From Roseitalea porphyridii (GTDB lineage: Bacteria > Pseudomonadota > Alphaproteobacteria > Rhizobiales > Rhizobiaceae), in the NCBI RefSeq assembly GCF_004331955.1, contig NZ_CP036532.1:3038001-3102000 (forward strand): a stretch of DNA of 64,000 nt. The letters run 5' to 3'. This document shows positions 1 through 64,000 of this stretch, one piece after another; the stretch's first letter is position 1, and each line of letters opens with the position of its first letter. The position numbers were made by a program, and so were the translations under genes. The notes beneath the pieces were generated by a model, which saw only the letters and a program-made list of their open reading frames with translations, was not told where the DNA came from and made no database searches.

Positions 1-7
1 CGACCAT
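1..7 (-). CDS. Possible first codons of soxD (sarcosine oxidase delta), cut by the window edge
   Basis: On the minus strand an ATG at 7..5 follows the soxB stop codon by one base, and only two codons are inside the window. In heterotetrameric sarcosine oxidase operons the order soxB-soxD-soxA-soxG is common, so a translationally coupled soxD is the natural candidate. The identity is inferred from context only; no diagnostic residue is visible. Confidence 0.35.
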
Positions 8-8
8 G

Positions 9-1262
9 TCAGTGCGCCACCGCCGCCGCGGCGGCCTCGTCGATCAGCCGGCCCGTGGTGAACCGTTCGAGCGTGTAGCCGGCATTGATCGGATGGGGAT
101 TGTCGTTGGCGATGGTGTGCGCGAACACGTGGCCTGAACCGGGCGTCGCCTTGAACCCGCCCGTGCCCCAGCCGCAATTGACGTAGAGCCCCGGCACCGG
201 GGTCCTGGCGATGATCGGCGACCGGTCGGGCGTCACGTCGACGATGCCGCCCCAGGAGCGCAGCATCTTCATGCGGGTGAACACGGGGAACATCTCGCAG
301 ATCGCTTCGAGGGTATGTTGAAGAATGTGCAGCCCGCCGGTCTGCGAATAGGAGGTGTACTGGTCGGTGCCCGCGCCGATCACCAGTTCGCCCTTGTCGG
401 ACTGGGAGATGTAGGCGTGCACCGTGTTGGACATCACCACGCACGGAAAGCACGGCTTGACCGGCTCGGAGACGAGCGCCTGCAACGGAAAGCTCTCGAG
501 CGGCATGCGCACGTCGGCCATCTCCATCAGCACCGAGGTATGGCCGGCCGCGACCACGCCCACCTTCTTTGCGCCGATGAAGCCGCGTGTCGTCTCGACC
601 CCGGTGACCTGGCCATTGCCGGACCTGCGGATGCCGGTCACCGCGCAATTCTCGATCACGTGCACGCCGCGCGCCGAGGCCGCCCGCGCATAGCCCCAGG
701 CGACCGCGTCGTGCCGCGCCGTGCCGCCGCGCCGCTGCAGCGCCGCGCCCATCACCGGATAGCGCGCGCTCTGCGAGATGTTCAGCGGCGGGCAGTAGTC
801 CTTGGCCTGCTCGGGCGTCAGCCATTCATTGTCGACGCCGTTGAGCCGGTTGGCGTGAATGTGCCGTTTGAAGACCTGCACGTCATGGACATTGTGCGCC
901 AGCATCATCACGCCGCGTGGCGAGTACATGACGTTGTAATTGATGTCCTGGCTCAGCCCTTCCCACAGCTTGACCGCGTGGTCGTAGAGCCCGGCCGATT
1001 CGTCATAGAGATAGTTGGAGCGGATGATCGTCGTGTTGCGGCCGGTGTTCCCCCCGCCGAGCCACCCCTTTTCGAGCACCGCGACATTGGTGATGCCGTG
1101 CTCCTTGGCCAGATAATAGGCCGTCGCAAGGCCGTGCCCGCCGGCCCCGACGATGATCACGTCATAAGAGGCGCGCGGTTCGGGCGAGGCCCATTGCCGG
1201 TCCCATCCGGCGTGGCCGCGCATGGCTTCGCGCGCGACGGCAAAGGCGGAATATCGGCGCAT
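9..1262 (-). CDS. soxB: Sarcosine oxidase, beta subunit
   Basis: This is the FAD/FMN-binding beta subunit of heterotetrameric sarcosine oxidase. The cytosolic complex oxidatively demethylates sarcosine to glycine and passes the one-carbon unit to tetrahydrofolate. The reading frame is open further upstream, but the ATG at 1262 gives 417 residues, the usual family length, starting MRRYSAF. A Rossmann dinucleotide motif ([14 protein letters not shown]) lies near residue 38, followed by a DAO-type fold with GGNTGRNTT and a C-terminal TPDRSPII[10 protein letters not shown] block typical of SoxB. The RGGTARHD segment near residue 180 is where the covalent-FMN histidine of the family is expected. 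The rest of the operon would lie left of the window. The glycine- and C1-producing role fits with purU at 46.4 kb, but the two are not linked. Confidence 0.93.
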
Positions 1263-1578
1263 CGGTGCCACCATCGGTTCGAACTGCGGCGCAAAAAAGC
1301 ATAGCGTCGCGACCGATTCCAGCCGGATTGCGACAGCGGGGGGCGCTGTGAGCTCTGCCCGGGTCGGGAACCGGCCGTTCCTGCCCGCGTTGGTTCGGCA
1401 AGGCTGACAAATGCGCGTCATATCGGCGCGGCAGACTGGACTTTGTAAGGTTAAGCTGTTATCTGCATCGCAATCGTCTGGCCGGCGGCTTTGCGACCGA
1501 TTTTTTGCGTTCAACGTTCGCCTGCGTATGCGGCAGCCGCCGACCGGATTTTTCGAACACCAAAGGAACGGGATCAAA
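1263..1578. other. Divergent intergenic region between soxB and rpsU
   Basis: These 316 bases carry no convincing gene. Frames that stay open here are extensions of soxB and rpsU and lack Shine-Dalgarno sequences. The region must hold the soxB promoter (leftward) and the rpsU promoter (rightward). An AT-richer patch around 1440-1465 is the likeliest rpsU promoter, but no clean -35/-10 pair can be asserted. Confidence 0.5.
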
Positions 1579-1800
1579 TTGCAAGTACTTGTCCGTGACA
1601 ACAATGTCGACCAGGCCCTGCGCGTGCTGAAGAAGAAGATGCAGCGCGAAGGCGTTTTCCGCGAGATGAAGCTGCGCGGCCACTACGAAAAGCCGTCGGA
1701 AAAGCGCGCTCGCGAAAAGGCCGAGGCCGTGCGCCGCACGCGCAAGCTGGCCCGCAAGCGCGCCCAGCGCGAAGGTCTGCTGGCCAAGAAGGGCCGCTGA
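1579..1800 (+). CDS. rpsU: 30S ribosomal protein bS21, TTG start
   Basis: bS21 is a small basic protein of the 30S subunit near the anti-Shine-Dalgarno end of 16S rRNA and takes part in initiation. The 73-residue product begins (M)[13 protein letters not shown] and ends in the Lys/Arg-rich tail ending GLLAKKGR, matching alphaproteobacterial bS21. The frame is open upstream, but homology and the AAGGAACGG Shine-Dalgarno at about 1563-1571 place the start on the TTG at 1579. The rare start codon may set low or tunable expression. The gene is monocistronic and followed by a Rho-independent terminator. Confidence 0.93.
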
Positions 1801-1878
1801 GCGTCGGTCTCCGGCGTCCGGTCCTGCCGCGAACGTGTCGCGTTTGCCGCGAATTCGTCCAGATTGAATTCCATCCAT

Positions 1879-1909
1879 GGCGTGACCTGACAATGGCCAC
1901 GCCTTTTTT
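1879..1909 (+). terminator. Rho-independent terminator after rpsU
   Basis: A GGCGTG stem (1879-1884) pairs with CACGCC (1898-1903) and is followed directly by six T residues (1904-1909). It lies 78 bases after the rpsU stop and upstream of the next gene, separating the two transcripts. Confidence 0.8.
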
Positions 1910-1948
1910 GTGCGCAAGAGCTGATAGGTGCGAGAGGGATCAACGGTG

Positions 1949-2821
1949 ATGAACGGGCATGATTTCGCCGCGCGCGGCGCGACCGCGACCGGCCGCGATG
2001 GCCGGCGTCCCGCGCGTCTGACCGCACTTGCGCTGGCGTGCGCGGCGGCGCTTTCCGTCGCCGGCTGCCAGACGGCCGCGCTGCAGGGCGAGGTGGCGAC
2101 GATCGAGGCCGAACAGGGCAGCGCTGAGAACATCGCCTCTCTGACCGAGGTGATCCGCGCCAATCCCAATGACGCCCGCGCCTTCAATGTGCGCGGCTCG
2201 GCTTTCGGACGCGGTGGCCGCTACCGCGAGGCGCTCGAGGATTTCGACCGGGCGATCGCCATCGATCCGCGCTTCTACGAGGCCTATGCCAACCGCGCGC
2301 TGATCCACCGCTTCCTCGGCGACCAGGCGAGCGCGGCGGCCGATTATTCGGCGGCTCTGCGCATCAATCCCAACTACGACAAGGCCTATATCGGCCGCGG
2401 CGAACTGTATCGGCGCGCCGGCCGCGTCGACGAGGCCTTCGGCGACTTCCAGCGCGCCATCCAGCTCGACACCACCGATCCGCGCGCCTACCACCGGCGC
2501 GGCCTGATCTACCAGACGCGCAACCAGCACCAGTTCGCGATCGATGATTTCTCGACGGCGATCTCGCTGCAGCCCGATGCGCCCGAGCCCTACAATGCCC
2601 GCGCCATCTCCTATCTGGCGCTCAGCCAGCTCGACAACGCGTTCGATGACGCCAACTTCGCCATCGAGCTCGACCGCAACAATGCCGAGAGCTGGCTCAA
2701 CCAGGGGCTCGTCTACGAGGCCCGTGGCGAGAACGAACGGGCGGCCCGCTCCTATCGTCGCGCCCTGCAGATCGATTCGGACCTGACCATCGCCCGCAAT
2801 GCGCTGGGCCGGGTGAGCTAG
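1949..2821 (+). CDS. TPR-repeat lipoprotein (NlpI-like organisation)
   Basis: The product is a predicted lipid-anchored tetratricopeptide protein of 290 residues. After a basic N-terminus and a hydrophobic stretch (about residues 24-39) comes a lipobox ending SVAGC with Cys40, followed by five to six TPR units from about residue 68 to the end (for example AFNVRGSAFGRGGRYREALEDF). TPRs mediate protein-protein contacts; NlpI-type lipoproteins scaffold envelope hydrolases, but a specific partner cannot be named here. The ATG at 1949 is preferred over an upstream in-frame start because of the GAGAGGG sequence at about 1931. The stop codon overlaps the stop of the convergent gene in one CTAG. Confidence 0.8.
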   Translation: MNGHDFAARGATATGRDGRRPARLTALALACAAALSVAGCQTAALQGEVATIEAEQGSAENIASLTEVIRANPNDARAFNVRGSAFGRGGRYREALEDFDRAIAIDPRFYEAYANRALIHRFLGDQASAAADYSAALRINPNYDKAYIGRGELYRRAGRVDEAFGDFQRAIQLDTTDPRAYHRRGLIYQTRNQHQFAIDDFSTAISLQPDAPEPYNARAISYLALSQLDNAFDDANFAIELDRNNAESWLNQGLVYEARGENERAARSYRRALQIDSDLTIARNALGRVS

Positions 2822-4569
2822 CTTTTCCAGGGCGTCTCGTCGTCGAGCGCCACCCCCTGCCGCAACAGATCGATATGCGGCTGCGACGAGGCAGGCCCCT
2901 CCGGCGGCAGGTTCGTCGCGATCAGGCGGCTGCGCACCGAACCCGACCAGTATTCCAGATGCGTGAAGATGCGGCCGAAGAAGCCGTAGGGCGCCCGCGC
3001 GATCGCCAGATGATGGTCGGCCACGCCGGCGCCGAACAGGCCGGTCATCGGCCCCGACACCACATCGCCGAAGAACACCAGCCAGTGCCGGTCGAAGATG
3101 TTGGTCCAGCGCACCGCCGAAAACAGCGCGGTGTGGCGCGCCACCAGCGCATCGTCGTCGTGGCGCGGCGCGTAAAGGATCGACCGGTCGACCGCGTCGG
3201 GCAGCGGCGGGCAGGCCGGCACCAGCCCGTCGCGCTTGAGGCCGTCGAACTCGGCCCGGTCCCGCGCCAGCAGGAACTCCGCATGGGTCAGCGGACTGCC
3301 CAGCGTGACGAAATCCGAGATCAGCCAGCCGCCCTGCGGCCGCGCGATCGCCTTCGATACATCCCGCTGCAGCGCCCGGAAGGCGGCGATGTCGAACCCA
3401 TCGCGCGCCTTGCCGTCGGGCGCGTGCTTGTCGACATAGTCGCTCATGGCGACCAGCGCCGCGCGCCCTTCCTTGTCCAGAACGCCGCCCGCCACCGGCC
3501 CGCGCTCGGCCCAGAAATGCCGCAGCAGGTCGTAGGCGATCACCGATCCGAGCGAATGGGCGACGATCACCACGCGCTGGTAGGTCCGCTTCGGACGCGC
3601 GTCATGGTCGTACTGGAGCGCGAAACGCCGCCGCTCTTCCTCCTTGTCGGGCACCTCGCCGTGCAGGTTGCGCAGGAGTTCGAGCCCGCGCTCCATCACC
3701 GCCGCGCGCTTGGCGACCGTCGACGGCTCGGGGCGCACATAACGCGCCACATCGCCGAAATAGGGAACCAGGAACGACTGGATGAGAAGGCCGATCAGGC
3801 CCGACAGCAGAAACGAAAGGAAACTCGCGCCGGCGACGATGTCGGCCGGAACCAGCCAGATGACGATCGCGCCGATGACGAACGGCATGCCGAGCGCGAA
3901 CACCACGTCGAACGTGCCCACGGTGCCGGCGGGGCGGCCGAAGAGCCGCCGTCCGAGCACGAGGGCGACCAGGGCACTCGATCCAAGCACGAGGAACGGC
4001 CAGAACGCATCGAAGCCGGTCGGCAGCCAGCGCCCGTCGCCCACGCCGGCACCGAACAGCGTTGCGACGCCGTTGAGCGCGAACGCCACGCCCGCCACCG
4101 TCGCCACCCACAGCAGGATCCAGGCCAGCATCACGTCGGCGGGCACCTGGTGCGGCCAGCGCCACAGCAGCCCCTTGACCCAGGCGATCAGATGATCGCG
4201 CGTGGTTCCTTCCATGATGTCGGCCCAGTAGAGCTCGTAGAAATCGGTGCGCATGCCATTGTCGGCGACCGGGGTGGTGATCCGCGCCAGTTCCTTCGAC
4301 CCGGTGCGCGTGTCCGGCACCAGCCAGCTCTTGTTGACCGGGTCTGGCGGGCCGATCTGGCCGCGCTCGGGATCGCTGACGCGCCGCGACCGGCCCGGCT
4401 CGCGCCGTTCGACATCGTCGGTGAGGTCGAGATCGGTTTCCCACAGCGCCCGCACGATCGACCGCAGCGTCTGCATCGGCCGCTGCTGGCCCATGCCGTG
4501 GATGATCACCACCGCCTGCTTGGGCGGCCGGTCGCCCGCCGGCCCGTCGCTGCCTGCTGGTTCGGCCAT
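2818..4569 (-). CDS. Alpha/beta-hydrolase-fold protein with a membrane insertion
   Basis: This is a 583-residue protein with split hydrolase motifs. The N-terminus has VVIIHGMGQQRP (residues 20-31), resembling the oxyanion-strand HG motif of lipases. Around residue 335 is a nucleophile elbow, VAHSLGSVIAYDLL (GxSxG). Between them, at about residues 146-270, lie four or five hydrophobic segments, so the hydrolase is likely tethered to the inner membrane with its catalytic halves on one face. No lid, signal peptide or known substrate motif is seen. The start at 4569 has a strong GGGGAGG Shine-Dalgarno. Enzymatic activity on lipids or esters is inference. It lies downstream of the pnt operon but is separated from it by a terminator. 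Confidence 0.7.
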   Translation of the reverse strand: MAEPAGSDGPAGDRPPKQAVVIIHGMGQQRPMQTLRSIVRALWETDLDLTDDVERREPGRSRRVSDPERGQIGPPDPVNKSWLVPDTRTGSKELARITTPVADNGMRTDFYELYWADIMEGTTRDHLIAWVKGLLWRWPHQVPADVMLAWILLWVATVAGVAFALNGVATLFGAGVGDGRWLPTGFDAFWPFLVLGSSALVALVLGRRLFGRPAGTVGTFDVVFALGMPFVIGAIVIWLVPADIVAGASFLSFLLSGLIGLLIQSFLVPYFGDVARYVRPEPSTVAKRAAVMERGLELLRNLHGEVPDKEEERRRFALQYDHDARPKRTYQRVVIVAHSLGSVIAYDLLRHFWAERGPVAGGVLDKEGRAALVAMSDYVDKHAPDGKARDGFDIAAFRALQRDVSKAIARPQGGWLISDFVTLGSPLTHAEFLLARDRAEFDGLKRDGLVPACPPLPDAVDRSILYAPRHDDDALVARHTALFSAVRWTNIFDRHWLVFFGDVVSGPMTGLFGAGVADHHLAIARAPYGFFGRIFTHLEYWSGSVRSRLIATNLPPEGPASSQPHIDLLRQGVALDDETPWKS

Positions 4570-4618
4570 GCGCACCTCCCCGCCGTTCGGGCTGAGGATA
4601 CACAAGCCGAAGCACGGC

Positions 4619-4649
4619 AAAAGAAAAAACTGCGGCCGAACGGCCGCAG
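4619..4649 (-). terminator. Rho-independent terminator of the pnt operon
   Basis: A perfect stem CTGCGGCC/GGCCGCAG with a GAAC loop (4630-4649) lies just after the pntB stop. Reading leftward on the minus strand, it is followed by a T-rich run (A-run at 4619-4629 on the plus strand). It separates pntB from the downstream hydrolase gene. Confidence 0.85.
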
Positions 4650-4676
4650 CTCTGCAAAGCGGGGACTATCTGGGCC

Positions 4677-6077
4677 CTATTCGTCCAGCGCCTTGACGAT
4701 GTCCTCGGTCATCTTCTTGGCATCGCCCAGCAGCATCATCGTGCCTTCCTTGTAGAACAAGGTGTTGTCGATGCCCGCATAGCCCGAGCCGAGCGAGCGC
4801 TTGACGAACAGGCAGGTCTTGGCCTTGTCGACGTCGAGGATCGGCATGCCGTAGATCGGCGAGGACTTGTCGTCGCGCGCCGCCGGGTTGGTCACGTCGT
4901 TGGCGCCGATCACATAGGCGACATCGGCCTGCGCGAACTCGGCATTGATGTCCTCGAGCTCGAACACCTCGTCATAGGGCACGTTGGCCTCGGCCAAAAG
5001 CACGTTCATGTGGCCCGGCATGCGCCCCGCCACCGGGTGGATGGCGTAGGACACCTCGACGCCCTCGGCCTTGAGCGTGTCGGCCATCTCGCGCAGCGCG
5101 TGCTGGGCCTGGGCGACGGCCATGCCGTAGCCGGGCACGATGATCACCTTGGAGGCGTTCTTCATCAGGAAGGCGGCGTCGTCCGCCGAGCCCTGCTTGA
5201 CCGTGCGGTCGAAGCCGTCATCGCCGCCGGCTGCGGCGGTCTCGCCGCCGAAGCCGCCAAGGATCACCGAGATGAACGAGCGGTTCATGCCCTTGCACAT
5301 GATGTAGCTGAGGATCGCGCCCGACGAGCCGACCAGCGCGCCGGTGATGATCAGCGCCAGGTTCTCGACGGTGAAGCCGATGCCGGCGGCCGCCCAGCCC
5401 GAATAGGAGTTCAGCATCGACACGACCACCGGCATGTCGGCGCCGCCGATCGGGATGATGATCAGAATGCCGATCGCCAGCGACAACGCGACGATCAGCC
5501 AGAACACGGTATGGCTCTCGCTGGCGACGAGTACCGCGATCAGCACGACGATGGCGATCGCGATGGCCGCGTTGATGACGTGCCGGGCGGGCAGCAGGAT
5601 CGGCTTGCCCGACATGCGGCCGTCGAGCTTCAGGAAGGCGATGATCGAGCCGGTGAAGGTGATCGCGCCGATCGCCACGCCGATCGACATCTCGACCAGC
5701 GCCACCGGCTTGATCGAGCCGACATCGCCGATGCCGAACGAGGCCGGCGAATAGAGCGCGGCGGCGGCGACCAGCACCGCGGCCAGACCGACGAGGCTGT
5801 GGAACCCGGCGACGAGCTGCGGCATCGCCGTCATCGCGATGTTGCGGGCGACATAGGCGCCCACCGAGCCGCCGATGGCGATGCCGACGATGATCAGGAC
5901 CGCGCCGCCCGCTCCGGGCGCGGCGACGAACAGCGTGGTCAGCACGGCGATCGCCATGCCGATCATGCCGAACATGTTGCCCTGGCGCGACGTGGTCGGA
6001 TGGCTCAGCCCGCGCAGCGCGAGAATGAAAAGGATACCCGAGATCAGGTACAGGAAGGAGGCGACGTTGACGGACAT
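4677..6077 (-). CDS. pntB: NAD(P) transhydrogenase, beta subunit
   Basis: PntB is the membrane and NADP(H)-binding subunit of proton-translocating transhydrogenase, which uses the proton gradient to make NADPH from NADH. The 466-residue protein starts at an ATG behind a GAGGCGG element. It has about nine hydrophobic helices up to roughly residue 260, then a cytosolic domain III with VIIVPGYGMAVAQAQ (NADP-binding GYGMAVAQA) near residue 310 and GANDVTNPAA near residue 390. Length and motifs are those of complete family members. It is the last gene of pntAA-pntAB-pntB, 14 bases after pntAB. Confidence 0.97.
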   Translation of the reverse strand: MSVNVASFLYLISGILFILALRGLSHPTTSRQGNMFGMIGMAIAVLTTLFVAAPGAGGAVLIIVGIAIGGSVGAYVARNIAMTAMPQLVAGFHSLVGLAAVLVAAAALYSPASFGIGDVGSIKPVALVEMSIGVAIGAITFTGSIIAFLKLDGRMSGKPILLPARHVINAAIAIAIVVLIAVLVASESHTVFWLIVALSLAIGILIIIPIGGADMPVVVSMLNSYSGWAAAGIGFTVENLALIITGALVGSSGAILSYIMCKGMNRSFISVILGGFGGETAAAGGDDGFDRTVKQGSADDAAFLMKNASKVIIVPGYGMAVAQAQHALREMADTLKAEGVEVSYAIHPVAGRMPGHMNVLLAEANVPYDEVFELEDINAEFAQADVAYVIGANDVTNPAARDDKSSPIYGMPILDVDKAKTCLFVKRSLGSGYAGIDNTLFYKEGTMMLLGDAKKMTEDIVKALDE

Positions 6078-6091
6078 GGTGCGCTACCGCC

Positions 6092-6502
6092 TCACTTGTC
6101 TTTTTTCTTGTACATGGCGAGCATGCGCTGGGTGACCAGGAAGCCGCCGAAGATGTTGACCGAGGCGAGCACTAGCGCGACGAAGCCGAAGCCCGTCGCA
6201 AGCCCGCTCTCGGAAATGCCCACCGCGAGCAGCGCGCCGACGACGATCACTGAGGAGATCGCGTTGGTCACGCTCATCAGCGGCGTGTGCAGCGCCGGCG
6301 TCACCGACCAGACGACGTAGTAGCCCACGAAGATCGCCAGCACGAAGATCGAGAACAGGAACACGAACTCGCTGACGCCGCCCGACTGGACGGTGTCAGC
6401 GGCCGCCGCCACGGCCGGCGGTGCGTCGGCGATCGCCGCGCGCAGGCCCTGAACGGCTTCATCGAGCCGGTCGAGCGCCTGGGATACTGAACTGTCAGCC
6501 AT
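6092..6502 (-). CDS. pntAB: NAD(P) transhydrogenase, alpha-2 subunit (membrane part)
   Basis: In many alphaproteobacteria the alpha subunit is split, and this 136-residue piece is the membrane domain. After a charged N-terminal stretch ([17 protein letters not shown]) come three to four hydrophobic helices, with the typical [24 protein letters not shown] block near residues 68-92 and a C-terminus in MYKKKDK. The start ATG at 6502 overlaps the end of pntAA by 8 bases and has a GGGGGACAAGG Shine-Dalgarno inside pntAA. This indicates translational coupling and equal dosage of the two alpha parts. Confidence 0.95.
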
Positions 6503-7688
6503 CGGCCTTGTCCCCCTTTTCGGTGTCGCCTTCCGGCTTGGGTTCGGGCGCCGGCCCGCCGAAGCGCGGATGCACCCGTTCGCCGCCATGGGTGAGCAGC
6601 GTCGCCGCGACCAGTTCGTCCTCGCGGTCGATCGCGAGCGCGCCGGTCTCCTTGTCGACCAGCGTCTCGAGGAAGGCGAGCACGTTCTTGGCATAGAGCA
6701 GCGAGGCCGAGGCGGCCACCTGGCCGGGCATGTTGGCGATGCCGATCACCTTGACGTCGTTCTTGGTCGTCACGGTCTGGTCGGCCTTGGCGCCCTCGAC
6801 ATTGCCGCCGCGCTCGACCGCCAGATCGACCAGCACCGAGCCCGGCTTCATCGTGTCGAGCATGGCCTTCGAGACGAGCCTTGGCGCCGGCCGGCCGGGG
6901 ATCAGCGCGGTGGTGATGACGATGTCCTGCTTGGCGATGTGTTCGGCCACCAGTTCGGCCTGCTTGGCCTGGTATTCCCTGGACATCTCCTTGGCGTAGC
7001 CGCCCGCCGTCTCGGCCGCCTTGAACTCCTCGTCCTCGACGGCGACGAACTTGGCGCCGAGCGAGGCGACCTGCTCCTTGGCCGCCGGGCGCACGTCGGT
7101 CGCGGTGACCGCCGCGCCAAGACGCCGCGCGGTGGCGATCGCCTGAAGGCCGGCGACGCCCGCGCCCATCACGAAGACCCGCGCAGCCGGAACCGTGCCG
7201 GCGGCGGTCATCATCATCGGCATGGCGCGGTCATAGGCGTGCGCCGCCTCGATCACCGCCTGGTAGCCGGCCAGGTTCGCCTGAGAGGACAGGACGTCCA
7301 TCGACTGGGCCCGGGTTATGCGCGGCATCAGCTCCATGGCGAAGGCGGAAAGCCCGGCCTTGGCCATCTCGGCGATCGCCTTGTCGGCGTCATAGGGGTC
7401 CATGACGGCGATCACGACCGCGCCGGACTTGTACTTCTTCAGTTCGGCCGAGGTCGGCCGGCGCACCTTGAGCACCATGTCGGCCTTGCCGGCGCCTGCC
7501 GCCGCGGTGACCATGGTGGCCCCGGCGGCCTCGAATTCGGTATCGGGAATGCGCGAGGCGACACCGGCGCCCTTTTCGACCGTCACCGCGTGGCCGGCCT
7601 TGACCAGCCGCTTGACGGTGTCGGGCGAAGCGGCCACGCGCGGCTCGCCACCCTGCGATTCCTTGGCAATGAAGATTGTCAGCGACAC
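6495..7688 (-). CDS. pntAA: NAD(P) transhydrogenase, alpha-1 subunit (NAD-binding part)
   Basis: This is the soluble domain I of the transhydrogenase, which binds NAD(H) on the cytosolic face. The 397-residue product resembles alanine dehydrogenase, with [19 protein letters not shown] at the N-terminus, a Rossmann motif [20 protein letters not shown] near residue 175, and the [20 protein letters not shown] block near residue 270. The start is a GTG at 7688 behind a GGGGGG-type Shine-Dalgarno. It heads the pntAA-pntAB-pntB operon. The C-terminus ends in an acidic, Pro/Lys-rich tail. The gene lies 70 bases after a small cytochrome oxidase-type protein in the same direction. Confidence 0.96.
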
Positions 7689-7758
7689 GTCCGGATCCCC
7701 CCGCGGCTATCAACTGGTCCGCCGCCCCGTTTCGTCAACGGGTCGGCGCCGATCCGTC

Positions 7759-7980
7759 TCAAAGTACGAACCAGGCCACGATGAGGGCGAGGACGAAAAC
7801 GATCAGCCCGCCGAAGAAGCCGCCGCCGGCGAAGAAGCCGAACGCCATGGCGATCAGCACGGCCGCGGTGGCCACCGTGCCCCACTTGGTCAGCGCGATG
7901 AACAGGTTGAAGGTCTTTTCGTGCTCCTGATAGTCCATCGGCGCGCCGCCCTCGGGGTCGGCTTCGGTGTGCTCGCTCAT
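7759..7980 (-). CDS. aa3-type cytochrome c oxidase subunit IV family protein
   Basis: This 73-residue single-pass or hairpin membrane protein has the MDYQEHEKTFNLFIALTKWG signature, followed by one long hydrophobic segment rich in Gly, Phe and Val (about residues 35-73). The family (bacterial aa3 oxidase subunit IV) is a small accessory subunit of cytochrome c oxidase in alphaproteobacteria. The ATG at 7980 with a GGAGAG element is chosen over an upstream in-frame ATG. It commonly sits next to pntA in rhizobia, as here; no other cox gene is nearby. Confidence 0.85.
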   Translation of the reverse strand: MSEHTEADPEGGAPMDYQEHEKTFNLFIALTKWGTVATAAVLIAMAFGFFAGGGFFGGLIVFVLALIVAWFVL

Positions 7981-8073
7981 TGCGCTCTCCGCTGCAGCAT
8001 TCGGTGGTTGCCGCAGCGCATAGCGAAATCCGGCCCGCACTTCAATGGCGTGGCGACCGCCAGACGCCCGGCC

Positions 8074-8820
8074 TTAGGCAGCCCGTATCGCGTATTGAGC
8101 CGTCGGATGCACACAGAGCGGCGGAAGCACGTCTTCGGACCTGTCGAACAGCAGCCGGGCCTCGGTCTCGGTGAAATAGAAGAGCGGGTTGCGGCTCATC
8201 ACATAGCCGACATTGTTGCGCGAGATGCCGAGCAGAACGGCCTTCACGCACATGCCGTCGGGCTCGAAAGGGCCGGCCAGGCGCGTGGCGCCGAACACGC
8301 GCCGGTAATAGGCTTCGTGCTCGAGCTTGACGGCGCACAGGCAATAGTCGGCCTGCATGTGCAGGGTCATCATGGTCGAAAGGCGGTGCGTCAAAAGCGG
8401 CAGGGCGGGCAGCAGCCGCGATGCCTCGGCGTCGATCGCGAAGCGGCTGGGATCGACGAACGTCATGCCCTGCGCCAGAAGCGGCTGCAGCGTGTCGGCG
8501 AACAGTTCCATGGCGGGCGTCGGCGGCGTTTCCGCCGTCAGCATGTTCAGCCGCATCGACGAAACCAGATTGCCCTCGTGATAAAGGCCGAAAAGATAGG
8601 TGTCCGGATCGAAGTCGAGCGGCTCGATCACGGGGCTCTCGAACTTGCGCTCGTAGACATCGCGCGCGTTGAACGCCTTGCGTCGCAGAAGGCCCACATC
8701 CTCGAAGTCCTCGGGCGTGGAAATGCGCCGGTAATCGACCCCGTTCACCACCGACAACAGGCGCTGAATGGCGTTGGCGCTCACCGTACGTCTCGTGTCT
8801 GCCGCGATGGTCTGGCTCAT
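8074..8820 (-). CDS. FeeM-like N-acyl amino acid synthase/GNAT-type acyltransferase
   Basis: The 248-residue protein resembles the FeeM / autoinducer-synthase branch of the GNAT fold. It has RRISTPEDFEDVGLLRRKAFNARDVYERKF near the N-terminus, then FGLYHEGNLVSSMRLNML (a beta-strand pair typical of the fold) and FVDPSRFAIDAEA in the middle. Such enzymes load long acyl chains from acyl-ACP onto amino acids or related acceptors. The acceptor is unknown here. It lacks a companion acyl carrier protein or regulator. The family call rests on motif impression and length rather than on a catalytic residue. The upstream leader contains three TTAA steps (about 8917-8933). Confidence 0.55.
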   Translation of the reverse strand: MSQTIAADTRRTVSANAIQRLLSVVNGVDYRRISTPEDFEDVGLLRRKAFNARDVYERKFESPVIEPLDFDPDTYLFGLYHEGNLVSSMRLNMLTAETPPTPAMELFADTLQPLLAQGMTFVDPSRFAIDAEASRLLPALPLLTHRLSTMMTLHMQADYCLCAVKLEHEAYYRRVFGATRLAGPFEPDGMCVKAVLLGISRNNVGYVMSRNPLFYFTETEARLLFDRSEDVLPPLCVHPTAQYAIRAA

Positions 8821-9077
8821 GGCCCTTACCTCGGTCCCTCTGCCCGAAGGTAAGTTAAGCTTTATTCGAATGAAGCGAAAAGCCCTAATAAATCGCAGGT
8901 TTCTATTAACCTTAACGCTTAACGATTGACGACAATGCTTTCATCGGCGTGAACACGTGACATGGCGACACGCACCGCCCTGCCTGGCGCAATCGCGTTC
9001 CGGATCGATGCGGCAAAGTATGTGCGCTCAGCGCGATGGCGCCAGGAAGGACGTGCGGCGGGGTGCGCCAACCGCCC

Positions 9078-11432
9078 CTAATACGTCGAGCCCGCGGCCG
9101 TCATTTCGAGGGGGCCGGCCTGCCCGCCCGTATCCGGAGGCATGCGCGAGGCCATCTCGGCGATCGCGATCGCCGGAAGGGCGGGTCCGAACAGATAGCC
9201 CTGCACCTTGTCGATCTTGCCCGAGCTGCGCACGATGGCAAGCTGATCGGCGGTCTCGACGCCCTCGATGGTGATCTTCAGGCCGAGCCCGTGGCACAGA
9301 TCGGTGATGCCGTGCAGCAGCGCCATCGGTGTGTCGCCGGTCTCGATGCCGGCGACGAAAGAGCGGTCGATCTTGACCCGGTCGAGCGGCAGCCGGTGCA
9401 GGTAGCTCAGCGAGGAATAGCCGGTCCCGAAATCGTCGAGCGCGATGCCGACGCCGGTCGCGCGAATGCGGCTGAGCCGGGAGATCATGTCGGATTCGTT
9501 GCTGATCACGGCGGTCTCGGTGATCTCGACGACGAGCCGTTCGGGCGGCAGGCCGGCCGCGTCGAGCGCGTTCCGGATGGTCTGGCAGATGTCCTCGCGC
9601 CGGAAATCGATCGATGACAGGTTCACCGACACCGTGACGTGCTCGGGCCAGCGCATGCAGTCATGCGCGGCGGTTCTGATCACGCTTTCGGTCAGCTTGG
9701 TGATGATGCCCATCTCCTCGGCGAGCGGAATGTACTCGGACGGCGAGATGTTGCCGTGCAGCGGATGCTGCCAGCGCGACAGGGCTTCGCAGGCGACCAC
9801 GCGCCCGGTGTCGGCATCGACGATCGGCTGGTAACGCACCGCAAGCGTGCCCTGCTCGATCGCCTTGGACAGTTCGCCCTTGAGCAGCTGGCGCCGCAGA
9901 TAGCGCTCGTTCATGTCCGGTTCGAACACCGACCAGACGCCCTTGCCGAGCGCCTTGGAATGATAGAGCGCCAGATCCGCCTCGACCATCGATGTCTTCA
10001 GGTCGAAATCGCCGGCCCGTCCGCGTGCGATGCCGAAGGACTGGGTGACGAAGACCTTCTCCGGGCCGATCCGGAACGATCGCCCGAGCCGCTGCTTGAG
10101 CGTGTCGGCGAAGGATTTGATGTCGGTCGAGGGCGGCAGCCGGTCGACGAACATGATGAACTCGTCCCCGCCCAGCCGCGAGATGACGGCGCAATCGCCA
10201 TAGTCCCGCTTCAGCCGCCGGGCGATCGCGCGGAGCAGCGCATCCCCCTGCGCGTGGCCGATCGAATCGTTGACGCGCTTGAAATCGTCCACGTCGAAGG
10301 CGATGACCAGACACTCGGCGTCCGGGTCCGCCTCGGCGGCACGCTGCACCGCCAGGTCCGAGAAATGGGTCCGGTTGGGCAGTTCGGTCAGGCTGTCGAA
10401 GCGGGCCATCGCCTTGATGCGCTCCTGCGCCCGCGCCCGCTCGGTGACATCCTCGAGGATCATCACCGAACCACCATCGGGTCGCTGGGTGCCGGAGAAC
10501 TCGATATGGACCCCGTTGGTGAGCCGCACTTCGGCCTTCTCGCCGTCGGTGTGCAGCAGGCGGGCCAGCGTCTGTCTGAACTGCTCCGTCTTCTCCACCG
10601 ACACGAGGCGGAACCGCTCGGCGTAGCGCATCAGCGAATCGAACCGCCGGCCCTCGACGCGCACATATTTCGGGATCTGCAAGAGCAGCCGCGCACGGCG
10701 GTTGATCACGACGACGCGTTCGTTGCGATCGAACATGATCACGCCGTGCGACATGTTGTTCAATGCGACGTCGAAACGCTCGGCCAGTTCCGCCTTCTCG
10801 AGCCGGCCGCGGACTGCATCGACAACGGTCGACCGTACCCGTCCGACCATCGACATCACCAGCCCGAAATACGGCACGAACAGCAGCACGGCGATCAGGC
10901 TGGCAAAATTGCCCGCCGTGAGCAGGCTGAGCGCGGGCCAGACCAGCACGCTCACCGTCATCAGTGCGGCAAGGCGGCGCGAACCATAGAGGCGGCCGAC
11001 GATCGTCGGCAGCGCCGCGAAGACGGTCGAAAGGGCCGCGATGATCGCGAACTCCGAGCCGACGAACTCGAGGCAGAACCAGGCAAACAGGCCGACCGAA
11101 AAACCGGCCGCGCCCGAGGACATGATGTATCGCCGTTCCCAGTTGCGCGCCCAGCGAAGCCGCTCTTGCTGGTCCGCCGGCGCGCTGTCGCGCGCCTGAC
11201 GGGTGTACCCGACGATATGGAAATAGCGATAGCCGGCCGTCGCCATGAACACCGCCGGCCAGACGCCCATGATCAGCAGCCGGCTTTCCAGCAACACGCA
11301 GATCGCGATTCCGACCTGCAGGACCAGTCCGATGAGCATGCCTCGGCGATCAGCGAACAGGCTGTCGACGAAATTGAGATAGATTTCCGCTTCGGCCTCG
11401 TCGCGATGCGGCGAGTTGTGCTGAAGTGTCAT
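9078..11432 (-). CDS. Membrane-anchored GGDEF-EAL protein with PAS-like sensor (cyclic di-GMP turnover)
   Basis: This 784-residue signalling protein has four domains in order. The N-terminal membrane region (about residues 30-215) has five to six hydrophobic helices. A PAS-like module starts at FDVALNNMSHGVIMFDRNE (near 240). A GGDEF domain follows, with SRLGGDEF near 420 and LTELPNRTHF near 370. An EAL domain has CEALSRWQHP near 545, VSVNLSS and DDFGTGYSSLSYL. Both catalytic signatures are intact, so it could both make and degrade cyclic di-GMP; GGDEF-EAL hybrids are often bifunctional or have one dominant activity. It is a single gene behind an AAGGGCAGG Shine-Dalgarno. The sensed signal is unknown. 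Confidence 0.92.
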   Translation of the reverse strand: MTLQHNSPHRDEAEAEIYLNFVDSLFADRRGMLIGLVLQVGIAICVLLESRLLIMGVWPAVFMATAGYRYFHIVGYTRQARDSAPADQQERLRWARNWERRYIMSSGAAGFSVGLFAWFCLEFVGSEFAIIAALSTVFAALPTIVGRLYGSRRLAALMTVSVLVWPALSLLTAGNFASLIAVLLFVPYFGLVMSMVGRVRSTVVDAVRGRLEKAELAERFDVALNNMSHGVIMFDRNERVVVINRRARLLLQIPKYVRVEGRRFDSLMRYAERFRLVSVEKTEQFRQTLARLLHTDGEKAEVRLTNGVHIEFSGTQRPDGGSVMILEDVTERARAQERIKAMARFDSLTELPNRTHFSDLAVQRAAEADPDAECLVIAFDVDDFKRVNDSIGHAQGDALLRAIARRLKRDYGDCAVISRLGGDEFIMFVDRLPPSTDIKSFADTLKQRLGRSFRIGPEKVFVTQSFGIARGRAGDFDLKTSMVEADLALYHSKALGKGVWSVFEPDMNERYLRRQLLKGELSKAIEQGTLAVRYQPIVDADTGRVVACEALSRWQHPLHGNISPSEYIPLAEEMGIITKLTESVIRTAAHDCMRWPEHVTVSVNLSSIDFRREDICQTIRNALDAAGLPPERLVVEITETAVISNESDMISRLSRIRATGVGIALDDFGTGYSSLSYLHRLPLDRVKIDRSFVAGIETGDTPMALLHGITDLCHGLGLKITIEGVETADQLAIVRSSGKIDKVQGYLFGPALPAIAIAEMASRMPPDTGGQAGPLEMTAAGSTY

Positions 11433-11719
11433 GGCCTGCCCTTTCGCAAGGACAGTAGGTGCGCGTCGTTAAGGAAGCGTTTCAAAGGCAAGAAGGAAGC
11501 AGTCTAGCCGGGTCAGCCAGAACTGCAACCTTTGATAAACAGGAGATGTGAGCACCAATTCCGGGTTATATAGTTGAGTATTATTTGCTAAGGAAGTCTT
11601 AACAATGGAATAGTTTCCAGTGTAATTTTCGGCGCCACAGTCGCGCCGCCCCGTTGCGACTCCCGACGGGGAAACCGCAATTCCCCCAAAATCTTGGGGT
11701 GACGATCGAACGCGTCGCT

Positions 11720-12505
11720 TCAGCTTCGGACCGAATAGCCGCCATCGACGGTGAACGTCGTGCCCGTGATGTAGCGCGAGGCGTCCGAGGCGAGCAGCAG
11801 CAGCGGACCGGCCAGGTCGCCGCCCTCGCCCAGCCGGCCGACCGGTATCTGGCCGGTCAGGATGCTCGCCAGCCCCCGGTCGAGATAGTCGCGCGTCATC
11901 GCCGTCCGGTACCAGCCGGGCGCGAGCGCGTTGACGCGCACGGCATCGGGCGCCCATTCCAGCGCCAGCGCCCGCGTGAGCTGTTCGAGCGCCGCCTTGC
12001 CGGCGCCATAAGCGGAAAGCCCCCTGATCGGCAGCCGCGCGAGCACGCTCGTGACGTTGATGATCGAGCCGCCGCGCGGGTTCCGGCGCATCACGGCATG
12101 GGCGCGACGGCACACCTCCGCCGACGCCGCCACGTTGACGTTGAGCATGTCGGCGAAATCGTCCCGCCCCTGCCGCGACGCCTTGGCGACGCCGAAGGAC
12201 CCGGCATTGTTGACCAGCACGTCGAGGCGCCCGAAGCGATCGGTTGCGAGCGCCACCGCCCCGGCGATGTCGTCGTCGTTGCGCACGTCGCCGCGCAGAT
12301 GAACGAAGCCCTCGCCGCCCGGGTCGTCCTGCGGTGCATCGAGACTGAGCCCGATGACGAACGCGCCATTGTCGACCAGCACCTGCGCGAACCCCGCGCC
12401 CAGGCCCGACGAGGCGCCGGTGACCAGGCAGACCCTCTCGCGCACGTCGAACAGATCCTGCGCGCGGCGGGCCGGATCGGCCCCGGGTGCTTGATTGGCC
12501 GTCAT
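11720..12505 (-). CDS. Short-chain dehydrogenase/reductase (SDR)
   Basis: This 261-residue classical SDR is predicted to oxidise or reduce a carbonyl/alcohol with NAD(P). The cofactor motif TGASSGLGAG is at about residue 29 and NNAG near 99. The catalytic Ser is in INVTSVLARLPIRG and the Tyr-Lys in SAYGAGKAAL near 165. The C-terminus has the usual GRLGEGGDLAGPLLLLASDASRYITGTTFTVDGGY end. The substrate cannot be told from sequence. It is flanked by AT-rich intergenic DNA on the left and diverges from the TRAP permease genes on the right. Confidence 0.85.
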   Translation of the reverse strand: MTANQAPGADPARRAQDLFDVRERVCLVTGASSGLGAGFAQVLVDNGAFVIGLSLDAPQDDPGGEGFVHLRGDVRNDDDIAGAVALATDRFGRLDVLVNNAGSFGVAKASRQGRDDFADMLNVNVAASAEVCRRAHAVMRRNPRGGSIINVTSVLARLPIRGLSAYGAGKAALEQLTRALALEWAPDAVRVNALAPGWYRTAMTRDYLDRGLASILTGQIPVGRLGEGGDLAGPLLLLASDASRYITGTTFTVDGGYSVRS

Positions 12506-12758
12506 CCGCTTCGCCGCTCCCGGTCGCTTGGCAAGGTGGCCCCCATCAACGCCAAACCGCCGGTCGCGTCAATCGCGGCGGAGGTCGGGCACCGCGGCCG
12601 TCAGTGGTTAACAATCTTTACCATTGAATTGCCAAGCCCCGGAATAGGTGCTAGCGACCGTATCCCGCGCCGGCCACGCACGCTTGATTTTCACGCAAGG
12701 GACCAACAAGGTGCAGCCACCGCGCCGGCGGCGCGCGCAGCAAACTCAGGGGAGGAGT

Positions 12759-13352
12759 ATGTCTGCACTGTTGAGAGTTTCGGCGGGTATTGACGCGGTC
12801 AATACCTTCATCGGCCGATCGGTCTCATGGCTGATCCTGATCGCGGTGCTGGTCAGCGCGGGCAACGCGACGATCCGCAAGATCTTCGATACATCGTCCA
12901 ACGCCTGGCTCGAGCTGCAGTGGTACCTGTACGGCGCGGTTTTCATGCTAGCGGCCTCCTACACGCTGCTGCGCAACGAGCATGTGCGCATCGACGTGGC
13001 CACCTCGGGCCTTTCCAAGCGCACCCGCGACTGGATCGACCTTCTCGGCCACATCTTCTTCCTGATGCCCTTCGCCGGCATCATGATCTGGATTTCCTGG
13101 CCGTTCTTCTGGGTGTCCTTCCGGACCGGCGAGATATCGGTCAACGCCAGCGGCCTGATCCTGTGGCCCGCCAAGTTCCTCGTGCTGGCCGGTTTCGTGC
13201 TGCTGTTCTTCCAGGGCGTCTCCGAGATCATCAAGCGCATCGCGGTGATCCGCGGCGACATCGAGGACCCCACCGCCGAACACGAACTGCCCCCGGCGGT
13301 TGAGGAAATGGAAACGGGCGCCGACCTCAGCGAGCGGATGAAGAACAAATGA
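12759..13352 (+). CDS. TRAP transporter small permease (DctQ)
   Basis: The small membrane subunit of a tripartite ATP-independent periplasmic (TRAP) transporter is predicted, 197 residues with four hydrophobic helices (about 20-42, 60-80, 100-123, 143-165). Features are LELQWYLYGAVFMLAASYTLLRNEHVRIDV, typical of DctQ, and a charged cytoplasmic tail. The ATG at 12759 has a GGGGAGGAG Shine-Dalgarno; upstream in-frame codons lack one. It overlaps the large permease gene by four bases (ATGA). No substrate-binding protein gene is adjacent; the nearest is at 33.1 kb. Confidence 0.92.
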   Translation: MSALLRVSAGIDAVNTFIGRSVSWLILIAVLVSAGNATIRKIFDTSSNAWLELQWYLYGAVFMLAASYTLLRNEHVRIDVATSGLSKRTRDWIDLLGHIFFLMPFAGIMIWISWPFFWVSFRTGEISVNASGLILWPAKFLVLAGFVLLFFQGVSEIIKRIAVIRGDIEDPTAEHELPPAVEEMETGADLSERMKNK

Positions 13353-15238
13353 TCGAGATCATCGCCCACAATCTCGGTCCGATCATGTTCGTCTCCGTCA
13401 TGGCGATGCTCCTGATCGGCTATCCCGTCGCTTTCACGCTCGCCGCCGGCGGGCTTTTGTTCTTCTTCCTGGGCGTCGAACTGTCGATCTTCGCGCCCAC
13501 CGAGATCCGCCTATTCCCCAATTTGTTGGCGGCCAATGCCAACCGGACCTTCGATGTCATGCGCAACGAGGTTCTGCTGGCGATTCCCTTCTTCACCTTC
13601 ATGGGGCTCATTCTCGAGCGCTCGCGCATGGCCGAGGACCTGCTCGACACGATCGGCCAGCTGTTCGGCCCGCTGCGCGGCGGCCTTGCCATCGCCGTCA
13701 TCATCGTCGGCGGCCTTCTGGGCGCCACCACCGGCGTCGTCGCCGCCTCGGTGATCGCCATGGGGCTGATCTCGCTGCCGATCATGATGCGCTACGGCTA
13801 CAACCGTTCGGTCGCCACCGGCACCATCGCCGCCGCCGGCACGCTGGCGCAGATCGTGCCGCCCTCGCTGGTCCTGATCGTGATGTCCGACCAGCTCGGC
13901 CGCTCGGTCGGCGACATGTATATCGGCGCGCTATATCCGGCGCTGATGATCATGGCCATGTACTGCGCCTATATCGCGGTGCTCACCATGATCCAGCCCA
14001 AATGGGTGCCGGCTCTGCCGCCCGAAACGCGCACGCTCGGCGGTGGCGTCGTGTCGCTGATCGCGATGATCATCATCTCGGTGGCCATCCACTATGCGGG
14101 GATGAACGTCCTTTACGCCAACATGAGCTACGAGAACCGGTTCGTCGCCTCGGCGACCACCGCGACCGTCTTCGCGCTGTGCGTCTCGCTGGTCAACCGG
14201 CACTTCAAGCTCGGCCTGATATCGCGGCTGACCGAGCAGGTGATCATCGTCCTGATCCCGCCTCTGGCGCTGATCTTCCTGGTGCTCGGCACCATCTTCC
14301 TGGGCATCGCGACCCCGACCGAGGGCGGCGCCATGGGCGCGACGGGCGCGCTCGTCCTTGCGCTGATTAAGCGCCGCCTGACGCTGAAGACGCTCAAGGA
14401 GGCGCTCGATTCGACCACCAAGCTGACCGCCTTCGTGATGTTCATCCTGATCGGCGCGCGCGTCTTCGGCCTGACCTTCTACGGGATCAACGGCCATATC
14501 TGGATCAAGGAGCTGCTGCTGTCGCTGCCCGGCGGCGAGACCGGGTTCCTGGTCGTCGTCACCGTGATCGTCTTCATCCTGGGCTGCTTTCTCGACTTCT
14601 TCGAGATCGCGTTCATCGTGGTGCCGCTTCTGGTCGCGCCGGCCGAGGAACTCGGCATCGACCTGATCTGGCTGGGCATCATCCTCGGCATCAACCTGCA
14701 GACCTCGTTCCTGACGCCGCCCTTCGGCTTCGCCCTGTTCTATCTGCGCTCGATCGCGCCGAAGAAGGACTGGGAGGACGAGGTGACCGGCGAGCGGATC
14801 AAGGGCATCGACACCACCCAGATCTATCGTGGCGTGATCCCCTACATCGTGCTGCAGTTCATCGCGATCATGATCGTCATCTTCTATCCGCGCATCGTCA
14901 CCCACTATGCCGATGACGAGGTCGAACTTGATCTCGACAATGTGCAGATCGAACTGCCATCGCTCGGCGGGCAGGATTCCGAAGGAAACGCGGTCGAGTT
15001 GCCGGGTCTTGGTGGCGGCGGCCTCCAGGGCGGCCCGAACTTCGGCGGCGACGGCAATGGCGGCAGCGGCTCCGGCCTGCCCGGACTGCAGCTGACCCCG
15101 CTCGGCCAGCCGCCCGCGCCATCGGGCGGTGACGCCGGAGGGGGCGCGGGAACGGGCGATGAGGGCAACGCCGCCCCGGCGCCCGCGTTCGGCCTGCCGC
15201 CGCTCGATCTCAACAGCACGCCGCCGCCCGACCAGTAG
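13349..15238 (+). CDS. TRAP transporter large permease (DctM) with Gly/Pro-rich C-terminal tail
   Basis: This is the transport subunit of a sodium- or proton-coupled TRAP importer. The 629 residues include a DctM core of roughly 520 residues with 12 or more hydrophobic helices, and motifs GGLLGATTGVVAASVIAMG near 125 and GCFLDFFEIAFIVVPLL near 413. The core is the long DctM subtype found with 2-oxoacid/lactate-type binding proteins. After the last helix the chain runs into an acidic patch (DDEVELDLDN) and about 100 residues of Gly, Pro, Leu and Ala low-complexity sequence, unusual for DctM and probably extramembrane. It is translationally coupled to DctQ. Confidence 0.92.
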   Translation: MIEIIAHNLGPIMFVSVMAMLLIGYPVAFTLAAGGLLFFFLGVELSIFAPTEIRLFPNLLAANANRTFDVMRNEVLLAIPFFTFMGLILERSRMAEDLLDTIGQLFGPLRGGLAIAVIIVGGLLGATTGVVAASVIAMGLISLPIMMRYGYNRSVATGTIAAAGTLAQIVPPSLVLIVMSDQLGRSVGDMYIGALYPALMIMAMYCAYIAVLTMIQPKWVPALPPETRTLGGGVVSLIAMIIISVAIHYAGMNVLYANMSYENRFVASATTATVFALCVSLVNRHFKLGLISRLTEQVIIVLIPPLALIFLVLGTIFLGIATPTEGGAMGATGALVLALIKRRLTLKTLKEALDSTTKLTAFVMFILIGARVFGLTFYGINGHIWIKELLLSLPGGETGFLVVVTVIVFILGCFLDFFEIAFIVVPLLVAPAEELGIDLIWLGIILGINLQTSFLTPPFGFALFYLRSIAPKKDWEDEVTGERIKGIDTTQIYRGVIPYIVLQFIAIMIVIFYPRIVTHYADDEVELDLDNVQIELPSLGGQDSEGNAVELPGLGGGGLQGGPNFGGDGNGGSGSGLPGLQLTPLGQPPAPSGGDAGGGAGTGDEGNAAPAPAFGLPPLDLNSTPPPDQ

Positions 15239-15257
15239 GCGAATGGGACGATCCAGG

Positions 15258-15283
15258 CAAAAGCGCCGGGCGGGCGTCCGGCG
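15258..15283 (-). terminator. Weak Rho-independent terminator of the acyl-CoA synthetase gene
   Basis: A CGCCGG/CCGGCG stem (15264-15283) is followed leftward on the minus strand by a short T run (AAAA at 15259-15262 on plus). A second small GC hairpin lies at about 15300-15316, so the short convergent gap may stop transcription from both sides. Confidence 0.4.
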
Positions 15284-15318
15284 TGTTCACCTGTCGGCGA
15301 CGCCGGTCCGACCGGCGC

Positions 15319-16953
15319 TCAGAACTCACTGGCACGGCGGCGCAATTCGAGCTTTTGCACCTTGCCGGTCGAGGTCTTGGGCAGCTCGCAGAACACGACA
15401 TGCTTTGGCGTCTTGAAGCCAGCAAGCCGCTGGCGGGCGAACGCTATCAACTCGGCGTCGGACGCCTCGGCGCCATCCTTGAGTTCGACGAACGCGCACG
15501 GGACCTCACCCCATTTCTCGTCGGGCTTGGCGACGACGGCGCACAGCAGCACCGCCGGATGGTGCATGAGCGCGCCTTCGACCTCGACGGAACTGACGTT
15601 CTCGCCCCCGGAAATGATGATGTCCTTTGCGCGGTCAGTGATCTGCACGTAGCTGTCGGTGTGCTGGACGGCGATGTCGCCGGTATGAAAGTAGCCGCCC
15701 CGGAACGCTTCGGCCGTCGCACGCGGGTTCTTGTAGTACCCCTTCATCGTCGCGTTGCCGCGCATCATGATTTCGCCGGTCGCAGCTCCGTCCATCGGCA
15801 CCTGCCGCATCGTATCGGGGTCCATGACCGCGATGTGATCCATGTTGGGGAAGGGGACCCCCTGCCGCGCCTTCACGGCGGCCCGCTCGGCGCCTTTCAG
15901 ATGATCCCATTGGCCGTCCTGCCAGGTGCATTCGGTCGCCGGACCATAGGTCTCGGTGAGGCCGTAGACCTGGGTGATGTTGAAACCGAGTGGTTCGATG
16001 GCCGCAAGCGTGGCGGCCGCCGGCGGCGCGCCGGCCGTGAAAACCTCGACGACATGATCGAACGCGCGGCGTTCCGCCTCACGGGCATTGACGATCATGT
16101 TGAGCACGATCGGCGCGCCGCCGAAATGGGTCACGCCCTCGTCGGCGATGGCGTCGTAGATGGCTTTCGCGGTGACGTCCCGGCAGCACACGGTGGTGCC
16201 GCCCAGAGCCGGCATCGCCCACACGTGGCACCAGTTGTTGCAGTGAAACAGCGGCACGATGGTCAGGTATCGCGGGTAGAGCGTCATGCGCCATGCGATC
16301 GGGGTGCCCAGCGTGATCAGATACGCGCCGCGGTGGTGGTAGACGACGCCCTTGGGCCGGCCGGTGGTGCCCGACGTGTAGTTGAGCGCGATGCTTTCCC
16401 ATTCATCCTCGGGCATGATCCAGTCAAAGTCGGGATCGCCCTCGGCAAGAAAGGCCTCGTAGGTCATGTGCCGACCGGAGGCGTGGAAGCCCGCCTTTTC
16501 GTCCGGCACCTCGACGATCATCGGTTGCCGTTCGCTCTCCATCTCGTCGATCGCCGCCTCGACCGTCCCGAGGAACTGCGTGTCGACAAGCACGATCCGG
16601 GCTTCGCCATGATCGAGGATGTAACTGATCGTGTGCAGGTCAAGACGGACGTTGATGGCGTTGAGCACGGCTCCGCAGGCCGGCACGCCGAAATGGGCCT
16701 CGACATGGGCGGGGATGTTGGGAAGCACCGTCGCGACGACGTCGCCGGGCGCGATGCCGTGGCGCTCAAGGGCGCTCGCCAGTTGCGACACGCGTGCGTG
16801 ATGCTCAGCGTAGTTCGTGCGGAACGTGCCATAGACCACCGCATCGCGGAGAGGGTGCACGGCGGCCGCCCGTTTCAGATGGGACAGCGGCGTCAACGGC
16901 ACGTAGTTCGCCGCGCGCCGTTCGAGCCCGGTCTCGTCGTTCATCCAGCCCAT
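15319..16953 (-). CDS. Acyl-CoA synthetase (AMP-forming), medium-chain/DmdB-like
   Basis: This enzyme of the ANL superfamily activates a carboxylic acid with ATP and CoA through an acyl-adenylate. The 544-residue product has the P-loop-like YTSGTTGRPKGVVYHHRG near residue 193, VYGLTETYGP near 315, GGYFHTGDIAV near 412, ITDRAKDIIISGGENVSS near 430 and the catalytic Lys region TSTGKVQKLELR at the C-terminus. Overall it resembles medium-chain acyl-CoA ligases, including methylmercaptopropionate-CoA ligase (DmdB), but no dmdC or dmdD gene is nearby, so the substrate is open. The start has a GGGCAGGGAGG Shine-Dalgarno. It converges on the TRAP genes. Confidence 0.88.
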   Translation of the reverse strand: MGWMNDETGLERRAANYVPLTPLSHLKRAAAVHPLRDAVVYGTFRTNYAEHHARVSQLASALERHGIAPGDVVATVLPNIPAHVEAHFGVPACGAVLNAINVRLDLHTISYILDHGEARIVLVDTQFLGTVEAAIDEMESERQPMIVEVPDEKAGFHASGRHMTYEAFLAEGDPDFDWIMPEDEWESIALNYTSGTTGRPKGVVYHHRGAYLITLGTPIAWRMTLYPRYLTIVPLFHCNNWCHVWAMPALGGTTVCCRDVTAKAIYDAIADEGVTHFGGAPIVLNMIVNAREAERRAFDHVVEVFTAGAPPAAATLAAIEPLGFNITQVYGLTETYGPATECTWQDGQWDHLKGAERAAVKARQGVPFPNMDHIAVMDPDTMRQVPMDGAATGEIMMRGNATMKGYYKNPRATAEAFRGGYFHTGDIAVQHTDSYVQITDRAKDIIISGGENVSSVEVEGALMHHPAVLLCAVVAKPDEKWGEVPCAFVELKDGAEASDAELIAFARQRLAGFKTPKHVVFCELPKTSTGKVQKLELRRRASEF

Positions 16954-17152
16954 GATGTCCTCCCTGCCCCGCCCTGACCGGCCTCTGCCGGAGCGCCCAC
17001 CTCACCTGGCGCGACCATGATTCCAGAGTTTGCCCGGCCCGTCACCCGTCCGATCGGCGAGCGCGGGCGGCATTGCATCCGTCATCGCCTTGCCATCGGC
17101 CCCGGCCATACCCACCTGCACGGCGTTCCGGTCCGGCCACAGGAGGAAAACG

Positions 17153-17860
17153 ATGCTCGACCCGAAGAAGCTGCTCAACGATTTTCTGGGATCGCAGATC
17201 CCCGGCGCCGGCGGAACCGTGCGCGAACGGGCCGGGCAGGCCGGGCAGATGGCCAAGGACAATCCGCTGGCGACGGGCGCCATCGCCGCGGTGCTGCTGG
17301 GCACCGGCGTCGGCCGCGAACTGACGGGGTCCGCCCTCAAGCTGGGCGCCGCCGCGGCGGTGGGCGGGCTCGCCTACACCGCCTGGAAGAACTACAAGGA
17401 AGGCCGCCAGGTCGAGCAGGCCGGCGCGCCCGGCCAGCAGGGCCAGCCCGAAGTGCTGCCGCCGCCGCAGGGGTCGGAATTCGACATCGAGGGCGACGGC
17501 CAGGACGGCGAGTTCGCGCTGGCGCTGGTGCGCGCGATGATCGCGGCCGCCCGCGCGGATGGCCATATCGACGAGGACGAGCGCGCCCGCATCACCGACA
17601 AGCTGGCGATGAGCGGCATCGACGAGGACGAGCAGAGCTTCATCCGCGCCGAACTGGCAAAGCCGGTCGATATGGACGCGATCGTCGGCGCGGCGAAGAC
17701 CGAGGCGCAGCGCGTCGAACTCTACACGGCCTCGCGGCTCGCCATCGAGCCGAAGACGCGCGCCGAGCGCGGCTATCTGGACATGCTCGCCGGCCGGCTG
17801 CAGCTCCCCGATCCGCTGGTCGATCACATCGAGGCGACCATCGCCGGCGCGACCGTCTAG
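17153..17860 (+). CDS. DUF533 (TerB-like) inner-membrane-associated protein
   Basis: The 235-residue product matches the DUF533/YebE family. It has a short N-terminal segment (MLDPKKLLNDFLGS), a Gly/Ala-rich hydrophobic region (about residues 45-80, including AAAAVGGLAYTAWKNY), a Pro/Gln linker and a C-terminal TerB-like helical bundle beginning at FALALVRAMIAAARADGHID (about 123). TerB-like domains carry acidic metal-binding loops, here HIDEDERARI. The function is unknown; YebE-type genes are often envelope-stress responsive. The ATG at 17153 has an ideal AGGAGG. A longer upstream in-frame start is rejected because it lacks one. Confidence 0.8.
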   Translation: MLDPKKLLNDFLGSQIPGAGGTVRERAGQAGQMAKDNPLATGAIAAVLLGTGVGRELTGSALKLGAAAAVGGLAYTAWKNYKEGRQVEQAGAPGQQGQPEVLPPPQGSEFDIEGDGQDGEFALALVRAMIAAARADGHIDEDERARITDKLAMSGIDEDEQSFIRAELAKPVDMDAIVGAAKTEAQRVELYTASRLAIEPKTRAERGYLDMLAGRLQLPDPLVDHIEATIAGATV

Positions 17861-17954
17861 AGCCGCGACCGCGGGCCCGTCGCGCACCGTCCGCCGCGTG
17901 ATCATCGTCACGGCGGCCAAGCGCGATGCGTGCAATGATGCCCTCGCACACGCG

Positions 17955-17969
17955 TTAACCCTCCGTTAA
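17955..17969 (+). promoter_or_regulatory. Perfect CtrA box (TTAA-N7-TTAA)
   Basis: The sequence TTAA-CCCTCCG-TTAA exactly matches the consensus for the alphaproteobacterial cell-cycle regulator CtrA. It lies about 25-35 bases upstream of the predicted start of a small terminator-ended transcript, the distance expected for CtrA activation of a sigma-70 promoter. It is also about 773 bases from the TetR gene start, so control of that gene is unlikely. Confidence 0.65.
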
Positions 17970-17992
17970 GGGTTCGGCGCGAAAATGGGACA

Positions 17993-18077
17993 TGGGCAAA
18001 AGCGGGCCGGGGCTCTCCTCCCACCCTGGTCACGCGGAAACGGGCGATCGATCCGAAAGGTTGATCGCCCGCTTTTT
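17993..18077 (+). ncRNA. Predicted trans-acting sRNA with anti-Shine-Dalgarno loop
   Basis: A compact transcription unit lies in the 258-base gap: the CtrA box, a GAAAAT -10-like element (17981-17986), and about 85 bases ending in a strong terminator. The first hairpin, CCGGGG/CCCTGG (18007-18012 with 18024-18029, one G-U pair), shows an 11-base loop containing CUCCUCCC, complementary to Shine-Dalgarno sequences. Such loops are known from several alphaproteobacterial sRNAs (cuckoo-type and some alpha-r families). The short open frames across it lack ribosome sites and run through the terminator. The exact 5' end and family are inferred. Confidence 0.6.
18041..18077 (+). terminator. Rho-independent terminator of the predicted sRNA
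   Basis: A nine-base-pair stem CGGGCGATC/GATCGCCCG (18041-18049 with 18063-18071) encloses an inner partially paired GATCC-GAAA-GGTT segment and is followed by C and five T residues (18073-18077). No protein gene ends upstream of it within 170 bases. Confidence 0.85.
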
Positions 18078-18118
18078 GTGCGGGCGAGGCCGGCGCGCCA
18101 TCCGCCCGTCACCCGGGC

Positions 18119-18742
18119 TCACAGCCGCACTGCCCGCCGCACCATCTCCTCGACCACCGGACGCTGCGCTTCGAAAGGCTGATCGGTCAGCCAGCCCATC
18201 TTGTTGCCGATCGCCAGATGGGCATAGCCGTGCACCATGGCCCAGGCGGCGGTGACATCGCGCCAGCCCGCCTCGCCCTTGAGCGCATCGGCGCCGCGCA
18301 GCCTGGCGACCGCGTTCACCAGCACCGAAAAGCTCGCATCGCCCGCCCTTGCCAGTTCGGCCGGCACCGGACCCTGCACGCGCCCGCCGAACATGAGCTG
18401 GAACAGGGCCCGGTTCTCCACCGCAAAGCGCACATAGCCGACGCCGGCGGCGGTCAGCATCGCCTCGGCATCGCCTGGAGCGACGCGGGCCTGTTCGTTC
18501 TTCATGCAGTCGGTGAGCCGGTCGAAACCGCGCTGTGCCAGCCCCCGCAGCAGCGCCGTCACGTCACGGAAGTGATGGGCAGGCGCGGCATGGGAGACGC
18601 CGGCGCGCTTGGCCGTCGAACGCAGCGAAAAGCCGTCCTCGCCCTTTTCGGTCAGTTCGGCCTCGGCCGCCGCGAGCAGCGCCTCGCGCAATTCGCCGTG
18701 ATGGTAGCGCCGCGAACCGGCGCGCGTCTTCAAATCGGTCAT
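18119..18742 (-). CDS. TetR/AcrR-family transcriptional regulator
   Basis: This 207-residue repressor-type protein has an N-terminal TetR helix-turn-helix (RYHHGELREALLAAAEAEL to SLRSTAKRAGVSHAAPAHHF, residues 12-62). Its C-terminal ligand domain has the AWAMVHGYAHLAIGNKMG pattern (WxxvHG) of the TetR_C_33-like group. It is divergent from the ABA4-like gene, with 107 bases between the starts. An inverted repeat in that gap is its probable operator, giving autorepression and control of the membrane-protein pair. The effector is unknown. Confidence 0.88.
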   Translation of the reverse strand: MTDLKTRAGSRRYHHGELREALLAAAEAELTEKGEDGFSLRSTAKRAGVSHAAPAHHFRDVTALLRGLAQRGFDRLTDCMKNEQARVAPGDAEAMLTAAGVGYVRFAVENRALFQLMFGGRVQGPVPAELARAGDASFSVLVNAVARLRGADALKGEAGWRDVTAAWAMVHGYAHLAIGNKMGWLTDQPFEAQRPVVEEMVRRAVRL

Positions 18743-18767
18743 GGCCGAGTCTAGCCGGCAATCCAGA

Positions 18768-18828
18768 CAGTGTCAAAACATTGGCTTGACAATGCCAAGA
18801 TCGCCTCTATCCTCCGATCTTGACACTG
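18768..18828. promoter_or_regulatory. Inverted-repeat operator in the TetR/ABA4-like divergent promoter
   Basis: CAGTGTCAA (18768-18776) and TTGACACTG (18820-18828) form perfect nine-base inverted arms, with a further TTGACA at 18785-18790 and a GATCG/CGATC pair inside. The spacing of two arms in an intergenic regulator region suggests two half-sites, or -35-type TTGACA elements overlapping operators for the adjacent TetR protein. Confidence 0.6.
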
Positions 18829-18849
18829 ACAAAATTGCGAGGCCTCCCG

Positions 18850-19281
18850 ATGGACCCCGAAACGCTCTTCTCCGCAGCCGGCGCCGCCGCCATGGCCGGA
18901 TGGCTGGCTCTTCTGGCAAGCCCGCTGGCGCCGCGCCTGTCCCACATCGTCGCCGGCCGGGTGATCCCGATCGTGCTGTCGGTCGGCTACACCGCGCTCG
19001 TTCTGGCGTTCTGGAGCACCGGCGAAGGGGGCTTCGATTCGCTCGCCAACGTCGCCCGCCTGTTCGAGACGCCTGAACTGCTGCTCGCCGGCTGGGTCCA
19101 CTTTCTGGCGTTCGACCTGTTCATCGGCGCGTGGATCGTCCGAGACGCCCGTGAGACCGGCGCGCTTCCGTTCTGGCTGGTGCTGCCCTGCCTGCCGCTG
19201 ACCTTCCTGTTCGGCCCGGCCGGTCTCGCCGCCTATTTCGGCCTGCGCGCCGCCCGCCGCCCCGCCCTTGCCCTCGCTTGA
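18850..19281 (+). CDS. ABA4-like family membrane protein
   Basis: This 143-residue, four-helix membrane protein belongs to the ABA4-like (DUF4281) family. Characteristic are LLLAGWVHFLAFDLFIGAWIVRDARETG (about residues 78-105) and the following LPCLPLTFLFGPAGLAAYF helix. Plant ABA4 is required for neoxanthin formation; bacterial members are uncharacterised. The ATG at 18850 has a GAGG seven bases upstream; an upstream TTG in frame lies inside the operator and is rejected. It is six bases from the A of the next gene's first ATG and probably co-transcribed with it. Confidence 0.83.
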   Translation: MDPETLFSAAGAAAMAGWLALLASPLAPRLSHIVAGRVIPIVLSVGYTALVLAFWSTGEGGFDSLANVARLFETPELLLAGWVHFLAFDLFIGAWIVRDARETGALPFWLVLPCLPLTFLFGPAGLAAYFGLRAARRPALALA

Positions 19282-19299
19282 AACCCGATGGAGACGACC

Positions 19300-20151
19300 A
19301 TGACCGCACTCGCCCTGCCCGCCCCCGCACCGGCCCGCGCCGGCCCGCTCGCCCTGTGGAACCGCATGCGCAACGACGAACCGCTGTTTGCGGCCACCGC
19401 GCTGTTCCTGGCCCTGGCGATCATCCCGCTCGCCGCCGCCGGCATGATCGACCCGCGCCTGCATCTGGGCGAGAACATCTGGGTCAAGCCGATCAAGTTC
19501 GCCGTCGCCCTGTCCGTCTACACCGCGACGCTCACGCTCTACGCCCGCTACCTGCCCGCCGGCATGACGCGCCGCACGACGTACCGGCTGTTCGCCGGCG
19601 CGGTCGTCTTCGCCATCGCCGCCGAAATGGTCTGGATCGGCGGCGCTGCCGCGATGGGCACCACCTCCCATTTCAACACGGGCGAACCGGTCTGGGCGGC
19701 GCTCTATCCGGTGATGGGCGCGATGGCGACGCTGCTGACCTCGGCGAGCGCGGTCTACGCCGTCGCCATCGCCCGCAACCGGGACCTGGCCATCGCGCCG
19801 GTTCTGAAGGCCGGCCTTGTCTGGGGCCTCGGCCTGACCCTGCCGCTGACGCTCGTCACCGCCGGCACCATGTCCTCGCTGAACGGCCACAATGTCGGCG
19901 GCAGCGGCATGGCGACCGAGGGGCTGTGGCTGATCGGCTGGCTGCGCGACGGCGGCGATCTGCGCGTCGCCCACTTCTTCGCCACCCACGCCATGCATTT
20001 CGTGCCGGCCTTCGCCCTCGCCCTTATGTGGCTGGGCCGGCCCGGGGCAAGCCGCGCCGTGCACGGCTTTGCGCTCGCCTTCGCCCTGTTCGTTCTGGCG
20101 ACCTTCGCCCAGGCGCTGATGGGCCGGCCGTTCCTGGCGATGATCGGCTGA
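19300..20151 (+). CDS. Polytopic membrane protein of unknown function, paired with ABA4-like protein
   Basis: The 283-residue product has about seven hydrophobic helices, with conserved-looking HLGENIWVKPIKFAVALSVY after the first helix and VAHFFATHAMHFVPAFALAL near residue 225. Histidines and charged residues inside predicted helices (VKPIKF, FFATHAMHF) hint at a cofactor or transport function, but no known family was recognised. The ATG at 19300 is preferred to one twelve bases upstream because TGGAGAC lies at a good distance. It follows the ABA4-like gene by 18 bases, so the two likely act together under the divergent TetR regulator. Confidence 0.65.
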   Translation: MTALALPAPAPARAGPLALWNRMRNDEPLFAATALFLALAIIPLAAAGMIDPRLHLGENIWVKPIKFAVALSVYTATLTLYARYLPAGMTRRTTYRLFAGAVVFAIAAEMVWIGGAAAMGTTSHFNTGEPVWAALYPVMGAMATLLTSASAVYAVAIARNRDLAIAPVLKAGLVWGLGLTLPLTLVTAGTMSSLNGHNVGGSGMATEGLWLIGWLRDGGDLRVAHFFATHAMHFVPAFALALMWLGRPGASRAVHGFALAFALFVLATFAQALMGRPFLAMIG

Positions 20152-20156
20152 CCGGC

Positions 20157-21329
20157 TCAGGACCGGGTGAGAAACGCCTCCACCCGGTCCAGCGCCCTTT
20201 CGATGTTCTCAAGCGAATTGGCGTAGGAAACCCGCACGAAGCCCTCGCCATGGACGCCGAAATCGGGCCCGCCGATCAGCGCCACGCCCGCCTCCTCCAG
20301 AAGCGCGTTCGCAAGGTCCTTGGATTTCCATCCGGTCGCGGAGATATCGGGAAAGGCGTAGAAAGCGCCCTTCGGCGTCGCGCAGGTGACGCCCTCGATC
20401 GCGTTCAGCCGTTCGACAACGAACCGCCGCCGCGCGTCGAACGCGGCCAGCATCGTCTCGACATCGTCCTGCGGCCCGTCGATCGCCGCGATCCCCGCAT
20501 GCTGCGCCGCCGCGTTGACGCACGACCAGCAATTGACCGCCAGCTTGCGCACCGCATCGCAAAGCGGTTCCGGCCAGACCGACCAGCCCAGCCGCCACCC
20601 GGTCATCGCCCAGGTCTTCGACCAGCCGTTCAGCACCACCAGCCGCTCGCGCAGGGCCGAAAACTCAAAGAGCGAGGTGTGCGCCACGCCGTCATAGACC
20701 ATCAAATCGTAGATCTCGTCGGACAGGATCGCCACGTCCGGATGGCGCTCGAGCACGCCAACGAGCCGTTCGATCTCGGCGCGCGGCGTCACCCCGCCGG
20801 TCGGATTGCCCGGCGAGTTGACGATCACCAGCCGCGTCCTGTCGGTGATCAGCGCGGCGAGTTCGTCGGCGTTCACCGCGAACCCGTTTTCGGCGCGCAT
20901 CGGCAGCGGCACCGGGGTTGCGCCGGTCGCCTCGATCATCGAACGGTAGATCGGAAAGCCGGGATCGGGATAGACGATCTGCGCGCCCGGCCCGCCGAAC
21001 ATCAGGATCGCCGCGAACATGGCCGGCTTGCCGCCCGGCGTGATCATGATCGCCTCGGGCGAAACCGCCTGCCCGGTCATTGCGTGGATGCGCCGGCTCA
21101 CCGCCTCGCGCGTCGCCACGAGGCCGTTGGCGGGCGTATAGCCGTGCGCGCCCTCCCGCAGCGCCCTGACCGCCGCCTCGACAATGTGTTCGGGCGTCGG
21201 AAAATCGGGCTGGCCGATGCCCAGATTGACGATGTCGCGCCCCTCGGCCGCCAGCGCCGTCGCCCGCGCAAGCACGGCGAACGCGTTCTCCTCGCCCATC
21301 CGCTTGAAGAAGGGATCGATGTCGTGCAT
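20157..21329 (-). CDS. Class I/II pyridoxal-phosphate aminotransferase
   Basis: A PLP-dependent fold-type I aminotransferase of 390 residues, similar to aspartate/aromatic or alanine-type enzymes. Seen are NLGIGQPDFPTPEHI near residue 35, VNSPGNPTGG near 170, the SDEIYDLMVYDG block near 205, and the PLP-lysine in NGWSKTWAMTGWRLGW near 237, with the phosphate-binding Arg in the same block. Substrate specificity cannot be read from sequence. It converges on the membrane protein gene with a 5-base gap and diverges from a GNAT gene. Confidence 0.9.
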   Translation of the reverse strand: MHDIDPFFKRMGEENAFAVLARATALAAEGRDIVNLGIGQPDFPTPEHIVEAAVRALREGAHGYTPANGLVATREAVSRRIHAMTGQAVSPEAIMITPGGKPAMFAAILMFGGPGAQIVYPDPGFPIYRSMIEATGATPVPLPMRAENGFAVNADELAALITDRTRLVIVNSPGNPTGGVTPRAEIERLVGVLERHPDVAILSDEIYDLMVYDGVAHTSLFEFSALRERLVVLNGWSKTWAMTGWRLGWSVWPEPLCDAVRKLAVNCWSCVNAAAQHAGIAAIDGPQDDVETMLAAFDARRRFVVERLNAIEGVTCATPKGAFYAFPDISATGWKSKDLANALLEEAGVALIGGPDFGVHGEGFVRVSYANSLENIERALDRVEAFLTRS

Positions 21330-21396
21330 GGCTTGCCTCCCCGCCCCGCTTGCGGCGCGGCCGTCGCCAAGTCAAGCAGACCCGATACCGCCGGCC

Positions 21397-22092
21397 ATGA
21401 TCACCGACCTTTCGCAGTGGACCGCGCGTCCGACCCCGACCAGCGCGCCGATGGCGGGCCGTCACGTCGCCATCGTCCCGTTCGACCGCGCGGACCATCA
21501 AGGCCCGCTGTGGGAAGCGTTCGGCGGAATCGCCACCAACGATCTGCTCTATCATTTCGGCTGGCCGCGCATGGAGGAGGCAACCGATCTCGGCGCGATC
21601 ATCGCGGACATGAACGCCCATCGTGGCTTCGTCACCTGCGTCTTCACCGCTCCGGACACCGGGCTCGTGATGGGCATGGCGAGCTATATGCGCATCGATG
21701 AGAAGAACGGCGTCTGCGAGGTGGGCTGCGTCGCCCACGGCGCGCCGATGGCCCGGTCGCCGGCGGCCACCGAGGCGCACCATCTGATGGCGCGCCGCGT
21801 CTTCGACGAACTGGGCTATCGCCGCTACGAATGGAAGCTCAACAACGCCAACGAACCCTCGCACCGCGCCGCGCGCCGGCTCGGCTTCACCTTCGAGGGG
21901 GTTTTCCGCCAGCTCGAGGTCAAGCCCTACGGCAACCGAGACACGGCCTGGTATTCCATGCTCGACCGCGAATGGCCGGTCGTCCGACGCGCGATGGAGG
22001 CATGGCTCGATCCGGCCAACTTCGATGCCGACGGCGCCCAGCGGCGGGGCCTGAAGCAGATCCGGGACGATCTGTACGAAAACGGTTCTTGA
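21397..22092 (+). CDS. GNAT-family N-acetyltransferase (RimJ/RimL-like)
   Basis: This 231-residue protein has the RimJ/RimL-type acetyltransferase layout: GRHVAIVPFDRADHQGPLWEAFG at the N-terminus, MGMASYMRIDEKNGVCEVG in the core sheet, and the acetyl-CoA-side segment NNANEPSHRAARRLGFTFEGVFRQ near residue 150. Such enzymes acetylate protein N-termini or small amines; the C-terminal YGNRDTAWYSMLDREW resembles family members of unknown substrate. The ATG at 21397 lacks a strong Shine-Dalgarno and may be nearly leaderless behind the divergent aminotransferase promoter. Confidence 0.85.
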   Translation: MITDLSQWTARPTPTSAPMAGRHVAIVPFDRADHQGPLWEAFGGIATNDLLYHFGWPRMEEATDLGAIIADMNAHRGFVTCVFTAPDTGLVMGMASYMRIDEKNGVCEVGCVAHGAPMARSPAATEAHHLMARRVFDELGYRRYEWKLNNANEPSHRAARRLGFTFEGVFRQLEVKPYGNRDTAWYSMLDREWPVVRRAMEAWLDPANFDADGAQRRGLKQIRDDLYENGS

Positions 22093-22237
22093 CGGGGCGG
22101 GACCGTCCGCGGCCGCCCATGGCTTGACGCGGGCGCATGAGCCCTGTTCATGACTGCCATCCCGGTTTGGGACTACCGGTGCCTCCGGCACGACCCCAAC
22201 TGGGGAACGACGATTTCTCGAAGGAAAGACAAACGAC

Positions 22238-22996
22238 ATGGCTGGCAGGCTTGAAGGCAAGATCGCGGTGGTCACGGCGGCGGGACAGGGCATCGGTCGG
22301 GCGATCGCCGACCGGTTCGCCGAGGAAGGGGCGCAGGTCTGGGCGAGCGATCTCGATGCCGCCAAGCTCGACAATCCCGCCTTCGCCGATGCGCGCGTGC
22401 TCGATGTCACCGACACCGGCGCGGTCGACGCCTACGCCGGCGAGGTCGGCCAGATCGACGTGCTCGCCAACGTCGCCGGCTTCGTCCATCACGGCACCAT
22501 CCTCGATTGCGACGAGAAGGACTGGGACTTCTCGTTCGATCTGAACGTCAAGTCGATGCACCGGACGATGCGCGCCTTCGTGCCCGCCATGCTGCACCGG
22601 GCGAAGAACACGGGCGGAACCGCCTCGATCATCAACATGTCCTCGGGCGCCTCCTCGCTGAAGGGCGCGCCGAACCGCTATGTCTACGGCGCCACCAAGG
22701 CGGCGATCATCGGCATGACGAAGGCGGTCGCGGTCGATTTCGCCGCCCGGCAGCTGCGCTGCAACGCGATCTGTCCGGGCACGGTCGATTCACCGTCGCT
22801 GCAACAGCGCATGACCGAGCTTGGCAAGAAGGTCGGCAGCTATGACGAGGCGTTCGACAGCTTCCTCAAGCGCCAGCCGATGGGCCGCATCGCCGAACCG
22901 CGCGAGATCGCCGACATGGCCGTCTATCTGGCCTCCGACGAGGCGGCCTTCGTCACCGGCACGACCATGGTCATCGACGGGGGCTGGACGCTGTGA
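22238..22996 (+). CDS. SDR family oxidoreductase, similar to 2-keto-3-deoxy-L-fuconate/BDH2-type dehydrogenases
   Basis: The 252-residue classical SDR has TAAGQGIGRAI (cofactor loop, residues 13-23) with an acidic SDLDAAKL after strand two, favouring NAD. NVAG is near 85. The catalytic Ser is in INMSSGASSLKG and the Tyr/Lys in YVYGATKAAIIGMTKAVAVDF. The FLKRQPMGRIAEPREIADMAVYLASDEA end is typical of the DHRS6/BDH2 and 2-keto-3-deoxy-L-fuconate dehydrogenase group. No fucose pathway genes are nearby, so the substrate stays open. It is coupled to a small membrane protein gene (overlap of stop and start). Confidence 0.8.
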   Translation: MAGRLEGKIAVVTAAGQGIGRAIADRFAEEGAQVWASDLDAAKLDNPAFADARVLDVTDTGAVDAYAGEVGQIDVLANVAGFVHHGTILDCDEKDWDFSFDLNVKSMHRTMRAFVPAMLHRAKNTGGTASIINMSSGASSLKGAPNRYVYGATKAAIIGMTKAVAVDFAARQLRCNAICPGTVDSPSLQQRMTELGKKVGSYDEAFDSFLKRQPMGRIAEPREIADMAVYLASDEAAFVTGTTMVIDGGWTL

Positions 22997-23247
22997 ACGA
23001 GCGCGACGATCAGCCGGAGGACGCGCGGCCGGACGGCGTGTCTTCGCCCGACTATGATCGCGGCACGCTGATCATCGCCGGGCTGATCTTCATCGGGTTC
23101 GCGCTGCTGCTCTATTTCCTGCCGGCGATCATGACGGCGATCGGCGGCGACAATCCCTGGGCGGCCGGCGCGGCCGTGGGTTTCGTGCTCGTGCTGCCGT
23201 TCCTGGGCCTCTGGCTGCGTGGACGGGCCCGGCGCAGGAACCGCTGA
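22993..23247 (+). CDS. Small two-helix membrane protein, unknown
   Basis: The 84-residue product has an acidic N-terminus, two hydrophobic helices (TLIIAGLIFIGFALLLYFL, and GAAVGFVLVLPFLGLWL) and an Arg-rich end. It starts at a GTG overlapping the SDR stop, indicating coupled translation, and stops exactly where the convergent NicO gene stops (TGATCA). No family was recognised. Confidence 0.6.
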   Translation: MNERDDQPEDARPDGVSSPDYDRGTLIIAGLIFIGFALLLYFLPAIMTAIGGDNPWAAGAAVGFVLVLPFLGLWLRGRARRRNR

Positions 23248-24288
23248 TCAGGCGCTGAGCGCCCCGCCCAGAAGAACGACGCCCATCGCGATGATCAGCA
23301 GCGCGCCGCCGATCTCGATGGCGTGGCCAAGACCGCCCGAGAGCGCCGACGAGCCCGAAAGGCGCAGCGCAACGTTCTTGGCGGTCACCGCCAGCGTCGC
23401 CAGGATCGACACGGTGATCGTCACGCCGATCGCCATCGCGAAGACCGAGACGATCCCGGCCACCCACAGCCCGCTGACGAAGGCGAAGGTCAGGACGATC
23501 AGCGCGCCCGTGCAGGGCCGGACCCCCACCGACACCATGACCGCCAGCGCGTCGCGCCAGCCGGTCACGTCCTCGAGCTGGTCGGGGCCGGGCATGTGCG
23601 CATGGCCGCAGGAGGGACAGGTCCCGCCCGGCCCGTGATCATGATCATGATCGTGATGGCCATGATCGTGCGCGTGATGGTGGTGGTCGTGGTGATCATG
23701 ATGATGATGATGGTCGACGGCCGCGGCCGACAGGGCGGCCGGACGGACGGCCGGCCCGCACAGCACCCTCAGCTTGCGCACCAGCAGCCACAGGCCGAGC
23801 CCGATCACCAGCACGTAGGAGGCCAGTTCGGCGAACTGCGTGGTCTGGGTCTGGCTGATCGACAATTGCCGCAGCACCAGAAAACCGAGCCCGACGATGA
23901 CGATCGCCGAGATCGCCTGGATGATCGAGGCGCCGAACGACAGCCATATGCCGCGCCTCAGCGCGGTTTCGTTCGCCAGCATGTAGGACGAGATCACCAC
24001 CTTGCCGTGCCCGGGGCCCGCCGCGTGCAACACGCCATAGGCGAACGACAGGCCGATCAGCAGCCACAGCGCCGCGCCGCTGTCGCGGATGTCGATCAGG
24101 GCGGCGCGCAGCCGGTCGTAGAAGTCGCGCTGGTGCGCGGCGACCCAGCGGAAGAACTCGCCGAGCGGGCCCTGCTGCGCGGTGTCGATCGCCTGTTCGG
24201 ACACGCCGATGCCGAGCGAGGACTGCGCCAGCGCCGGGCCGGCGGCGGCCAGCAGCGCAATGATCGCAAGGCCGGCGCAGCGCCTCAT
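23248..24288 (-). CDS. Nickel/cobalt exporter-type NicO/RcnA family protein with His-rich loop
   Basis: This is a 346-residue inner-membrane metal transporter with a cleavable-looking signal (ending PALAQ) and six to seven helices. The NicO signature is YGVLHAAGPGHGKVVISSYMLAN near residue 85, with a second GVRPCTGALIVLTFAF near 255. Between them, at about residues 190-220, is a loop with about 20 histidines interspersed with Asp, followed by CPSCGHAH, a probable metal-binding element. RcnA-type members export Ni and Co; direction and metal here are inferred. The gene overlaps the DUF1007 gene by four bases, a conserved pairing. Confidence 0.87.
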   Translation of the reverse strand: MRRCAGLAIIALLAAAGPALAQSSLGIGVSEQAIDTAQQGPLGEFFRWVAAHQRDFYDRLRAALIDIRDSGAALWLLIGLSFAYGVLHAAGPGHGKVVISSYMLANETALRRGIWLSFGASIIQAISAIVIVGLGFLVLRQLSISQTQTTQFAELASYVLVIGLGLWLLVRKLRVLCGPAVRPAALSAAAVDHHHHHDHHDHHHHAHDHGHHDHDHDHGPGGTCPSCGHAHMPGPDQLEDVTGWRDALAVMVSVGVRPCTGALIVLTFAFVSGLWVAGIVSVFAMAIGVTITVSILATLAVTAKNVALRLSGSSALSGGLGHAIEIGGALLIIAMGVVLLGGALSA

Positions 24289-24980
24289 GTGCAGCGCACC
24301 TCCATGCGGGTGGCGAAGATCTTCGACCAGTCATTGCCTTCGGGATCGTTGAAGAACGATTCGGTCAGCGAGTCCTGGTTGGCAGCGATCGCCTCGTCGG
24401 GGTCCGGCACCACCATCTCGTGGCTGCACCCGGCCGGCGCGTCGATCAGCACCATGTTGGCTTCGTCGTAGAAATCGATCGCGGTGTAGAAGGTCGGATC
24501 GTAGACGGCGATCGAGGGATTGTCGGAAAGCGCCACCGGCTTCATCGGCTGCGAGGTGAACAGGATCAGCAACTGGCCGTCGACCATGTTGACCCGCATG
24601 TCGGTCACCTCGGCGATCGCGATCTCCCGGTTGTCGACCGTCAGCGACTGGAAATAGCCGAATTCGGCGATCGAACCGGACACCACCTCGGCCACCTGTT
24701 CGAGTTCGGCGATCTCCAGTTCGCCGCTGTTGTCCGCATCGAACTCGAACTGCACCGTCGACGAGAACAGTTCGTCGAAGCGCCACACATGCCGCAGCCG
24801 GTCGATCGTGCCCGCCTCGGTCACCGTGACCTCGAGGCGCGCTTCGGCGAAAACGTGCGGGTGAGCCTGCGCCGGAATGGTTCCGGCCAGGGCCGCCGCT
24901 GCCGCCACTGCGATCGATGCTCGCCTGTGCGTCACGGTTGCTGTCCCCGGAGTGCGAATTGAGTGGTTGCCATGCGCCAT
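24285..24980 (-). CDS. DUF1007 family periplasmic protein, partner of the NicO transporter
   Basis: DUF1007 proteins accompany NicO/RcnA-like transporters in many alphaproteobacteria and are thought to be periplasmic metal-handling partners. The 231-residue product has a signal peptide ending IPAQA before HPHVFAEARLEV, the family N-terminus, and an acidic DADNSGELEIAELEQV segment that resembles an EF-hand loop. A GTG at 24935 (VTHRRAS) gives a more normal signal peptide and may be the true start; the ATG at 24980 has no clear Shine-Dalgarno. It is coupled to the transporter downstream. Confidence 0.82.
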   Translation of the reverse strand: MAHGNHSIRTPGTATVTHRRASIAVAAAAALAGTIPAQAHPHVFAEARLEVTVTEAGTIDRLRHVWRFDELFSSTVQFEFDADNSGELEIAELEQVAEVVSGSIAEFGYFQSLTVDNREIAIAEVTDMRVNMVDGQLLILFTSQPMKPVALSDNPSIAVYDPTFYTAIDFYDEANMVLIDAPAGCSHEMVVPDPDEAIAANQDSLTESFFNDPEGNDWSKIFATRMEVRCT

Positions 24981-24995
24981 GGGAAGCTGGCCGAA

Positions 24996-25925
24996 TTATG
25001 GCGCGCCGGGCGCCAGGCACGGCCCGTCCGGCGGGCAGTTGTCCTTGAACCAGACCGCCAGGAAGTCGACCAGCGCGCGCACCTTGGCCGGCAGGTAGCG
25101 CCGGTGCGGATAGACCGCGTAGATGCCCGATTCCTGCCCGAGCACGCCCGGCAGCACCTCCACCAGCCGCCCCACGCGCAGATCGGCCGCCACGATGAAG
25201 TCCGGCGACAGCACGAAGCCCAGATCGGCCAGCGCCGCCATGCGCGCGGCAAGCGGGCTGTTGACGCGGATCGGCCCGTCGATCGGCACCGACACCGCCT
25301 CGCCGTCGCCGTTGCGCGCGACGATCATGTTGCGGCGGCGCGAATTGGTGTCGACGATGCACGGCAGGTCCGACAGATCGGTGATCGCCTTTGGCATGCC
25401 GTGCGCCTCGATCACCGCCGGCGAGGCGCTCAGAACCATGCGAACGGGCGCCAGCTTGCGCGCGATCAGGCCCGAATCCTCCATCTGCGTGATTCGGAGC
25501 GCGATGTCGTAGCCCTCCTCGACCAGATCGACGAAGCGATCGTCCAGTTCGATGTCCAGCTTGATGTCCGGATTGGCCTGCGCGAAATCGATCAGCGACC
25601 GCCCGATGCCGACATCGGCCATGGCGCGCGGCGCCGACAGCTTGATCGTGCCGGCAAGGCCGGCGCGCGCGTCGCGGATCTCCTCGCGCAGATCGTCGAA
25701 TTCCCGCAGCAGGTCGAGCGCGCGGCGATAGTAGACATGGCCCGATTCGGTCAGCGAGAACTGGCGCGTGGTCCGGTTGAGCAGCAGGACGCCAAGATCG
25801 TCCTCCAGTTCGCGCACATATTTCGACAAGAGCGCCTTGGAACGCCCCTGCGCCCGCGCCGCCGCCGAAAACCCCTCATTGTCGACCACCGCGACGAAGG
25901 CGCGCATGCGCGTCAGCGTGTCCAT
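24996..25925 (-). CDS. LysR-type transcriptional regulator
   Basis: This 309-residue regulator has an N-terminal winged helix (TRMRAFVAVVDNEGFSAAARAQ, LLSKYVRELEDDLGVLLLNRTTR) and a periplasmic-binding-like effector domain (LAGTIKLSAPRAMADVG from about residue 90). The ATG at 25925 gives the standard LTTR length and start MDTLTRM. It lies 15 bases upstream of the DUF1007 gene on the same strand and could be co-transcribed, but LTTRs usually act divergently; its target and effector are not evident. Confidence 0.88.
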   Translation of the reverse strand: MDTLTRMRAFVAVVDNEGFSAAARAQGRSKALLSKYVRELEDDLGVLLLNRTTRQFSLTESGHVYYRRALDLLREFDDLREEIRDARAGLAGTIKLSAPRAMADVGIGRSLIDFAQANPDIKLDIELDDRFVDLVEEGYDIALRITQMEDSGLIARKLAPVRMVLSASPAVIEAHGMPKAITDLSDLPCIVDTNSRRRNMIVARNGDGEAVSVPIDGPIRVNSPLAARMAALADLGFVLSPDFIVAADLRVGRLVEVLPGVLGQESGIYAVYPHRRYLPAKVRALVDFLAVWFKDNCPPDGPCLAPGAP

Positions 25926-25965
25926 GTCAGGTCGGTCTCCTCCTTCATAGCGGCGAACGCGCCGA

Positions 25966-26937
25966 TCATGGCCGCGCCGGAACGGCCTGTCCACCGCCCG
26001 CGACGATGTGCGCGACGAGCGCGTCGGCGCTGTCGACGGCGGCCTCCGCACGCCCGCCGAGCATGCCGTCGCCGCATACCGCGATCCGGCCGCAGGCGCT
26101 CTCGATGAAGGGCGTGCCGAGCGGCGCATCGACCCGCGCATGGCGCCAGCGGTGGGCAGCGGCATGAACCGGAGCAGGCACGCCTTTCGCATGCGCCGAC
26201 AGCGCCGCGAGCATCTCCTCGAGGACCGGCCCGGCCGGCCGTTCGAGGTTGCGCGCGCTCCACGCGCCACCGGCGTGGATGACGAACGTCTCGCCCGTCC
26301 GGCCGGGCTTGGAACCGTTGCGGGCGATGAGGGCCAGCGGCGCGTCGTCGGCCCCGCGCCAGAGATCGGGCAGGTCGGGCAGCGGCCGGTCGAAGGCGAC
26401 CATCGCCGCCCAGCAGGGCGCGTAGACGATGCCACCCAGCGCGTCGAACCGGGCGTCGAGCGCGCCGGTCAGCGCGTGCGCCTGCGGCGACGGCGCGGTG
26501 ACGATGACCCGGTCGAAGCCATGCCGCGCCCCGTCGCCGGTGACCACCTCCACACCGGCATCGGCCGCAAGACGGAGCGTCTCCACCGGCGTGCGCAACC
26601 GCACGTCGAGCCCGGCGAGCAACGGCTTGACCGCCCCGCTCATGCCCGGCAGCCCCACATGCCAGTCGCCGGGCCGGTCCTTGCCATCGGGCGTCCAGGA
26701 CGCGATCGCGCCCGCATCGGCGAGCCGCGCCAGCAGCGCGCCCATCGCCGCGCCCCTGGCGGTCAGGTACTGCGCGCCATGGTCGAATTCGCCTGACGCG
26801 CTGCGACGGGTCGAAAGCCGGCCGCCGGTTCCGCCCGATTTCTCGAACACGCAGACCCGCCGGCCGGCGTCGGCAAGCGCCCGCGCGCAGACCGCGCCGG
26901 CAAGTCCGGCTCCGATGATCGCCACTTTCTCAGCCAT
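25966..26937 (-). CDS. NAD(P)/FAD-dependent oxidoreductase (amine-oxidase/renalase-like)
   Basis: The 323-residue protein starts with a FAD-binding Rossmann motif (VAIIGAGLAGAVCARALADAGRRV) and the FEKSGGTGGRLSTRR block that marks renalase-like and amine-oxidase-related flavoproteins. The C-terminus has the FAD contact CGRIAVCGDGMLGGRAEAAVDSADALV. The substrate is unknown. The ATG at 26937 gives the family length; frame openness further upstream, over the neighbouring gene, is a shadow. It diverges from a small unknown gene. Confidence 0.85.
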   Translation of the reverse strand: MAEKVAIIGAGLAGAVCARALADAGRRVCVFEKSGGTGGRLSTRRSASGEFDHGAQYLTARGAAMGALLARLADAGAIASWTPDGKDRPGDWHVGLPGMSGAVKPLLAGLDVRLRTPVETLRLAADAGVEVVTGDGARHGFDRVIVTAPSPQAHALTGALDARFDALGGIVYAPCWAAMVAFDRPLPDLPDLWRGADDAPLALIARNGSKPGRTGETFVIHAGGAWSARNLERPAGPVLEEMLAALSAHAKGVPAPVHAAAHRWRHARVDAPLGTPFIESACGRIAVCGDGMLGGRAEAAVDSADALVAHIVAGGGQAVPARP

Positions 26938-27048
26938 CGCATTTCCCCTTCCGGCGGAACACATAGGGCGGATGAGCGGTTGACCGAAGTCAACGCCACC
27001 GACCATAAGCCGCGACATGATCGCGACCTCGAAACGGAGAGATGATCG

Positions 27049-27417
27049 ATGAGCCTTCGCCATGTCCGCCTCGAAATGGCGCGCGAGCCCGCCTACCCGC
27101 AGGGCAACCCCAACCGCGGCTACGAACTGGTCCTGCCGCTCGGCGCCGACGACCGGATCGACGCGGCCGAATGGGAAAAGAACCCCTCTGCCTGCACGGT
27201 CGAGCGCTTCTGGGACGGCGAGAAGACCGAACTGGGCTATCTGGAACGCAACCGCGCCGGCCAGTGGGTCTTCGACTATGATTTCGACGACGAGGCCGAC
27301 GACGAGGAAGGTTTCCGCTTCGGCGAACACGCCTTCCGCACCGGCGAATATGTATCGATCGCCGATCACGAGGGCACGATGCACACCTTCACCGTGGTCC
27401 GCGTGACGCCGGCCTGA
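27049..27417 (+). CDS. Conserved hypothetical acidic protein
   Basis: The 122-residue cytosolic protein is unrecognised. It shows LPLGADDRIDAAEWEKNPSACTVERFWDGEKTELGYL and an acidic centre (DFDDEADDEEGF), ending in HTFTVVRVTPA. The beta-rich pattern suggests a small single-domain fold. Its ATG has an upstream GGAGAG. It is a lone gene between the divergent flavoprotein gene and the convergent deaminase gene, with a 4-base gap to the latter. Confidence 0.6.
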   Translation: MSLRHVRLEMAREPAYPQGNPNRGYELVLPLGADDRIDAAEWEKNPSACTVERFWDGEKTELGYLERNRAGQWVFDYDFDDEADDEEGFRFGEHAFRTGEYVSIADHEGTMHTFTVVRVTPA

Positions 27418-27421
27418 CCGC

Positions 27422-28783
27422 TCAGCGGGACGCGAAATCGAGCGCCGCCCGCCCGTGGGCGGCGCGAAGCGCCTGCATGTCGACGCCGACCGGCTGGCCG
27501 TCCACAACGGTCCAGCGCCCGGCGATCATCACGCGATCGGCGCGGTGCGCGCCGCACAGCACCAGCGCGGCGAGAGGATCGTGAGCGCCCGAAAAGCGCA
27601 GCTCGTCCAGCGTGAACAGCGCCAGATCGGCCTGGCGTCCCTCGGCGATCGCGCCGATATCGCCACGCCCCAGACATCGCGCCGAACCCTCGGTCGCCCA
27701 GCGCAGCGCATCAAGATGCGTCAACGAGGCGTCATAGGTCAGCCGGCCGATCATCAGCGCGTGCCGCACCCCCTCCATCAGGTTGGACGAATCGTTGGAC
27801 GCCGAACCGTCCACGCCGAGACCGACCGGCGCACCGGCCGCTTCCAGTTCCCGGGTCCGGCACTGGCCCGAGGCGAGCACCATGTTCGAGGTCGGGCAAT
27901 GGCACACGCCCACACCGGCCACGCCGAGCCGGACCAGTTCGTCATCGTCGAAATGGACGCCGTGCGCCAGCCAGGTGCGATCGGTCAGCCATCCGGTCTG
28001 TTCGAGATAATCGAGCGGCCGGCAGCCATAGCGCGCCTCGCAGAACGCGTTCTCGTCGAACGTCTCGGCGAGATGGGTATGCAGCGCGCAGCCGCACCGC
28101 GCCGCAAGTTCGGCCGTGCCGACCATCAGTTCGCGGGTCACCGAAAAGGGCGAACACGGCGCCAGCGCCACCTGCGTCATCGCGCCGGGCCTTGCGTCGT
28201 GGTGGCGCGCGATCACGCGTTCGCAGTCGGCGAGGATCGTGTCGGCGTCCTGCACCACGCTGTCGGGCGGCAGGCCGCCGTCGCGCACCGAAAGGTTCAT
28301 CGAGCCGCGATTGAGCACGATCCGGATGCCGAGCGCGGCCGCCTCCTCGGCCTGGATGTCCATGGCCGCGTCGAGCCCCTGCGGAAAGACGTAATGATGG
28401 TCCGAGGCGCAGGTGACGCCCGAGAGCATCAGTTCGGTCAGCGCCAACCGCGTGGCGATGCGCAGATGATCCGGCGTCAGCCGCGCCCACAGCGGGTAGA
28501 GCGCGGTGAGCCAGTCGAACAGCTCCCGGTTGATCGCCGCCGGATGGGCGCGGGTCAGCGTCTGGTAGAAATGATGGTGCGTGTTGATCAGCCCCGGCAG
28601 CACCACGTGCCGTGAGACGTCGACCGTCTCGACATCGCCGACCGGCGCCGCGCCGGGCGCGAACACCTGCTCGATGACCCCGTCGCGCACCAGCAAGCCG
28701 CCCCGCGCGTCGATGCCGTCGGGCGTCAGGATCGCCAGCGGTTCGCGAAGAAAGATCGCCCGCCCCTTGCCGGTTTCGCCCAT
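27422..28783 (-). CDS. 8-Oxoguanine deaminase (amidohydrolase family)
   Basis: This metal-dependent cytosolic amidohydrolase of 453 residues converts 8-oxoguanine to urate. The first metal site is NTHHHFYQT near residue 69 (HxH). HTHLAETFDENAF near 225 supplies the next His, HGVHFDDDELVRL follows, and the Asp is in LGVDGSASNDSSNLMEGVR near 322, a stretch characteristic of 8-oxoguanine deaminase and hydroxyatrazine-type enzymes. The ATG at 28783 gives the family length. It may salvage oxidised guanine. Related guanine or triazine deaminases are the alternative calls. It diverges from a MarR regulator. Confidence 0.85.
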   Translation of the reverse strand: MGETGKGRAIFLREPLAILTPDGIDARGGLLVRDGVIEQVFAPGAAPVGDVETVDVSRHVVLPGLINTHHHFYQTLTRAHPAAINRELFDWLTALYPLWARLTPDHLRIATRLALTELMLSGVTCASDHHYVFPQGLDAAMDIQAEEAAALGIRIVLNRGSMNLSVRDGGLPPDSVVQDADTILADCERVIARHHDARPGAMTQVALAPCSPFSVTRELMVGTAELAARCGCALHTHLAETFDENAFCEARYGCRPLDYLEQTGWLTDRTWLAHGVHFDDDELVRLGVAGVGVCHCPTSNMVLASGQCRTRELEAAGAPVGLGVDGSASNDSSNLMEGVRHALMIGRLTYDASLTHLDALRWATEGSARCLGRGDIGAIAEGRQADLALFTLDELRFSGAHDPLAALVLCGAHRADRVMIAGRWTVVDGQPVGVDMQALRAAHGRAALDFASR

Positions 28784-28922
28784 CTTCGTTCGCTCCGTCG
28801 CCACCTGCCGGAACACGCCTTCCGGTCCCCGCCAATCGTTAGACGGGCGGGCCCGTCGCGCCAAGCATCGTGTCACCGGAGCTTCGCTTGCCGGGCACAA
28901 TTGGCCGGCTTATCGTGTCCCC

Positions 28923-29420
28923 ATGAACAGATTCTACATACCGGCCGACGAAGCGGACAACGGCTCGTTGCTGGCGCGGCTTCAGGAGGTCGCGCGGCGC
29001 GGACGCACGCACTATGCGCGCCATCTCCTCAAGACCGGCCTCTACGCCGGTCAGGAGCGCATCATCGAGGCGCTCGCCAGCGTCGAAACGATGACGCCGG
29101 GCGCCCTCGCCAAGACGCTCGGCGTTCGCCCGCCGACCATCACCAAGACCATCAGCCGGCTCGAGGAACAGGGCTTCGTCGCCCGCGCCGCCTCGGCATC
29201 GGACGGCCGGCAGGTCACCGTCATGCTGACCGAGGCCGGCCACGATGTGCTCGGCGCGATGAAGAAGGCCGTCGCCAAGGCCGAAAAGCAGGCTCTCAAG
29301 GGCCTCAAGAAGAAGGAGCGCAAGCAGCTCGAGAAGATCCTCGCAAAGATCGAGGACAATCTGACCGACCGCGACCCCGGCGCCCGTCTGCCGAAACAGG
29401 ACGAGGCGCTGGAGGCCTGA
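28923..29420 (+). CDS. MarR-family transcriptional regulator
   Basis: The 165-residue winged-helix protein has QERIIEALASVETMTPGALAKTLGVRPPTITKTISRLEEQGFVARAASASDGRQVTVMLTEAG, the MarR DNA-binding core with the DxR wing, and a highly charged Lys/Glu C-terminal helix (KAVAKAEKQALKGLKKKERKQ). It is divergent from the 8-oxoguanine deaminase gene (139 bases between starts), which makes that gene a candidate target. No ligand is evident. Confidence 0.85.
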   Translation: MNRFYIPADEADNGSLLARLQEVARRGRTHYARHLLKTGLYAGQERIIEALASVETMTPGALAKTLGVRPPTITKTISRLEEQGFVARAASASDGRQVTVMLTEAGHDVLGAMKKAVAKAEKQALKGLKKKERKQLEKILAKIEDNLTDRDPGARLPKQDEALEA

Positions 29421-29451
29421 ACCCGACCGGCTTTACCGGGCCTTTCAATCC

Positions 29452-29480
29452 GTTTAAACTTGTTTGATTGCGTTTAAGCG
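29452..29480 (+). promoter_or_regulatory. Paired CGTTTAA operator candidates upstream of lacI-family gene
   Basis: GTTTAAAC (29452-29459, perfect palindrome) and CGTTTAAGCG (29471-29480, near palindrome) have centres 20 bases apart, two helical turns, in the leader of the LacI-type regulator and its dehydrogenase. LacI-family repressors bind short palindromes, so autoregulation is likely. Confidence 0.5.
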
Positions 29481-29497
29481 GCAAGGGGCTCCCACCG

Positions 29498-30517
29498 GTG
29501 CAGAAGATCAAGCTCTCGACGATCGGCGAGGCGCTCGGCGTGTCCACGGCGACGGTCTCGCTGGCGCTGCGCGACAGCCCGCTCGTCGCCGAGGCGACCA
29601 AGCAGCGCGTCAAGGCCTACGCCAACGAGATCGGCTACATCTACAACCGCCGGGCGGCGAGCCTGCGTACCTCCAAGTCGGGCATCATCGGCGTCGTCGT
29701 GCACGACATCATGAACCCGTTCTACGCCGAGATCCTGCGCGCCATCGAAACCGAGCTCGACCGTTCCGGCCAAACGTTCCTGCTGTCCAACCACTACGAT
29801 TCGGTCGAAAAACAGCGCGCCTTCCTCGAAACGCTCATGCAGCTCGGGGCCGACGGGGTGATCATGTCGCCGGCGATCGACACGCCGACCTCCGACATCG
29901 AGCTGGGCATCCGCAACGGGCTGCCCTTCGTGTTCATCGCGCGCTCGGTGGAGGGCGTCGACATTCCGGTCTTTCGCGGCGACGACGCTTTCGGGATCGG
30001 CCTTGCCACCAACCACCTGATCTCGCTCGGTCACACGCGGATCGCCATGATCGGCGCCACCGACCAGACCTCGACCGGCCGCGACCGCTATCGCGGCTAT
30101 CGCGAGGCGATGGAAAAGGCCGGCCTTCCGGTGCGGCCCGAATGGCGCATTCCGGGCCCGCGCACCAAGGCGGCGGGCTTCGAGGCGGCGAGCCAGTTCC
30201 TGGCCCTGCGCGACCGGCCGACGGCGGCGGTGTGCTGGAACGATCTGGTCGCCATCGGCCTGATGAACGGCATCGCCCGCGCCGGGCTGACGCCGGGCGT
30301 CGACATTTCGGTGACCGGCTACGACGATCTGGAGGAAGCCTCGATCGCCACGCCGGCGCTGACGACGGTCTGGAACGGCCAGCGCGATGTCGGCCGCGAC
30401 GCCGCGCGCGCCCTTCTCGACCGCATCGAGGGCAAGAAATCGCTCAAGGGCACCTTGCATCTGATCCGGCCCGAATTGCACATAAGGCAATCGACCAGCC
30501 AACCCGTCGAGGAGTAA
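29498..30517 (+). CDS. LacI-family transcriptional regulator
   Basis: This 339-residue repressor has the LacI helix-turn-helix (KLSTIGEALGVSTATVSLALRDSPLVAEATKQRVKAYANEIGY) at residues 4-47 and hinge, then a sugar-binding-protein-like domain (IIGVVVHDIMNPFYAEILRAIE onward). The GTG at 29498 follows AAGGGG by nine bases and gives the family's normal N-terminus; earlier in-frame codons fall within the operator region. It is followed after four bases by a 2-hydroxyacid dehydrogenase gene, so it probably represses its own operon in response to a sugar acid or related metabolite. Confidence 0.9.
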   Translation: MQKIKLSTIGEALGVSTATVSLALRDSPLVAEATKQRVKAYANEIGYIYNRRAASLRTSKSGIIGVVVHDIMNPFYAEILRAIETELDRSGQTFLLSNHYDSVEKQRAFLETLMQLGADGVIMSPAIDTPTSDIELGIRNGLPFVFIARSVEGVDIPVFRGDDAFGIGLATNHLISLGHTRIAMIGATDQTSTGRDRYRGYREAMEKAGLPVRPEWRIPGPRTKAAGFEAASQFLALRDRPTAAVCWNDLVAIGLMNGIARAGLTPGVDISVTGYDDLEEASIATPALTTVWNGQRDVGRDAARALLDRIEGKKSLKGTLHLIRPELHIRQSTSQPVEE

Positions 30518-30521
30518 CCCC

Positions 30522-31505
30522 ATGAGCGAGCGCGAACGGTCGGCACGGCGCGTGGCCGTCAGCCGGCGCGGCCACGGCTGGACCCGCCAGACGCTTCAGG
30601 ACCGGTTCGACTGCGTGGTCGGCGAACCGGACGAACTCATGGCGATGGACGAGGCCGAACGCGCCTCGATCGCGGGCTTTGCGACGCTGATGTCGCCGGT
30701 CGACGCCGGCCTGATCGACGCGCTGCCGAACCTGAAGATCATCGCCTCGTTCGGCGTCGGTTACGACCATGTCGACGCCGCGCACGCCGCGCAAAGGGGC
30801 GTTGTCGTCACCCACACGCCGCACGTGCTCGACGACGAGGTCGCCGACACCGCCATCGGCCTGCTGCTCAACACGCTGCGCGAACTGCCGCGCGCCGAGA
30901 TCTGGCTGCGGATGGGCAAATGGTCGTCCGAAGGCGCCTACCCGCTGACGCCGCTGACGCTGCGCGACCGCAAGGTCGGCATTTTCGGGCTCGGGCGGAT
31001 CGGCATGGCGGTGGCACGGCGGCTCGAAGGCTTCGGCGTCGCCATCCACTATCACAACCGCTCGCAGCGCGACGACGTTGCCTATCCCTACCATGCAACC
31101 CTCGCCTCGCTGGCCCATGCCTGCGACACGCTGATCTCGGTGGTGCCGGGCACGGCGCAGACGCGGCACGCCATCGATGCCGATATCCTCGCCCGGCTGG
31201 GGCCGGACGGGGTGCTCGTCAATGTCGGGCGCGGTTCGGTGGTCGACGAAACCGCCCTTGGCGAGGCGCTGCGCGCCGGCACGATCGCCGCCGCCGGCCT
31301 CGACGTGTTCGAGGACGAGCCGAACGTGCCGCAGGCGTTGCTCGACGCGCCCAATGCCTGCCTTCTGCCGCACGTCGCCTCGGCGTCGGTGCACACGCGC
31401 CAGGCCATGGGACAGCTCGTGATCGACAATCTCGCCGAGTGGTTCGAACGGGGCACGGTGCGCACGCCGGTGCCGGAAGCGGCGCATCTGGTCGAAGGGC
31501 GGTAA
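30522..31505 (+). CDS. D-2-hydroxyacid dehydrogenase (hydroxypyruvate/glyoxylate reductase-like)
   Basis: The 327-residue NAD(P)-dependent enzyme interconverts 2-oxo- and D-2-hydroxy-acids. It has the cofactor motif GLGRIG at 156-161 and the catalytic triad Arg237 (VNVGRGSVVDE), Glu266 (EDEPNVP) and His284 (LLPHVASAS). FGVGYDHVDAAHA near 77 resembles hydroxypyruvate/glyoxylate reductases. After GLGRIG the strand ends IHYHNRSQRDD, where a basic residue after Asn suggests NADPH preference. It shares an operon with the LacI regulator. Confidence 0.88.
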   Translation: MSERERSARRVAVSRRGHGWTRQTLQDRFDCVVGEPDELMAMDEAERASIAGFATLMSPVDAGLIDALPNLKIIASFGVGYDHVDAAHAAQRGVVVTHTPHVLDDEVADTAIGLLLNTLRELPRAEIWLRMGKWSSEGAYPLTPLTLRDRKVGIFGLGRIGMAVARRLEGFGVAIHYHNRSQRDDVAYPYHATLASLAHACDTLISVVPGTAQTRHAIDADILARLGPDGVLVNVGRGSVVDETALGEALRAGTIAAAGLDVFEDEPNVPQALLDAPNACLLPHVASASVHTRQAMGQLVIDNLAEWFERGTVRTPVPEAAHLVEGR

Positions 31506-31582
31506 GCGGCAACCGCCCATCCCCAAACCGTTCGTTAACCTCGCCGCTTCATGCTCCGCTGACCGATCACGGGGGCATATCG

Positions 31583-32017
31583 ATGCGGCTGTCTTCCACC
31601 CAATGGCTCAACATGCTGGCGATCGCCGGCCTCGGCGCGATGATGATCGCCGCCGGCGCCGAAACGCGCCAGGCCGGACCGGACGGCGTCGATCCGATCA
31701 CCACCGCATCGGTGGCCGCCCGGCTGGACGGGCGTCATGCCGACCGCTTCACCGCCATCGATCACCGCACGCAGATGAGCTGCCAGTTCGTGCTGCACAG
31801 GGCCAGCGGCTACAGCGTCCACCGCATCGAGCCGGACGCCTCCTGCGGCAGGCTCGGCGTGCCGTTCGAGCGGGCCCGCGCCTGGCGCGAGGACCGCGCC
31901 ACCGTGACCGTCACCGACCATCGCGGCGAAACGCTGATGAAGCTTGCGCCGGGCGACGGGTTCGCCTGGGAGGTGATCGAACCGTCCTATCTGCGGGTCT
32001 CGCTCGCCGCCCGCTGA
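31583..32017 (+). CDS. Small secreted protein, possible Inh/AprI-type protease-inhibitor fold
   Basis: The 144-residue product has a signal peptide or N-terminal anchor (about residues 8-26) and a mature part with two Cys (residues 67 and 88) about 20 apart. The pattern MSCQFVLHR, then SGYSVHRIEPDASCG, then ARAWREDRATVTVTDHRGETLMKL matches the strand and cystine layout of the Inh/Omp19-type beta-barrel domain in my reading. That assignment is tentative. The gene is separated from the dehydrogenase gene by 77 bases, enough for its own promoter. Confidence 0.6.
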   Translation: MRLSSTQWLNMLAIAGLGAMMIAAGAETRQAGPDGVDPITTASVAARLDGRHADRFTAIDHRTQMSCQFVLHRASGYSVHRIEPDASCGRLGVPFERARAWREDRATVTVTDHRGETLMKLAPGDGFAWEVIEPSYLRVSLAAR

Positions 32018-32034
32018 TCTCTCCTGACGTCCGG

Positions 32035-32802
32035 CTATTCGGCCGCCTGCGCGTGTCGGCCCGCATGGGCCCGAACCGCCGCGCCGAACGCCTCGAACAG
32101 CCGCCGCGAGGGCGTGTCCGTCGCCGCCCAGTATTCGGGATGCCACTGCACGCCGACCGCGAAACCGGGCGCGCCGATCACCGACACCGCCTCGATCGTG
32201 CCGTCGCCGGCGCGCGCCTCGACGGCAAGCCGTGACGACAGCCGTTCGACGCCCTGCCGGTGCAGCGAGTTCACCGCGATGCCCTCCGTGCCGACGATGC
32301 GCGCCAGCGCGCCGCCCGCTTCCGGCGTGACCGCGTGGCGGATTTCGAAGCGCACGTCCTGGTCATCGCTTTCCGGCGCGCGATGGTCGTCGCGCCCGTC
32401 AAGCTCCTGGATCTCGGTCGCCAGCGATCCGCCGAGCGCGACATTGAGTTCCTGCAGCCCGCGGCAGATCGCAAACAGCGGCACGCCGGCCTCGATCGCC
32501 CCCCGGATCAGCGGCAGGCTGGTCGCATCGCGATCCTCGTCATAGGGCTCGTGCCGCGACGACGGCTCGGCGCCGTAACGGCTCGGGTGCACGTTGGTCT
32601 TCGAGCCGGTCATCAGGACGCCGTCGACACGCGCGAGAAGCCCGGGCACGTCGATCGCCGGTCCGAAGGCGGGCACCAGCAGCGGCAGCACGCCGGCCAC
32701 CTCGATCGCCGCGCGCAGATAGGGCTCGGGCGCGGCATGCCAGCGATACCGCTCGAATTCGCGCACGTCGCACGCAACGGCCACCAGCGGCTGCATCGTC
32801 AT
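32035..32802 (-). CDS. Class I glutamine-amidotransferase-like hydrolase (PuuD-type gamma-Glu-GABA hydrolase)
   Basis: The 255-residue cytosolic enzyme belongs to the peptidase C26 family, which hydrolyses gamma-glutamyl-amine bonds such as gamma-glutamyl-GABA in putrescine breakdown. Seen are the nucleophile Cys113 in FAICRGLQELNVALGG, MTGSKTNVHPSRYG near 64, and the His-Glu pair in VQWHPEYW near 224. No other puu genes are present, so polyamine catabolism is an inference from the family. It converges on the small secreted protein gene. Confidence 0.87.
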   Translation of the reverse strand: MTMQPLVAVACDVREFERYRWHAAPEPYLRAAIEVAGVLPLLVPAFGPAIDVPGLLARVDGVLMTGSKTNVHPSRYGAEPSSRHEPYDEDRDATSLPLIRGAIEAGVPLFAICRGLQELNVALGGSLATEIQELDGRDDHRAPESDDQDVRFEIRHAVTPEAGGALARIVGTEGIAVNSLHRQGVERLSSRLAVEARAGDGTIEAVSVIGAPGFAVGVQWHPEYWAATDTPSRRLFEAFGAAVRAHAGRHAQAAE

Positions 32803-34185
<1,383 letters not shown>

Positions 34186-34208
34186 GGCCAGCCACTTTGA
34201 CAGACACG

Positions 34209-34238
34209 AAACCCGGGATGGCTCATCCCGGGTTTTTT
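34209..34238 (+). terminator. Rho-independent terminator after the TRAP binding protein
   Basis: An eleven-base-pair stem (AACCCGGGATG/CATCCCGGGTT, loop GCT) at 34209-34234 runs into a six-T tract (34233-34238), 24 bases after the stop codon. Confidence 0.9.
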
Positions 34239-34263
34239 CGTTGATGCCGATGCCGCGCGCTAG

Positions 34264-34380
34264 CCCTTCTCCCCGCCTGCGGGGAGAAGGTGGCCCCGCG
34301 CTGCGCGCGGGGTCGGATGAGGGGCAGCGCCGCTTTCCGCAGGGTTGTGCGGCTTGTGGTTGCCGCCCCTCATCCGGGCA
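34264..34380. repeat. Rhizobial-type intergenic palindromic element
   Basis: The 117-base stretch begins with CCTTCTCCCC/GGGGAGAAGG (a hairpin at 34265-34290) and continues with CCCCGCG/CGCGGGG. CGGATGAGGGGC (34314-34325) is mirrored by GCCCCTCATCCG (34365-34376). This composition is typical of mobile RIME/REP-like palindromes scattered between rhizobial genes. It has no coding capacity and lies between a terminator and a convergent gene end. Confidence 0.75.
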
Positions 34381-34426
34381 GAAAATCCACCCCTGCTCCG
34401 CCTCGCCCGTCGAGGCTGGCGCAACA

Positions 34427-35059
34427 TCACCCCCACTCAGCCGCTTCTTTCGCCAGCGCCGTGATCCGGTCCCAGTCGCCGCCGGCGACGGCCTCCTTCG
34501 GCGCTACCCACGAGCCGCCGACGCAGACGACGTTCGGCAGGGCGAGATAGTCCCCGGCATTGTCGGGCGACACGCCGCCGGTCGGGCAGAACCTGACGGC
34601 GGAGAATGGCGAGGCGAGCGCCTTGATATAGGCAACGCCGCCCGCCTGTCCGGCCGGAAAGAATTTCAGATGGGTGTAGCCCTCGGCAAGCGCGGCCATG
34701 ATCTCGCTCGGCGTCACGCAGCCCGGCAGCAGCGGCACCGAGCCCTCGGCGGCATCGGCCAGATCGGGCGTGAAGCCGGGCGAGACGACGAACCGCGCGC
34801 CGGCGGCGACCGCCGCCTCGTACTGGCCGGCATCGAGCGCGGTGCCGGCGCCGACGATCGCCTCGGGCACTTCGGATGCGATCGCCGCGATGGCGTCGAG
34901 CGCGGCCTCGGTGCGCAGCGTGATCTCGACCGCCGGAAGCCCGCCGGCGGCGAGCGCGCGGGCGAGCGGCGCCGCGCTGCCCGCATCGTCGATGACGATC
35001 ACCGGGATCACCGGCTGGCCGTCCATGATCGGCACGAGCGCGTCGAGATTCTGGGCCAT
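34427..35059 (-). CDS. eda: 2-Dehydro-3-deoxy-phosphogluconate (KDPG) aldolase
   Basis: KDPG aldolase splits 2-keto-3-deoxy-6-phosphogluconate to pyruvate and glyceraldehyde 3-phosphate, the last step of the Entner-Doudoroff pathway. The 210-residue product shows [10 protein letters not shown], the general base Glu45 in [34 protein letters not shown] near 70-95, and the Schiff-base Lys132 in [13 protein letters not shown]. The second of two adjacent ATGs (35059) has better spacing from GGAGGA. It stands alone; edd is not in the window. A related 2-keto-3-deoxy sugar-acid aldolase role is possible. Confidence 0.92.
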
Positions 35060-35123
35060 CATCGTCCTCCGTGTGCGGCGTTCGCCCGCACATAGGCGCG
35101 AACCGGCGCCCTGTCCATCTGCG

Positions 35124-36032
35124 TCACCGGCCGCGCAGCGCCATCCGCACGAGCCGCCACAGGAAAGCGATGACGCCGCCGCGTTCGCGTCCCGCCCCCG
35201 GCAGGGCCCTGCGCAGCGCCGCCGCGCTCCTTGGCCCGTAGAGCCCGTCGACGACCAGACCGTGCCGCCGCTGGAACGCGCGCAGGGCCGCATCCGTCCT
35301 CGGGCCGAACGCGCCATCGGTGCGCAGCGGATAGCCGGCCGTGGTCAGCATGCGTTGCAGGTCGCGCACGCGATCGCCCTTGTCGCCGCGCCCCAGCACG
35401 CCCGGCGCGCGGGTCCACGCCGCCCGCACGGGCGAAGCGCGCACACCGCCATGGCGCGCATGGGCGGCCGCCAGCCGCACATCGTAGCGGTTCCTGGCAT
35501 AGGCGGGCCCGTTGTAACGACGCGCGAAACCGGCCCAGTCGCGCGCGTGCAGGAGCGGGGTCAGCCGGTTGACGCCGATGAAGCGCAGCATCAGGCGAAG
35601 CTGGCCCTCGACGCCCGAACGCGCCTCGCGGGCCAGCGCCTCGGGCGAAGCGTAGCCGAGCCGTTTCCAGTGCGCGCCCATCACCTGGCCGATCCCCCAC
35701 GAGACCGATTGCAGCGCGGCGTCCCGGTCGATCTTCGCGGCGCGTTCGAGCAGCCGCCACCGGTCGGCCTGCCTGCGCGGGTTGGCGACGGCGCCAGCCT
35801 TCGGTGAAGCGAGGCCGGCCCGTCGCGCCTCGGCGCGCCTTTCGTCCGCCACCAGCCGGTCGAAATAGTGCCCCTCGAAGCGGATCAGCGGCTCGCGCCG
35901 CCCGCCGATCATCGCAAAGGCGCGGCCGCCGGATTCCACTTCCGCGACGGCCTTGAGCGCCGCCGGCTCGATGCCGTGGGCCTTGGCGGTCTGTTCGATG
36001 ATGGTCAGCGTTTCTTCGGAAAAGACGGGCAC
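35124..36032 (-). CDS. N-acetylmuramidase-domain protein with peptidoglycan-binding domain
   Basis: The 302-residue protein is a predicted muramidase. The N-terminal domain has [36 protein letters not shown] (catalytic Glu about residue 31-33), [22 protein letters not shown] and [13 protein letters not shown], as in N-acetylmuramidase (DUF3380) endolysins. A peptidoglycan-binding domain ([55 protein letters not shown], about 210-275) follows. There is no signal peptide. The GTG at 36032 follows TGGAGCG and is chosen over longer frames. No other phage genes are present, so it may be a domesticated endolysin or gene-transfer-agent-type enzyme. Confidence 0.8.
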
Positions 36033-36081
36033 GGCGCGCTCCACGGGGTTCGGGGCGGCCAGTATCGATGCGACGCGCGGG

Positions 36082-36120
36082 CGTTGGATAAATCGCGCCG
36101 GCAATCAAACTTATCCAACG
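36082..36120. promoter_or_regulatory. Inverted repeat upstream of the muramidase gene
   Basis: CGTTGGATAA (36082-36091) and TTATCCAACG (36111-36120) are perfect ten-base inverted arms separated by 19 bases, with further GC symmetry outside. The position, 50-90 bases upstream of the minus-strand GTG start, suits an operator or a leader hairpin. Confidence 0.5.
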
Positions 36121-36453
36121 GTCGCGCGCCTGACCCATAGTCTTTGGCACCGCGCCCTTCGGAACGTCGGATGGCCACCACCAACGGCGGGCGCGGCGGT
36201 GGCCTGTCGGGCGGCGCGAGCGGTCGCGTCGCCGGGTGCTGAACCCCCACGGCAGGGCGGAATGAAGGTGCGGAGCGTGTCTCCTGGTCCGGCGCTGACG
36301 ATGACCCGTTGGCGCTTCGGGGATCAGGGAACCGACCCGGAGCGGCCGAGATTCGGTGCGGCGGTCATGCCGCGCGGCAGATGAAGGTGCCACAACGCTT
36401 CGGGACAGCGGCTGCGGCCGGCGTCCCTCATGTCGATCACCGCAAGCCCGCCG

Positions 36454-36515
36454 AACGGGCGGTCCGGCGACCGCAACATAGAAACCACGGATCGCGGCTC
36501 TCCGGACCGCCCGTT
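36454..36515. repeat. Palindromic element with 14-base inverted arms
   Basis: AACGGGCGGTCCGG (36454-36467) is exactly mirrored by CCGGACCGCCCGTT (36502-36515) with 34 bases between. It lies in the non-coding mosaic left of trhO. Confidence 0.6.
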
Positions 36516-36648
36516 GTTCCCGTTTCCCTTGCGCTCACGGCAGGTCTCCTGCCGGAGAACGCCTCCGCATGGGCCTCGCAAAGGCTCGGACGGCCGGTCG
36601 GCCTTGCGGGCTGCGCCCGGGGGAGCGGGGCGGCGCAAATCTCCACGT

Positions 36649-36749
36649 CGTCATTCCGGAGCCGCGAAGCGGAATCCGGAATCAAGAGCCGAGGCGGTGA
36701 AGATCACGCGACCGGATTCAGGATCATGCTGCGCATGTCCGGAATGACG
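36649..36749. repeat. ATTCCGGA-ended palindromic repeat element
   Basis: CGTCATTCCGGA (36649-36660, the CG doubled by one extra CGT step) and TCCGGAATGACG (36738-36749) are terminal inverted repeats around about 77 bases. That interior includes a second GGAATCCGGAATC stretch. The form resembles the very common alphaproteobacterial intergenic repeat with ends of the type GTCATTCCGGA. Confidence 0.7.
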
Positions 36750-36813
36750 TGGGAGAGGCGGCCGACGCGCCCCTCCGGATTGCCTGAGGAGACACCGAAC
36801 AATGGAACCCGTC

Positions 36814-36966
36814 CCCCACCCTTCATCCCTCCCCCGCAAGCGTGGGAGGGAAGACTTCAACAACGTACATGTCCGGCAACACCGAGCCTGGCTCCATCCG
36901 TCAGGGCGAAGCGCGATGCTCAACGCCCTCCCTCCCACGCTTGCGGGGGAGGGATGAAGGGTGGGG
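36814..36966. repeat. MITE-like element with perfect 38-base inverted arms
   Basis: The arm at 36814-36851 (starting CCCCACCCTTCATCC) is perfectly complementary to the arm at 36929-36966 (ending GGATGAAGGGTGGGG). Each arm also contains its own CCTCCCCCGC...GTGGGAGGG hairpin, and 77 bases lie between the arms. It has no gene. The high identity of the arms suggests recent movement or gene conversion. Confidence 0.8.
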
Positions 36967-37025
36967 TCCGATGGTCGCCAAGGGTACCCCTTCCCGCCGC
37001 CGTTTCCAGTCGCTAAATCAGGACC

Positions 37026-37964
37026 ATGACCGAAACACCGCCCATCGTCGTCGCCGCGCTCTATCATTTCGCCCGGCTCGACCGTTACGAAGCGCTCAAA
37101 CAGCCGCTTGCGGAACTGTGCTGCAGGCATGGGCTGAAGGGCACGCTGCTGCTCGCCTCCGAAGGCGTCAACGGCACGCTCGCCGGCCCGCGCGCGGGCA
37201 TCGACGCCATGCTCGCCTTCCTGCGCGCCCAGCCCGAACTGGCCGGGCTCGAGCACAAGGAGAGCTTCGCCGACACCATGCCGTTCTACCGGCTCAAGGT
37301 CCGGCTCAAGCGCGAGATCGTGACCATGGGCGTGCCCGACACAGATCCCACGCGCATCGTCGGCACCTATGTCGCGCCGGAGGACTGGAACGATCTGATC
37401 GCCGATCCCGACACGGTGGTGATCGACACGCGCAACGATTACGAGGTGAAGATCGGCACGTTCGAGGGCGCGGTGAACCCGCAAACGCAGACCTTCCGCG
37501 AGTTTCCCGACTGGGTGCGGCGCAACGAGAACGCGCTCAGGGGCAAGAAGATCGCCATGTTCTGCACCGGCGGCATACGCTGCGAAAAGGCGACCGCCTT
37601 CGTCCGGTCGCTCGGCCATGAGGAAGTCTATCACCTCAAGGGCGGCATCCTGAATTATCTCGAGACCGTGCCCGAACCGGTGAGCACCTGGAACGGGGAA
37701 TGCTTCGTGTTCGACGAGCGCGTGGCCGTCGGTCACGGTCTGAGCCTTGGCACCCACGCCCTGTGCCGCGCCTGCCGCCAACCGCTGTCGCCAGAAGAGA
37801 TGGCCTCGCCCGAATATCGCGAGGGCGTGCAGTGCCCGCATTGCGTCGGCAGGTTCTCCGACGCCGACCGCGCCCGTTTCGCCGAACGTCAGCGCCAGGT
37901 CGAACTGGCGCACCGGCGCGGCGAACGCCATATCGGCGACGGCCCGTGGCCGGCCGATGGCTGA
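37026..37964 (+). CDS. trhO: tRNA uridine(34) hydroxylase / rhodanese-domain protein
   Basis: TrhO (UPF0176, YceA) catalyses oxygen-dependent hydroxylation of uridine 34 in tRNA. The 312-residue product has the N-terminal ferredoxin-like part ([41 protein letters not shown]) and a rhodanese domain with the conserved Cys179 in [18 protein letters not shown]-terminal [27 protein letters not shown] segment has four Cys, perhaps binding metal. The start is the ATG at 37026 right after the repeat region. It stands as a single gene. Confidence 0.93.
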
Positions 37965-37972
37965 GCACGACC

Positions 37973-38015
37973 AATTCCAGCGAAAGCGGGAACCGGTTTC
38001 GCGTCCGCAATTGCG
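37973..38015. repeat. Short rhizobial intergenic palindrome
   Basis: AATTCCAGCGAAAGCGGGAACC followed by GGTTTCGCG forms a CGAAA/TTTCG hairpin, then CGCAATTGCG (38006-38015) is a perfect palindrome. Sequences of this kind recur between genes in Rhizobiales. It lies in the convergent gap between trhO and kynU and could act in termination. Confidence 0.5.
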
Positions 38016-38067
38016 AACGAATGAAGACCCCGAACGCCTGGGCGAAAAAACGAAGAGCGAGGGCGCT

Positions 38068-39306
38068 CTAGGTCACCACCTTGCGCGCGTGGAACTCGGG
38101 CCGGTCCCAGCTTTCCTGCCGCAGGATCGTCTCCAGCGTGCCCGCCGCCGACAGGACGTCGGAAAAGCCCACATAGAGCGGCGCGAAGCCGAAGCGCAGA
38201 ATGTCGGGCGCGCGCATGTCGCCGATCACGCCCGCCGCGATCAGCGCCTGCATCACCGGATAAGCCTGTTCGTGCCGGAGCGAGACATGACTGCCCCGCG
38301 CGGCCGGATCGCGCGGGCTCGCCAGTTCGAGGCCAAGCTCGGCGGCGAACGGGTCCACGCAGGCGATGAAGAAATCGGTCAGCGCGCGCCCCTTGGCCTG
38401 CACCGCGCCCATGTCGAGCCCGTCGAAGATGTCGAGCGCGGCGTCGAGCGCCACCATCGAGAGCACCGGCGGCGTGCCGACGCGCAGCCGGTCGGCGCCT
38501 TCGGCCGGCCGGAACGCGGTCTCGAAGGCGAACGGGGCGGCATGGCCGAACCAGCCCGCCAGCAGCGGGTCGACCGCTGCCTGATGGCGCTCGGCGATGT
38601 AGTAGAAGGCCGGCGCGCCCGGCCCGCCATTGAGGAACTTGTAGCCGCAGCCGACGGCGAAATCGGCGCGCACGCCCTCCAGATCGACCGCCAGCGCCCC
38701 GGCCGAATGGGCCAGATCCCAGATCACCAGCGCGCCGCGTTCGTGCGCCCTGGCGGTCAGCGCGGCCATGTCGTGCCGGCGGCCGGTGCGATAGTCGACC
38801 TCGGTCAGCATGAGCACATCGACGCCCTCGTCGACCGCCACCGCAACGGCCTCGGGCGCGACGACCTTCAGGGTCACGCCCGGATGCGCCCGTTCGAGCC
38901 CGTGCGCGACGTAAAGATCGGTCGGAAAGTTGCCGCTGTCGGACACAACAGTCACCCGGTTGCCCTTCAGCGACAGCGCCGCCGACAGCACCTTGAACAG
39001 GTTCACCGAAGTGGAGTCGGTCACCCGCACCGTGCCCGGCGCCGCGCCGATCAACGCGGCGATGCGCTCGCCCGTCCTGACCGGCAGATCGACCCAGCCG
39101 TCGCGGTTCCAGGCGGTGATCAGATGTTCGCCCCACTCGGTCTGAACGGCAGAGGCGACACGGTCCGGCACGTGGCGCGGCAGCGCGCCCAGCGAATTGC
39201 CGTCCAGATAGACGACGCCGGCGGGAAGCGCGAACCGGTCGCGCAGTGCGGCAAGCGGATCGGCGTCATCGAGCGCGGCCGCGCGGGCCTTCAGATCGTC
39301 ATGCAC
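38068..39306 (-). CDS. kynU: Kynureninase
   Basis: Kynureninase is the PLP enzyme that cleaves kynurenine to anthranilate and alanine in tryptophan breakdown. The 412-residue product has YLDGNSLGALPRHV near residue 32, the NRDGWVDLP block, SDSGNFPTDLYVAHG near 125, WDLAHSAGALAVDL near 193 and the PLP-lysine in GCGYKFLNGGPGAPAF near 222. The GTG at 39306 with an AGGGA element gives the normal N-terminus (MHDDLKARA). tdo and kyn companions are absent. It is divergent from ureD with 38 bases between the starts. Confidence 0.93.
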   Translation of the reverse strand: MHDDLKARAAALDDADPLAALRDRFALPAGVVYLDGNSLGALPRHVPDRVASAVQTEWGEHLITAWNRDGWVDLPVRTGERIAALIGAAPGTVRVTDSTSVNLFKVLSAALSLKGNRVTVVSDSGNFPTDLYVAHGLERAHPGVTLKVVAPEAVAVAVDEGVDVLMLTEVDYRTGRRHDMAALTARAHERGALVIWDLAHSAGALAVDLEGVRADFAVGCGYKFLNGGPGAPAFYYIAERHQAAVDPLLAGWFGHAAPFAFETAFRPAEGADRLRVGTPPVLSMVALDAALDIFDGLDMGAVQAKGRALTDFFIACVDPFAAELGLELASPRDPAARGSHVSLRHEQAYPVMQALIAAGVIGDMRAPDILRFGFAPLYVGFSDVLSAAGTLETILRQESWDRPEFHARKVVT

Positions 39307-39344
39307 GGGCGGACATCCCTGGCGGTTGGTGGAGGCGACGGACG

Positions 39345-40226
39345 ATGGACATAGCAGCCGAGCGCACCCAGGCAAACCGTCCCGATGAAGCCCGGCCGGC
39401 CGCGCCGATGCAGCGCTCGGTCGGCCATGGCGCCATCGCCGTCAAGGCCGGCCATGACGGCCGCACCCGCCTTGCCGGGCTGCACCAGAAGGCGAACGCC
39501 AAGATCCGCGTGCCACGCCAGCACGCGCCCCGGCTCGAGGCGGTGCTGATCAACACCGCCGGCGGTCTGACCGGCGGCGACCGGCTCGACTGGCGGCTGG
39601 AGGCGGGCCGCGACACCCATCTGGTTGTCGCCACTCAGGCCTGCGAGCGCATCTATCGCAGCACCGGCGGCGCGGCGCGGCAGACGACCCGGATCGACGT
39701 CGCCGAGGGCGCCCGGCTCGACTGGCTGCCGCAGGAAACGATCCTGTTCGATCGCAGCGCGCTCGACCGGACGCTCGAGATCGAGCTTGCTCAAACCGCT
39801 CGCTTCGTCGGCCTCGAGACCATCGTGCTCGGCCGTCAGGCGATGGGCGAGACCGTCGCCGAAACCGGACTGCGCGACCGCTGGCGCATTCGCCGCGCCG
39901 GCGAACTGGTCCATGCCGACGATCTGCGCATCGAGGGCGACGTGGCGGAACTGTCGGCCGCGGCGCTGCTCGGCCGATGCACGGCCTTCGCCACGCTCGT
40001 TGCCTGCGCCCCGCACGACGAGGACCGGTGGCGGGCGCTCGCATATGCCGTGCGCGAGGCGCTCAAGCCCTTTCCTGACAGTGTCGACGCCGGCGTCAGC
40101 GCCTTTGCCGGCAAATGCGTCGTCCGGCTGAGGGCGCGCTCATCGCACCTCTTGCGCCCCGCCATCATTGCCGCGCTCGGCGCCTTGCGGGACCGGTTCG
40201 CCCTGCCCGCCGTCTGGCGTTCATAA
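39345..40226 (+). CDS. ureD: Urease accessory protein UreD
   Basis: UreD, with UreF and UreG, delivers nickel to apo-urease. The 293-residue product shows QRSVGHGAIAVKAGHDGRTRLAGLHQKANAKIRVPR, VLINTAGGLTGGDRL (the conserved NTAGG block) and VATQACERIYRSTGG near residue 100, which define the family. The ATG at 39345 has a GGAGG upstream; a longer frame lacks one. Normally ureD leads a ureDABC-EFG operon, but here galE follows and kynU precedes, so it is an isolated copy whose urease genes must lie elsewhere, if present. Confidence 0.92.
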   Translation: MDIAAERTQANRPDEARPAAPMQRSVGHGAIAVKAGHDGRTRLAGLHQKANAKIRVPRQHAPRLEAVLINTAGGLTGGDRLDWRLEAGRDTHLVVATQACERIYRSTGGAARQTTRIDVAEGARLDWLPQETILFDRSALDRTLEIELAQTARFVGLETIVLGRQAMGETVAETGLRDRWRIRRAGELVHADDLRIEGDVAELSAAALLGRCTAFATLVACAPHDEDRWRALAYAVREALKPFPDSVDAGVSAFAGKCVVRLRARSSHLLRPAIIAALGALRDRFALPAVWRS

Positions 40227-40304
40227 GGGCACACGGGGCGCGAACGCTTTCTCAACCCTTGCCTGCCATGCTGCGTCAAAAAGATACGCCGCAGGGAAGG
40301 CGCC

Positions 40305-41327
40305 ATGAAGATACTCGTCACGGGCGGGGCCGGTTACATCGGCTCCCACACCTGGATTGCGCTGCGCGAGGCCGGCCACACACCGGTGATCGTCGACAAT
40401 TTCGCCAACGCCTCGCCGCGCGTGCTGAGCCGGCTCGGCCAGCTCTTCCAGACCGAGCCGGTATGCATCGCCGGCGACATCCGCAACGCCACCCTCATCG
40501 AGCGCGTGATCGAGGATCATGGCTGCGAGGCGGTGATCCATTTCGCCGGCTACAAGGCGGTCGGCGAGAGCATGGCCGAACCGCTCAAATATTTCGAGGT
40601 CAATGTCGGCGGCACCGAACGGCTTCTGACCGCGATGGCCAACACCGGCGTCAGGAAGCTGATCTTCTCGTCTTCGGCGACCGTCTATGGCGACCCCGAG
40701 ATCCTGCCCATTCCCGAGGACCATCCGCTGTCGACGGCCAGCGTCTACGGCCAGACAAAGCTGATCGTCGAGGACATGCTGCGCGCCCTTCATGCCTCCG
40801 ACCCGCAATGGGCGATCGCGATCCTGCGCTATTTCAACCCGGTCGGCGCGCATCCGTCCGGGCTGATCGGCGAGGACCCGGCCGACACGCCCAACAACCT
40901 GATGCCGTTCATCGCCCAGGTCGCCGTCGGCCGGCGCCCACACCTGAACGTGTTCGGCAACGACTATCCCACGCCCGACGGCACCGGCGTGCGCGACTAC
41001 ATCCATGTCTGCGATCTGGCCGAGGGCCACGTCGCCGCGCTGTCACTGCTCGACGAGCCGCAATGCACGGCCCTCAATCTGGGCACCGGCAAGGGTCACT
41101 CGGTCCTGGAAATGGTCGAGGCGTTCGAACGGGCCTCGGGCCGGCACGTCCCCTATCGCATCACCGATCGCCGGCCCGGCGACATCGCCTCGTGCTATGC
41201 CGACCCGTCCCGCGCCGAGGCGCTGACGGGCTGGCGCGCCGAGCGCGGCCTTGACGAGATGTGCGCCGATGTCTGGCGCTGGCAGTCGCAGAATCCGCTG
41301 GGCTATCTCGACGTCGCCGCCGAATAG
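40305..41327 (+). CDS. galE: UDP-glucose 4-epimerase
   Basis: GalE interconverts UDP-glucose and UDP-galactose for exopolysaccharide, lipopolysaccharide and galactose use. The 340-residue extended SDR has the NAD motif GGAGYIGSHT (residues 7-16), KLIFSSSATVYGDP with the catalytic Ser/Thr, YGQTK (Tyr about 148), and LRYFNPVGAHPSGLIGEDP plus GTGVRDYIHVCDLAEGHVAAL further on, all typical of complete GalE. The gene follows ureD by 78 bases and converges on galU. The two enzymes act on the same sugar nucleotide pool. Confidence 0.96.
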   Translation: MKILVTGGAGYIGSHTWIALREAGHTPVIVDNFANASPRVLSRLGQLFQTEPVCIAGDIRNATLIERVIEDHGCEAVIHFAGYKAVGESMAEPLKYFEVNVGGTERLLTAMANTGVRKLIFSSSATVYGDPEILPIPEDHPLSTASVYGQTKLIVEDMLRALHASDPQWAIAILRYFNPVGAHPSGLIGEDPADTPNNLMPFIAQVAVGRRPHLNVFGNDYPTPDGTGVRDYIHVCDLAEGHVAALSLLDEPQCTALNLGTGKGHSVLEMVEAFERASGRHVPYRITDRRPGDIASCYADPSRAEALTGWRAERGLDEMCADVWRWQSQNPLGYLDVAAE

Positions 41328-41330
41328 CGC

Positions 41331-42209
41331 TCAGATATCGAGCGCCTTGATGAAGGCGCGCAGATCATCGCCAAGCTCGTCATTGGCGAGCCCCAGCGCG
41401 ATATTGGCGCTGAGGAAGCCCAGTTTCGAGCCGCAATCGAAGGTCTGGCCGTCGAACGGAACGCCGAAGAAGGGCTGGCTTTCCATCAGGTCGAGCATCG
41501 AGTCGGTAAGCTGGATCTCGCCGCCAGCGCCGGTCTGGTGGCGGCCGAGCAGGTCCATGATCGACGCATCGAGAACGTAGCGGCCATTGAGGAAATAGGT
41601 CGAGGGGGCGGTGCCCGGTTCGGGCTTTTCGACCATGCCGGTGATCTCGAACGAGCCGTCATCATACTTTTCGCCCATCGAGACGATGCCGTATTTGTGC
41701 GCGTCGTCCGGGTCGCACGACTCCACCGAGACCAGGTTGCCGCCGCGCTTTTCGTGCACCGCCACCATCTGCGACAGGCAGCCCGGCTCGCCGGTCATCA
41801 CCATGTCGGGCAGAAGCACGGCGAACGGCTCGTTCGCGCTGATCATGTCGCGGGCGCACCAGACCGCATGGCCGAGCCCCAGCGCCTGCTGCTGGCGCGT
41901 GTAGCTGATCTGACCCGCCTGCGGCATGTCCGAACGCAGCATGTCGAGCGGCTCAGTCTTGCCGCGCTGTTCGAGCGTGTGCTCGAGTTCGTACTGATGG
42001 TCGAAATGATCCTCGATCACGTTCTTGTTGCGTCCGGTCACGAGAATGATGTGCTCGATGCCGGCGGCGCGCGCCTCGTCGACCGCATACTGGACGACCG
42101 GCCTGTCGACCACGGTCAGCATCTCCTTGGGCACAGCCTTGGTGGCGGGCAGGAAGCGTGTTCCCAGGCCCGCGACGGGAATGACGGCTTTGCGGATCTT
42201 GGCTGACAC
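41331..42209 (-). CDS. galU: UTP-glucose-1-phosphate uridylyltransferase
   Basis: GalU makes UDP-glucose from UTP and glucose 1-phosphate, feeding envelope polysaccharides. The 292-residue product starts at a GTG (42209) behind GGAGG, with [40 protein letters not shown] (nucleotide-binding signature, residues 7-46), [15 protein letters not shown] near 110, the [21 protein letters not shown] block near 205 and [18 protein letters not shown] near the end. It converges on galE with a 3-base gap between the genes. Confidence 0.96.
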
Positions 42210-42391
42210 GGGATGACCTCCGGTTGGAACCTGCCGCAGGTTGTAGCGGCCGAGCATGACAATGCAACATTCACGCATGACGGACGGCCCGGTTCCATTC
42301 GCCCGGAAAGCGTTCGAGCCATGCTTGATCGGCGTCAAACCGCGCCCGGCCACGCCCTGATATCGTCAACATGGTCCAACAGGGTCGAACG

Positions 42392-42607
42392 ATGCTCAGC
42401 AGGCCTTTCATGACCACCCACGAGATCGCCGAACTGCTCAAGGTGCGCGAAGCGACTGTGCGCGGCTGGATCCATGACCAGCAGTTGCGCGCCATCAAGC
42501 TCGGCCGCGAGTTCCGCGTCGCCGTCAGGGATCTGGAAGCCTTCGTCAACGCCAACGCCACCCGGCCGCCCGAGCCGGACGGGACCGATGAGGACCGCAC
42601 CCAGTGA
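42392..42607 (+). CDS. Excisionase-type helix-turn-helix DNA-binding protein
   Basis: The 71-residue protein has MTTHEIAELLKVREATVRGWIHDQQLRAIKLGREFRVAVRDLEAFV, the HTH_17 (excisionase/MerR-like) motif, and an acidic tail. The ATG at 42392 follows an AGGG element, though the ATG at 42410 is possible. It overlaps the Kef-type antiporter gene by four bases, so it is co-translated and is a candidate local regulator rather than a phage excisionase; no integrase is nearby. Confidence 0.78.
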   Translation: MLSRPFMTTHEIAELLKVREATVRGWIHDQQLRAIKLGREFRVAVRDLEAFVNANATRPPEPDGTDEDRTQ

Positions 42608-44316
42608 CCGAAGCGATCACCGACTACATCTTCTATGAGATCGCCGCCCTTCTCGTGCTGGCCGCCGGCGTCGGCTTCGTCGGCCTGATGCTGCGCCAGC
42701 CGCTGATCGTCTCGTTCATCGCGGTCGGCATCCTGGCTGGTCCCTCGGCGCTGAACATCGCGCGCTCGGACGAATATATCGACCTGCTCGCCGAACTGGG
42801 CATCGCCGTCCTTCTGTTTCTGGTCGGCCTGAAGCTTGACCTGAATCTGGTGCGCACGCTCGGCCCCGTCGCGCTGATGACCGGGCTGGGTCAGGTCGCC
42901 TTCACCACCATCTTCGGCTTACTGATCGGGCTGGCGCTGGGCCTCGATCCGGTCACCGCGATCTATGTGGCGATCGCGCTGACGTTCTCGTCGACCATCA
43001 TCATCGTCAAGCTCCTGTCCGACAAGCGCGAGATCGACAGCCTGCACGGGCGCATCGCGCTCGGTTTCCTGATCGTCCAGGACATCGTCGTGGTCCTTGC
43101 GATGATCATGCTGTCGGCGATCGGCGTCGGCGCGCAGAGCGACTCGGCGCTGGCCGACATCGCCTCGGTGTTCGGCTACGGCGCGCTGATGCTGGTCGCC
43201 ATCGGCCTGTTCATCCGCTATCTGGCGAACCCGCTGATGGAGCGGCTTTCGCGCTCGCCCGAACTGATGATCTCGTTTGCCATCGGCTGGGCGGCGCTGC
43301 TCGCCGCGCTCGGCCACTATTTCGGCTTCGGCAAGGAGCTGGGCGGCCTTCTGGCGGGCGTCTCGCTCGCCTCGACCCCGTTCCGCGAGGCGATTGCCGC
43401 GCGTCTGGCCGCGCTGCGCGATTTCCTCCTGCTGTTCTTCTTCATCGCGCTGGGCGCTTCGCTCGATCTGGGCGTGCTCGGCGACAATATCGGCGCCGCG
43501 CTCGTCTTCTCGGTGTTCGTCCTGGTCGGCAATCCGCTGATCGTGCTCGCCATCATGGGCGCGATGGGCTATCGCAGGCGGACCGGGTTCCTGGCGGGGT
43601 TGACGGTGGCGCAGATATCCGAATTCTCGCTCATCTTCATGGCCATGGGCGTTTCCATCGGACACGTCGCGGGCGACGCGATGGGGCTGGTCACGCTCGT
43701 CGGCCTGATCACGATCGCCGCCTCCACCTACATGATCACCTGGTCGCATCAGCTCTACGGGATGGTCGAGCCGCTGCTCGCCCCGTTCGAACGCACCGGC
43801 GCCGGCGGCGAGGAGGACGGCTGGCGGCCGCGCGCCGGCAGCGCCGACGCGATCGTGTTCGGCCTTGGCCGATACGGGCTGGCGATCGCCGAGGAACTCG
43901 GCGAGGCCGGCCTGACCGTGCTCGGTGTCGATTTCGACCCGGACGCGGTGCGTCAGGCGCGCGCCAGAGGCATCCCGGTGATGTTCGGCGATGCGACCGA
44001 TCCCGAATTCGTCGCACACCTGCCGCTCGACGGCGTCCGCTGGGCCGTTTCGGCCGTGCCCGAGCACGACACCGGCATCACCCACGACGACCCGCGCCGT
44101 TCGCTGATGCGGGCGCTCGCCGATGCCGGCTATGCGGGCCGGATCGCGGTCGCCGTTCACAGCGAAGCGGGCCGCCAGCGGCTCGAGAAGGCCGGCGCCG
44201 ATCTCGTCCTGATGCCCTATCGCGACGCGGCCGCCCGCGCCGCGCGCCTCGTCGCAGGCCCGGACCAAAGCGCCGATGCAGCAGCACCCGGTGTCGCCAC
44301 GGGAGAGCCGGCATGA
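42604..44316 (+). CDS. Kef-type cation:proton antiporter with C-terminal RCK/TrkA-N domain
   Basis: The 570-residue protein is a predicted inner-membrane monovalent cation/proton antiporter of the CPA2 family. It has about twelve hydrophobic helices (residues 10-385), including ELGIAVLLFLVGLKLDL near 62 and FGLLIGLALGLDPVTAIYVAIALTFSSTIIIVKLLSDKREIDSLHGRIALGFLIVQDIVVVL. A cytosolic RCK domain (AIVFGLGRYGLAIAEELGEAGLTVLGVDFDPDAVRQARARG, about 415-455) follows. The RCK GxGxxG site implies nucleotide or redox gating, as in KefB/KefC. The start is a GTG overlapping the HTH gene stop; its own end overlaps the Usp gene. Confidence 0.9.
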   Translation: MTEAITDYIFYEIAALLVLAAGVGFVGLMLRQPLIVSFIAVGILAGPSALNIARSDEYIDLLAELGIAVLLFLVGLKLDLNLVRTLGPVALMTGLGQVAFTTIFGLLIGLALGLDPVTAIYVAIALTFSSTIIIVKLLSDKREIDSLHGRIALGFLIVQDIVVVLAMIMLSAIGVGAQSDSALADIASVFGYGALMLVAIGLFIRYLANPLMERLSRSPELMISFAIGWAALLAALGHYFGFGKELGGLLAGVSLASTPFREAIAARLAALRDFLLLFFFIALGASLDLGVLGDNIGAALVFSVFVLVGNPLIVLAIMGAMGYRRRTGFLAGLTVAQISEFSLIFMAMGVSIGHVAGDAMGLVTLVGLITIAASTYMITWSHQLYGMVEPLLAPFERTGAGGEEDGWRPRAGSADAIVFGLGRYGLAIAEELGEAGLTVLGVDFDPDAVRQARARGIPVMFGDATDPEFVAHLPLDGVRWAVSAVPEHDTGITHDDPRRSLMRALADAGYAGRIAVAVHSEAGRQRLEKAGADLVLMPYRDAAARAARLVAGPDQSADAAAPGVATGEPA

Positions 44317-45302
44317 GCGGGCCCGCCGCACAGACGAAGCCCTTCGCCGATATCCTCGTCGTCTGCGATGGCGACCCGGACGATGCCGAGGGCGTGCGCC
44401 GCGCCGCCGAGATCGCCGCCCGCCATGGCGCGCGCCTGACCGCGCTGACGGTGGCCGACTGCGCCGGCGACATCGACCATCTGGCCGGTTTTTCCGGGCG
44501 CGGCCGGGCCGAGATCGAGGACGGCCTGCGCGCCGACATGCTCGAACGCCTGCGCGCGACGGTGGAGACGGCCCGGCCGCAGGTCACGCCGGATCTCGCC
44601 GTCGCGATCGGCCGGCCGTTCCGCGCGATCATCGCCGACGTCCTCGCCAACGGGCGCGACCTGGTGGTCAAGATGGCCGAGCCGTTCGACGCGCGGCACC
44701 GCTACCTGTTCACGTCCACCGATCAGCACCTGTTGCGCAAGTGCCCCTGCCCGGTCTGGCTGGCGATGCCGCAGGCGACGCAGCCGCCCGCCTCAATCCT
44801 CGCCGCCATCGATCTGGGCGACGGCGACGCCGACGCGGCGGGCCAGGATCCGCTCAACCGGACGATCCTGTCGACCGCCATGCGGGCGGCGGCGGCGACA
44901 GGGGCGACCATCCACGTCACCCATGTCTGGGAAGCGCCGGCCGAGGATCTGGTGCGGCGCTGGACCGATGACGCCGAGGAGGCGCGCCGCTACACCGCCG
45001 CCATCGAGGACCGGCGTCGCCAGGCGCTTGGCGCGCTGATCGCCGCCATGACCGCCGAGCACCCCGAAATGGCCGGCGCGCTGCGGCCGCACCTGGCGCG
45101 CGGACGCCCGCGCGAGGTGATTCCGGCCCATATCGACGCGATGGGCGCCGACCTTCTGGTGATCGGCACGCTTGGGCGCACCGGCGTGCCCGGACTGATC
45201 ATCGGCAACACCGCCGAGGACGTGCTCAACGCGGTCGACTGCTCGGTGCTGACGGTCAAGCCGTCCGGCTATGTCAGCCCGCTGGCCGACCATTCGCACT
45301 GA
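44313..45302 (+). CDS. Tandem universal stress protein (UspA)
   Basis: The 329-residue cytosolic protein contains two Usp domains. Domain 1 (about 10-150) starts FADILVVCDGDPDDAEGVRRAAEIAARHGARLTALTVADC and lacks a full ATP motif. Domain 2 (about 165-315) has PASILAAIDLGDG at its start and near its end ADLLVIGTLGRTGVPGLIIGNTAEDVLNAVDCSVLTVKP, which carries the G-x2-G-x9-G-(S/T)-like ATP-binding pattern. The ATG overlaps the antiporter stop (ATGA). An operon of HTH regulator, antiporter and Usp points to a stress-linked ion homeostasis unit. Confidence 0.88.
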   Translation: MSGPAAQTKPFADILVVCDGDPDDAEGVRRAAEIAARHGARLTALTVADCAGDIDHLAGFSGRGRAEIEDGLRADMLERLRATVETARPQVTPDLAVAIGRPFRAIIADVLANGRDLVVKMAEPFDARHRYLFTSTDQHLLRKCPCPVWLAMPQATQPPASILAAIDLGDGDADAAGQDPLNRTILSTAMRAAAATGATIHVTHVWEAPAEDLVRRWTDDAEEARRYTAAIEDRRRQALGALIAAMTAEHPEMAGALRPHLARGRPREVIPAHIDAMGADLLVIGTLGRTGVPGLIIGNTAEDVLNAVDCSVLTVKPSGYVSPLADHSH

Positions 45303-45421
45303 CCCGGCAAAAAACGCGCGGCGACCGCGGCGTCCGCCGGACCCCGAATTCGCCGCTAGGCGGCGTGCCGGCCCTGTGATAGGCGCCGCAGGACGCAACG
45401 GGACCGGCAGGCATCGCGAAA

Positions 45422-46417
45422 GTGGGGATCGGGCAAGGCACGGCTGACGCAATGCGGCTCGTTCGCGGGCTGGGTCTGGCGCTGACCGTCGCCGCGGCCG
45501 CCGCTTTCCTCGGCGCCCACTATGGCGCGCCCGCGATGCTTTTCGCGCTGCTGATCGGCATGGCCTTCAACTTCCTCGTCGACGATCCGGCGATCCGGCC
45601 CGGCGTCGATTTCGCCGCCAGCGTGTGCCTGAGGCTCGGGGTCGCCCTGCTCGGCGTGCGGCTGTCATGGGCCGACTTCCAGGCGCTCGGACCGGTGCCG
45701 GTGATCGGCGTCGTCAGCCTCGTTGCGGTGACCATTCTTGCCGGCATCGCGCTCGCGCGGCTGATGGGCCGGGGCGCGCGGCTGGGCATGCTGACCGCCG
45801 GATCGGTCGCGATCTGCGGTGCGTCCGCGGCGCTGGCGCTCGCCTCGGTGCTGCCGCGCGATGGCCGGCTCGAACGCGACACGCTGTTCACGGTCGTCGC
45901 CGTGACGACCCTTTCGACGATCGCCATGGTCGCCTATCCGCTGCTGTTCGCGCTGCTCGATGCGACCGACGCCCAGACCGGCATGCTGATCGGCGCGACG
46001 ATCCACGATGTCGCCCAGGTGGTCGGCGCGGGCTATTCGGTCAGCCAGGAAGCGGGCGATGCCGCCGTCATGATCAAGCTGATGCGCGTGGCGCTTTTGC
46101 CGGTCGTGTTGGTCGCGGTCATGGTCGCCTTTTCGCGAGGGACCGAAGGCGGCGGCACGGTCGGCCTGCCCTGGTTCCTGGTCGCCTTCGTCGCGCTCGC
46201 CGCGGTCAACAGCTTCGGTGCGATCCCCGCCCCGGTCGCCTCGGTCGCCGAGACCGCTTCGCGCATCCTGCTGATCACCGCCATCGCCGCGCTCGGCATC
46301 AAGACCGCGCTCAAGCAGATGACTGATCTCGGCGCCGGCTACATCGTGCTGATCGTCGCCGAAACCGCGCTTCTGCTGGCGATGGCCATCGTCGCGGTGA
46401 AGCTGTTCATCGTCTGA
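45422..46417 (+). CDS. YeiH-family putative sulfate exporter / inner membrane protein
   Basis: The 331-residue polytopic protein (ten or so helices) matches the YeiH/UPF0324 family: ALLIGMAFNFLVDDPAIRPGVDFAASVCLRLGVALLGVRL near residue 40, AGSVAICGASAALALASVL near 130, and GATIHDVAQVVGAGYSVSQEAGDAAVMIKLMRVALLPVV near 200. Members are annotated as possible sulfate exporters, without firm proof. The GTG at 45422 is the longest plausible start; an ATG at 45452 giving 321 residues is equally reasonable, since neither has a strong Shine-Dalgarno. Confidence 0.87.
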   Translation: MGIGQGTADAMRLVRGLGLALTVAAAAAFLGAHYGAPAMLFALLIGMAFNFLVDDPAIRPGVDFAASVCLRLGVALLGVRLSWADFQALGPVPVIGVVSLVAVTILAGIALARLMGRGARLGMLTAGSVAICGASAALALASVLPRDGRLERDTLFTVVAVTTLSTIAMVAYPLLFALLDATDAQTGMLIGATIHDVAQVVGAGYSVSQEAGDAAVMIKLMRVALLPVVLVAVMVAFSRGTEGGGTVGLPWFLVAFVALAAVNSFGAIPAPVASVAETASRILLITAIAALGIKTALKQMTDLGAGYIVLIVAETALLLAMAIVAVKLFIV

Positions 46418-46423
46418 GACCGC

Positions 46424-47311
46424 TCAGGGCTGGAACACCACCGTGCGGCTGCCATTGATGAACACCCGGCCCTGCGCGTGCAGCCGGATCGCCCGCGACA
46501 GCACACGCGCCTCGATGTCGCGGCCGCGCATGACCAGATCGTCGGGATCGGAGGTGTGGCTGACGCGCTCGGTGTCCTGCTCGATGATCGGCCCCTCGTC
46601 GAGGTCCGGCGTGACGTAATGGGCGGTTGCGCCGATATGCTTGACGCCCCGGTCCCAGGCCCGGTGATAGGGCTTGGCGCCCTTGAAGGCGGGCAGGAAC
46701 GAGTGGTGGATGTTGATGATCCGGCCGAAGTGGCGCTTGGAGAACCCATCCGACAGGATCTGCATGTAGCGGGCCATCACGATCAGTTCGGCGCCGGTCT
46801 CGGCCACCAGTTCCTCGAGCCGGTTCTCCTGCTCGGCCTTGTTGTCGGGCGTCACCGGCAACAGGTGGAAGGGAATGCCCCAGCGCTCGGCATCGGCCTG
46901 CGAGTCGGCATGGTTGGAGACGATCGCGCGGATGTCGATCGGCAGTGATTTCGTGCGCACCCGGTACCAGATGTCCTGCAGGCAATGGTCGAACTTCGAT
47001 ACCATGATGATCGCCGGCACGGCGCGATCCTTCTCGGAGACCGTGACCCGCGCCTCGAAGTCGGCGGCGAACTCGTCAAGGAACGTTTCGAGCGCGCGCG
47101 CGTTGTCCTTGGCGCGGTCGCCGTCAGCGGTCTGGGCGCATTCGACGCGCATGAAGAAGCGGCCCTCGCCGGATTCGCGGCGCGCGCCGGGGGAAGGCTC
47201 GTAGAACTGCGAGCTGTCCAGAATGGTATAGCCATGGGCGCTCAGGGCGCCCGAGAGCTTGGCGACGATCCCGATCCGGTCGGGGCAGGCGATGGTGATG
47301 ATGATGCTCAT
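46424..47311 (-). CDS. purU: Formyltetrahydrofolate deformylase
   Basis: PurU hydrolyses 10-formyl-tetrahydrofolate to formate and tetrahydrofolate, balancing one-carbon pools. The 295-residue protein begins with an ACT domain (IIITIACPDRIGIVAKLSGALSAHGYTILDSSQF, residues 3-36), then a formyltransferase-like domain with NHADSQADAERWGIPFHLLPV near 140, NIHHSFLPAFKGAKPYHRAWDRGVKHIGATAHYVTPDLDEGPIIEQ near 205-250 (catalytic Asn-His-Asp). The ATG at 47311 is used; the frame is open upstream into the NAGGN promoter region. It diverges from the NAGGN operon and converges on the YeiH gene. Confidence 0.94.
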   Translation of the reverse strand: MSIIITIACPDRIGIVAKLSGALSAHGYTILDSSQFYEPSPGARRESGEGRFFMRVECAQTADGDRAKDNARALETFLDEFAADFEARVTVSEKDRAVPAIIMVSKFDHCLQDIWYRVRTKSLPIDIRAIVSNHADSQADAERWGIPFHLLPVTPDNKAEQENRLEELVAETGAELIVMARYMQILSDGFSKRHFGRIINIHHSFLPAFKGAKPYHRAWDRGVKHIGATAHYVTPDLDEGPIIEQDTERVSHTSDPDDLVMRGRDIEARVLSRAIRLHAQGRVFINGSRTVVFQP

Positions 47312-47416
47312 TGGGGGCGGGGAATTGACGGGACGAACGATGAATGCGCGCATAGCCGACCGAGCCGCCTCCCGATAGTGCCAAAGCCGACACGCCGCAT
47401 CATCACGCCGACGGCG

Positions 47417-47436
47417 GGGCGAATTTGCATTCGCCC
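47417..47436. promoter_or_regulatory. Perfect hairpin/inverted repeat in the purU-NAGGN divergent region
   Basis: GGGCGAAT and ATTCGCCC flank TTGC (47417-47436), a perfect eight-base-pair inverted repeat about 116 bases upstream of the NAGGN amidotransferase start. It has no T-run on either side, so an operator is more likely than a terminator. A second short GCCCC/GGGGC repeat lies at about 47498-47510. Confidence 0.45.
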
Positions 47437-47551
47437 GTCACATCGTTACAACCATGACCGACATCCATCCGATCAACGACCGCGTTAGAGCCGGCGCCCC
47501 GACGGGGCATCGGGCAAACATCGTCAATCCACAAGGAGCACCCAACAGAGC

Positions 47552-49327
47552 ATGTGTGGCATAGCCGGCGAATTCCGCCTCGACGACCAGTTCGCAGACA
47601 CCCAGACCGTGGCGCGGATGACCGCCGCGATGGCGCCGAGAGGCCCGGACGGCGCCGGTCTCGTCGCGCAGGGGCGCGCAGCCTTCGGTCACCGGCGGCT
47701 GAAGATCATCGACCTGTCCGAGAAGGCCGGCCAGCCGATGGTCGATCCCGAACTCGGTCTGACGATCGTCTTCAACGGCTGCATCTACAACTACCCCGAA
47801 CTGCGCGGTGAGCTGGAAGCGGCCGGCTACCGCTTCTTTTCGACCGGCGACACCGAGGTCGTGCTCAAGGCGTTCCACAAATGGGGCGAAGCCTGCGTCG
47901 AGCGTTTCCACGGCATGTTCGCCTTCGCCGTCCACCAGCGCGACACGGGAAGGCTGATGCTGGCGCGCGACCGGTTCGGCATCAAGCCGCTCTACTATGC
48001 CGAGACCGGCAAGGCGCTGCGGTTCGCCTCGACCCTGCCCGCCCTGCTGAAGGCCGGCGACATCGACACCGAGATCGACCGCGAGGCGCTGCACACCTAC
48101 ATGACCTTTCACGCGGTCGTGCCGCCGCCGCGCACGATCATCAAGGGCATCCGCAAGCTGCCGCCGGCGACCACCCGGACCATCGAGGCCGACGGCTCCG
48201 TGCGCGACCGGCTCTACTGGTCCCCGCCCTATGAGCGCCGCGCCGAGGACAGCGGCCTGACGGCCGAGGACTGGCGGGACCGGGTGCTCGACGCGCTGCG
48301 CCTTGCCGTGCGCCGCCGCATGGTCGCCGACGTGCCGGTCGGCGTGCTGCTGTCGGGCGGCGTCGATTCCTCGATGATCGTCGGACTTCTGGCCGAACAG
48401 GGCCAGAAGGACCTGATGACCTTCTCGATCGGCTTCGAGGAGGCGCACGGCGAAAAGGGCGACGAGTTCGTCTATTCGGACCTGATCGCCGAGCGGTTCG
48501 GTACCGACCACCACAAGATCTTCGTGCCCGGCGCCGACATGATGACGCATCTGCCCGAGGCGATCGCGGCGATGTCCGAGCCGATGGTGTCCTACGACAA
48601 TATCGGCTTCTTCCTGCTCAGCCGCGAAGTGTCCAGACACATCAAGGTCGTCCAGTCCGGCCAGGGCGCCGACGAGGTGTTCGGCGGCTACCACTGGTAT
48701 CCGCCGCTCGCCAACTCCAACGACGTTGCAACTGACTATGCGAAGGTCTTCTTCGACCGCAGCCATGCCCGCCTTGCCGAGCACCTTGCGCCCGAATGGC
48801 TTGCCGACCGCGATGTCAGCTTCGAACTGGTCCGCGATCATCTGATGGCGCAGGGGGCGGCGACGCCGGTCGACCGCGCGCTCAGGCTCGACAGCCACGT
48901 GATGCTGGTCGACGATCCGGTCAAGCGCGTCGACAACATGACGATGGCCTGGGGTCTCGAGGCACGGGTGCCGTTCCTCGACCACGAGCTGGTCGAACTT
49001 GCCGCGGCGATCCCGCCCGAGCACAAGCTCGCCCATGGCGGCAAGGGCGTTCTGAAGGAAGCGGCGCGCAAGGTCGTGCCCGCCGACGTCATCGACCGGC
49101 CGAAAGGCTATTTCCCGGTGCCGCAGCTCAAATACATCCAGGGGCCGTTCCTCGACATGGTGCGCGACGCGCTCACCTCGCAGGCGGCCAGGGAACGCGG
49201 CCTGTTCCGCGACGATTATCTCGACGCGCTGTTCGAAAGCCCCGCCGACCACATCACGCCGCTGCGCGGGTCGGAACTGTGGCAGATCGCGCTTCTGGAA
49301 ATGTGGCTGCAGACGCAGCGGATATGA
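47552..49327 (+). CDS. N-acetylglutaminylglutamine amidotransferase (asparagine-synthase-like)
   Basis: This enzyme amidates N-acetylglutaminylglutamine to the osmolyte NAGGN. The 591-residue AsnB-like protein has an N-terminal class II glutaminase (Cys2 in MCGIAGEF, AMAPRGPDGAG, NGCIYNYPELR) and a synthetase domain with the PP-loop VGVLLSGGVDSSMIVGLLAEQ near residue 265, SGQGADEVFGGYHWYPP near 372 and DDPVKRVDNMTMAWGLEARVPFLDHELVE near 450. The neighbouring synthetase and M42-like peptidase define the NAGGN gene set known in Sinorhizobium and other bacteria. The first gene of the operon, it is probably osmoregulated. Confidence 0.92.
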   Translation: MCGIAGEFRLDDQFADTQTVARMTAAMAPRGPDGAGLVAQGRAAFGHRRLKIIDLSEKAGQPMVDPELGLTIVFNGCIYNYPELRGELEAAGYRFFSTGDTEVVLKAFHKWGEACVERFHGMFAFAVHQRDTGRLMLARDRFGIKPLYYAETGKALRFASTLPALLKAGDIDTEIDREALHTYMTFHAVVPPPRTIIKGIRKLPPATTRTIEADGSVRDRLYWSPPYERRAEDSGLTAEDWRDRVLDALRLAVRRRMVADVPVGVLLSGGVDSSMIVGLLAEQGQKDLMTFSIGFEEAHGEKGDEFVYSDLIAERFGTDHHKIFVPGADMMTHLPEAIAAMSEPMVSYDNIGFFLLSREVSRHIKVVQSGQGADEVFGGYHWYPPLANSNDVATDYAKVFFDRSHARLAEHLAPEWLADRDVSFELVRDHLMAQGAATPVDRALRLDSHVMLVDDPVKRVDNMTMAWGLEARVPFLDHELVELAAAIPPEHKLAHGGKGVLKEAARKVVPADVIDRPKGYFPVPQLKYIQGPFLDMVRDALTSQAARERGLFRDDYLDALFESPADHITPLRGSELWQIALLEMWLQTQRI

Positions 49328-49336
49328 GGTCCGGCC

Positions 49337-51166
49337 ATGGGCAAGGACAAGGATACATCCCGCACCCATCCCAATCCCAGGGAGCGGCAGACCAGTGACG
49401 CCTACGCGCACCGGCTCAAGCGGATGCGCGAACGCGGGCTGAAGCCGCCGATCGCCCCGCACGGCGACGAGACCGACCAGATGAAGTCCGAGTACGCGCT
49501 CGACTGCGGCTGGGGCCGGCTCGTCTTCGCCCAGACCTTCGAGACCGCCCAGCCGCTGATCGCCGCCCTGCGCGGCGAACAGCCCGACCAGCGCGACATC
49601 GCCATCTATGTGCGCAACCCGCACGTGCTCCTGGCCAACGCCCCGCAGGAATTGTTCCTCGATCCCTCGCACACCTACCGGCTCGACCTGTCGCGTTACC
49701 GTCCGTCGCGTCGCGGGCCGACGGGCTATTTCATCCGGCGACTGACCTCGCAGGCGGACGCCGAGGCGATCAACCGCATCTATGCGGCCCGATCGATGGT
49801 GCCCGTACCGCCCGAATTCTTCTGGTCGCAGCGGGACGCGCGCGCGATCACCTATTTCGTCGCCGAGGACAATGAGACCGGCGAGGTGATCGGCACGGTC
49901 ACCGGCGTCGACCACGGCCACGCGTTCGGCGATCCCGAAAACGGCTCGTCGCTGTGGTGCCTCGCCGTCGATCCGGCCGCGCGCCACCCGGGCATCGGCG
50001 AGACGCTGGTGCGCCGGCTGGCCGAATATTTCGCAACGCGCGGCGCCGCCTTTCTCGACCTTTCGGTGCTGCACGACAACGACCAGGCCATCGCGCTCTA
50101 CGAGAAGCTCGGCTTCGAGCGCGTCGCCTTCTTTTCGGTCAAGCGCAAGAACCCGATCAACGAGACGCTGTTCACCGGTCCCGAGCCCGACGAGGCGCTC
50201 AACCCCTACGCGCGGATCATCACCCACGAGGCACGCCGCCGCGGCATCCATGTCGAGGTGGTCGACGCCGAGGGGGGCTTCTTCCGGCTGACCCATGGCG
50301 GCCGGTCGATCCTGTGCCGCGAAAGCCTGTCCGAACTGACGACGGCCGTGGCCATGTCGATCTGCGACGACAAGACGGTGACACGCCGGATCGTCAGCGC
50401 GGCGGGCGTGCGCGTGCCCGAACAGCTTTCCGCCGACGCCAGTCCCGACGAGATCGCCGAATTCGTCGCCCGCGCCGGGCGCGTCGTCGTCAAGCCGGCG
50501 CGCGGCGAACAGGGGCGCGGCATCTCGGTCGGGCTTTCGGCGAACGACGATGTCGATGCGGCGATAAAGGCGGCGCGAACCGTCTCCGACGTGGTGCTCT
50601 TGGAGGAGTATATCGAGGGCGAGGATTTGCGCCTGATCGTCATCAATTTCCGCGTCGTCGCCGCCGCCGTGCGCCGTCCGCCGGTGATCGTCGGCGACGG
50701 AACGCGCACGGTGCGCGAACTGATCGAGCGCCAGAGCCGGCGCCGGTCCGCCGCCACGGGCGGCGAGTCGCGCATTCCGCTCGACGCGGAGACCGAACGG
50801 ACCCTCGCCGAGGCGGGCTACGGGCTCGACGACACGCCGCCCGCCGAGACCTCGATCGCCGTGCGCAAGACGGCCAACCTGCACACGGGTGGCACGATCC
50901 ACGACGTCACCGACATCGTGAACCCGACCCTCGTCAACGCCGCCATCAAGGCCGCGCGCGCCATCGACATTCCGGTCACCGGGATCGACCTGATGGTGAA
51001 ATCGCCGCAATCGGCCGACTATGCCTTCATCGAGGCCAACGAACGGCCGGGGCTCGCCAACCACGAACCCCAGCCAACGGCAGAACGCTTTGTTGACTTG
51101 CTCTTCCCCCTGTCGGTACCTCAGGCCGTACGCCAATCGGTAAGACAATCGGGGGAGAGAGGCTGA
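49337..51166 (+). CDS. ngg: N-acetylglutaminylglutamine synthetase (GNAT plus ATP-grasp)
   Basis: Ngg joins acetylated glutamine to glutamine in NAGGN synthesis. The 609-residue protein fuses a GNAT acetyltransferase domain (about residues 130-275; FIRRLTSQADAEAINRIYAARSM, VDPAARHPGIGETLVRRLAEYF, LYEKLGFERVAFFSVKRKNP) to an ATP-grasp ligase domain (about 325-600; RIVSAAGVRVPEQL, VVVKPARGEQGRGISVGL, LLEEYIEGEDLRLIVINFRVVAAAVRRPP, and YAFIEANERPGLANHEPQ). It follows the amidotransferase after nine bases and overlaps the peptidase gene by one. Confidence 0.93.
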   Translation: MGKDKDTSRTHPNPRERQTSDAYAHRLKRMRERGLKPPIAPHGDETDQMKSEYALDCGWGRLVFAQTFETAQPLIAALRGEQPDQRDIAIYVRNPHVLLANAPQELFLDPSHTYRLDLSRYRPSRRGPTGYFIRRLTSQADAEAINRIYAARSMVPVPPEFFWSQRDARAITYFVAEDNETGEVIGTVTGVDHGHAFGDPENGSSLWCLAVDPAARHPGIGETLVRRLAEYFATRGAAFLDLSVLHDNDQAIALYEKLGFERVAFFSVKRKNPINETLFTGPEPDEALNPYARIITHEARRRGIHVEVVDAEGGFFRLTHGGRSILCRESLSELTTAVAMSICDDKTVTRRIVSAAGVRVPEQLSADASPDEIAEFVARAGRVVVKPARGEQGRGISVGLSANDDVDAAIKAARTVSDVVLLEEYIEGEDLRLIVINFRVVAAAVRRPPVIVGDGTRTVRELIERQSRRRSAATGGESRIPLDAETERTLAEAGYGLDDTPPAETSIAVRKTANLHTGGTIHDVTDIVNPTLVNAAIKAARAIDIPVTGIDLMVKSPQSADYAFIEANERPGLANHEPQPTAERFVDLLFPLSVPQAVRQSVRQSGERG

Positions 51167-52341
51167 TGACACGCCTGCATATCGATCACGACTACCTGCT
51201 CGAGATCCTCAGGGCGTTGCTCGCCATACCCAGTCCGACCGGCTACACCGACATGATCGTCCGCTACGTGTCGGGCGAACTTGGCAAGTTCGGCCTTGCG
51301 GTCGAACTGACGCGACGCGGCGCGATCCGCGCCATCCGGCCCGGTGTCGAGGAACGCGGCGCCCGTGCCATCGTCTCCCACCTCGATACGCTCGGCGCCC
51401 AGGTCAAGATGATCAAGGATGACGGCCGGCTCGAACTGGTCCCGATCGGCCACTGGTCGGCGCGCTTCGCCGAGGGCGCGCGGGCGACCGTCTTCGCCGG
51501 CGACGGCGCCTATCGCGGCACCATCCTGCCGCTCAAGGCCTCCGGCCACACGTTCAACGACGAGGTCGACAGCCTGCCGGTGGGCTGGCCCTATGTCGAG
51601 TTCCGTATCGACGCGCTCGCCCGCAATCGCGAGGACATCGAGCGGCTCGGCGTCGGCATCGGCGACATTGTCGCCATCGACCCGCAGCCCGAATTCCTCG
51701 ACAACGGCTTCATCATCTCGCGTCACCTCGACAACAAGGCCGGCGTCGCCGTCATGCTCGCCGCGCTCAAGGCGATGCAGGACGAAGGCGTCGAGACGCC
51801 GGTGGACATCCACTGGCTGTTCACGATCGCAGAGGAGGTGGGCGTGGGCGCCTCGTCGATCCTGACGCACAATGTCGCCTCCATGGTCACCGTCGACAAC
51901 GGCACCACGGCGCCGGGCCAGAACTCGGACGAGTTCGGCGTGACCGTCGGCATGGCCGACCAGACCGGTCCGTTCGACTTCCACCTGACCAAGAAGCTGG
52001 TCGACCTGTGCGGGGAAAACGACATCCGGTACCAGAAGGATGTCTTCCGCTACTACCGCTCGGACTCCGCCAGCGCGATAGAAGCCGGGCACGATGTGCG
52101 CACCGCGCTGATCACATTCGGCGTCGATGCCAGCCACGGCTATGAGCGCATCCACACCCATGCGTTGCGATCGCTGGCCGAACTGATCACCGCCTATGCG
52201 ACCAGCCCGGTCAACATCAAACGCGACTTCGCCGAGAGCGGCGATGTCAAGGGCTTCACCCGCCAGCCGCTGGCCGAAGCCGCGCAGGACCTTTCGCCGG
52301 ACATCGAGGATGACGAACTCGAGGAGCAGGAGCACCACTGA
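51166..52341 (+). CDS. NAGGN-cluster M42/M20-type peptidase
   Basis: The 391-residue metallopeptidase-like protein completes the three-gene NAGGN cluster; its family is found almost only in this context and may process or recycle the osmolyte peptide. Features: LRALLAIPSPTGYTDMIVRYVSGEL near 20, IVSHLDTLGAQVKM near 70 (first metal His), SRHLDNKAGVAVMLAALKAM near 185 (bridging Asp), and FTIAEEVGVGASSIL near 222 (catalytic Glu pair), followed by DASHGYERIHTHALRSLAELI. The tail is acidic (DIEDDELEEQEHH). The ATG overlaps the ngg stop by one base. Confidence 0.9.
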   Translation: MTRLHIDHDYLLEILRALLAIPSPTGYTDMIVRYVSGELGKFGLAVELTRRGAIRAIRPGVEERGARAIVSHLDTLGAQVKMIKDDGRLELVPIGHWSARFAEGARATVFAGDGAYRGTILPLKASGHTFNDEVDSLPVGWPYVEFRIDALARNREDIERLGVGIGDIVAIDPQPEFLDNGFIISRHLDNKAGVAVMLAALKAMQDEGVETPVDIHWLFTIAEEVGVGASSILTHNVASMVTVDNGTTAPGQNSDEFGVTVGMADQTGPFDFHLTKKLVDLCGENDIRYQKDVFRYYRSDSASAIEAGHDVRTALITFGVDASHGYERIHTHALRSLAELITAYATSPVNIKRDFAESGDVKGFTRQPLAEAAQDLSPDIEDDELEEQEHH

Positions 52342-52356
52342 GCGGCGGCGAGGCCG

Positions 52357-53598
52357 TTAGCCGGCCAACCGCACCAGCGCCGCAAGCATCAGCGCCGCGC
52401 CCTTTTCGACGTCGGCCCACTCGGTCCATTCGTCCGGCGCGTGGCTGACCCCGCCCCGGCTCGGCACGAACACCAGCGCCGAAGGACACAGCGCCTGCAT
52501 GGTCTGCGCGTCGTGACCCGCCCCTGAAGGCATTTCGAGCGCCGGCAGGCCGAGCGCTGCGGCCTGTTCGGCGAGAAGATCGCGCAGAGCCCCGTCAAGT
52601 TCGACCGGCGCCAGCCAGCTCTTCTCGTCACGAGCGAACGAAAGGCCGTGCCGGCCGGCCGCCTCGGCGACGATCGAAAGGAACCGGTCGCGCAGGGTGA
52701 CCATCACCGTTTCGTCCGTGTCGCGGATGATCACCGAGAACACCGCCCGGCCGGCGACCGTGTGCGCATGGTTGGGCGAGAGTTCGACCTTGCCGATCGT
52801 CACGCGGCTCTGGTCGGTGCCGTGAGCGGCGATCAGGTCCGGCACGGCCGCGCCGACCTCGGCGAGCCCGGCGAACGCGTCAGCGCGCATGTCCATAGGC
52901 GTGGTGCCCGAATGGTTGGCCTGGCCCTCGAACGTGATCTCCAGATTGCACACGCCCGACACCGCCGAGGCGATGCCGACCGGCATGCCGGCGCCTTCCA
53001 GCACCGGACCCTGCTCGATGTGCAGTTCGACGAATGCCGCGACGGCGCCCGGTGGCCATGCCGCCTCGGCCACGCGCGCCGGATCGAGACCCTGCGCCGC
53101 CATCGCATCGACGAGCCGGATGCCGTCATTGTCGGTGGCAGTTTCCAGCCAGTCCGGATCGACGACGCCGGCGATCGCCTGCGAGCCGAGCATGCCGCCG
53201 AAGCGCCCCTCCTCCTCGGCCGTGGCGACCACTTCGATCGCCGTTCGCGGCGCCAATCCGGCATCCTTCATCGCCAGCACGCATTCCAGCGCCACCGCAA
53301 CACCCAGCGCCCCGTCGAACGCGCCGCCGTCCGGCACGGTGTCGAGATGCGATCCGGCCATGACGCACGGCCCCTTTGACGGCCCGAATCGGCCGAACAC
53401 GTTCCCGACCGCATCGGTGCGCACGTCGAGCCCGTGCCCGGTCATCGCCTCGGCGAACCAGCGCCGCACGGCCATGTCCGCGTCCGAATAGCCGATCCGG
53501 TTGAACCCGCCCGTCGCCGGATCGCGGCCGAAACCCTTTATCGCGTCGAGCAGGCGCGCAAGGCGCCCTTTGTCGATGGCCGGATGGCCGCCCGTCAT
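52357..53598 (-). CDS. M20-family Zn hydrolase (allantoate amidohydrolase / N-carbamoyl-L-amino-acid hydrolase type)
   Basis: The 413-residue cytosolic enzyme belongs to the M20 amidase group that hydrolyses N-carbamoyl, ureido or related amide bonds. Motifs are MAGSHLDTVPDGGAFDGALGVAVALECVLAM (metal His/Asp) near residue 80, VVATAEEEGRFGGMLGSQAIAG (Glu pair) near 123, FVELHIEQGPVLEGAGMPVGIASAVSG (His) near 189 and MPSGAGHDAQTM with the terminal metal His. Allantoate, N-carbamoyl and beta-ureidopropionate enzymes share these. Divergence from an ABC importer that ends in a formamidase-like gene supports an amide or ureide substrate. Confidence 0.87.
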   Translation of the reverse strand: MTGGHPAIDKGRLARLLDAIKGFGRDPATGGFNRIGYSDADMAVRRWFAEAMTGHGLDVRTDAVGNVFGRFGPSKGPCVMAGSHLDTVPDGGAFDGALGVAVALECVLAMKDAGLAPRTAIEVVATAEEEGRFGGMLGSQAIAGVVDPDWLETATDNDGIRLVDAMAAQGLDPARVAEAAWPPGAVAAFVELHIEQGPVLEGAGMPVGIASAVSGVCNLEITFEGQANHSGTTPMDMRADAFAGLAEVGAAVPDLIAAHGTDQSRVTIGKVELSPNHAHTVAGRAVFSVIIRDTDETVMVTLRDRFLSIVAEAAGRHGLSFARDEKSWLAPVELDGALRDLLAEQAAALGLPALEMPSGAGHDAQTMQALCPSALVFVPSRGGVSHAPDEWTEWADVEKGAALMLAALVRLAG

Positions 53599-53651
53599 CG
53601 GTGTGCCGTCGTCATTGCATGCATTGTCCCGTCTCCACCCCCATCAATGCA

Positions 53652-53672
53652 CAAATATTTGTCATGATAAAT
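53652..53672. promoter_or_regulatory. Palindromic operator candidate for the GntR-regulated amide cluster
   Basis: CAAATATTTG (53652-53661) is a perfect palindrome overlapping ATTTGTCATGATAAAT (53657-53672), a near-perfect palindrome centred on TCATGA. They lie in the 133-base divergent promoter between the M20 hydrolase and the ABC binding protein gene. FadR-type GntR proteins, one of which is encoded at the end of this cluster, bind such dyads. Confidence 0.5.
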
Positions 53673-53731
53673 CCTTGCCAACGGGCAAATTTTGCGGATT
53701 AATTGCGGGCAGTTCAGAAAGGGAGACCGTC

Positions 53732-55291
53732 ATGAAGCATTTCCTGGCTGCGGCGCTCACCGCGGCGGCGCTGGCGATATCGGCGCCCGCCTTCGCCCAG
53801 ACCCCGCCCAACGTCCTGGTGGTGGGCCAGATCGCCGAACCCAAGTCGCTGGACCCGCACGCGGTCACGGCGGTCAACGACTTCCGCATCCTGGTGAACC
53901 TCTATGACGGGCTGACGCGCTACAGGGACGGCACGCTGGAGCCCGAACCCTCGCTCGCCGAAAGCTGGGAAGTGTCCGACGACGGCACCGTCTACACCTT
54001 CTCCCTGCGCCAGGACGTGACCTTCCATGACGGCACGCCCTTCAACGCCGAGGCGGTCAAGTTCAACTTCGACCGCATGCTCGACGAGGACCATCCCTAC
54101 CACGACACCGGACCGTTCCCGCTGGCCTTCTACTTCTCGGCCGTCGACGAGGTCACGGTGATCGACGAGTTCACCGTCGAGTTCCGGCTCGGCGAGCCCT
54201 ATGCGCCGTTCCTGTCCAACCTCGCCTATCCGACCGGCCTGATCGTCTCGCCGGCGGCGGTGATGGAGCATGGCGCCGATTTCGGCCGCAACCCCTCCGG
54301 CACCGGCGCCTATTCCTTCGTCGAGTGGGAGCCCAACACCCAGGTCACGATCCAGCGCAACGCCGACTGGTGGGACGGTGCTCCCGATCTCGAAGGCATC
54401 GTCTACCGGCCGATCACCGACGCCAACACGCGCATCGCCGAGATGCTCTCGGGCGGCATCGACGTGATGGTCGAGGTGCCGCCGGACAGCCTCGCCCAGT
54501 TCCGCGACGGCGGCGACTTCAACGTCTACGAACAGGCCGGCCCGCACGTGTGGTTCCTGATCCTGAACATGAAGGAAGGCCCGTTCGCCGAAAAGGCCGT
54601 GCGCCAGGCCGCCAACTACGCCATCGACAAGACGGCGATCGTCGAGAACATCCTTCAGGGCACCGCCGAAGTGGCCGCCGGCCCGACCCCGCCGGCCTTC
54701 GCCTGGGCCTACAACGAGGAACTCGAACCCTACCCGCACGACCCCGACCGCGCCCGCGAACTGCTCGAAGAGGCCGGCTATGACGGCGAGACGGTGACCT
54801 TCTACGTCACCGAGGGCGGCTCGGGCATGCTCGATCCGGTCGCCATGGGCACCGCGATCCAGGCGGACCTCGAAGCGGTCGGCATGGATGTCGAGATCGA
54901 GACCTATGAGTGGAACACCTTCCTCGGTCGCGTGAACCCGGGACTCGAGGGCAAGGCCGACATGGCCGAGATGGCGTGGATGACCAACGATCCGGACACA
55001 CTGCCCTTCCTGGCGCTGCGCACCGCAGCCTGGCCCGAGGAGGGCGGCTTCAACTCGGGCTACTATTCCAACCCCGAGGTGGACGACCTGCTCGAACAGG
55101 CGCGCCGCGCCACCAACCAGGACGAACGCGCCGAACTCTACAAGCAGATGCAGCAGATCGTGCAGGAGGACGCGCCCTGGGTGTTCGTCGCCAACTGGAA
55201 GCAGAACGCGGTGACCACGGCGGCGGTCGAAAACTTCAAGCTGCAGCCGTCCTTCTTCCTGATGCTGCAGGACGTCGCCAAGCCGCAATAG
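53732..55291 (+). CDS. ABC transporter substrate-binding protein (dipeptide/oligopeptide/nickel class)
   Basis: The 519-residue periplasmic SBP_bac_5 protein has a signal peptide (MKHFLAAALTAAALAISAPAFAQ) and the DppA-like core: AEPKSLDPHAVTAVNDFRILVNLYDGL near 35, LAESWEVSDDGTVYTFSLRQDVTFHDGTPFNAEAVKFNFDRML near 80-115, and NPSGTGAYSFVEWEPNTQVTIQRNADWW near 190. Ligands of this class include peptides, opines, amides and sugars; the amidase genes in the operon point to an amide or carbamoyl compound. The ATG at 53732 has AAAGGGAG; upstream in-frame codons overlap the divergent gene. Confidence 0.92.
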   Translation: MKHFLAAALTAAALAISAPAFAQTPPNVLVVGQIAEPKSLDPHAVTAVNDFRILVNLYDGLTRYRDGTLEPEPSLAESWEVSDDGTVYTFSLRQDVTFHDGTPFNAEAVKFNFDRMLDEDHPYHDTGPFPLAFYFSAVDEVTVIDEFTVEFRLGEPYAPFLSNLAYPTGLIVSPAAVMEHGADFGRNPSGTGAYSFVEWEPNTQVTIQRNADWWDGAPDLEGIVYRPITDANTRIAEMLSGGIDVMVEVPPDSLAQFRDGGDFNVYEQAGPHVWFLILNMKEGPFAEKAVRQAANYAIDKTAIVENILQGTAEVAAGPTPPAFAWAYNEELEPYPHDPDRARELLEEAGYDGETVTFYVTEGGSGMLDPVAMGTAIQADLEAVGMDVEIETYEWNTFLGRVNPGLEGKADMAEMAWMTNDPDTLPFLALRTAAWPEEGGFNSGYYSNPEVDDLLEQARRATNQDERAELYKQMQQIVQEDAPWVFVANWKQNAVTTAAVENFKLQPSFFLMLQDVAKPQ

Positions 55292-55339
55292 GCGCCGGGG
55301 ACGCCTCATGCGGCGATATCCGCCCGACCGCGGACCTCG

Positions 55340-55408
55340 TTCCGGGGCTTGTCCCCGGAACTCAGTCAGGCCGCAACCAGCATGGATCCCGGGGACGAAC
55401 CCCGGGAT
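55340..55408. repeat. Palindromic intergenic element inside the ABC operon
   Basis: Two hairpins, TTCCGGGG/CCCCGGAA (55340-55360) and ATCCCGGGG/CCCCGGGAT (55386-55408), sit between the binding-protein gene and the permease gene. The CCGGGGACAAGC-type sequence resembles a common alphaproteobacterial repeat. As a transcript hairpin it could stabilise the binding-protein mRNA. Confidence 0.65.
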
Positions 55409-55429
55409 GACGGCGCGGGGTAAGCCAGC

Positions 55430-56374
55430 ATGATCGCCTACATCGCCAAGCGTCTGCTCGCCGCCATTCCGGTCCTGTTCGGGCTGACCATCATCGTCTT
55501 CGCCATCATGGCGCTGATCCCCGGCGATCCGGCCCAGGCGATCCTGGGCAATTTCGCCACCCCCGAGAACGTCGAAAAGCTCAATCGCGACCTCGGCCTC
55601 GACAAGCCGCTGGTCCAGCAATACTTCATCTGGCTGGGCAACCTGTTCCAGGGCGATCTCGGCCGCTCCTACATGCAGAACCGGCCCGTGCTCGACATCG
55701 TGCTCGAGCGTTTCAACGCCACGCTGATCCTCGCCGGCACCGCGCTCGTCCTGTGCTCGGTACTCGGCCTGATAGCCGGCGTGATCTCCGCCGTGCGCCA
55801 GTATGGCTGGGCCGACAAGGCGATCACCTTCATCGTCCTGATCGGCATCTCGATCCCCTCCTTCTGGCTCGGCCTGCTACTGATCCTGGTCTTCGCCGTC
55901 AACCTGCGCTGGTTCCCCGCCTCGGGCATGTATTCGATCTTCGGCGGGGGCGATCTGCCCGACCTTCTGCATCATCTGTTCCTGCCAGCGCTGACGCTCG
56001 CCGTCGTCGCCACCGGCGTCATCGCGCGCCTGACGCGCACCGCCATGCTCGAAGTGCTGCGCCAGGATTTCATCCGCACCGCGCGCGCCAAGGGGCTGAG
56101 CGAGCGCACCGTCATCTACAAGCACGCCTTCAAGGCCGCGCTCGTCACGGTCATTCCGGTGATCGGCATCCAGGCCGGCTTCGTGCTCGGTGGGGCGGTC
56201 TATATCGAGACCGTCTTCCAGTGGCCCGGCATCGGTTCGATGCTGGTCACCGCCATCTCGACGCGCGATCTCCTGCTCGTGCAGGGCGGCGTGCTCGTCG
56301 TCGCCGCCGCCTACGTGCTGTTCAACCTGGCCGCCGATGTGGTCCAGACCATTCTCGATCCGAGGCTGCGCTGA
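55430..56374 (+). CDS. ABC transporter permease (DppB-type)
   Basis: The 314-residue inner-membrane permease has six hydrophobic helices and the DppB features: [36 protein letters not shown] at the N-terminus, [39 protein letters not shown] near 63, and the EAA loop [30 protein letters not shown] near 208. It ends [11 protein letters not shown], the usual DppB end. Its start follows a GGGTAAG element after the repeat. Its stop overlaps the ATG of the fused permease-ATPase by one base. Confidence 0.94.
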
Positions 56375-58314
56375 TGACCGCCGTCGAAAGCGCCCCGATC
56401 CAGCCCGCCAGAAAGCCCTCAGGCCGGCCAAGCGCAACCCGGCTGCTGCTCAACAACACGCTCGCCACCGCCGGGCTTGTGGTCCTTGCCGCGATCGTGC
56501 TGATCGCGCTCGCCGCGCCGATCCTGCCGCTCGCCGACCCCGATGCGACCGCGCCCGCCAACCGCCTGCTGCGGCCGCTTGCCGAAGGCCATCTGCTCGG
56601 CACCGATGCGCTCGGCCGCGACATCCTCTCCCGGCTGATCTGGGGCACCCGCGTCAGCCTCGCCGTCGGCATCTCGGCAACGCTGATCGCCGCCTTCTTC
56701 GGCTCGCTGATCGGCCTGGTCGCCGGCTATGCGGGCGGCCGCATCGACACGGTGCTGATGCGCGGCATCGACATGGTCATGGCCTTTCCCTACATCCTGC
56801 TTGCATTGGCGATCGTCGCCGTGCTCGGGCCGGGGCTTCTCAACGCGCTCTACGCCATCGCCGTCGTCAACATCCCCTTCTTCGCGCGCAACATTCGCGG
56901 CATCACGCTCGGCCTTGCCCGGCGCGAATTCGTCGACGCGGCGCGGCTTTCGGGCAAGAGCCACGCGCAGATCCTGTTCATCGAGGTGCTGCCGAACGTG
57001 CTGCCGGTGATCGTCATCACCATGTCGACCACGGTCGGCTGGATGATCCTGGAGACGGCCGGCCTGTCCTTCCTCGGCCTTGGCGCACAGCCGCCGCAAG
57101 CCGATCTCGGCTCGATGCTGGGCGACGGCCGCAAGATCCTTTTCACCGCCCCACACGTCTCGATCATTCCCGGCCTGATGATCTTCGTGCTCGTCATGAG
57201 CATCAACCTGCTCGGCGACGGCGTGCGCGACGTGCTCGACCCGCGCCTGAAATCCGGCGCGCTATCGCGGCCGGTCGCGCGCACGGCGGTGATGCGCGAG
57301 GGCCTCGTGCCCGATGTCGCGCCCGATCCCGACGCGGTGCTCGACGTGCGCGACCTGAATACCCAGTTCCGGCTCGGCGGCGATGTCTACAGGGCGGTCG
57401 GCGGCGTCGACATGCGCGTCGGCAAGGGCGAATGCCTGGGGATCGTCGGCGAGAGCGGCTCGGGCAAGTCGGTCTCGGCCATGTCGATCATGGGGCTGGT
57501 GCCGAGCCCGCCCGGCCGCATCACCGGTGGCGTGGCGCTGCTCGAGGGCGAGGACCTGTTTTCGGCGTCCGACGCGCGCATCCGGCAATTGCGCGGCTCG
57601 GCGGTCAGCCACGTCTTCCAGGACCCGCTGTCGACGCTGCATCCTTTGTTCACCGTGGGCGATCAGCTCGTCGAGGCGATCCGGGCGCACGATCCCCTTC
57701 CGAAGGCCGAGGCCGGCCGCAAGGCCGCCGAACTGCTCCGCATCGTGCGCATTCCGAACCCTTCCGAGCGCATGAAGGCCTATCCGCACGAATTGTCCGG
57801 CGGCATGCGCCAGCGCGTGTGCATCGCCATGGCGCTCGCCCATGACGCGCGCGTGATCATCGCCGACGAGCCGACCACCGCGCTCGACGTCACGGTGCAG
57901 GCGCAGGTGCTGTCGCTGCTCGACACGCTGCGCGCCGAACGCGACACGGGGATCCTGTTCATCACCCATGATTTCGGCGTGGTCTCGGCGATCTGCGACC
58001 GCGTCGCGGTCATGTATGCGGGCAGGTTCGTCGAGACCGGCACGACCGAGGAGATCCTTTCGGCCCCCGCCCATCCCTATACGGCCAAGCTGATCGACTG
58101 CGTGCCGGTGCTGGGCGAGCCCGACCGCCGGCTCGACGCGATCGAGGGCCGCCCGCCCATGGTCAACGATCTGCCCGAGGGCTGCGCCTTCGCGCCGCGC
58201 TGCCCGCGCGCGCAGGCCGACTGCCGCGCCGCGCCGATCGGCCTGACCGAACTGGGCGAAGGCCGCACCGTGCGCTGCATCCACCCGCTGACCGGGGACG
58301 ACCGCGATGCCTGA
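56374..58314 (+). CDS. Fused ABC permease (DppC) and ATP-binding protein (DppD)
   Basis: The single 646-residue chain carries two subunits. Residues 1 to about 295 are a DppC-like permease (six helices; [31 protein letters not shown] loop [30 protein letters not shown], end [15 protein letters not shown]). Residues about 322-646 are a DppD-like ATPase with Walker A GESGSGKS, signature [15 protein letters not shown], Walker [17 protein letters not shown] and the OppD/F C-terminal [14 protein letters not shown] Cys cluster. A linker of about 25 residues joins them. Fusion at the natural gene boundary fits the usual order, and the frame is uninterrupted. Confidence 0.93.
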
Positions 58315-59296
58315 CGCCGCGCTTCTGACCATCGAGGGCGTCGACAAGACCTTCGGCGGCGGCCGCACGCTGCTCGGCGCAGACCGACCTGCCGTCCACG
58401 CCGTACAGGACGTCTCGCTCGACGTCCGCCCCGGCGAGACGCTCGGCGTCGTCGGCGAATCGGGCTGCGGCAAGTCCACCCTCGCCCGCATGATCGTCGG
58501 GCTCGACCGGCCGACCGGCGGCCGCATCACGTTCGATGGCCGCGATCTGGCCGCCGAGGCCGGCCGCGATCTCAGGCGCCTGTCGCGCGACGTGCAATAT
58601 GTGTTTCAGGACCCGGTCGCCTCGCTCAATCCGCGCAAGACCATCCGCACCATCCTCGAAGCGCCGCTGAAACATCTGACCGATCTGGATGCGGCCGGCC
58701 GGCGCAAGCGGCTCGAGGAACTGATGAACGCGGTCAATCTGGCGCCGGGTTTCCTCGATCGCTATCCGCACGAATTCTCCGGCGGTCAGGCCCAGCGCAT
58801 CGGCATCGCCCGGGCGCTCGCCGCCGATCCCAAGCTGATCGTGCTCGACGAACCGGTCTCGGCGCTCGACGTGTCGGTGCAGGCGCAGGTGCTCAACATT
58901 CTGGATGATCTGAAGGACCGGTTCGGGCTGACCTACGTCTTCATCAGCCATGACCTGTCGGTCGTCGAAAGCGTCTCCGACCGGGTCGCGGTGATGTATT
59001 TCGGCCGGATCGTCGAGGTCGGGCCGGCGCGCGCCGTGTTCGGCCGGCCGCGCCATCCCTATACGCACCTGCTGCTCAATTCGGCCCCCGCGCCCGGCCG
59101 CAAGTCGCTGATCCCCGAGGATGCCGAGACCGAACTGCCCGACCCCTACAACCCGCCACCGGGCTGTCCCTTCTTCGCGCGCTGTCCGCGCGGCACCGAC
59201 ATCTGCACCTCGGCCATGCCGCCGCTCGAGGCCGCACCCGACGACGCCCGCCACCGCGCCGCCTGCTATCACCCGCACGGCGAGGCGGCCCCATGA
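58307..59296 (+). CDS. ABC transporter ATP-binding protein (DppF-type)
   Basis: The second ATPase of the importer, 329 residues, has Walker [36 protein letters not shown] (DppF Q-loop stretch), signature [17 protein letters not shown], Walker [15 protein letters not shown] and the C-terminal [14 protein letters not shown] Cys cluster of the OppD/OppF group that can bind an iron-sulfur cluster or zinc. It overlaps the previous gene by eight bases and the GntR gene by four. Confidence 0.95.
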
Positions 59297-60087
59297 CCGG
59301 CAACGCCACCGGGCCGGTCGACCTGCCGCCGCCGCCCGCGCCGGCGCGCCGGCGCAAGCGGCCCGACATGATCGCCGACGCCATCCGCGACAAGATCATG
59401 CAGTCGGACCTTCAGCCCGGCGAGCGCGTGCCGACCGAATGGCTCGCCGACGAGGCCCTGCGCGCCTCGCGCGGCACGCTGCGCGAGGCCATGAAGATCC
59501 TCGAATTCCAGGGGCTGATCGCCACCCGCACCGGCCCCGGCGGCGGCGCCTTCGTCAGCGCCGTCGAGGAGAACCATGCGCTCGGCATGCTCAACAATCT
59601 GTTCGTCTTCGATCCGCCCTCGATCGCCGACATCTATGCGGTGCGCAAGATGATCGAACCGGCGATCGCCGCCGAAGCCGCCCGGACCGGCATTGCCGAG
59701 ACGGCCTTCGAGGCGCTGCAGGCCACCGTGCGGCTCTACGAGCGCGAACCGGCCTCGGCCGAGGAGGAATACGGCCAGCGGCTGGCCGAACTCGACTTCC
59801 ACGCCGAGCTGGCGCGCACCTCGTCCAACCGGCTGTTCGGCCTGATCGCCTTTCTGATGCTCGGCCTTCTGCGCGACATGACCGTGTGCCGGCAGATCTA
59901 CCAGCAGCCCAATCCCGGCCTGCGCGAGACCGGTCTGCACTATCAGGTGCGCCTTCTGCGCGCGATCCGGGCGCGCGACGTCGACGCCGCCCGCGCGATC
60001 ATGCACGAGCACATGGTCGAGGCCGAACAGTACATGCTCGAACGGGCCGCGATGCGCGCGCGGCCGGGGCGCGGCGAGGATGGCTGA
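59293..60087 (+). CDS. GntR-family transcriptional regulator (FadR/FCD subfamily)
   Basis: The 264-residue regulator has an N-terminal winged helix (MIADAIRDKIMQSDLQPGERVPTEWLADEALRASRGTLREAMKILEFQGLIATRTGPGGGAFV, residues 26-88) and an all-helical FCD ligand domain (about 105-245) with RLAELDFHAELARTSSNRLF and LHYQVRLLRAIRARDVDAARAIMHEHM, which carry metal-binding His. It lies inside the importer operon, so it likely represses the cluster and is relieved by the transported compound. It overlaps the genes on either side by 4 and 8 bases. Confidence 0.92.
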   Translation: MTGNATGPVDLPPPPAPARRRKRPDMIADAIRDKIMQSDLQPGERVPTEWLADEALRASRGTLREAMKILEFQGLIATRTGPGGGAFVSAVEENHALGMLNNLFVFDPPSIADIYAVRKMIEPAIAAEAARTGIAETAFEALQATVRLYEREPASAEEEYGQRLAELDFHAELARTSSNRLFGLIAFLMLGLLRDMTVCRQIYQQPNPGLRETGLHYQVRLLRAIRARDVDAARAIMHEHMVEAEQYMLERAAMRARPGRGEDG

Positions 60088-61030
60088 ACGCGGCGGACCA
60101 TGGCGCACCATCCACAGCGCCCACCACCATTGCGGCTGGGACAATGCGATCGAACCGGTCGCCCATGTCGCGCCGGGCGAAACGATCACGCTCGAATGCC
60201 TCGACGCGGCCAGCGGCCACTATACGCGGCACAGCACCAGCGCCGACATCGCGACGATGGACCCCGATGCCGTCAACCCGGTCACCGGCCCCATCCATGT
60301 CGACGGCGCCGAGCCGGGCGATGCGCTCAAGGTGACGATCGTCGATCTCGCCCCGTCGGGCTTTGGCTGGAGCGCGCTGATCCCCGGCTTCGGCCTACTC
60401 GCCGACCAGTTCCCCGACCCGCACCTGCAGCTCTGGGACTATGACCGCGCCGCCCGCGCGCCCGCCTTGCTGGGCGCCCATGCGCGCGTGCCGCTCAAGC
60501 CCTTTGTCGGCACGATCGGCGTCGCCCCCGGTGCCCCGGGCCGGCACGCCATCATCCCGCCGCGCCGCGTCGGCGGCAACATGGACGTGCGCGATCTGGC
60601 CGCCGGCACCGAGCTCATCCTTCCGGTCGAGGTGGCGGGCGCGCTGTTTTCGGCCGGCGACACCCACGCCGCGCAGGGCGATGGCGAGGTGTGCGGCACG
60701 GCGATTGAGAGCGCCATGGATCTGACGGTCAGGGTCGACCTGATCAAGGACGCCGCGCCGCGCTTTCCGCACTTTTCGACGCCGGGCCCGGTGACCCGCC
60801 ATCTGGACGGTGCCGGCTACGAGGTGACCACCGGCATCGGCCCGGACCTGATGGCCGCCGCGCGCGATGCGGTATCCGGCATGATCGATCATCTCGGCGC
60901 CTGGCGGCAAATGCCGCCCGAGGACGCCTATGTCTTGTGCTCGGTGTGCGGTGACCTGCGCATCTCCGAGATCGTCGACGCGCCCAACTGGGTGGTCTCG
61001 TTCTACCTGCCCCGGATCGTCTTCGCGTAA
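60080..61030 (+). CDS. Acetamidase/formamidase-family amidohydrolase
   Basis: The 316-residue enzyme belongs to the FmdA/AmdA family that hydrolyses short amides to the acid and ammonia. Features: HHHCGWDNAIEPVAHVAPGETITLECLDAASGHYTRHST near residue 14, GPIHVDGAEPGDALKVTIVDL near 72, VGTIGVAPGAPGRHAIIPPRRVGGNMDVRDL near 143 and FSAGDTHAAQGDGEVCGTAIE near 188, the family's metal and substrate motifs. It overlaps the GntR gene, the last gene of the amide cluster. Length is typical. Confidence 0.92.
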   Translation: MAERGGPWRTIHSAHHHCGWDNAIEPVAHVAPGETITLECLDAASGHYTRHSTSADIATMDPDAVNPVTGPIHVDGAEPGDALKVTIVDLAPSGFGWSALIPGFGLLADQFPDPHLQLWDYDRAARAPALLGAHARVPLKPFVGTIGVAPGAPGRHAIIPPRRVGGNMDVRDLAAGTELILPVEVAGALFSAGDTHAAQGDGEVCGTAIESAMDLTVRVDLIKDAAPRFPHFSTPGPVTRHLDGAGYEVTTGIGPDLMAAARDAVSGMIDHLGAWRQMPPEDAYVLCSVCGDLRISEIVDAPNWVVSFYLPRIVFA

Positions 61031-61191
61031 CCGGCGACTTCCATTCGCGCCGGATCGCTGATGCTTCGCCCCGCCCGCGCAGGAGGCCCTGAGGACTTGC
61101 GGCCGTCGGACACCCCTTTCCCGCGGCGATCGCGCCTTGAGCTTTGCGGCGGCGGCCCATACAAGCGGCGCACGCGAACAAGGGGACGGAC

Positions 61192-61857
61192 ATGGCAAGT
61201 GGTGGGGCAAGTGGTGGGGCTAGCGGCGGTGCAAGCGGCGCAATCAGGCTGCACAGGGGCGATCTGAGCGAGGACGCGGCCGCGCGCTACGGCGACCGCA
61301 TCGCCATCGACACCGAAACGCTCGGGCTCAATCCGCACCGCGACCGTCTGTGCGTGGTCCAGCTTTCGCCCGGCGACGGCACCGCCGACGTGATCCAGAT
61401 CGCCAGCGGCCAGAAGCGCGCTCCCAACCTCGTCCGGCTCCTGCGCGACCGCAAGAGGACCAAGATCTTCCATTTCGGCCGGTTCGACATCGCCGTGCTC
61501 GAAAAGGCCTTCGGCGTGTCGACCCAGCCGGTCTTCTGCACCAAGATCGCCTCCAAGCTGACCCGCACCTATACCGACCGGCACGGGCTCAAGGATCTGG
61601 TCCGCGAACTGCTCGATGTCGAGATATCCAAGCAGCAGCAATCGTCCGACTGGGCGGCCGAGACGCTCACCGACGCGCAACTCGCCTATGCGGCCAGCGA
61701 TGTGCTGCACCTGCACGCGCTGATGGACGCGCTGGTGTTGCGGCTCGAACGCGAAGGACGCACCCGCGAGGCCGAGGCCTGCTTCCGCTTCCTGCCCACC
61801 CGCGCCCGGCTCGATCTGATGGGCTGGCCCGACGAGGACATCTTCGCGCACAGCTGA
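61192..61857 (+). CDS. Ribonuclease D-type 3'-5' exonuclease with N-terminal tandem repeat
   Basis: The 221-residue protein has the DEDDy exonuclease core: IAIDTETLGLNPHRDRLCVVQLSPGD (Asp/Glu, near 33), KIFHFGRFDIAVLEKAFG (Asp) and LAYAASDVLHLHALMDAL (Tyr/Asp, near 162-180), with HGLKDLVRELLDVEISKQQQSSDW between. This is the short RNase D form without HRDC domain. Its first 17 residues are ASGG repeats encoded by imperfect 12-base units (61195-61242). Substrate is probably tRNA or mRNA 3' ends. Its ATG follows AGGGGACGGAC; the original start may have been further in, near AIRLHRGDL. Confidence 0.9.
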   Translation: MASGGASGGASGGASGAIRLHRGDLSEDAAARYGDRIAIDTETLGLNPHRDRLCVVQLSPGDGTADVIQIASGQKRAPNLVRLLRDRKRTKIFHFGRFDIAVLEKAFGVSTQPVFCTKIASKLTRTYTDRHGLKDLVRELLDVEISKQQQSSDWAAETLTDAQLAYAASDVLHLHALMDALVLRLEREGRTREAEACFRFLPTRARLDLMGWPDEDIFAHS

Positions 61858-61868
61858 GGCGTTCTTCG

Positions 61869-62558
61869 ATGGACAATCCGCTTATGATCTTCGACTGCGA
61901 TGGCGTGCTCATCGACAGCGAGGCGGTCTACCTGCAGGTCGAACTGGGCTTTCTCGCCGCCAAGGGGGTCAGCGTCGACCGCGACTGGTATGTCGGCGCC
62001 TTCATGGCGCTGGCGGCCGACAAGTGGCGCCGGCAACTGTCGGACCTCTTGCTCGAAAGGACCGGCGCGCCGCTGACCGACGACGACTATGTTGCGCTCA
62101 AGAGCGAGTCGCGCCGCCGCGTGATCGAGGACGTGCGGCCGATCGCGGGGATCGACGCACTCCTTCGGCGCCTGACCGCGCCGCGCTGCGTCGCCTCGTC
62201 GACGCAGTTGCCGTTCCTGCCGCTCAAGCTCGAGCGCGCCGGGCTGGACCGCTTCTTCGGCGAAAACGTCTTCTCGGGCGACATGGTCGAAAACGGCAAG
62301 CCTTCGCCGGACCTTTTCGAACTGGCCGCCCGCAGGATGGGGTTTTCGCCGGGCGACTGCATCACGGTCGAGGACAGCGCCAACGGCGTGCGCGGGGCCA
62401 GGGCGGCCGGACAGTTCGTCATCGGCTTCACGGGCGGGGGCCACTGGTCCGACAAGTCGGGCGCGCAACTGCGCGATGCCGGCGCGGACATGGTCGTCGC
62501 CAGCCATGCCGAACTCGCCGACTGGCTTTCGGAAAACACGGGCGCGCTTGTCGCCTAA
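61869..62558 (+). CDS. HAD-superfamily hydrolase (beta-phosphoglucomutase/GPH-like phosphatase)
   Basis: The 229-residue cytosolic protein has the HAD motifs: motif I IFDCDGVLIDSE (DxDGV, residues 7-18), motif II CVASSTQ near 114, motif III/Lys VENGKPSPDLF near 140, and motif IV CITVEDSANGVRGARAAG near 160 (VEDS). It resembles phosphoglycolate or sugar-phosphate phosphatases with a helical cap (about 20-85); the real substrate is unknown. It follows the RNase D gene by 11 bases and converges on the next gene with a four-base overlap of their ends. Confidence 0.87.
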   Translation: MDNPLMIFDCDGVLIDSEAVYLQVELGFLAAKGVSVDRDWYVGAFMALAADKWRRQLSDLLLERTGAPLTDDDYVALKSESRRRVIEDVRPIAGIDALLRRLTAPRCVASSTQLPFLPLKLERAGLDRFFGENVFSGDMVENGKPSPDLFELAARRMGFSPGDCITVEDSANGVRGARAAGQFVIGFTGGGHWSDKSGAQLRDAGADMVVASHAELADWLSENTGALVA

Positions 62559-62884
62559 TCCCGCCTTTTGACGATGCCGACGCGGCGCATCACCTCGTCG
62601 GGGATACGATAGGTCCGCGTCAGGTGATGGTCCGTCTTCAGGCCCAGAAAGTCGCGCTGGATGAACAGCGCCCAGGCGCAATCGGCCGCCTCCTGCACCA
62701 GCTCGGTCCGGTCGCGGTTGGCGCCGGGCGTGGCGTCGTGCCGCTCGAGCGCGGCGAGCGCGGCCTCCAGCTTCTTGCCGGCGCGGCCGAGCGCTGCGGC
62801 CGTCTCCTGGGCCGCCTCGTAGGCGAACGCGTCGATCGTCGCCTCGCCGTTGGCCAGCTTGCGCAGTTGCGGCGCCTTGAGCAT
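62555..62884 (-). CDS. Small conserved protein, possibly DUF6665 family
   Basis: The 109-residue, helix-rich protein has ATIDAFAYEAAQETAAALGRAGKKLEAALAALERHD, then LVQEAADCAWALFIQRDFLGLKTDHHLTRTYRIPDEVMRRVGIVKRR. The pattern ALGRAGKKLE...WALFIQRDFLGL...YRIPDEVMRRVG resembles the DUF6665 group of alphaproteobacteria, function unknown. It overlaps the convergent HAD gene by four bases and shares the strand of rpsA, from which it is separated by a terminator. Confidence 0.7.
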   Translation of the reverse strand: MLKAPQLRKLANGEATIDAFAYEAAQETAAALGRAGKKLEAALAALERHDATPGANRDRTELVQEAADCAWALFIQRDFLGLKTDHHLTRTYRIPDEVMRRVGIVKRRD

Positions 62885-62946
62885 GGCGCTCCCCGTTCGT
62901 TCCGACCCGTCGAGAAATAGCAGCCCGGCCGGCTCTGTCGAGGCCG

Positions 62947-62978
62947 AAAAAAGCCCGCCGGTCGGGCGACCGGCGGGC
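62947..62978 (-). terminator. Rho-independent terminator of rpsA
   Basis: An eleven-base-pair perfect stem (GCCCGCCGGTC/GACCGGCGGGC, 62953-62978) with GGGC loop lies 29 bases after the rpsA stop and is followed leftward on the minus strand by a six-T tract (AAAAAA at 62947-62952 on plus). Confidence 0.92.
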
Positions 62979-63006
62979 TCTGAGGATAGTGGTTGGACGG
63001 GGCGGC

Positions 63007-64000
63007 TTACTTGTCGCCTTCGTCCTGCTTCTTGAGCGCGGCGCCCAGAATGTCGCCGAGCGAGGCGCCGGAGTCGGTCGAGCCGAACTGCGCCACCGCT
63101 TCCTTCTCCTCGGCGATTTCCAGCGCCTTGATGGAGACCGAAACCCGGCGGTCCTTCTTGTTGAACTGGGTGACGCGGGCGTCCAGACGCTGGCCCACCG
63201 AGAAGCGCTCGGGGCGCTGCTCGTCGCGGTCGCGCGACAGGTCCGACCGGCGGATGAAGCTGTCCAGATCGTGATCGACCAGCTTGACCTCGATACCGCC
63301 ATCGGTGATGCCGGTCACCTCGCAGGTGACGACGGCGCCCTTGCGCAGCGTGCCCGAAGCGGCCGCATCGGCGATCGCATCCTTGGTCAGCTGCTTGATG
63401 CCCAGCGAGATGCGCTCCTTGTCGACATCGACGTCGAGCACCACGGCCTTGACCGTGTCGCCCTTGTGATAGTCCTCGATGGCGTCCTCGCCGGAACGGT
63501 TCCAGTCGAGATCGGAAAGGTGGACCATGCCGTCGACATCGCCATCAAGGCCGATGAACAGGCCGAACTCTGTCTTGTTCTTGACCTCGCCCTCGACGAC
63601 GTCGCCGACCGGATGGTTCTGCGCGAACTCTTCCCAGGGGTTGTTGAGCGTCTGCTTGAGGCCGAGCGAGATGCGGCGCTTGTCCGGATCGACCTCGAGC
63701 ACGACCACCTCGACTTCCTGGCTCGTCGACAGGATCTTGCCCGGATGGACGTTCTTCTTGGTCCACGACATCTCGGAGACGTGGATCAGACCCTCGATGC
63801 CCGGCTCGACCTCGACGAACGCGCCATAGTCGGTGATGTTGGTGACCCGGCCGGTGATCTTGACGCCCATCGGGTACTTCGTGCCGATGCCTTCCCAGGG
63901 GTCGGCCTCGAGCTGCTTCATGCCGAGCGAGATGCGGTGCGTCTCCTGGTTGATGCGGATGATCTGCACCTTCACGGTCTGGCCGATCTGCAGGATCTCG
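63007..64000 (-). CDS. rpsA: 30S ribosomal protein bS1, C-terminal part (gene runs off the right edge)
   Basis: bS1 helps mRNA bind the 30S subunit through tandem S1 (OB-fold) domains. The visible 330 or so residues hold about three and a half S1 domains: ITGRVTNITDYGAFVEVEPGIEGLIHVSEMSW, VEGEVKNKTEFGLFIGLDGDVDGMVHLSDLDW, VTCEVTGITDGGIEVKLVDHDLDSFIRRSDLSRDR, each with linkers of the DKERISLGIKQL type. The C-terminus ends SLGDILGAALKKQDEGDK, as in alphaproteobacterial S1. The N-terminal domains and start lie beyond 64000. Confidence 0.96.
   Translation of the reverse strand, partial: EILQIGQTVKVQIIRINQETHRISLGMKQLEADPWEGIGTKYPMGVKITGRVTNITDYGAFVEVEPGIEGLIHVSEMSWTKKNVHPGKILSTSQEVEVVVLEVDPDKRRISLGLKQTLNNPWEEFAQNHPVGDVVEGEVKNKTEFGLFIGLDGDVDGMVHLSDLDWNRSGEDAIEDYHKGDTVKAVVLDVDVDKERISLGIKQLTKDAIADAAASGTLRKGAVVTCEVTGITDGGIEVKLVDHDLDSFIRRSDLSRDRDEQRPERFSVGQRLDARVTQFNKKDRRVSVSIKALEIAEEKEAVAQFGSTDSGASLGDILGAALKKQDEGDK

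Follow-up and report, generated by a model that had tools for sequence, protein, structure and literature searches.

Among small RNAs that expose an anti-Shine-Dalgarno (anti-SD) loop, AbcR1 silences the transporter mRNA livK (PMC3712013), and NfeR1 of the ar14 family, which has transport mRNAs among its predicted and tested targets, silences two transporter mRNAs and ntrB via its anti-SD motifs and has LsrB and NtrC as regulators (PMC10746234). In Caulobacter, full CtrA motifs with their 5' base near -35 accompany activation, the activating motif of ctrA P2 lies at -39 and the repressing motif of ctrA P3 at -14, and the cell-cycle promoters with both a CtrA motif and a ChIP signal include those of six ncRNAs (PMC4287350).

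The element described here occupies positions 17955-18077 of the window, the whole 64,000-nucleotide stretch of Roseitalea porphyridii DNA that was analysed, in a genome consisting of a single contig of 3.54 Mb. It is intergenic, lying between a DUF533 gene on the plus strand and a convergent TetR-type gene on the minus strand, and its parts and neighbours are as follows.

17153-17860, plus strand: DUF533 protein gene, the 5' neighbour of the element, with conserved synteny
17955-17969, plus strand: full CtrA box TTAA-N7-TTAA (TTAACCCTCCGTTAA), a perfect match
17981-17986, plus strand: putative -10 element GAAAAT, 11 nt 3' of the box, with conserved A2 and T6
17993-18077, plus strand: predicted sRNA of ~85 nt from a putative start; covariance model match at 17989-18077, 60.6 bits
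18005-18031, plus strand: 5' hairpin with the anti-SD loop, from the fold; two-sided changes in 8/8 pairs of the helix
18016-18022, plus strand: anti-SD heptamer UCCUCCC in the loop, invariant in 20/20 aligned rows
18041-18077, plus strand: intrinsic terminator, with its stem at 18041-18071 followed by TTTTT at 18073-18077
18119-18742, minus strand: TetR-type regulator gene, the convergent neighbour, with a TetR_C_33 match

Judged by comparison of sequences, this is a real, conserved sRNA gene outside Rfam, with a CtrA-type promoter and a predicted working principle like that of AbcR. The explanation that we regard as probable is a stand-alone gene for an sRNA of ~85 nt that would be activated by CtrA and would use its anti-SD loop to silence mainly the mRNAs of solute-binding proteins. 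We infer transcription from a start site near 17993 (assuming ~7 nt past the -10), activated and timed by CtrA, and repression by the RNA of this class of targets. CtrA~P would occupy the full box, whose centre lies near -31, bringing RNA polymerase to the adjoining -10; the ~85-nt RNA would end at its own terminator; and the UCCUCCC of the 5' hairpin loop would pair with GGGAGGA Shine-Dalgarno sequences and, in the manner of AbcR1/2 and NfeR1, block ribosome entry, mainly on mRNAs for periplasmic solute-binding proteins. A sequence-only reading had proposed a CtrA-driven, cell-cycle-phased sRNA repressing several mRNAs through an exposed anti-SD loop, and it holds in part: the sRNA gene, the CtrA-type promoter and the exposed loop have strong support from comparison, phasing of the sRNA in the cell cycle would follow from the position of the box and the presence of a CtrA orthologue, and translational repression of several mRNAs is predicted from the UCCUCCC loop and the gene starts that carry TGGGAGGA.

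The element is present in all four other genomes of the genus that were searched, at 75-79% identity. Eighty named loci around relatives of the DUF533 gene yielded 20 with a box, an anti-SD motif and a T-rich terminator downstream in the same order, the box being perfect in 17 and imperfect in three (L041, L045, L085). The training alignment comprised the RNA part only, box excluded, of 19 of these 20 loci (L078 repeats L074) and of the window, the remaining 60 loci, with no such element within the 900 nt inspected, being left out. RNAalifold folds this alignment into two hairpins. The covariance model R1, trained on the RNA part alone, found a match at E<=0.05 in 222 of 247 genomes of the GTDB family, many of the matches being weak. 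The box was checked at 109 R1 matches, namely every match of at least 36 bits outside the own genus plus 24 of 30 listed matches that score 30-36 bits or slightly less, and at the second-best match of the own genome. A perfect box accompanies 45/51 matches of at least 60 bits, 12/16 at 50-60 bits, 12/14 at 40-50 bits, 3/27 at 30-40 bits and 0/2 below 30 bits, and with up to one mismatch allowed the counts in the same bins become 51/51, 16/16, 13/14, 7/27 and 0/2; control windows 100-1400 nt upstream contain a perfect box in 0/2645 cases. Among matches of at least 40 bits the box with no more than one mismatch is thus found in 80 of 81, the exception (L201) being an ar14 RNA by Rfam. With 16 matches nearly identical to training rows set aside, 64 remain in 19 sequence clusters, and all 64 have a box with at most one mismatch just upstream (perfect in 55).

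Defined by at least 40 bits and a box with at most one mismatch, the family has one strong copy in each of 84 of the 247 genomes sampled from the GTDB family, since the 80 fetched genomes are all different and are joined by four of the own genus; the carriers span 39 of 109 genera. The own genome holds a single copy at 60.6 bits, a score to which the window sequence contributed as a training row of the model, and its next match scores 22 bits. When 347 genomes of the order were searched, every match of at least 60 bits fell within the family, and none of 19 weak-match loci examined outside it has a box with at most one mismatch. Two loci from another family of the order (L235 and L236; 40-44 bits) have a single anti-SD hairpin and a terminator without the CtrA box, a similar RNA design under another promoter. 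Plasmid collections gave no match to the window element or to its relative L121, nor did phage collections to L121. In a nucleotide search of the window element against 199 genomes of the family, all long matches among those listed lay within the genus and the listed matches from elsewhere were short, the best with an E of 5e-4 over 29 nt.

The promoter is conserved together with the RNA. The perfect TTAA-N7-TTAA box reported by the sequence-only reading is the only one in the 64-kb window (shuffle mean 0.01), and there are 24 in the 3.54-Mb genome, versus six for a reversed-pattern control. Alignment of 56 distinct promoters (perfect box, matches of at least 50 bits) gives the consensus CG-TTAA-N6-G-TTAA-CC-N6-GCGCATcATt, in which box+27 (A) and box+31 (T), the second and sixth bases of the -10 hexamer, are each kept in 54/56, while conservation on the other flank of the box is limited to the two bases adjoining it. 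Both bases are kept together in 61 of the 64 matches that are not near-identical to training rows. The GAAAAT proposed earlier as a -10-like element is supported because it aligns with this hexamer of nearly invariant second A and sixth T in relatives; its difference from the family consensus, CATCAT, counts against the favoured explanation. A -10 placed 17 nt past the box (ATACAT in genus mates) was rejected, as those positions are not conserved, whereas box+26 to +31 are. The distance from box to loop, 61 nt in the window versus 52-58 nt in 69 fetched perfect-box members outside the genus, likewise counts against it. Comparison among relatives shows the gene, with a conserved structure and a CtrA box coupled to its -10.

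Both structural claims of the sequence-only reading, a hairpin carrying CUCCUCCC in its loop and a strong terminator, were borne out. Folding of a 97-nt stretch gives -43.8 kcal/mol (z = -2.93), with 0/200 shuffles as stable; CUCCUCCC lies at 18015-18022 within the loop of the 5' hairpin, and the loop CUCUCCUCCCA is unpaired with a probability of 0.92-1.0. The terminator combines the stem and T-run listed above, and shuffles of a 401-base region contain a mean of 0.1 terminator-like sites. Read on the minus strand, the same stem (18041-18077) is followed by only three T and may, by eye, weakly serve the TetR-type gene. UCCUCCC recurs in 78 of 80 fetched family members. In an alignment of 89 members (86 distinct) to the model, 93.5% of cells pair and 13 of 16 pairs over both hairpins show two-sided changes, with 141 double-change cells versus 27.3 in shuffles, a signal abolished by sliding the partners; this alignment is fitted to the model and leans towards structure. 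The MAFFT training alignment, which is not so fitted, has 40 double-change cells versus 15.5 in shuffles and is weaker on further pair types (21 versus 20.3; 238/500 shuffles as high). Mechanical ORFs cross the element, and RNA length in relatives is not kept in multiples of three, all three classes modulo 3 occurring among 83 loci (32/29/22), which speaks for an RNA and not a protein.

Candidate targets were sought through TGGGAGGA, which is complementary to the loop and occurs 3-11 nt 5' of an ATG at 13 places in the own genome. With three places dropped for having short frames only (L294, L299, L310), 10 genes remain, of which seven encode solute-binding proteins and the others a branched-chain amino acid ABC ATPase, an AMP-binding enzyme and a PhyH enzyme. 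The comparison strong site AAGGAGGA occurs at 14 places, which after removal of L326 and L331 (short frames) and L332 (inside a longer gene, by eye) leave 11, two of them solute-binding proteins (L337 of the 11 being counted without a Pfam scan). The enrichment of TGGGAGGA over AAGGAGGA has a one-sided Fisher p of 0.024, on 10 and 11 genes accepted as gene-like by eye. In the four genus mates, 24 of 116 places were examined (the first six per genome), giving 19 frames of at least 100 aa and, by Pfam, seven solute-binding genes at the 24 sites; 13 further places, chosen for a recurring leader, were translated and left out of this count. One such leader, CTGGGAGGATCACCGATG, precedes the SBP_bac_1 solute-binding gene at L284:1515-2870 (own genome, C1 near 765547) and recurs in four of the five genus genomes, in one of which the protein is cut at a contig end, which suggests this gene as a good first candidate target. 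RNAduplex scores of the whole sRNA against leaders were set aside, as they ignore folding. Complementarity and gene classes are suggestive only that the RNA would target transporter mRNAs, and the two ar14 sRNAs of the genome could use the same sites.

An sRNA from the same CtrA promoter might instead work mainly by another mechanism, sponging up or competing with AbcR/ar14-type sRNAs or Hfq, or acting on targets that are not transporter mRNAs. The loop motif is common to ar14 and AbcR RNAs, two ar14 copies are present in the genome, and the enrichment of transporter leaders is modest and weaker in the genus mates; the conserved single-stranded part is, however, the anti-SD heptamer, explicable without a partner sRNA, and we consider this alternative unlikely.

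The relation to known RNA families was examined with the Rfam models, among the 4227 of which AbcR/ar15 is presumably counted. The whole window gave no match at gathering scores, and the element region (17850-18130) gave nothing relevant at E<=5, including ar14, the cuckoo-type family to which the sequence-only reading had pointed. Near-matches of the element to IMPDH and PyrR206 lie far below their cut-offs and were discarded. Five family loci (L121, L124, L137, L161, L197) had no match at E<=0.1, whereas the same search recognised ar14 at L201 and L207 (82.5 and 97.5 bits). Outside the window the own genome has two ar14 sRNAs above the Rfam cut-off, at C1:1758126-1758248 and C1:1042942-1043068, both on the minus strand. 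These results bear on the idea that the element is a diverged ar14/cuckoo member that lost two hairpins, for which the common loop motif and the intermediate look of L209, L215 and L216 speak. That Rfam assigns L201 and L207 to ar14 and neither the element nor the five loci above, and that both kinds of RNA coexist in one genome, makes such descent improbable. The three intermediate-looking loci (in genomes G207, G052 and G144) have a CtrA-like box with one mismatch 22 nt upstream, an anti-SD hairpin and, in the loop of the terminator, a further CCUCC-type motif.

The promoter geometry bears on the sign of the regulation. Relative to the putative start, the 5' base of the box lies at about -38 and its centre near -31. 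A full box that begins close to -35 and keeps a constant interval to the -10 is the layout expected of a CtrA-activated promoter, and the genome encodes a CtrA orthologue (85% identity over residues 1-203 of 204). CtrA represses as well as activates in Caulobacter, and the promoter might be repressed by it; the position of the box resembles that of activating motifs (about -35, and -39) and not the -14 of ctrA P3 (PMC4287350), making repression very improbable.

Finally, the neighbouring DUF533 protein has its nearest named relatives in Oceaniradius, Roseitalea and a Phyllobacteriaceae MAG (84-91% identity). That the element is merely the 3' end of the DUF533 mRNA, a hairpin and terminator with the TTAA box as operator or chance occurrence, is scarcely credible: 47 of 83 loci (up to 1.5 kb of flank per locus) have a DUF533 match 5' of the RNA and in the same orientation, yet anything between 29 and 961 nt separates the two whereas box, -10 and RNA hold register, and 36 of 83 loci have no DUF533 match in such a flank (only 320 nt upstream in one locus). 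The variable distance indicates that the RNA is a unit without a fixed-distance tie to DUF533.

Beyond the favoured explanation of a CtrA-activated, stand-alone sRNA there is the tentative possibility that the CtrA circuit has a conserved RNA branch in much of the family: in each cell cycle CtrA~P would switch on the single-copy sRNA, and fewer solute-binding proteins would be made during one stage or by one of the daughter cells. If true, the cell cycle would use RNA to gate nutrient uptake. NfeR1, an anti-SD sRNA with the same type of action, answers to the nutrient-linked LsrB and NtrC (PMC10746234); a widespread anti-SD sRNA under a conserved CtrA promoter would link nutrient uptake to the cell cycle in a testable way, and would allow CtrA activity to be reported in genera other than the customary models.

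The literature searched, with most subscription journals and supplements outside its scope, held no earlier description, and the sRNA gene is apparently not yet filed in any family. Two Mesorhizobium huakuii RNAs, MH_s36 (73 nt, with a Northern signal) and MH_s12 (85 nt), are compatible in size and flank orientation with the relative L127 (PMC5596092), and the position relative to 6S RNA, compared in a single genome from the genus of L127, gave no support for identity. EcpR1 of Sinorhizobium meliloti is likewise a rhizobial sRNA with two hairpins and has a link to the cell cycle, but it has a GC-rich loop (UCCGCCGCAUCU), targets dnaA and gcrA and belongs to the stringent-response regulon (PMC4414408). 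The CtrA-linked ncRNAs of Caulobacter have the CtrA promoter motif in common with the element (PMC4287350). The stress-induced CcsR1 (RF02791) has a conserved CCUCCUCCC motif in common, according to its Rfam description, and its model gives no match to the element and stays below cut-off at the two ar14 loci that it touches. The ar14/cuckoo RNAs (NfeR1, RF02344) are alike in an anti-SD loop of the CCUCCUCCC type and differ in having three hairpins with this motif in each and six copies in S. meliloti (PMC7143759); the element lacks the three-hairpin arrangement and an ar14 match in Rfam. AbcR1 and AbcR2 carry UCCUCCC in the 5' hairpin loop as the element does (PMC3712013), but have three hairpins, 114-120 nt and two tandem genes in S. 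meliloti (PMC7143759). Unlike AbcR, the element is a single anti-SD hairpin plus terminator of ~85 nt, counted from the putative start; it has a CtrA box and matches no Rfam model. Hairpin number, the Rfam test and the promoter thus point to a new RNA that is not a member of AbcR or ar14 and whose working principle is like theirs.
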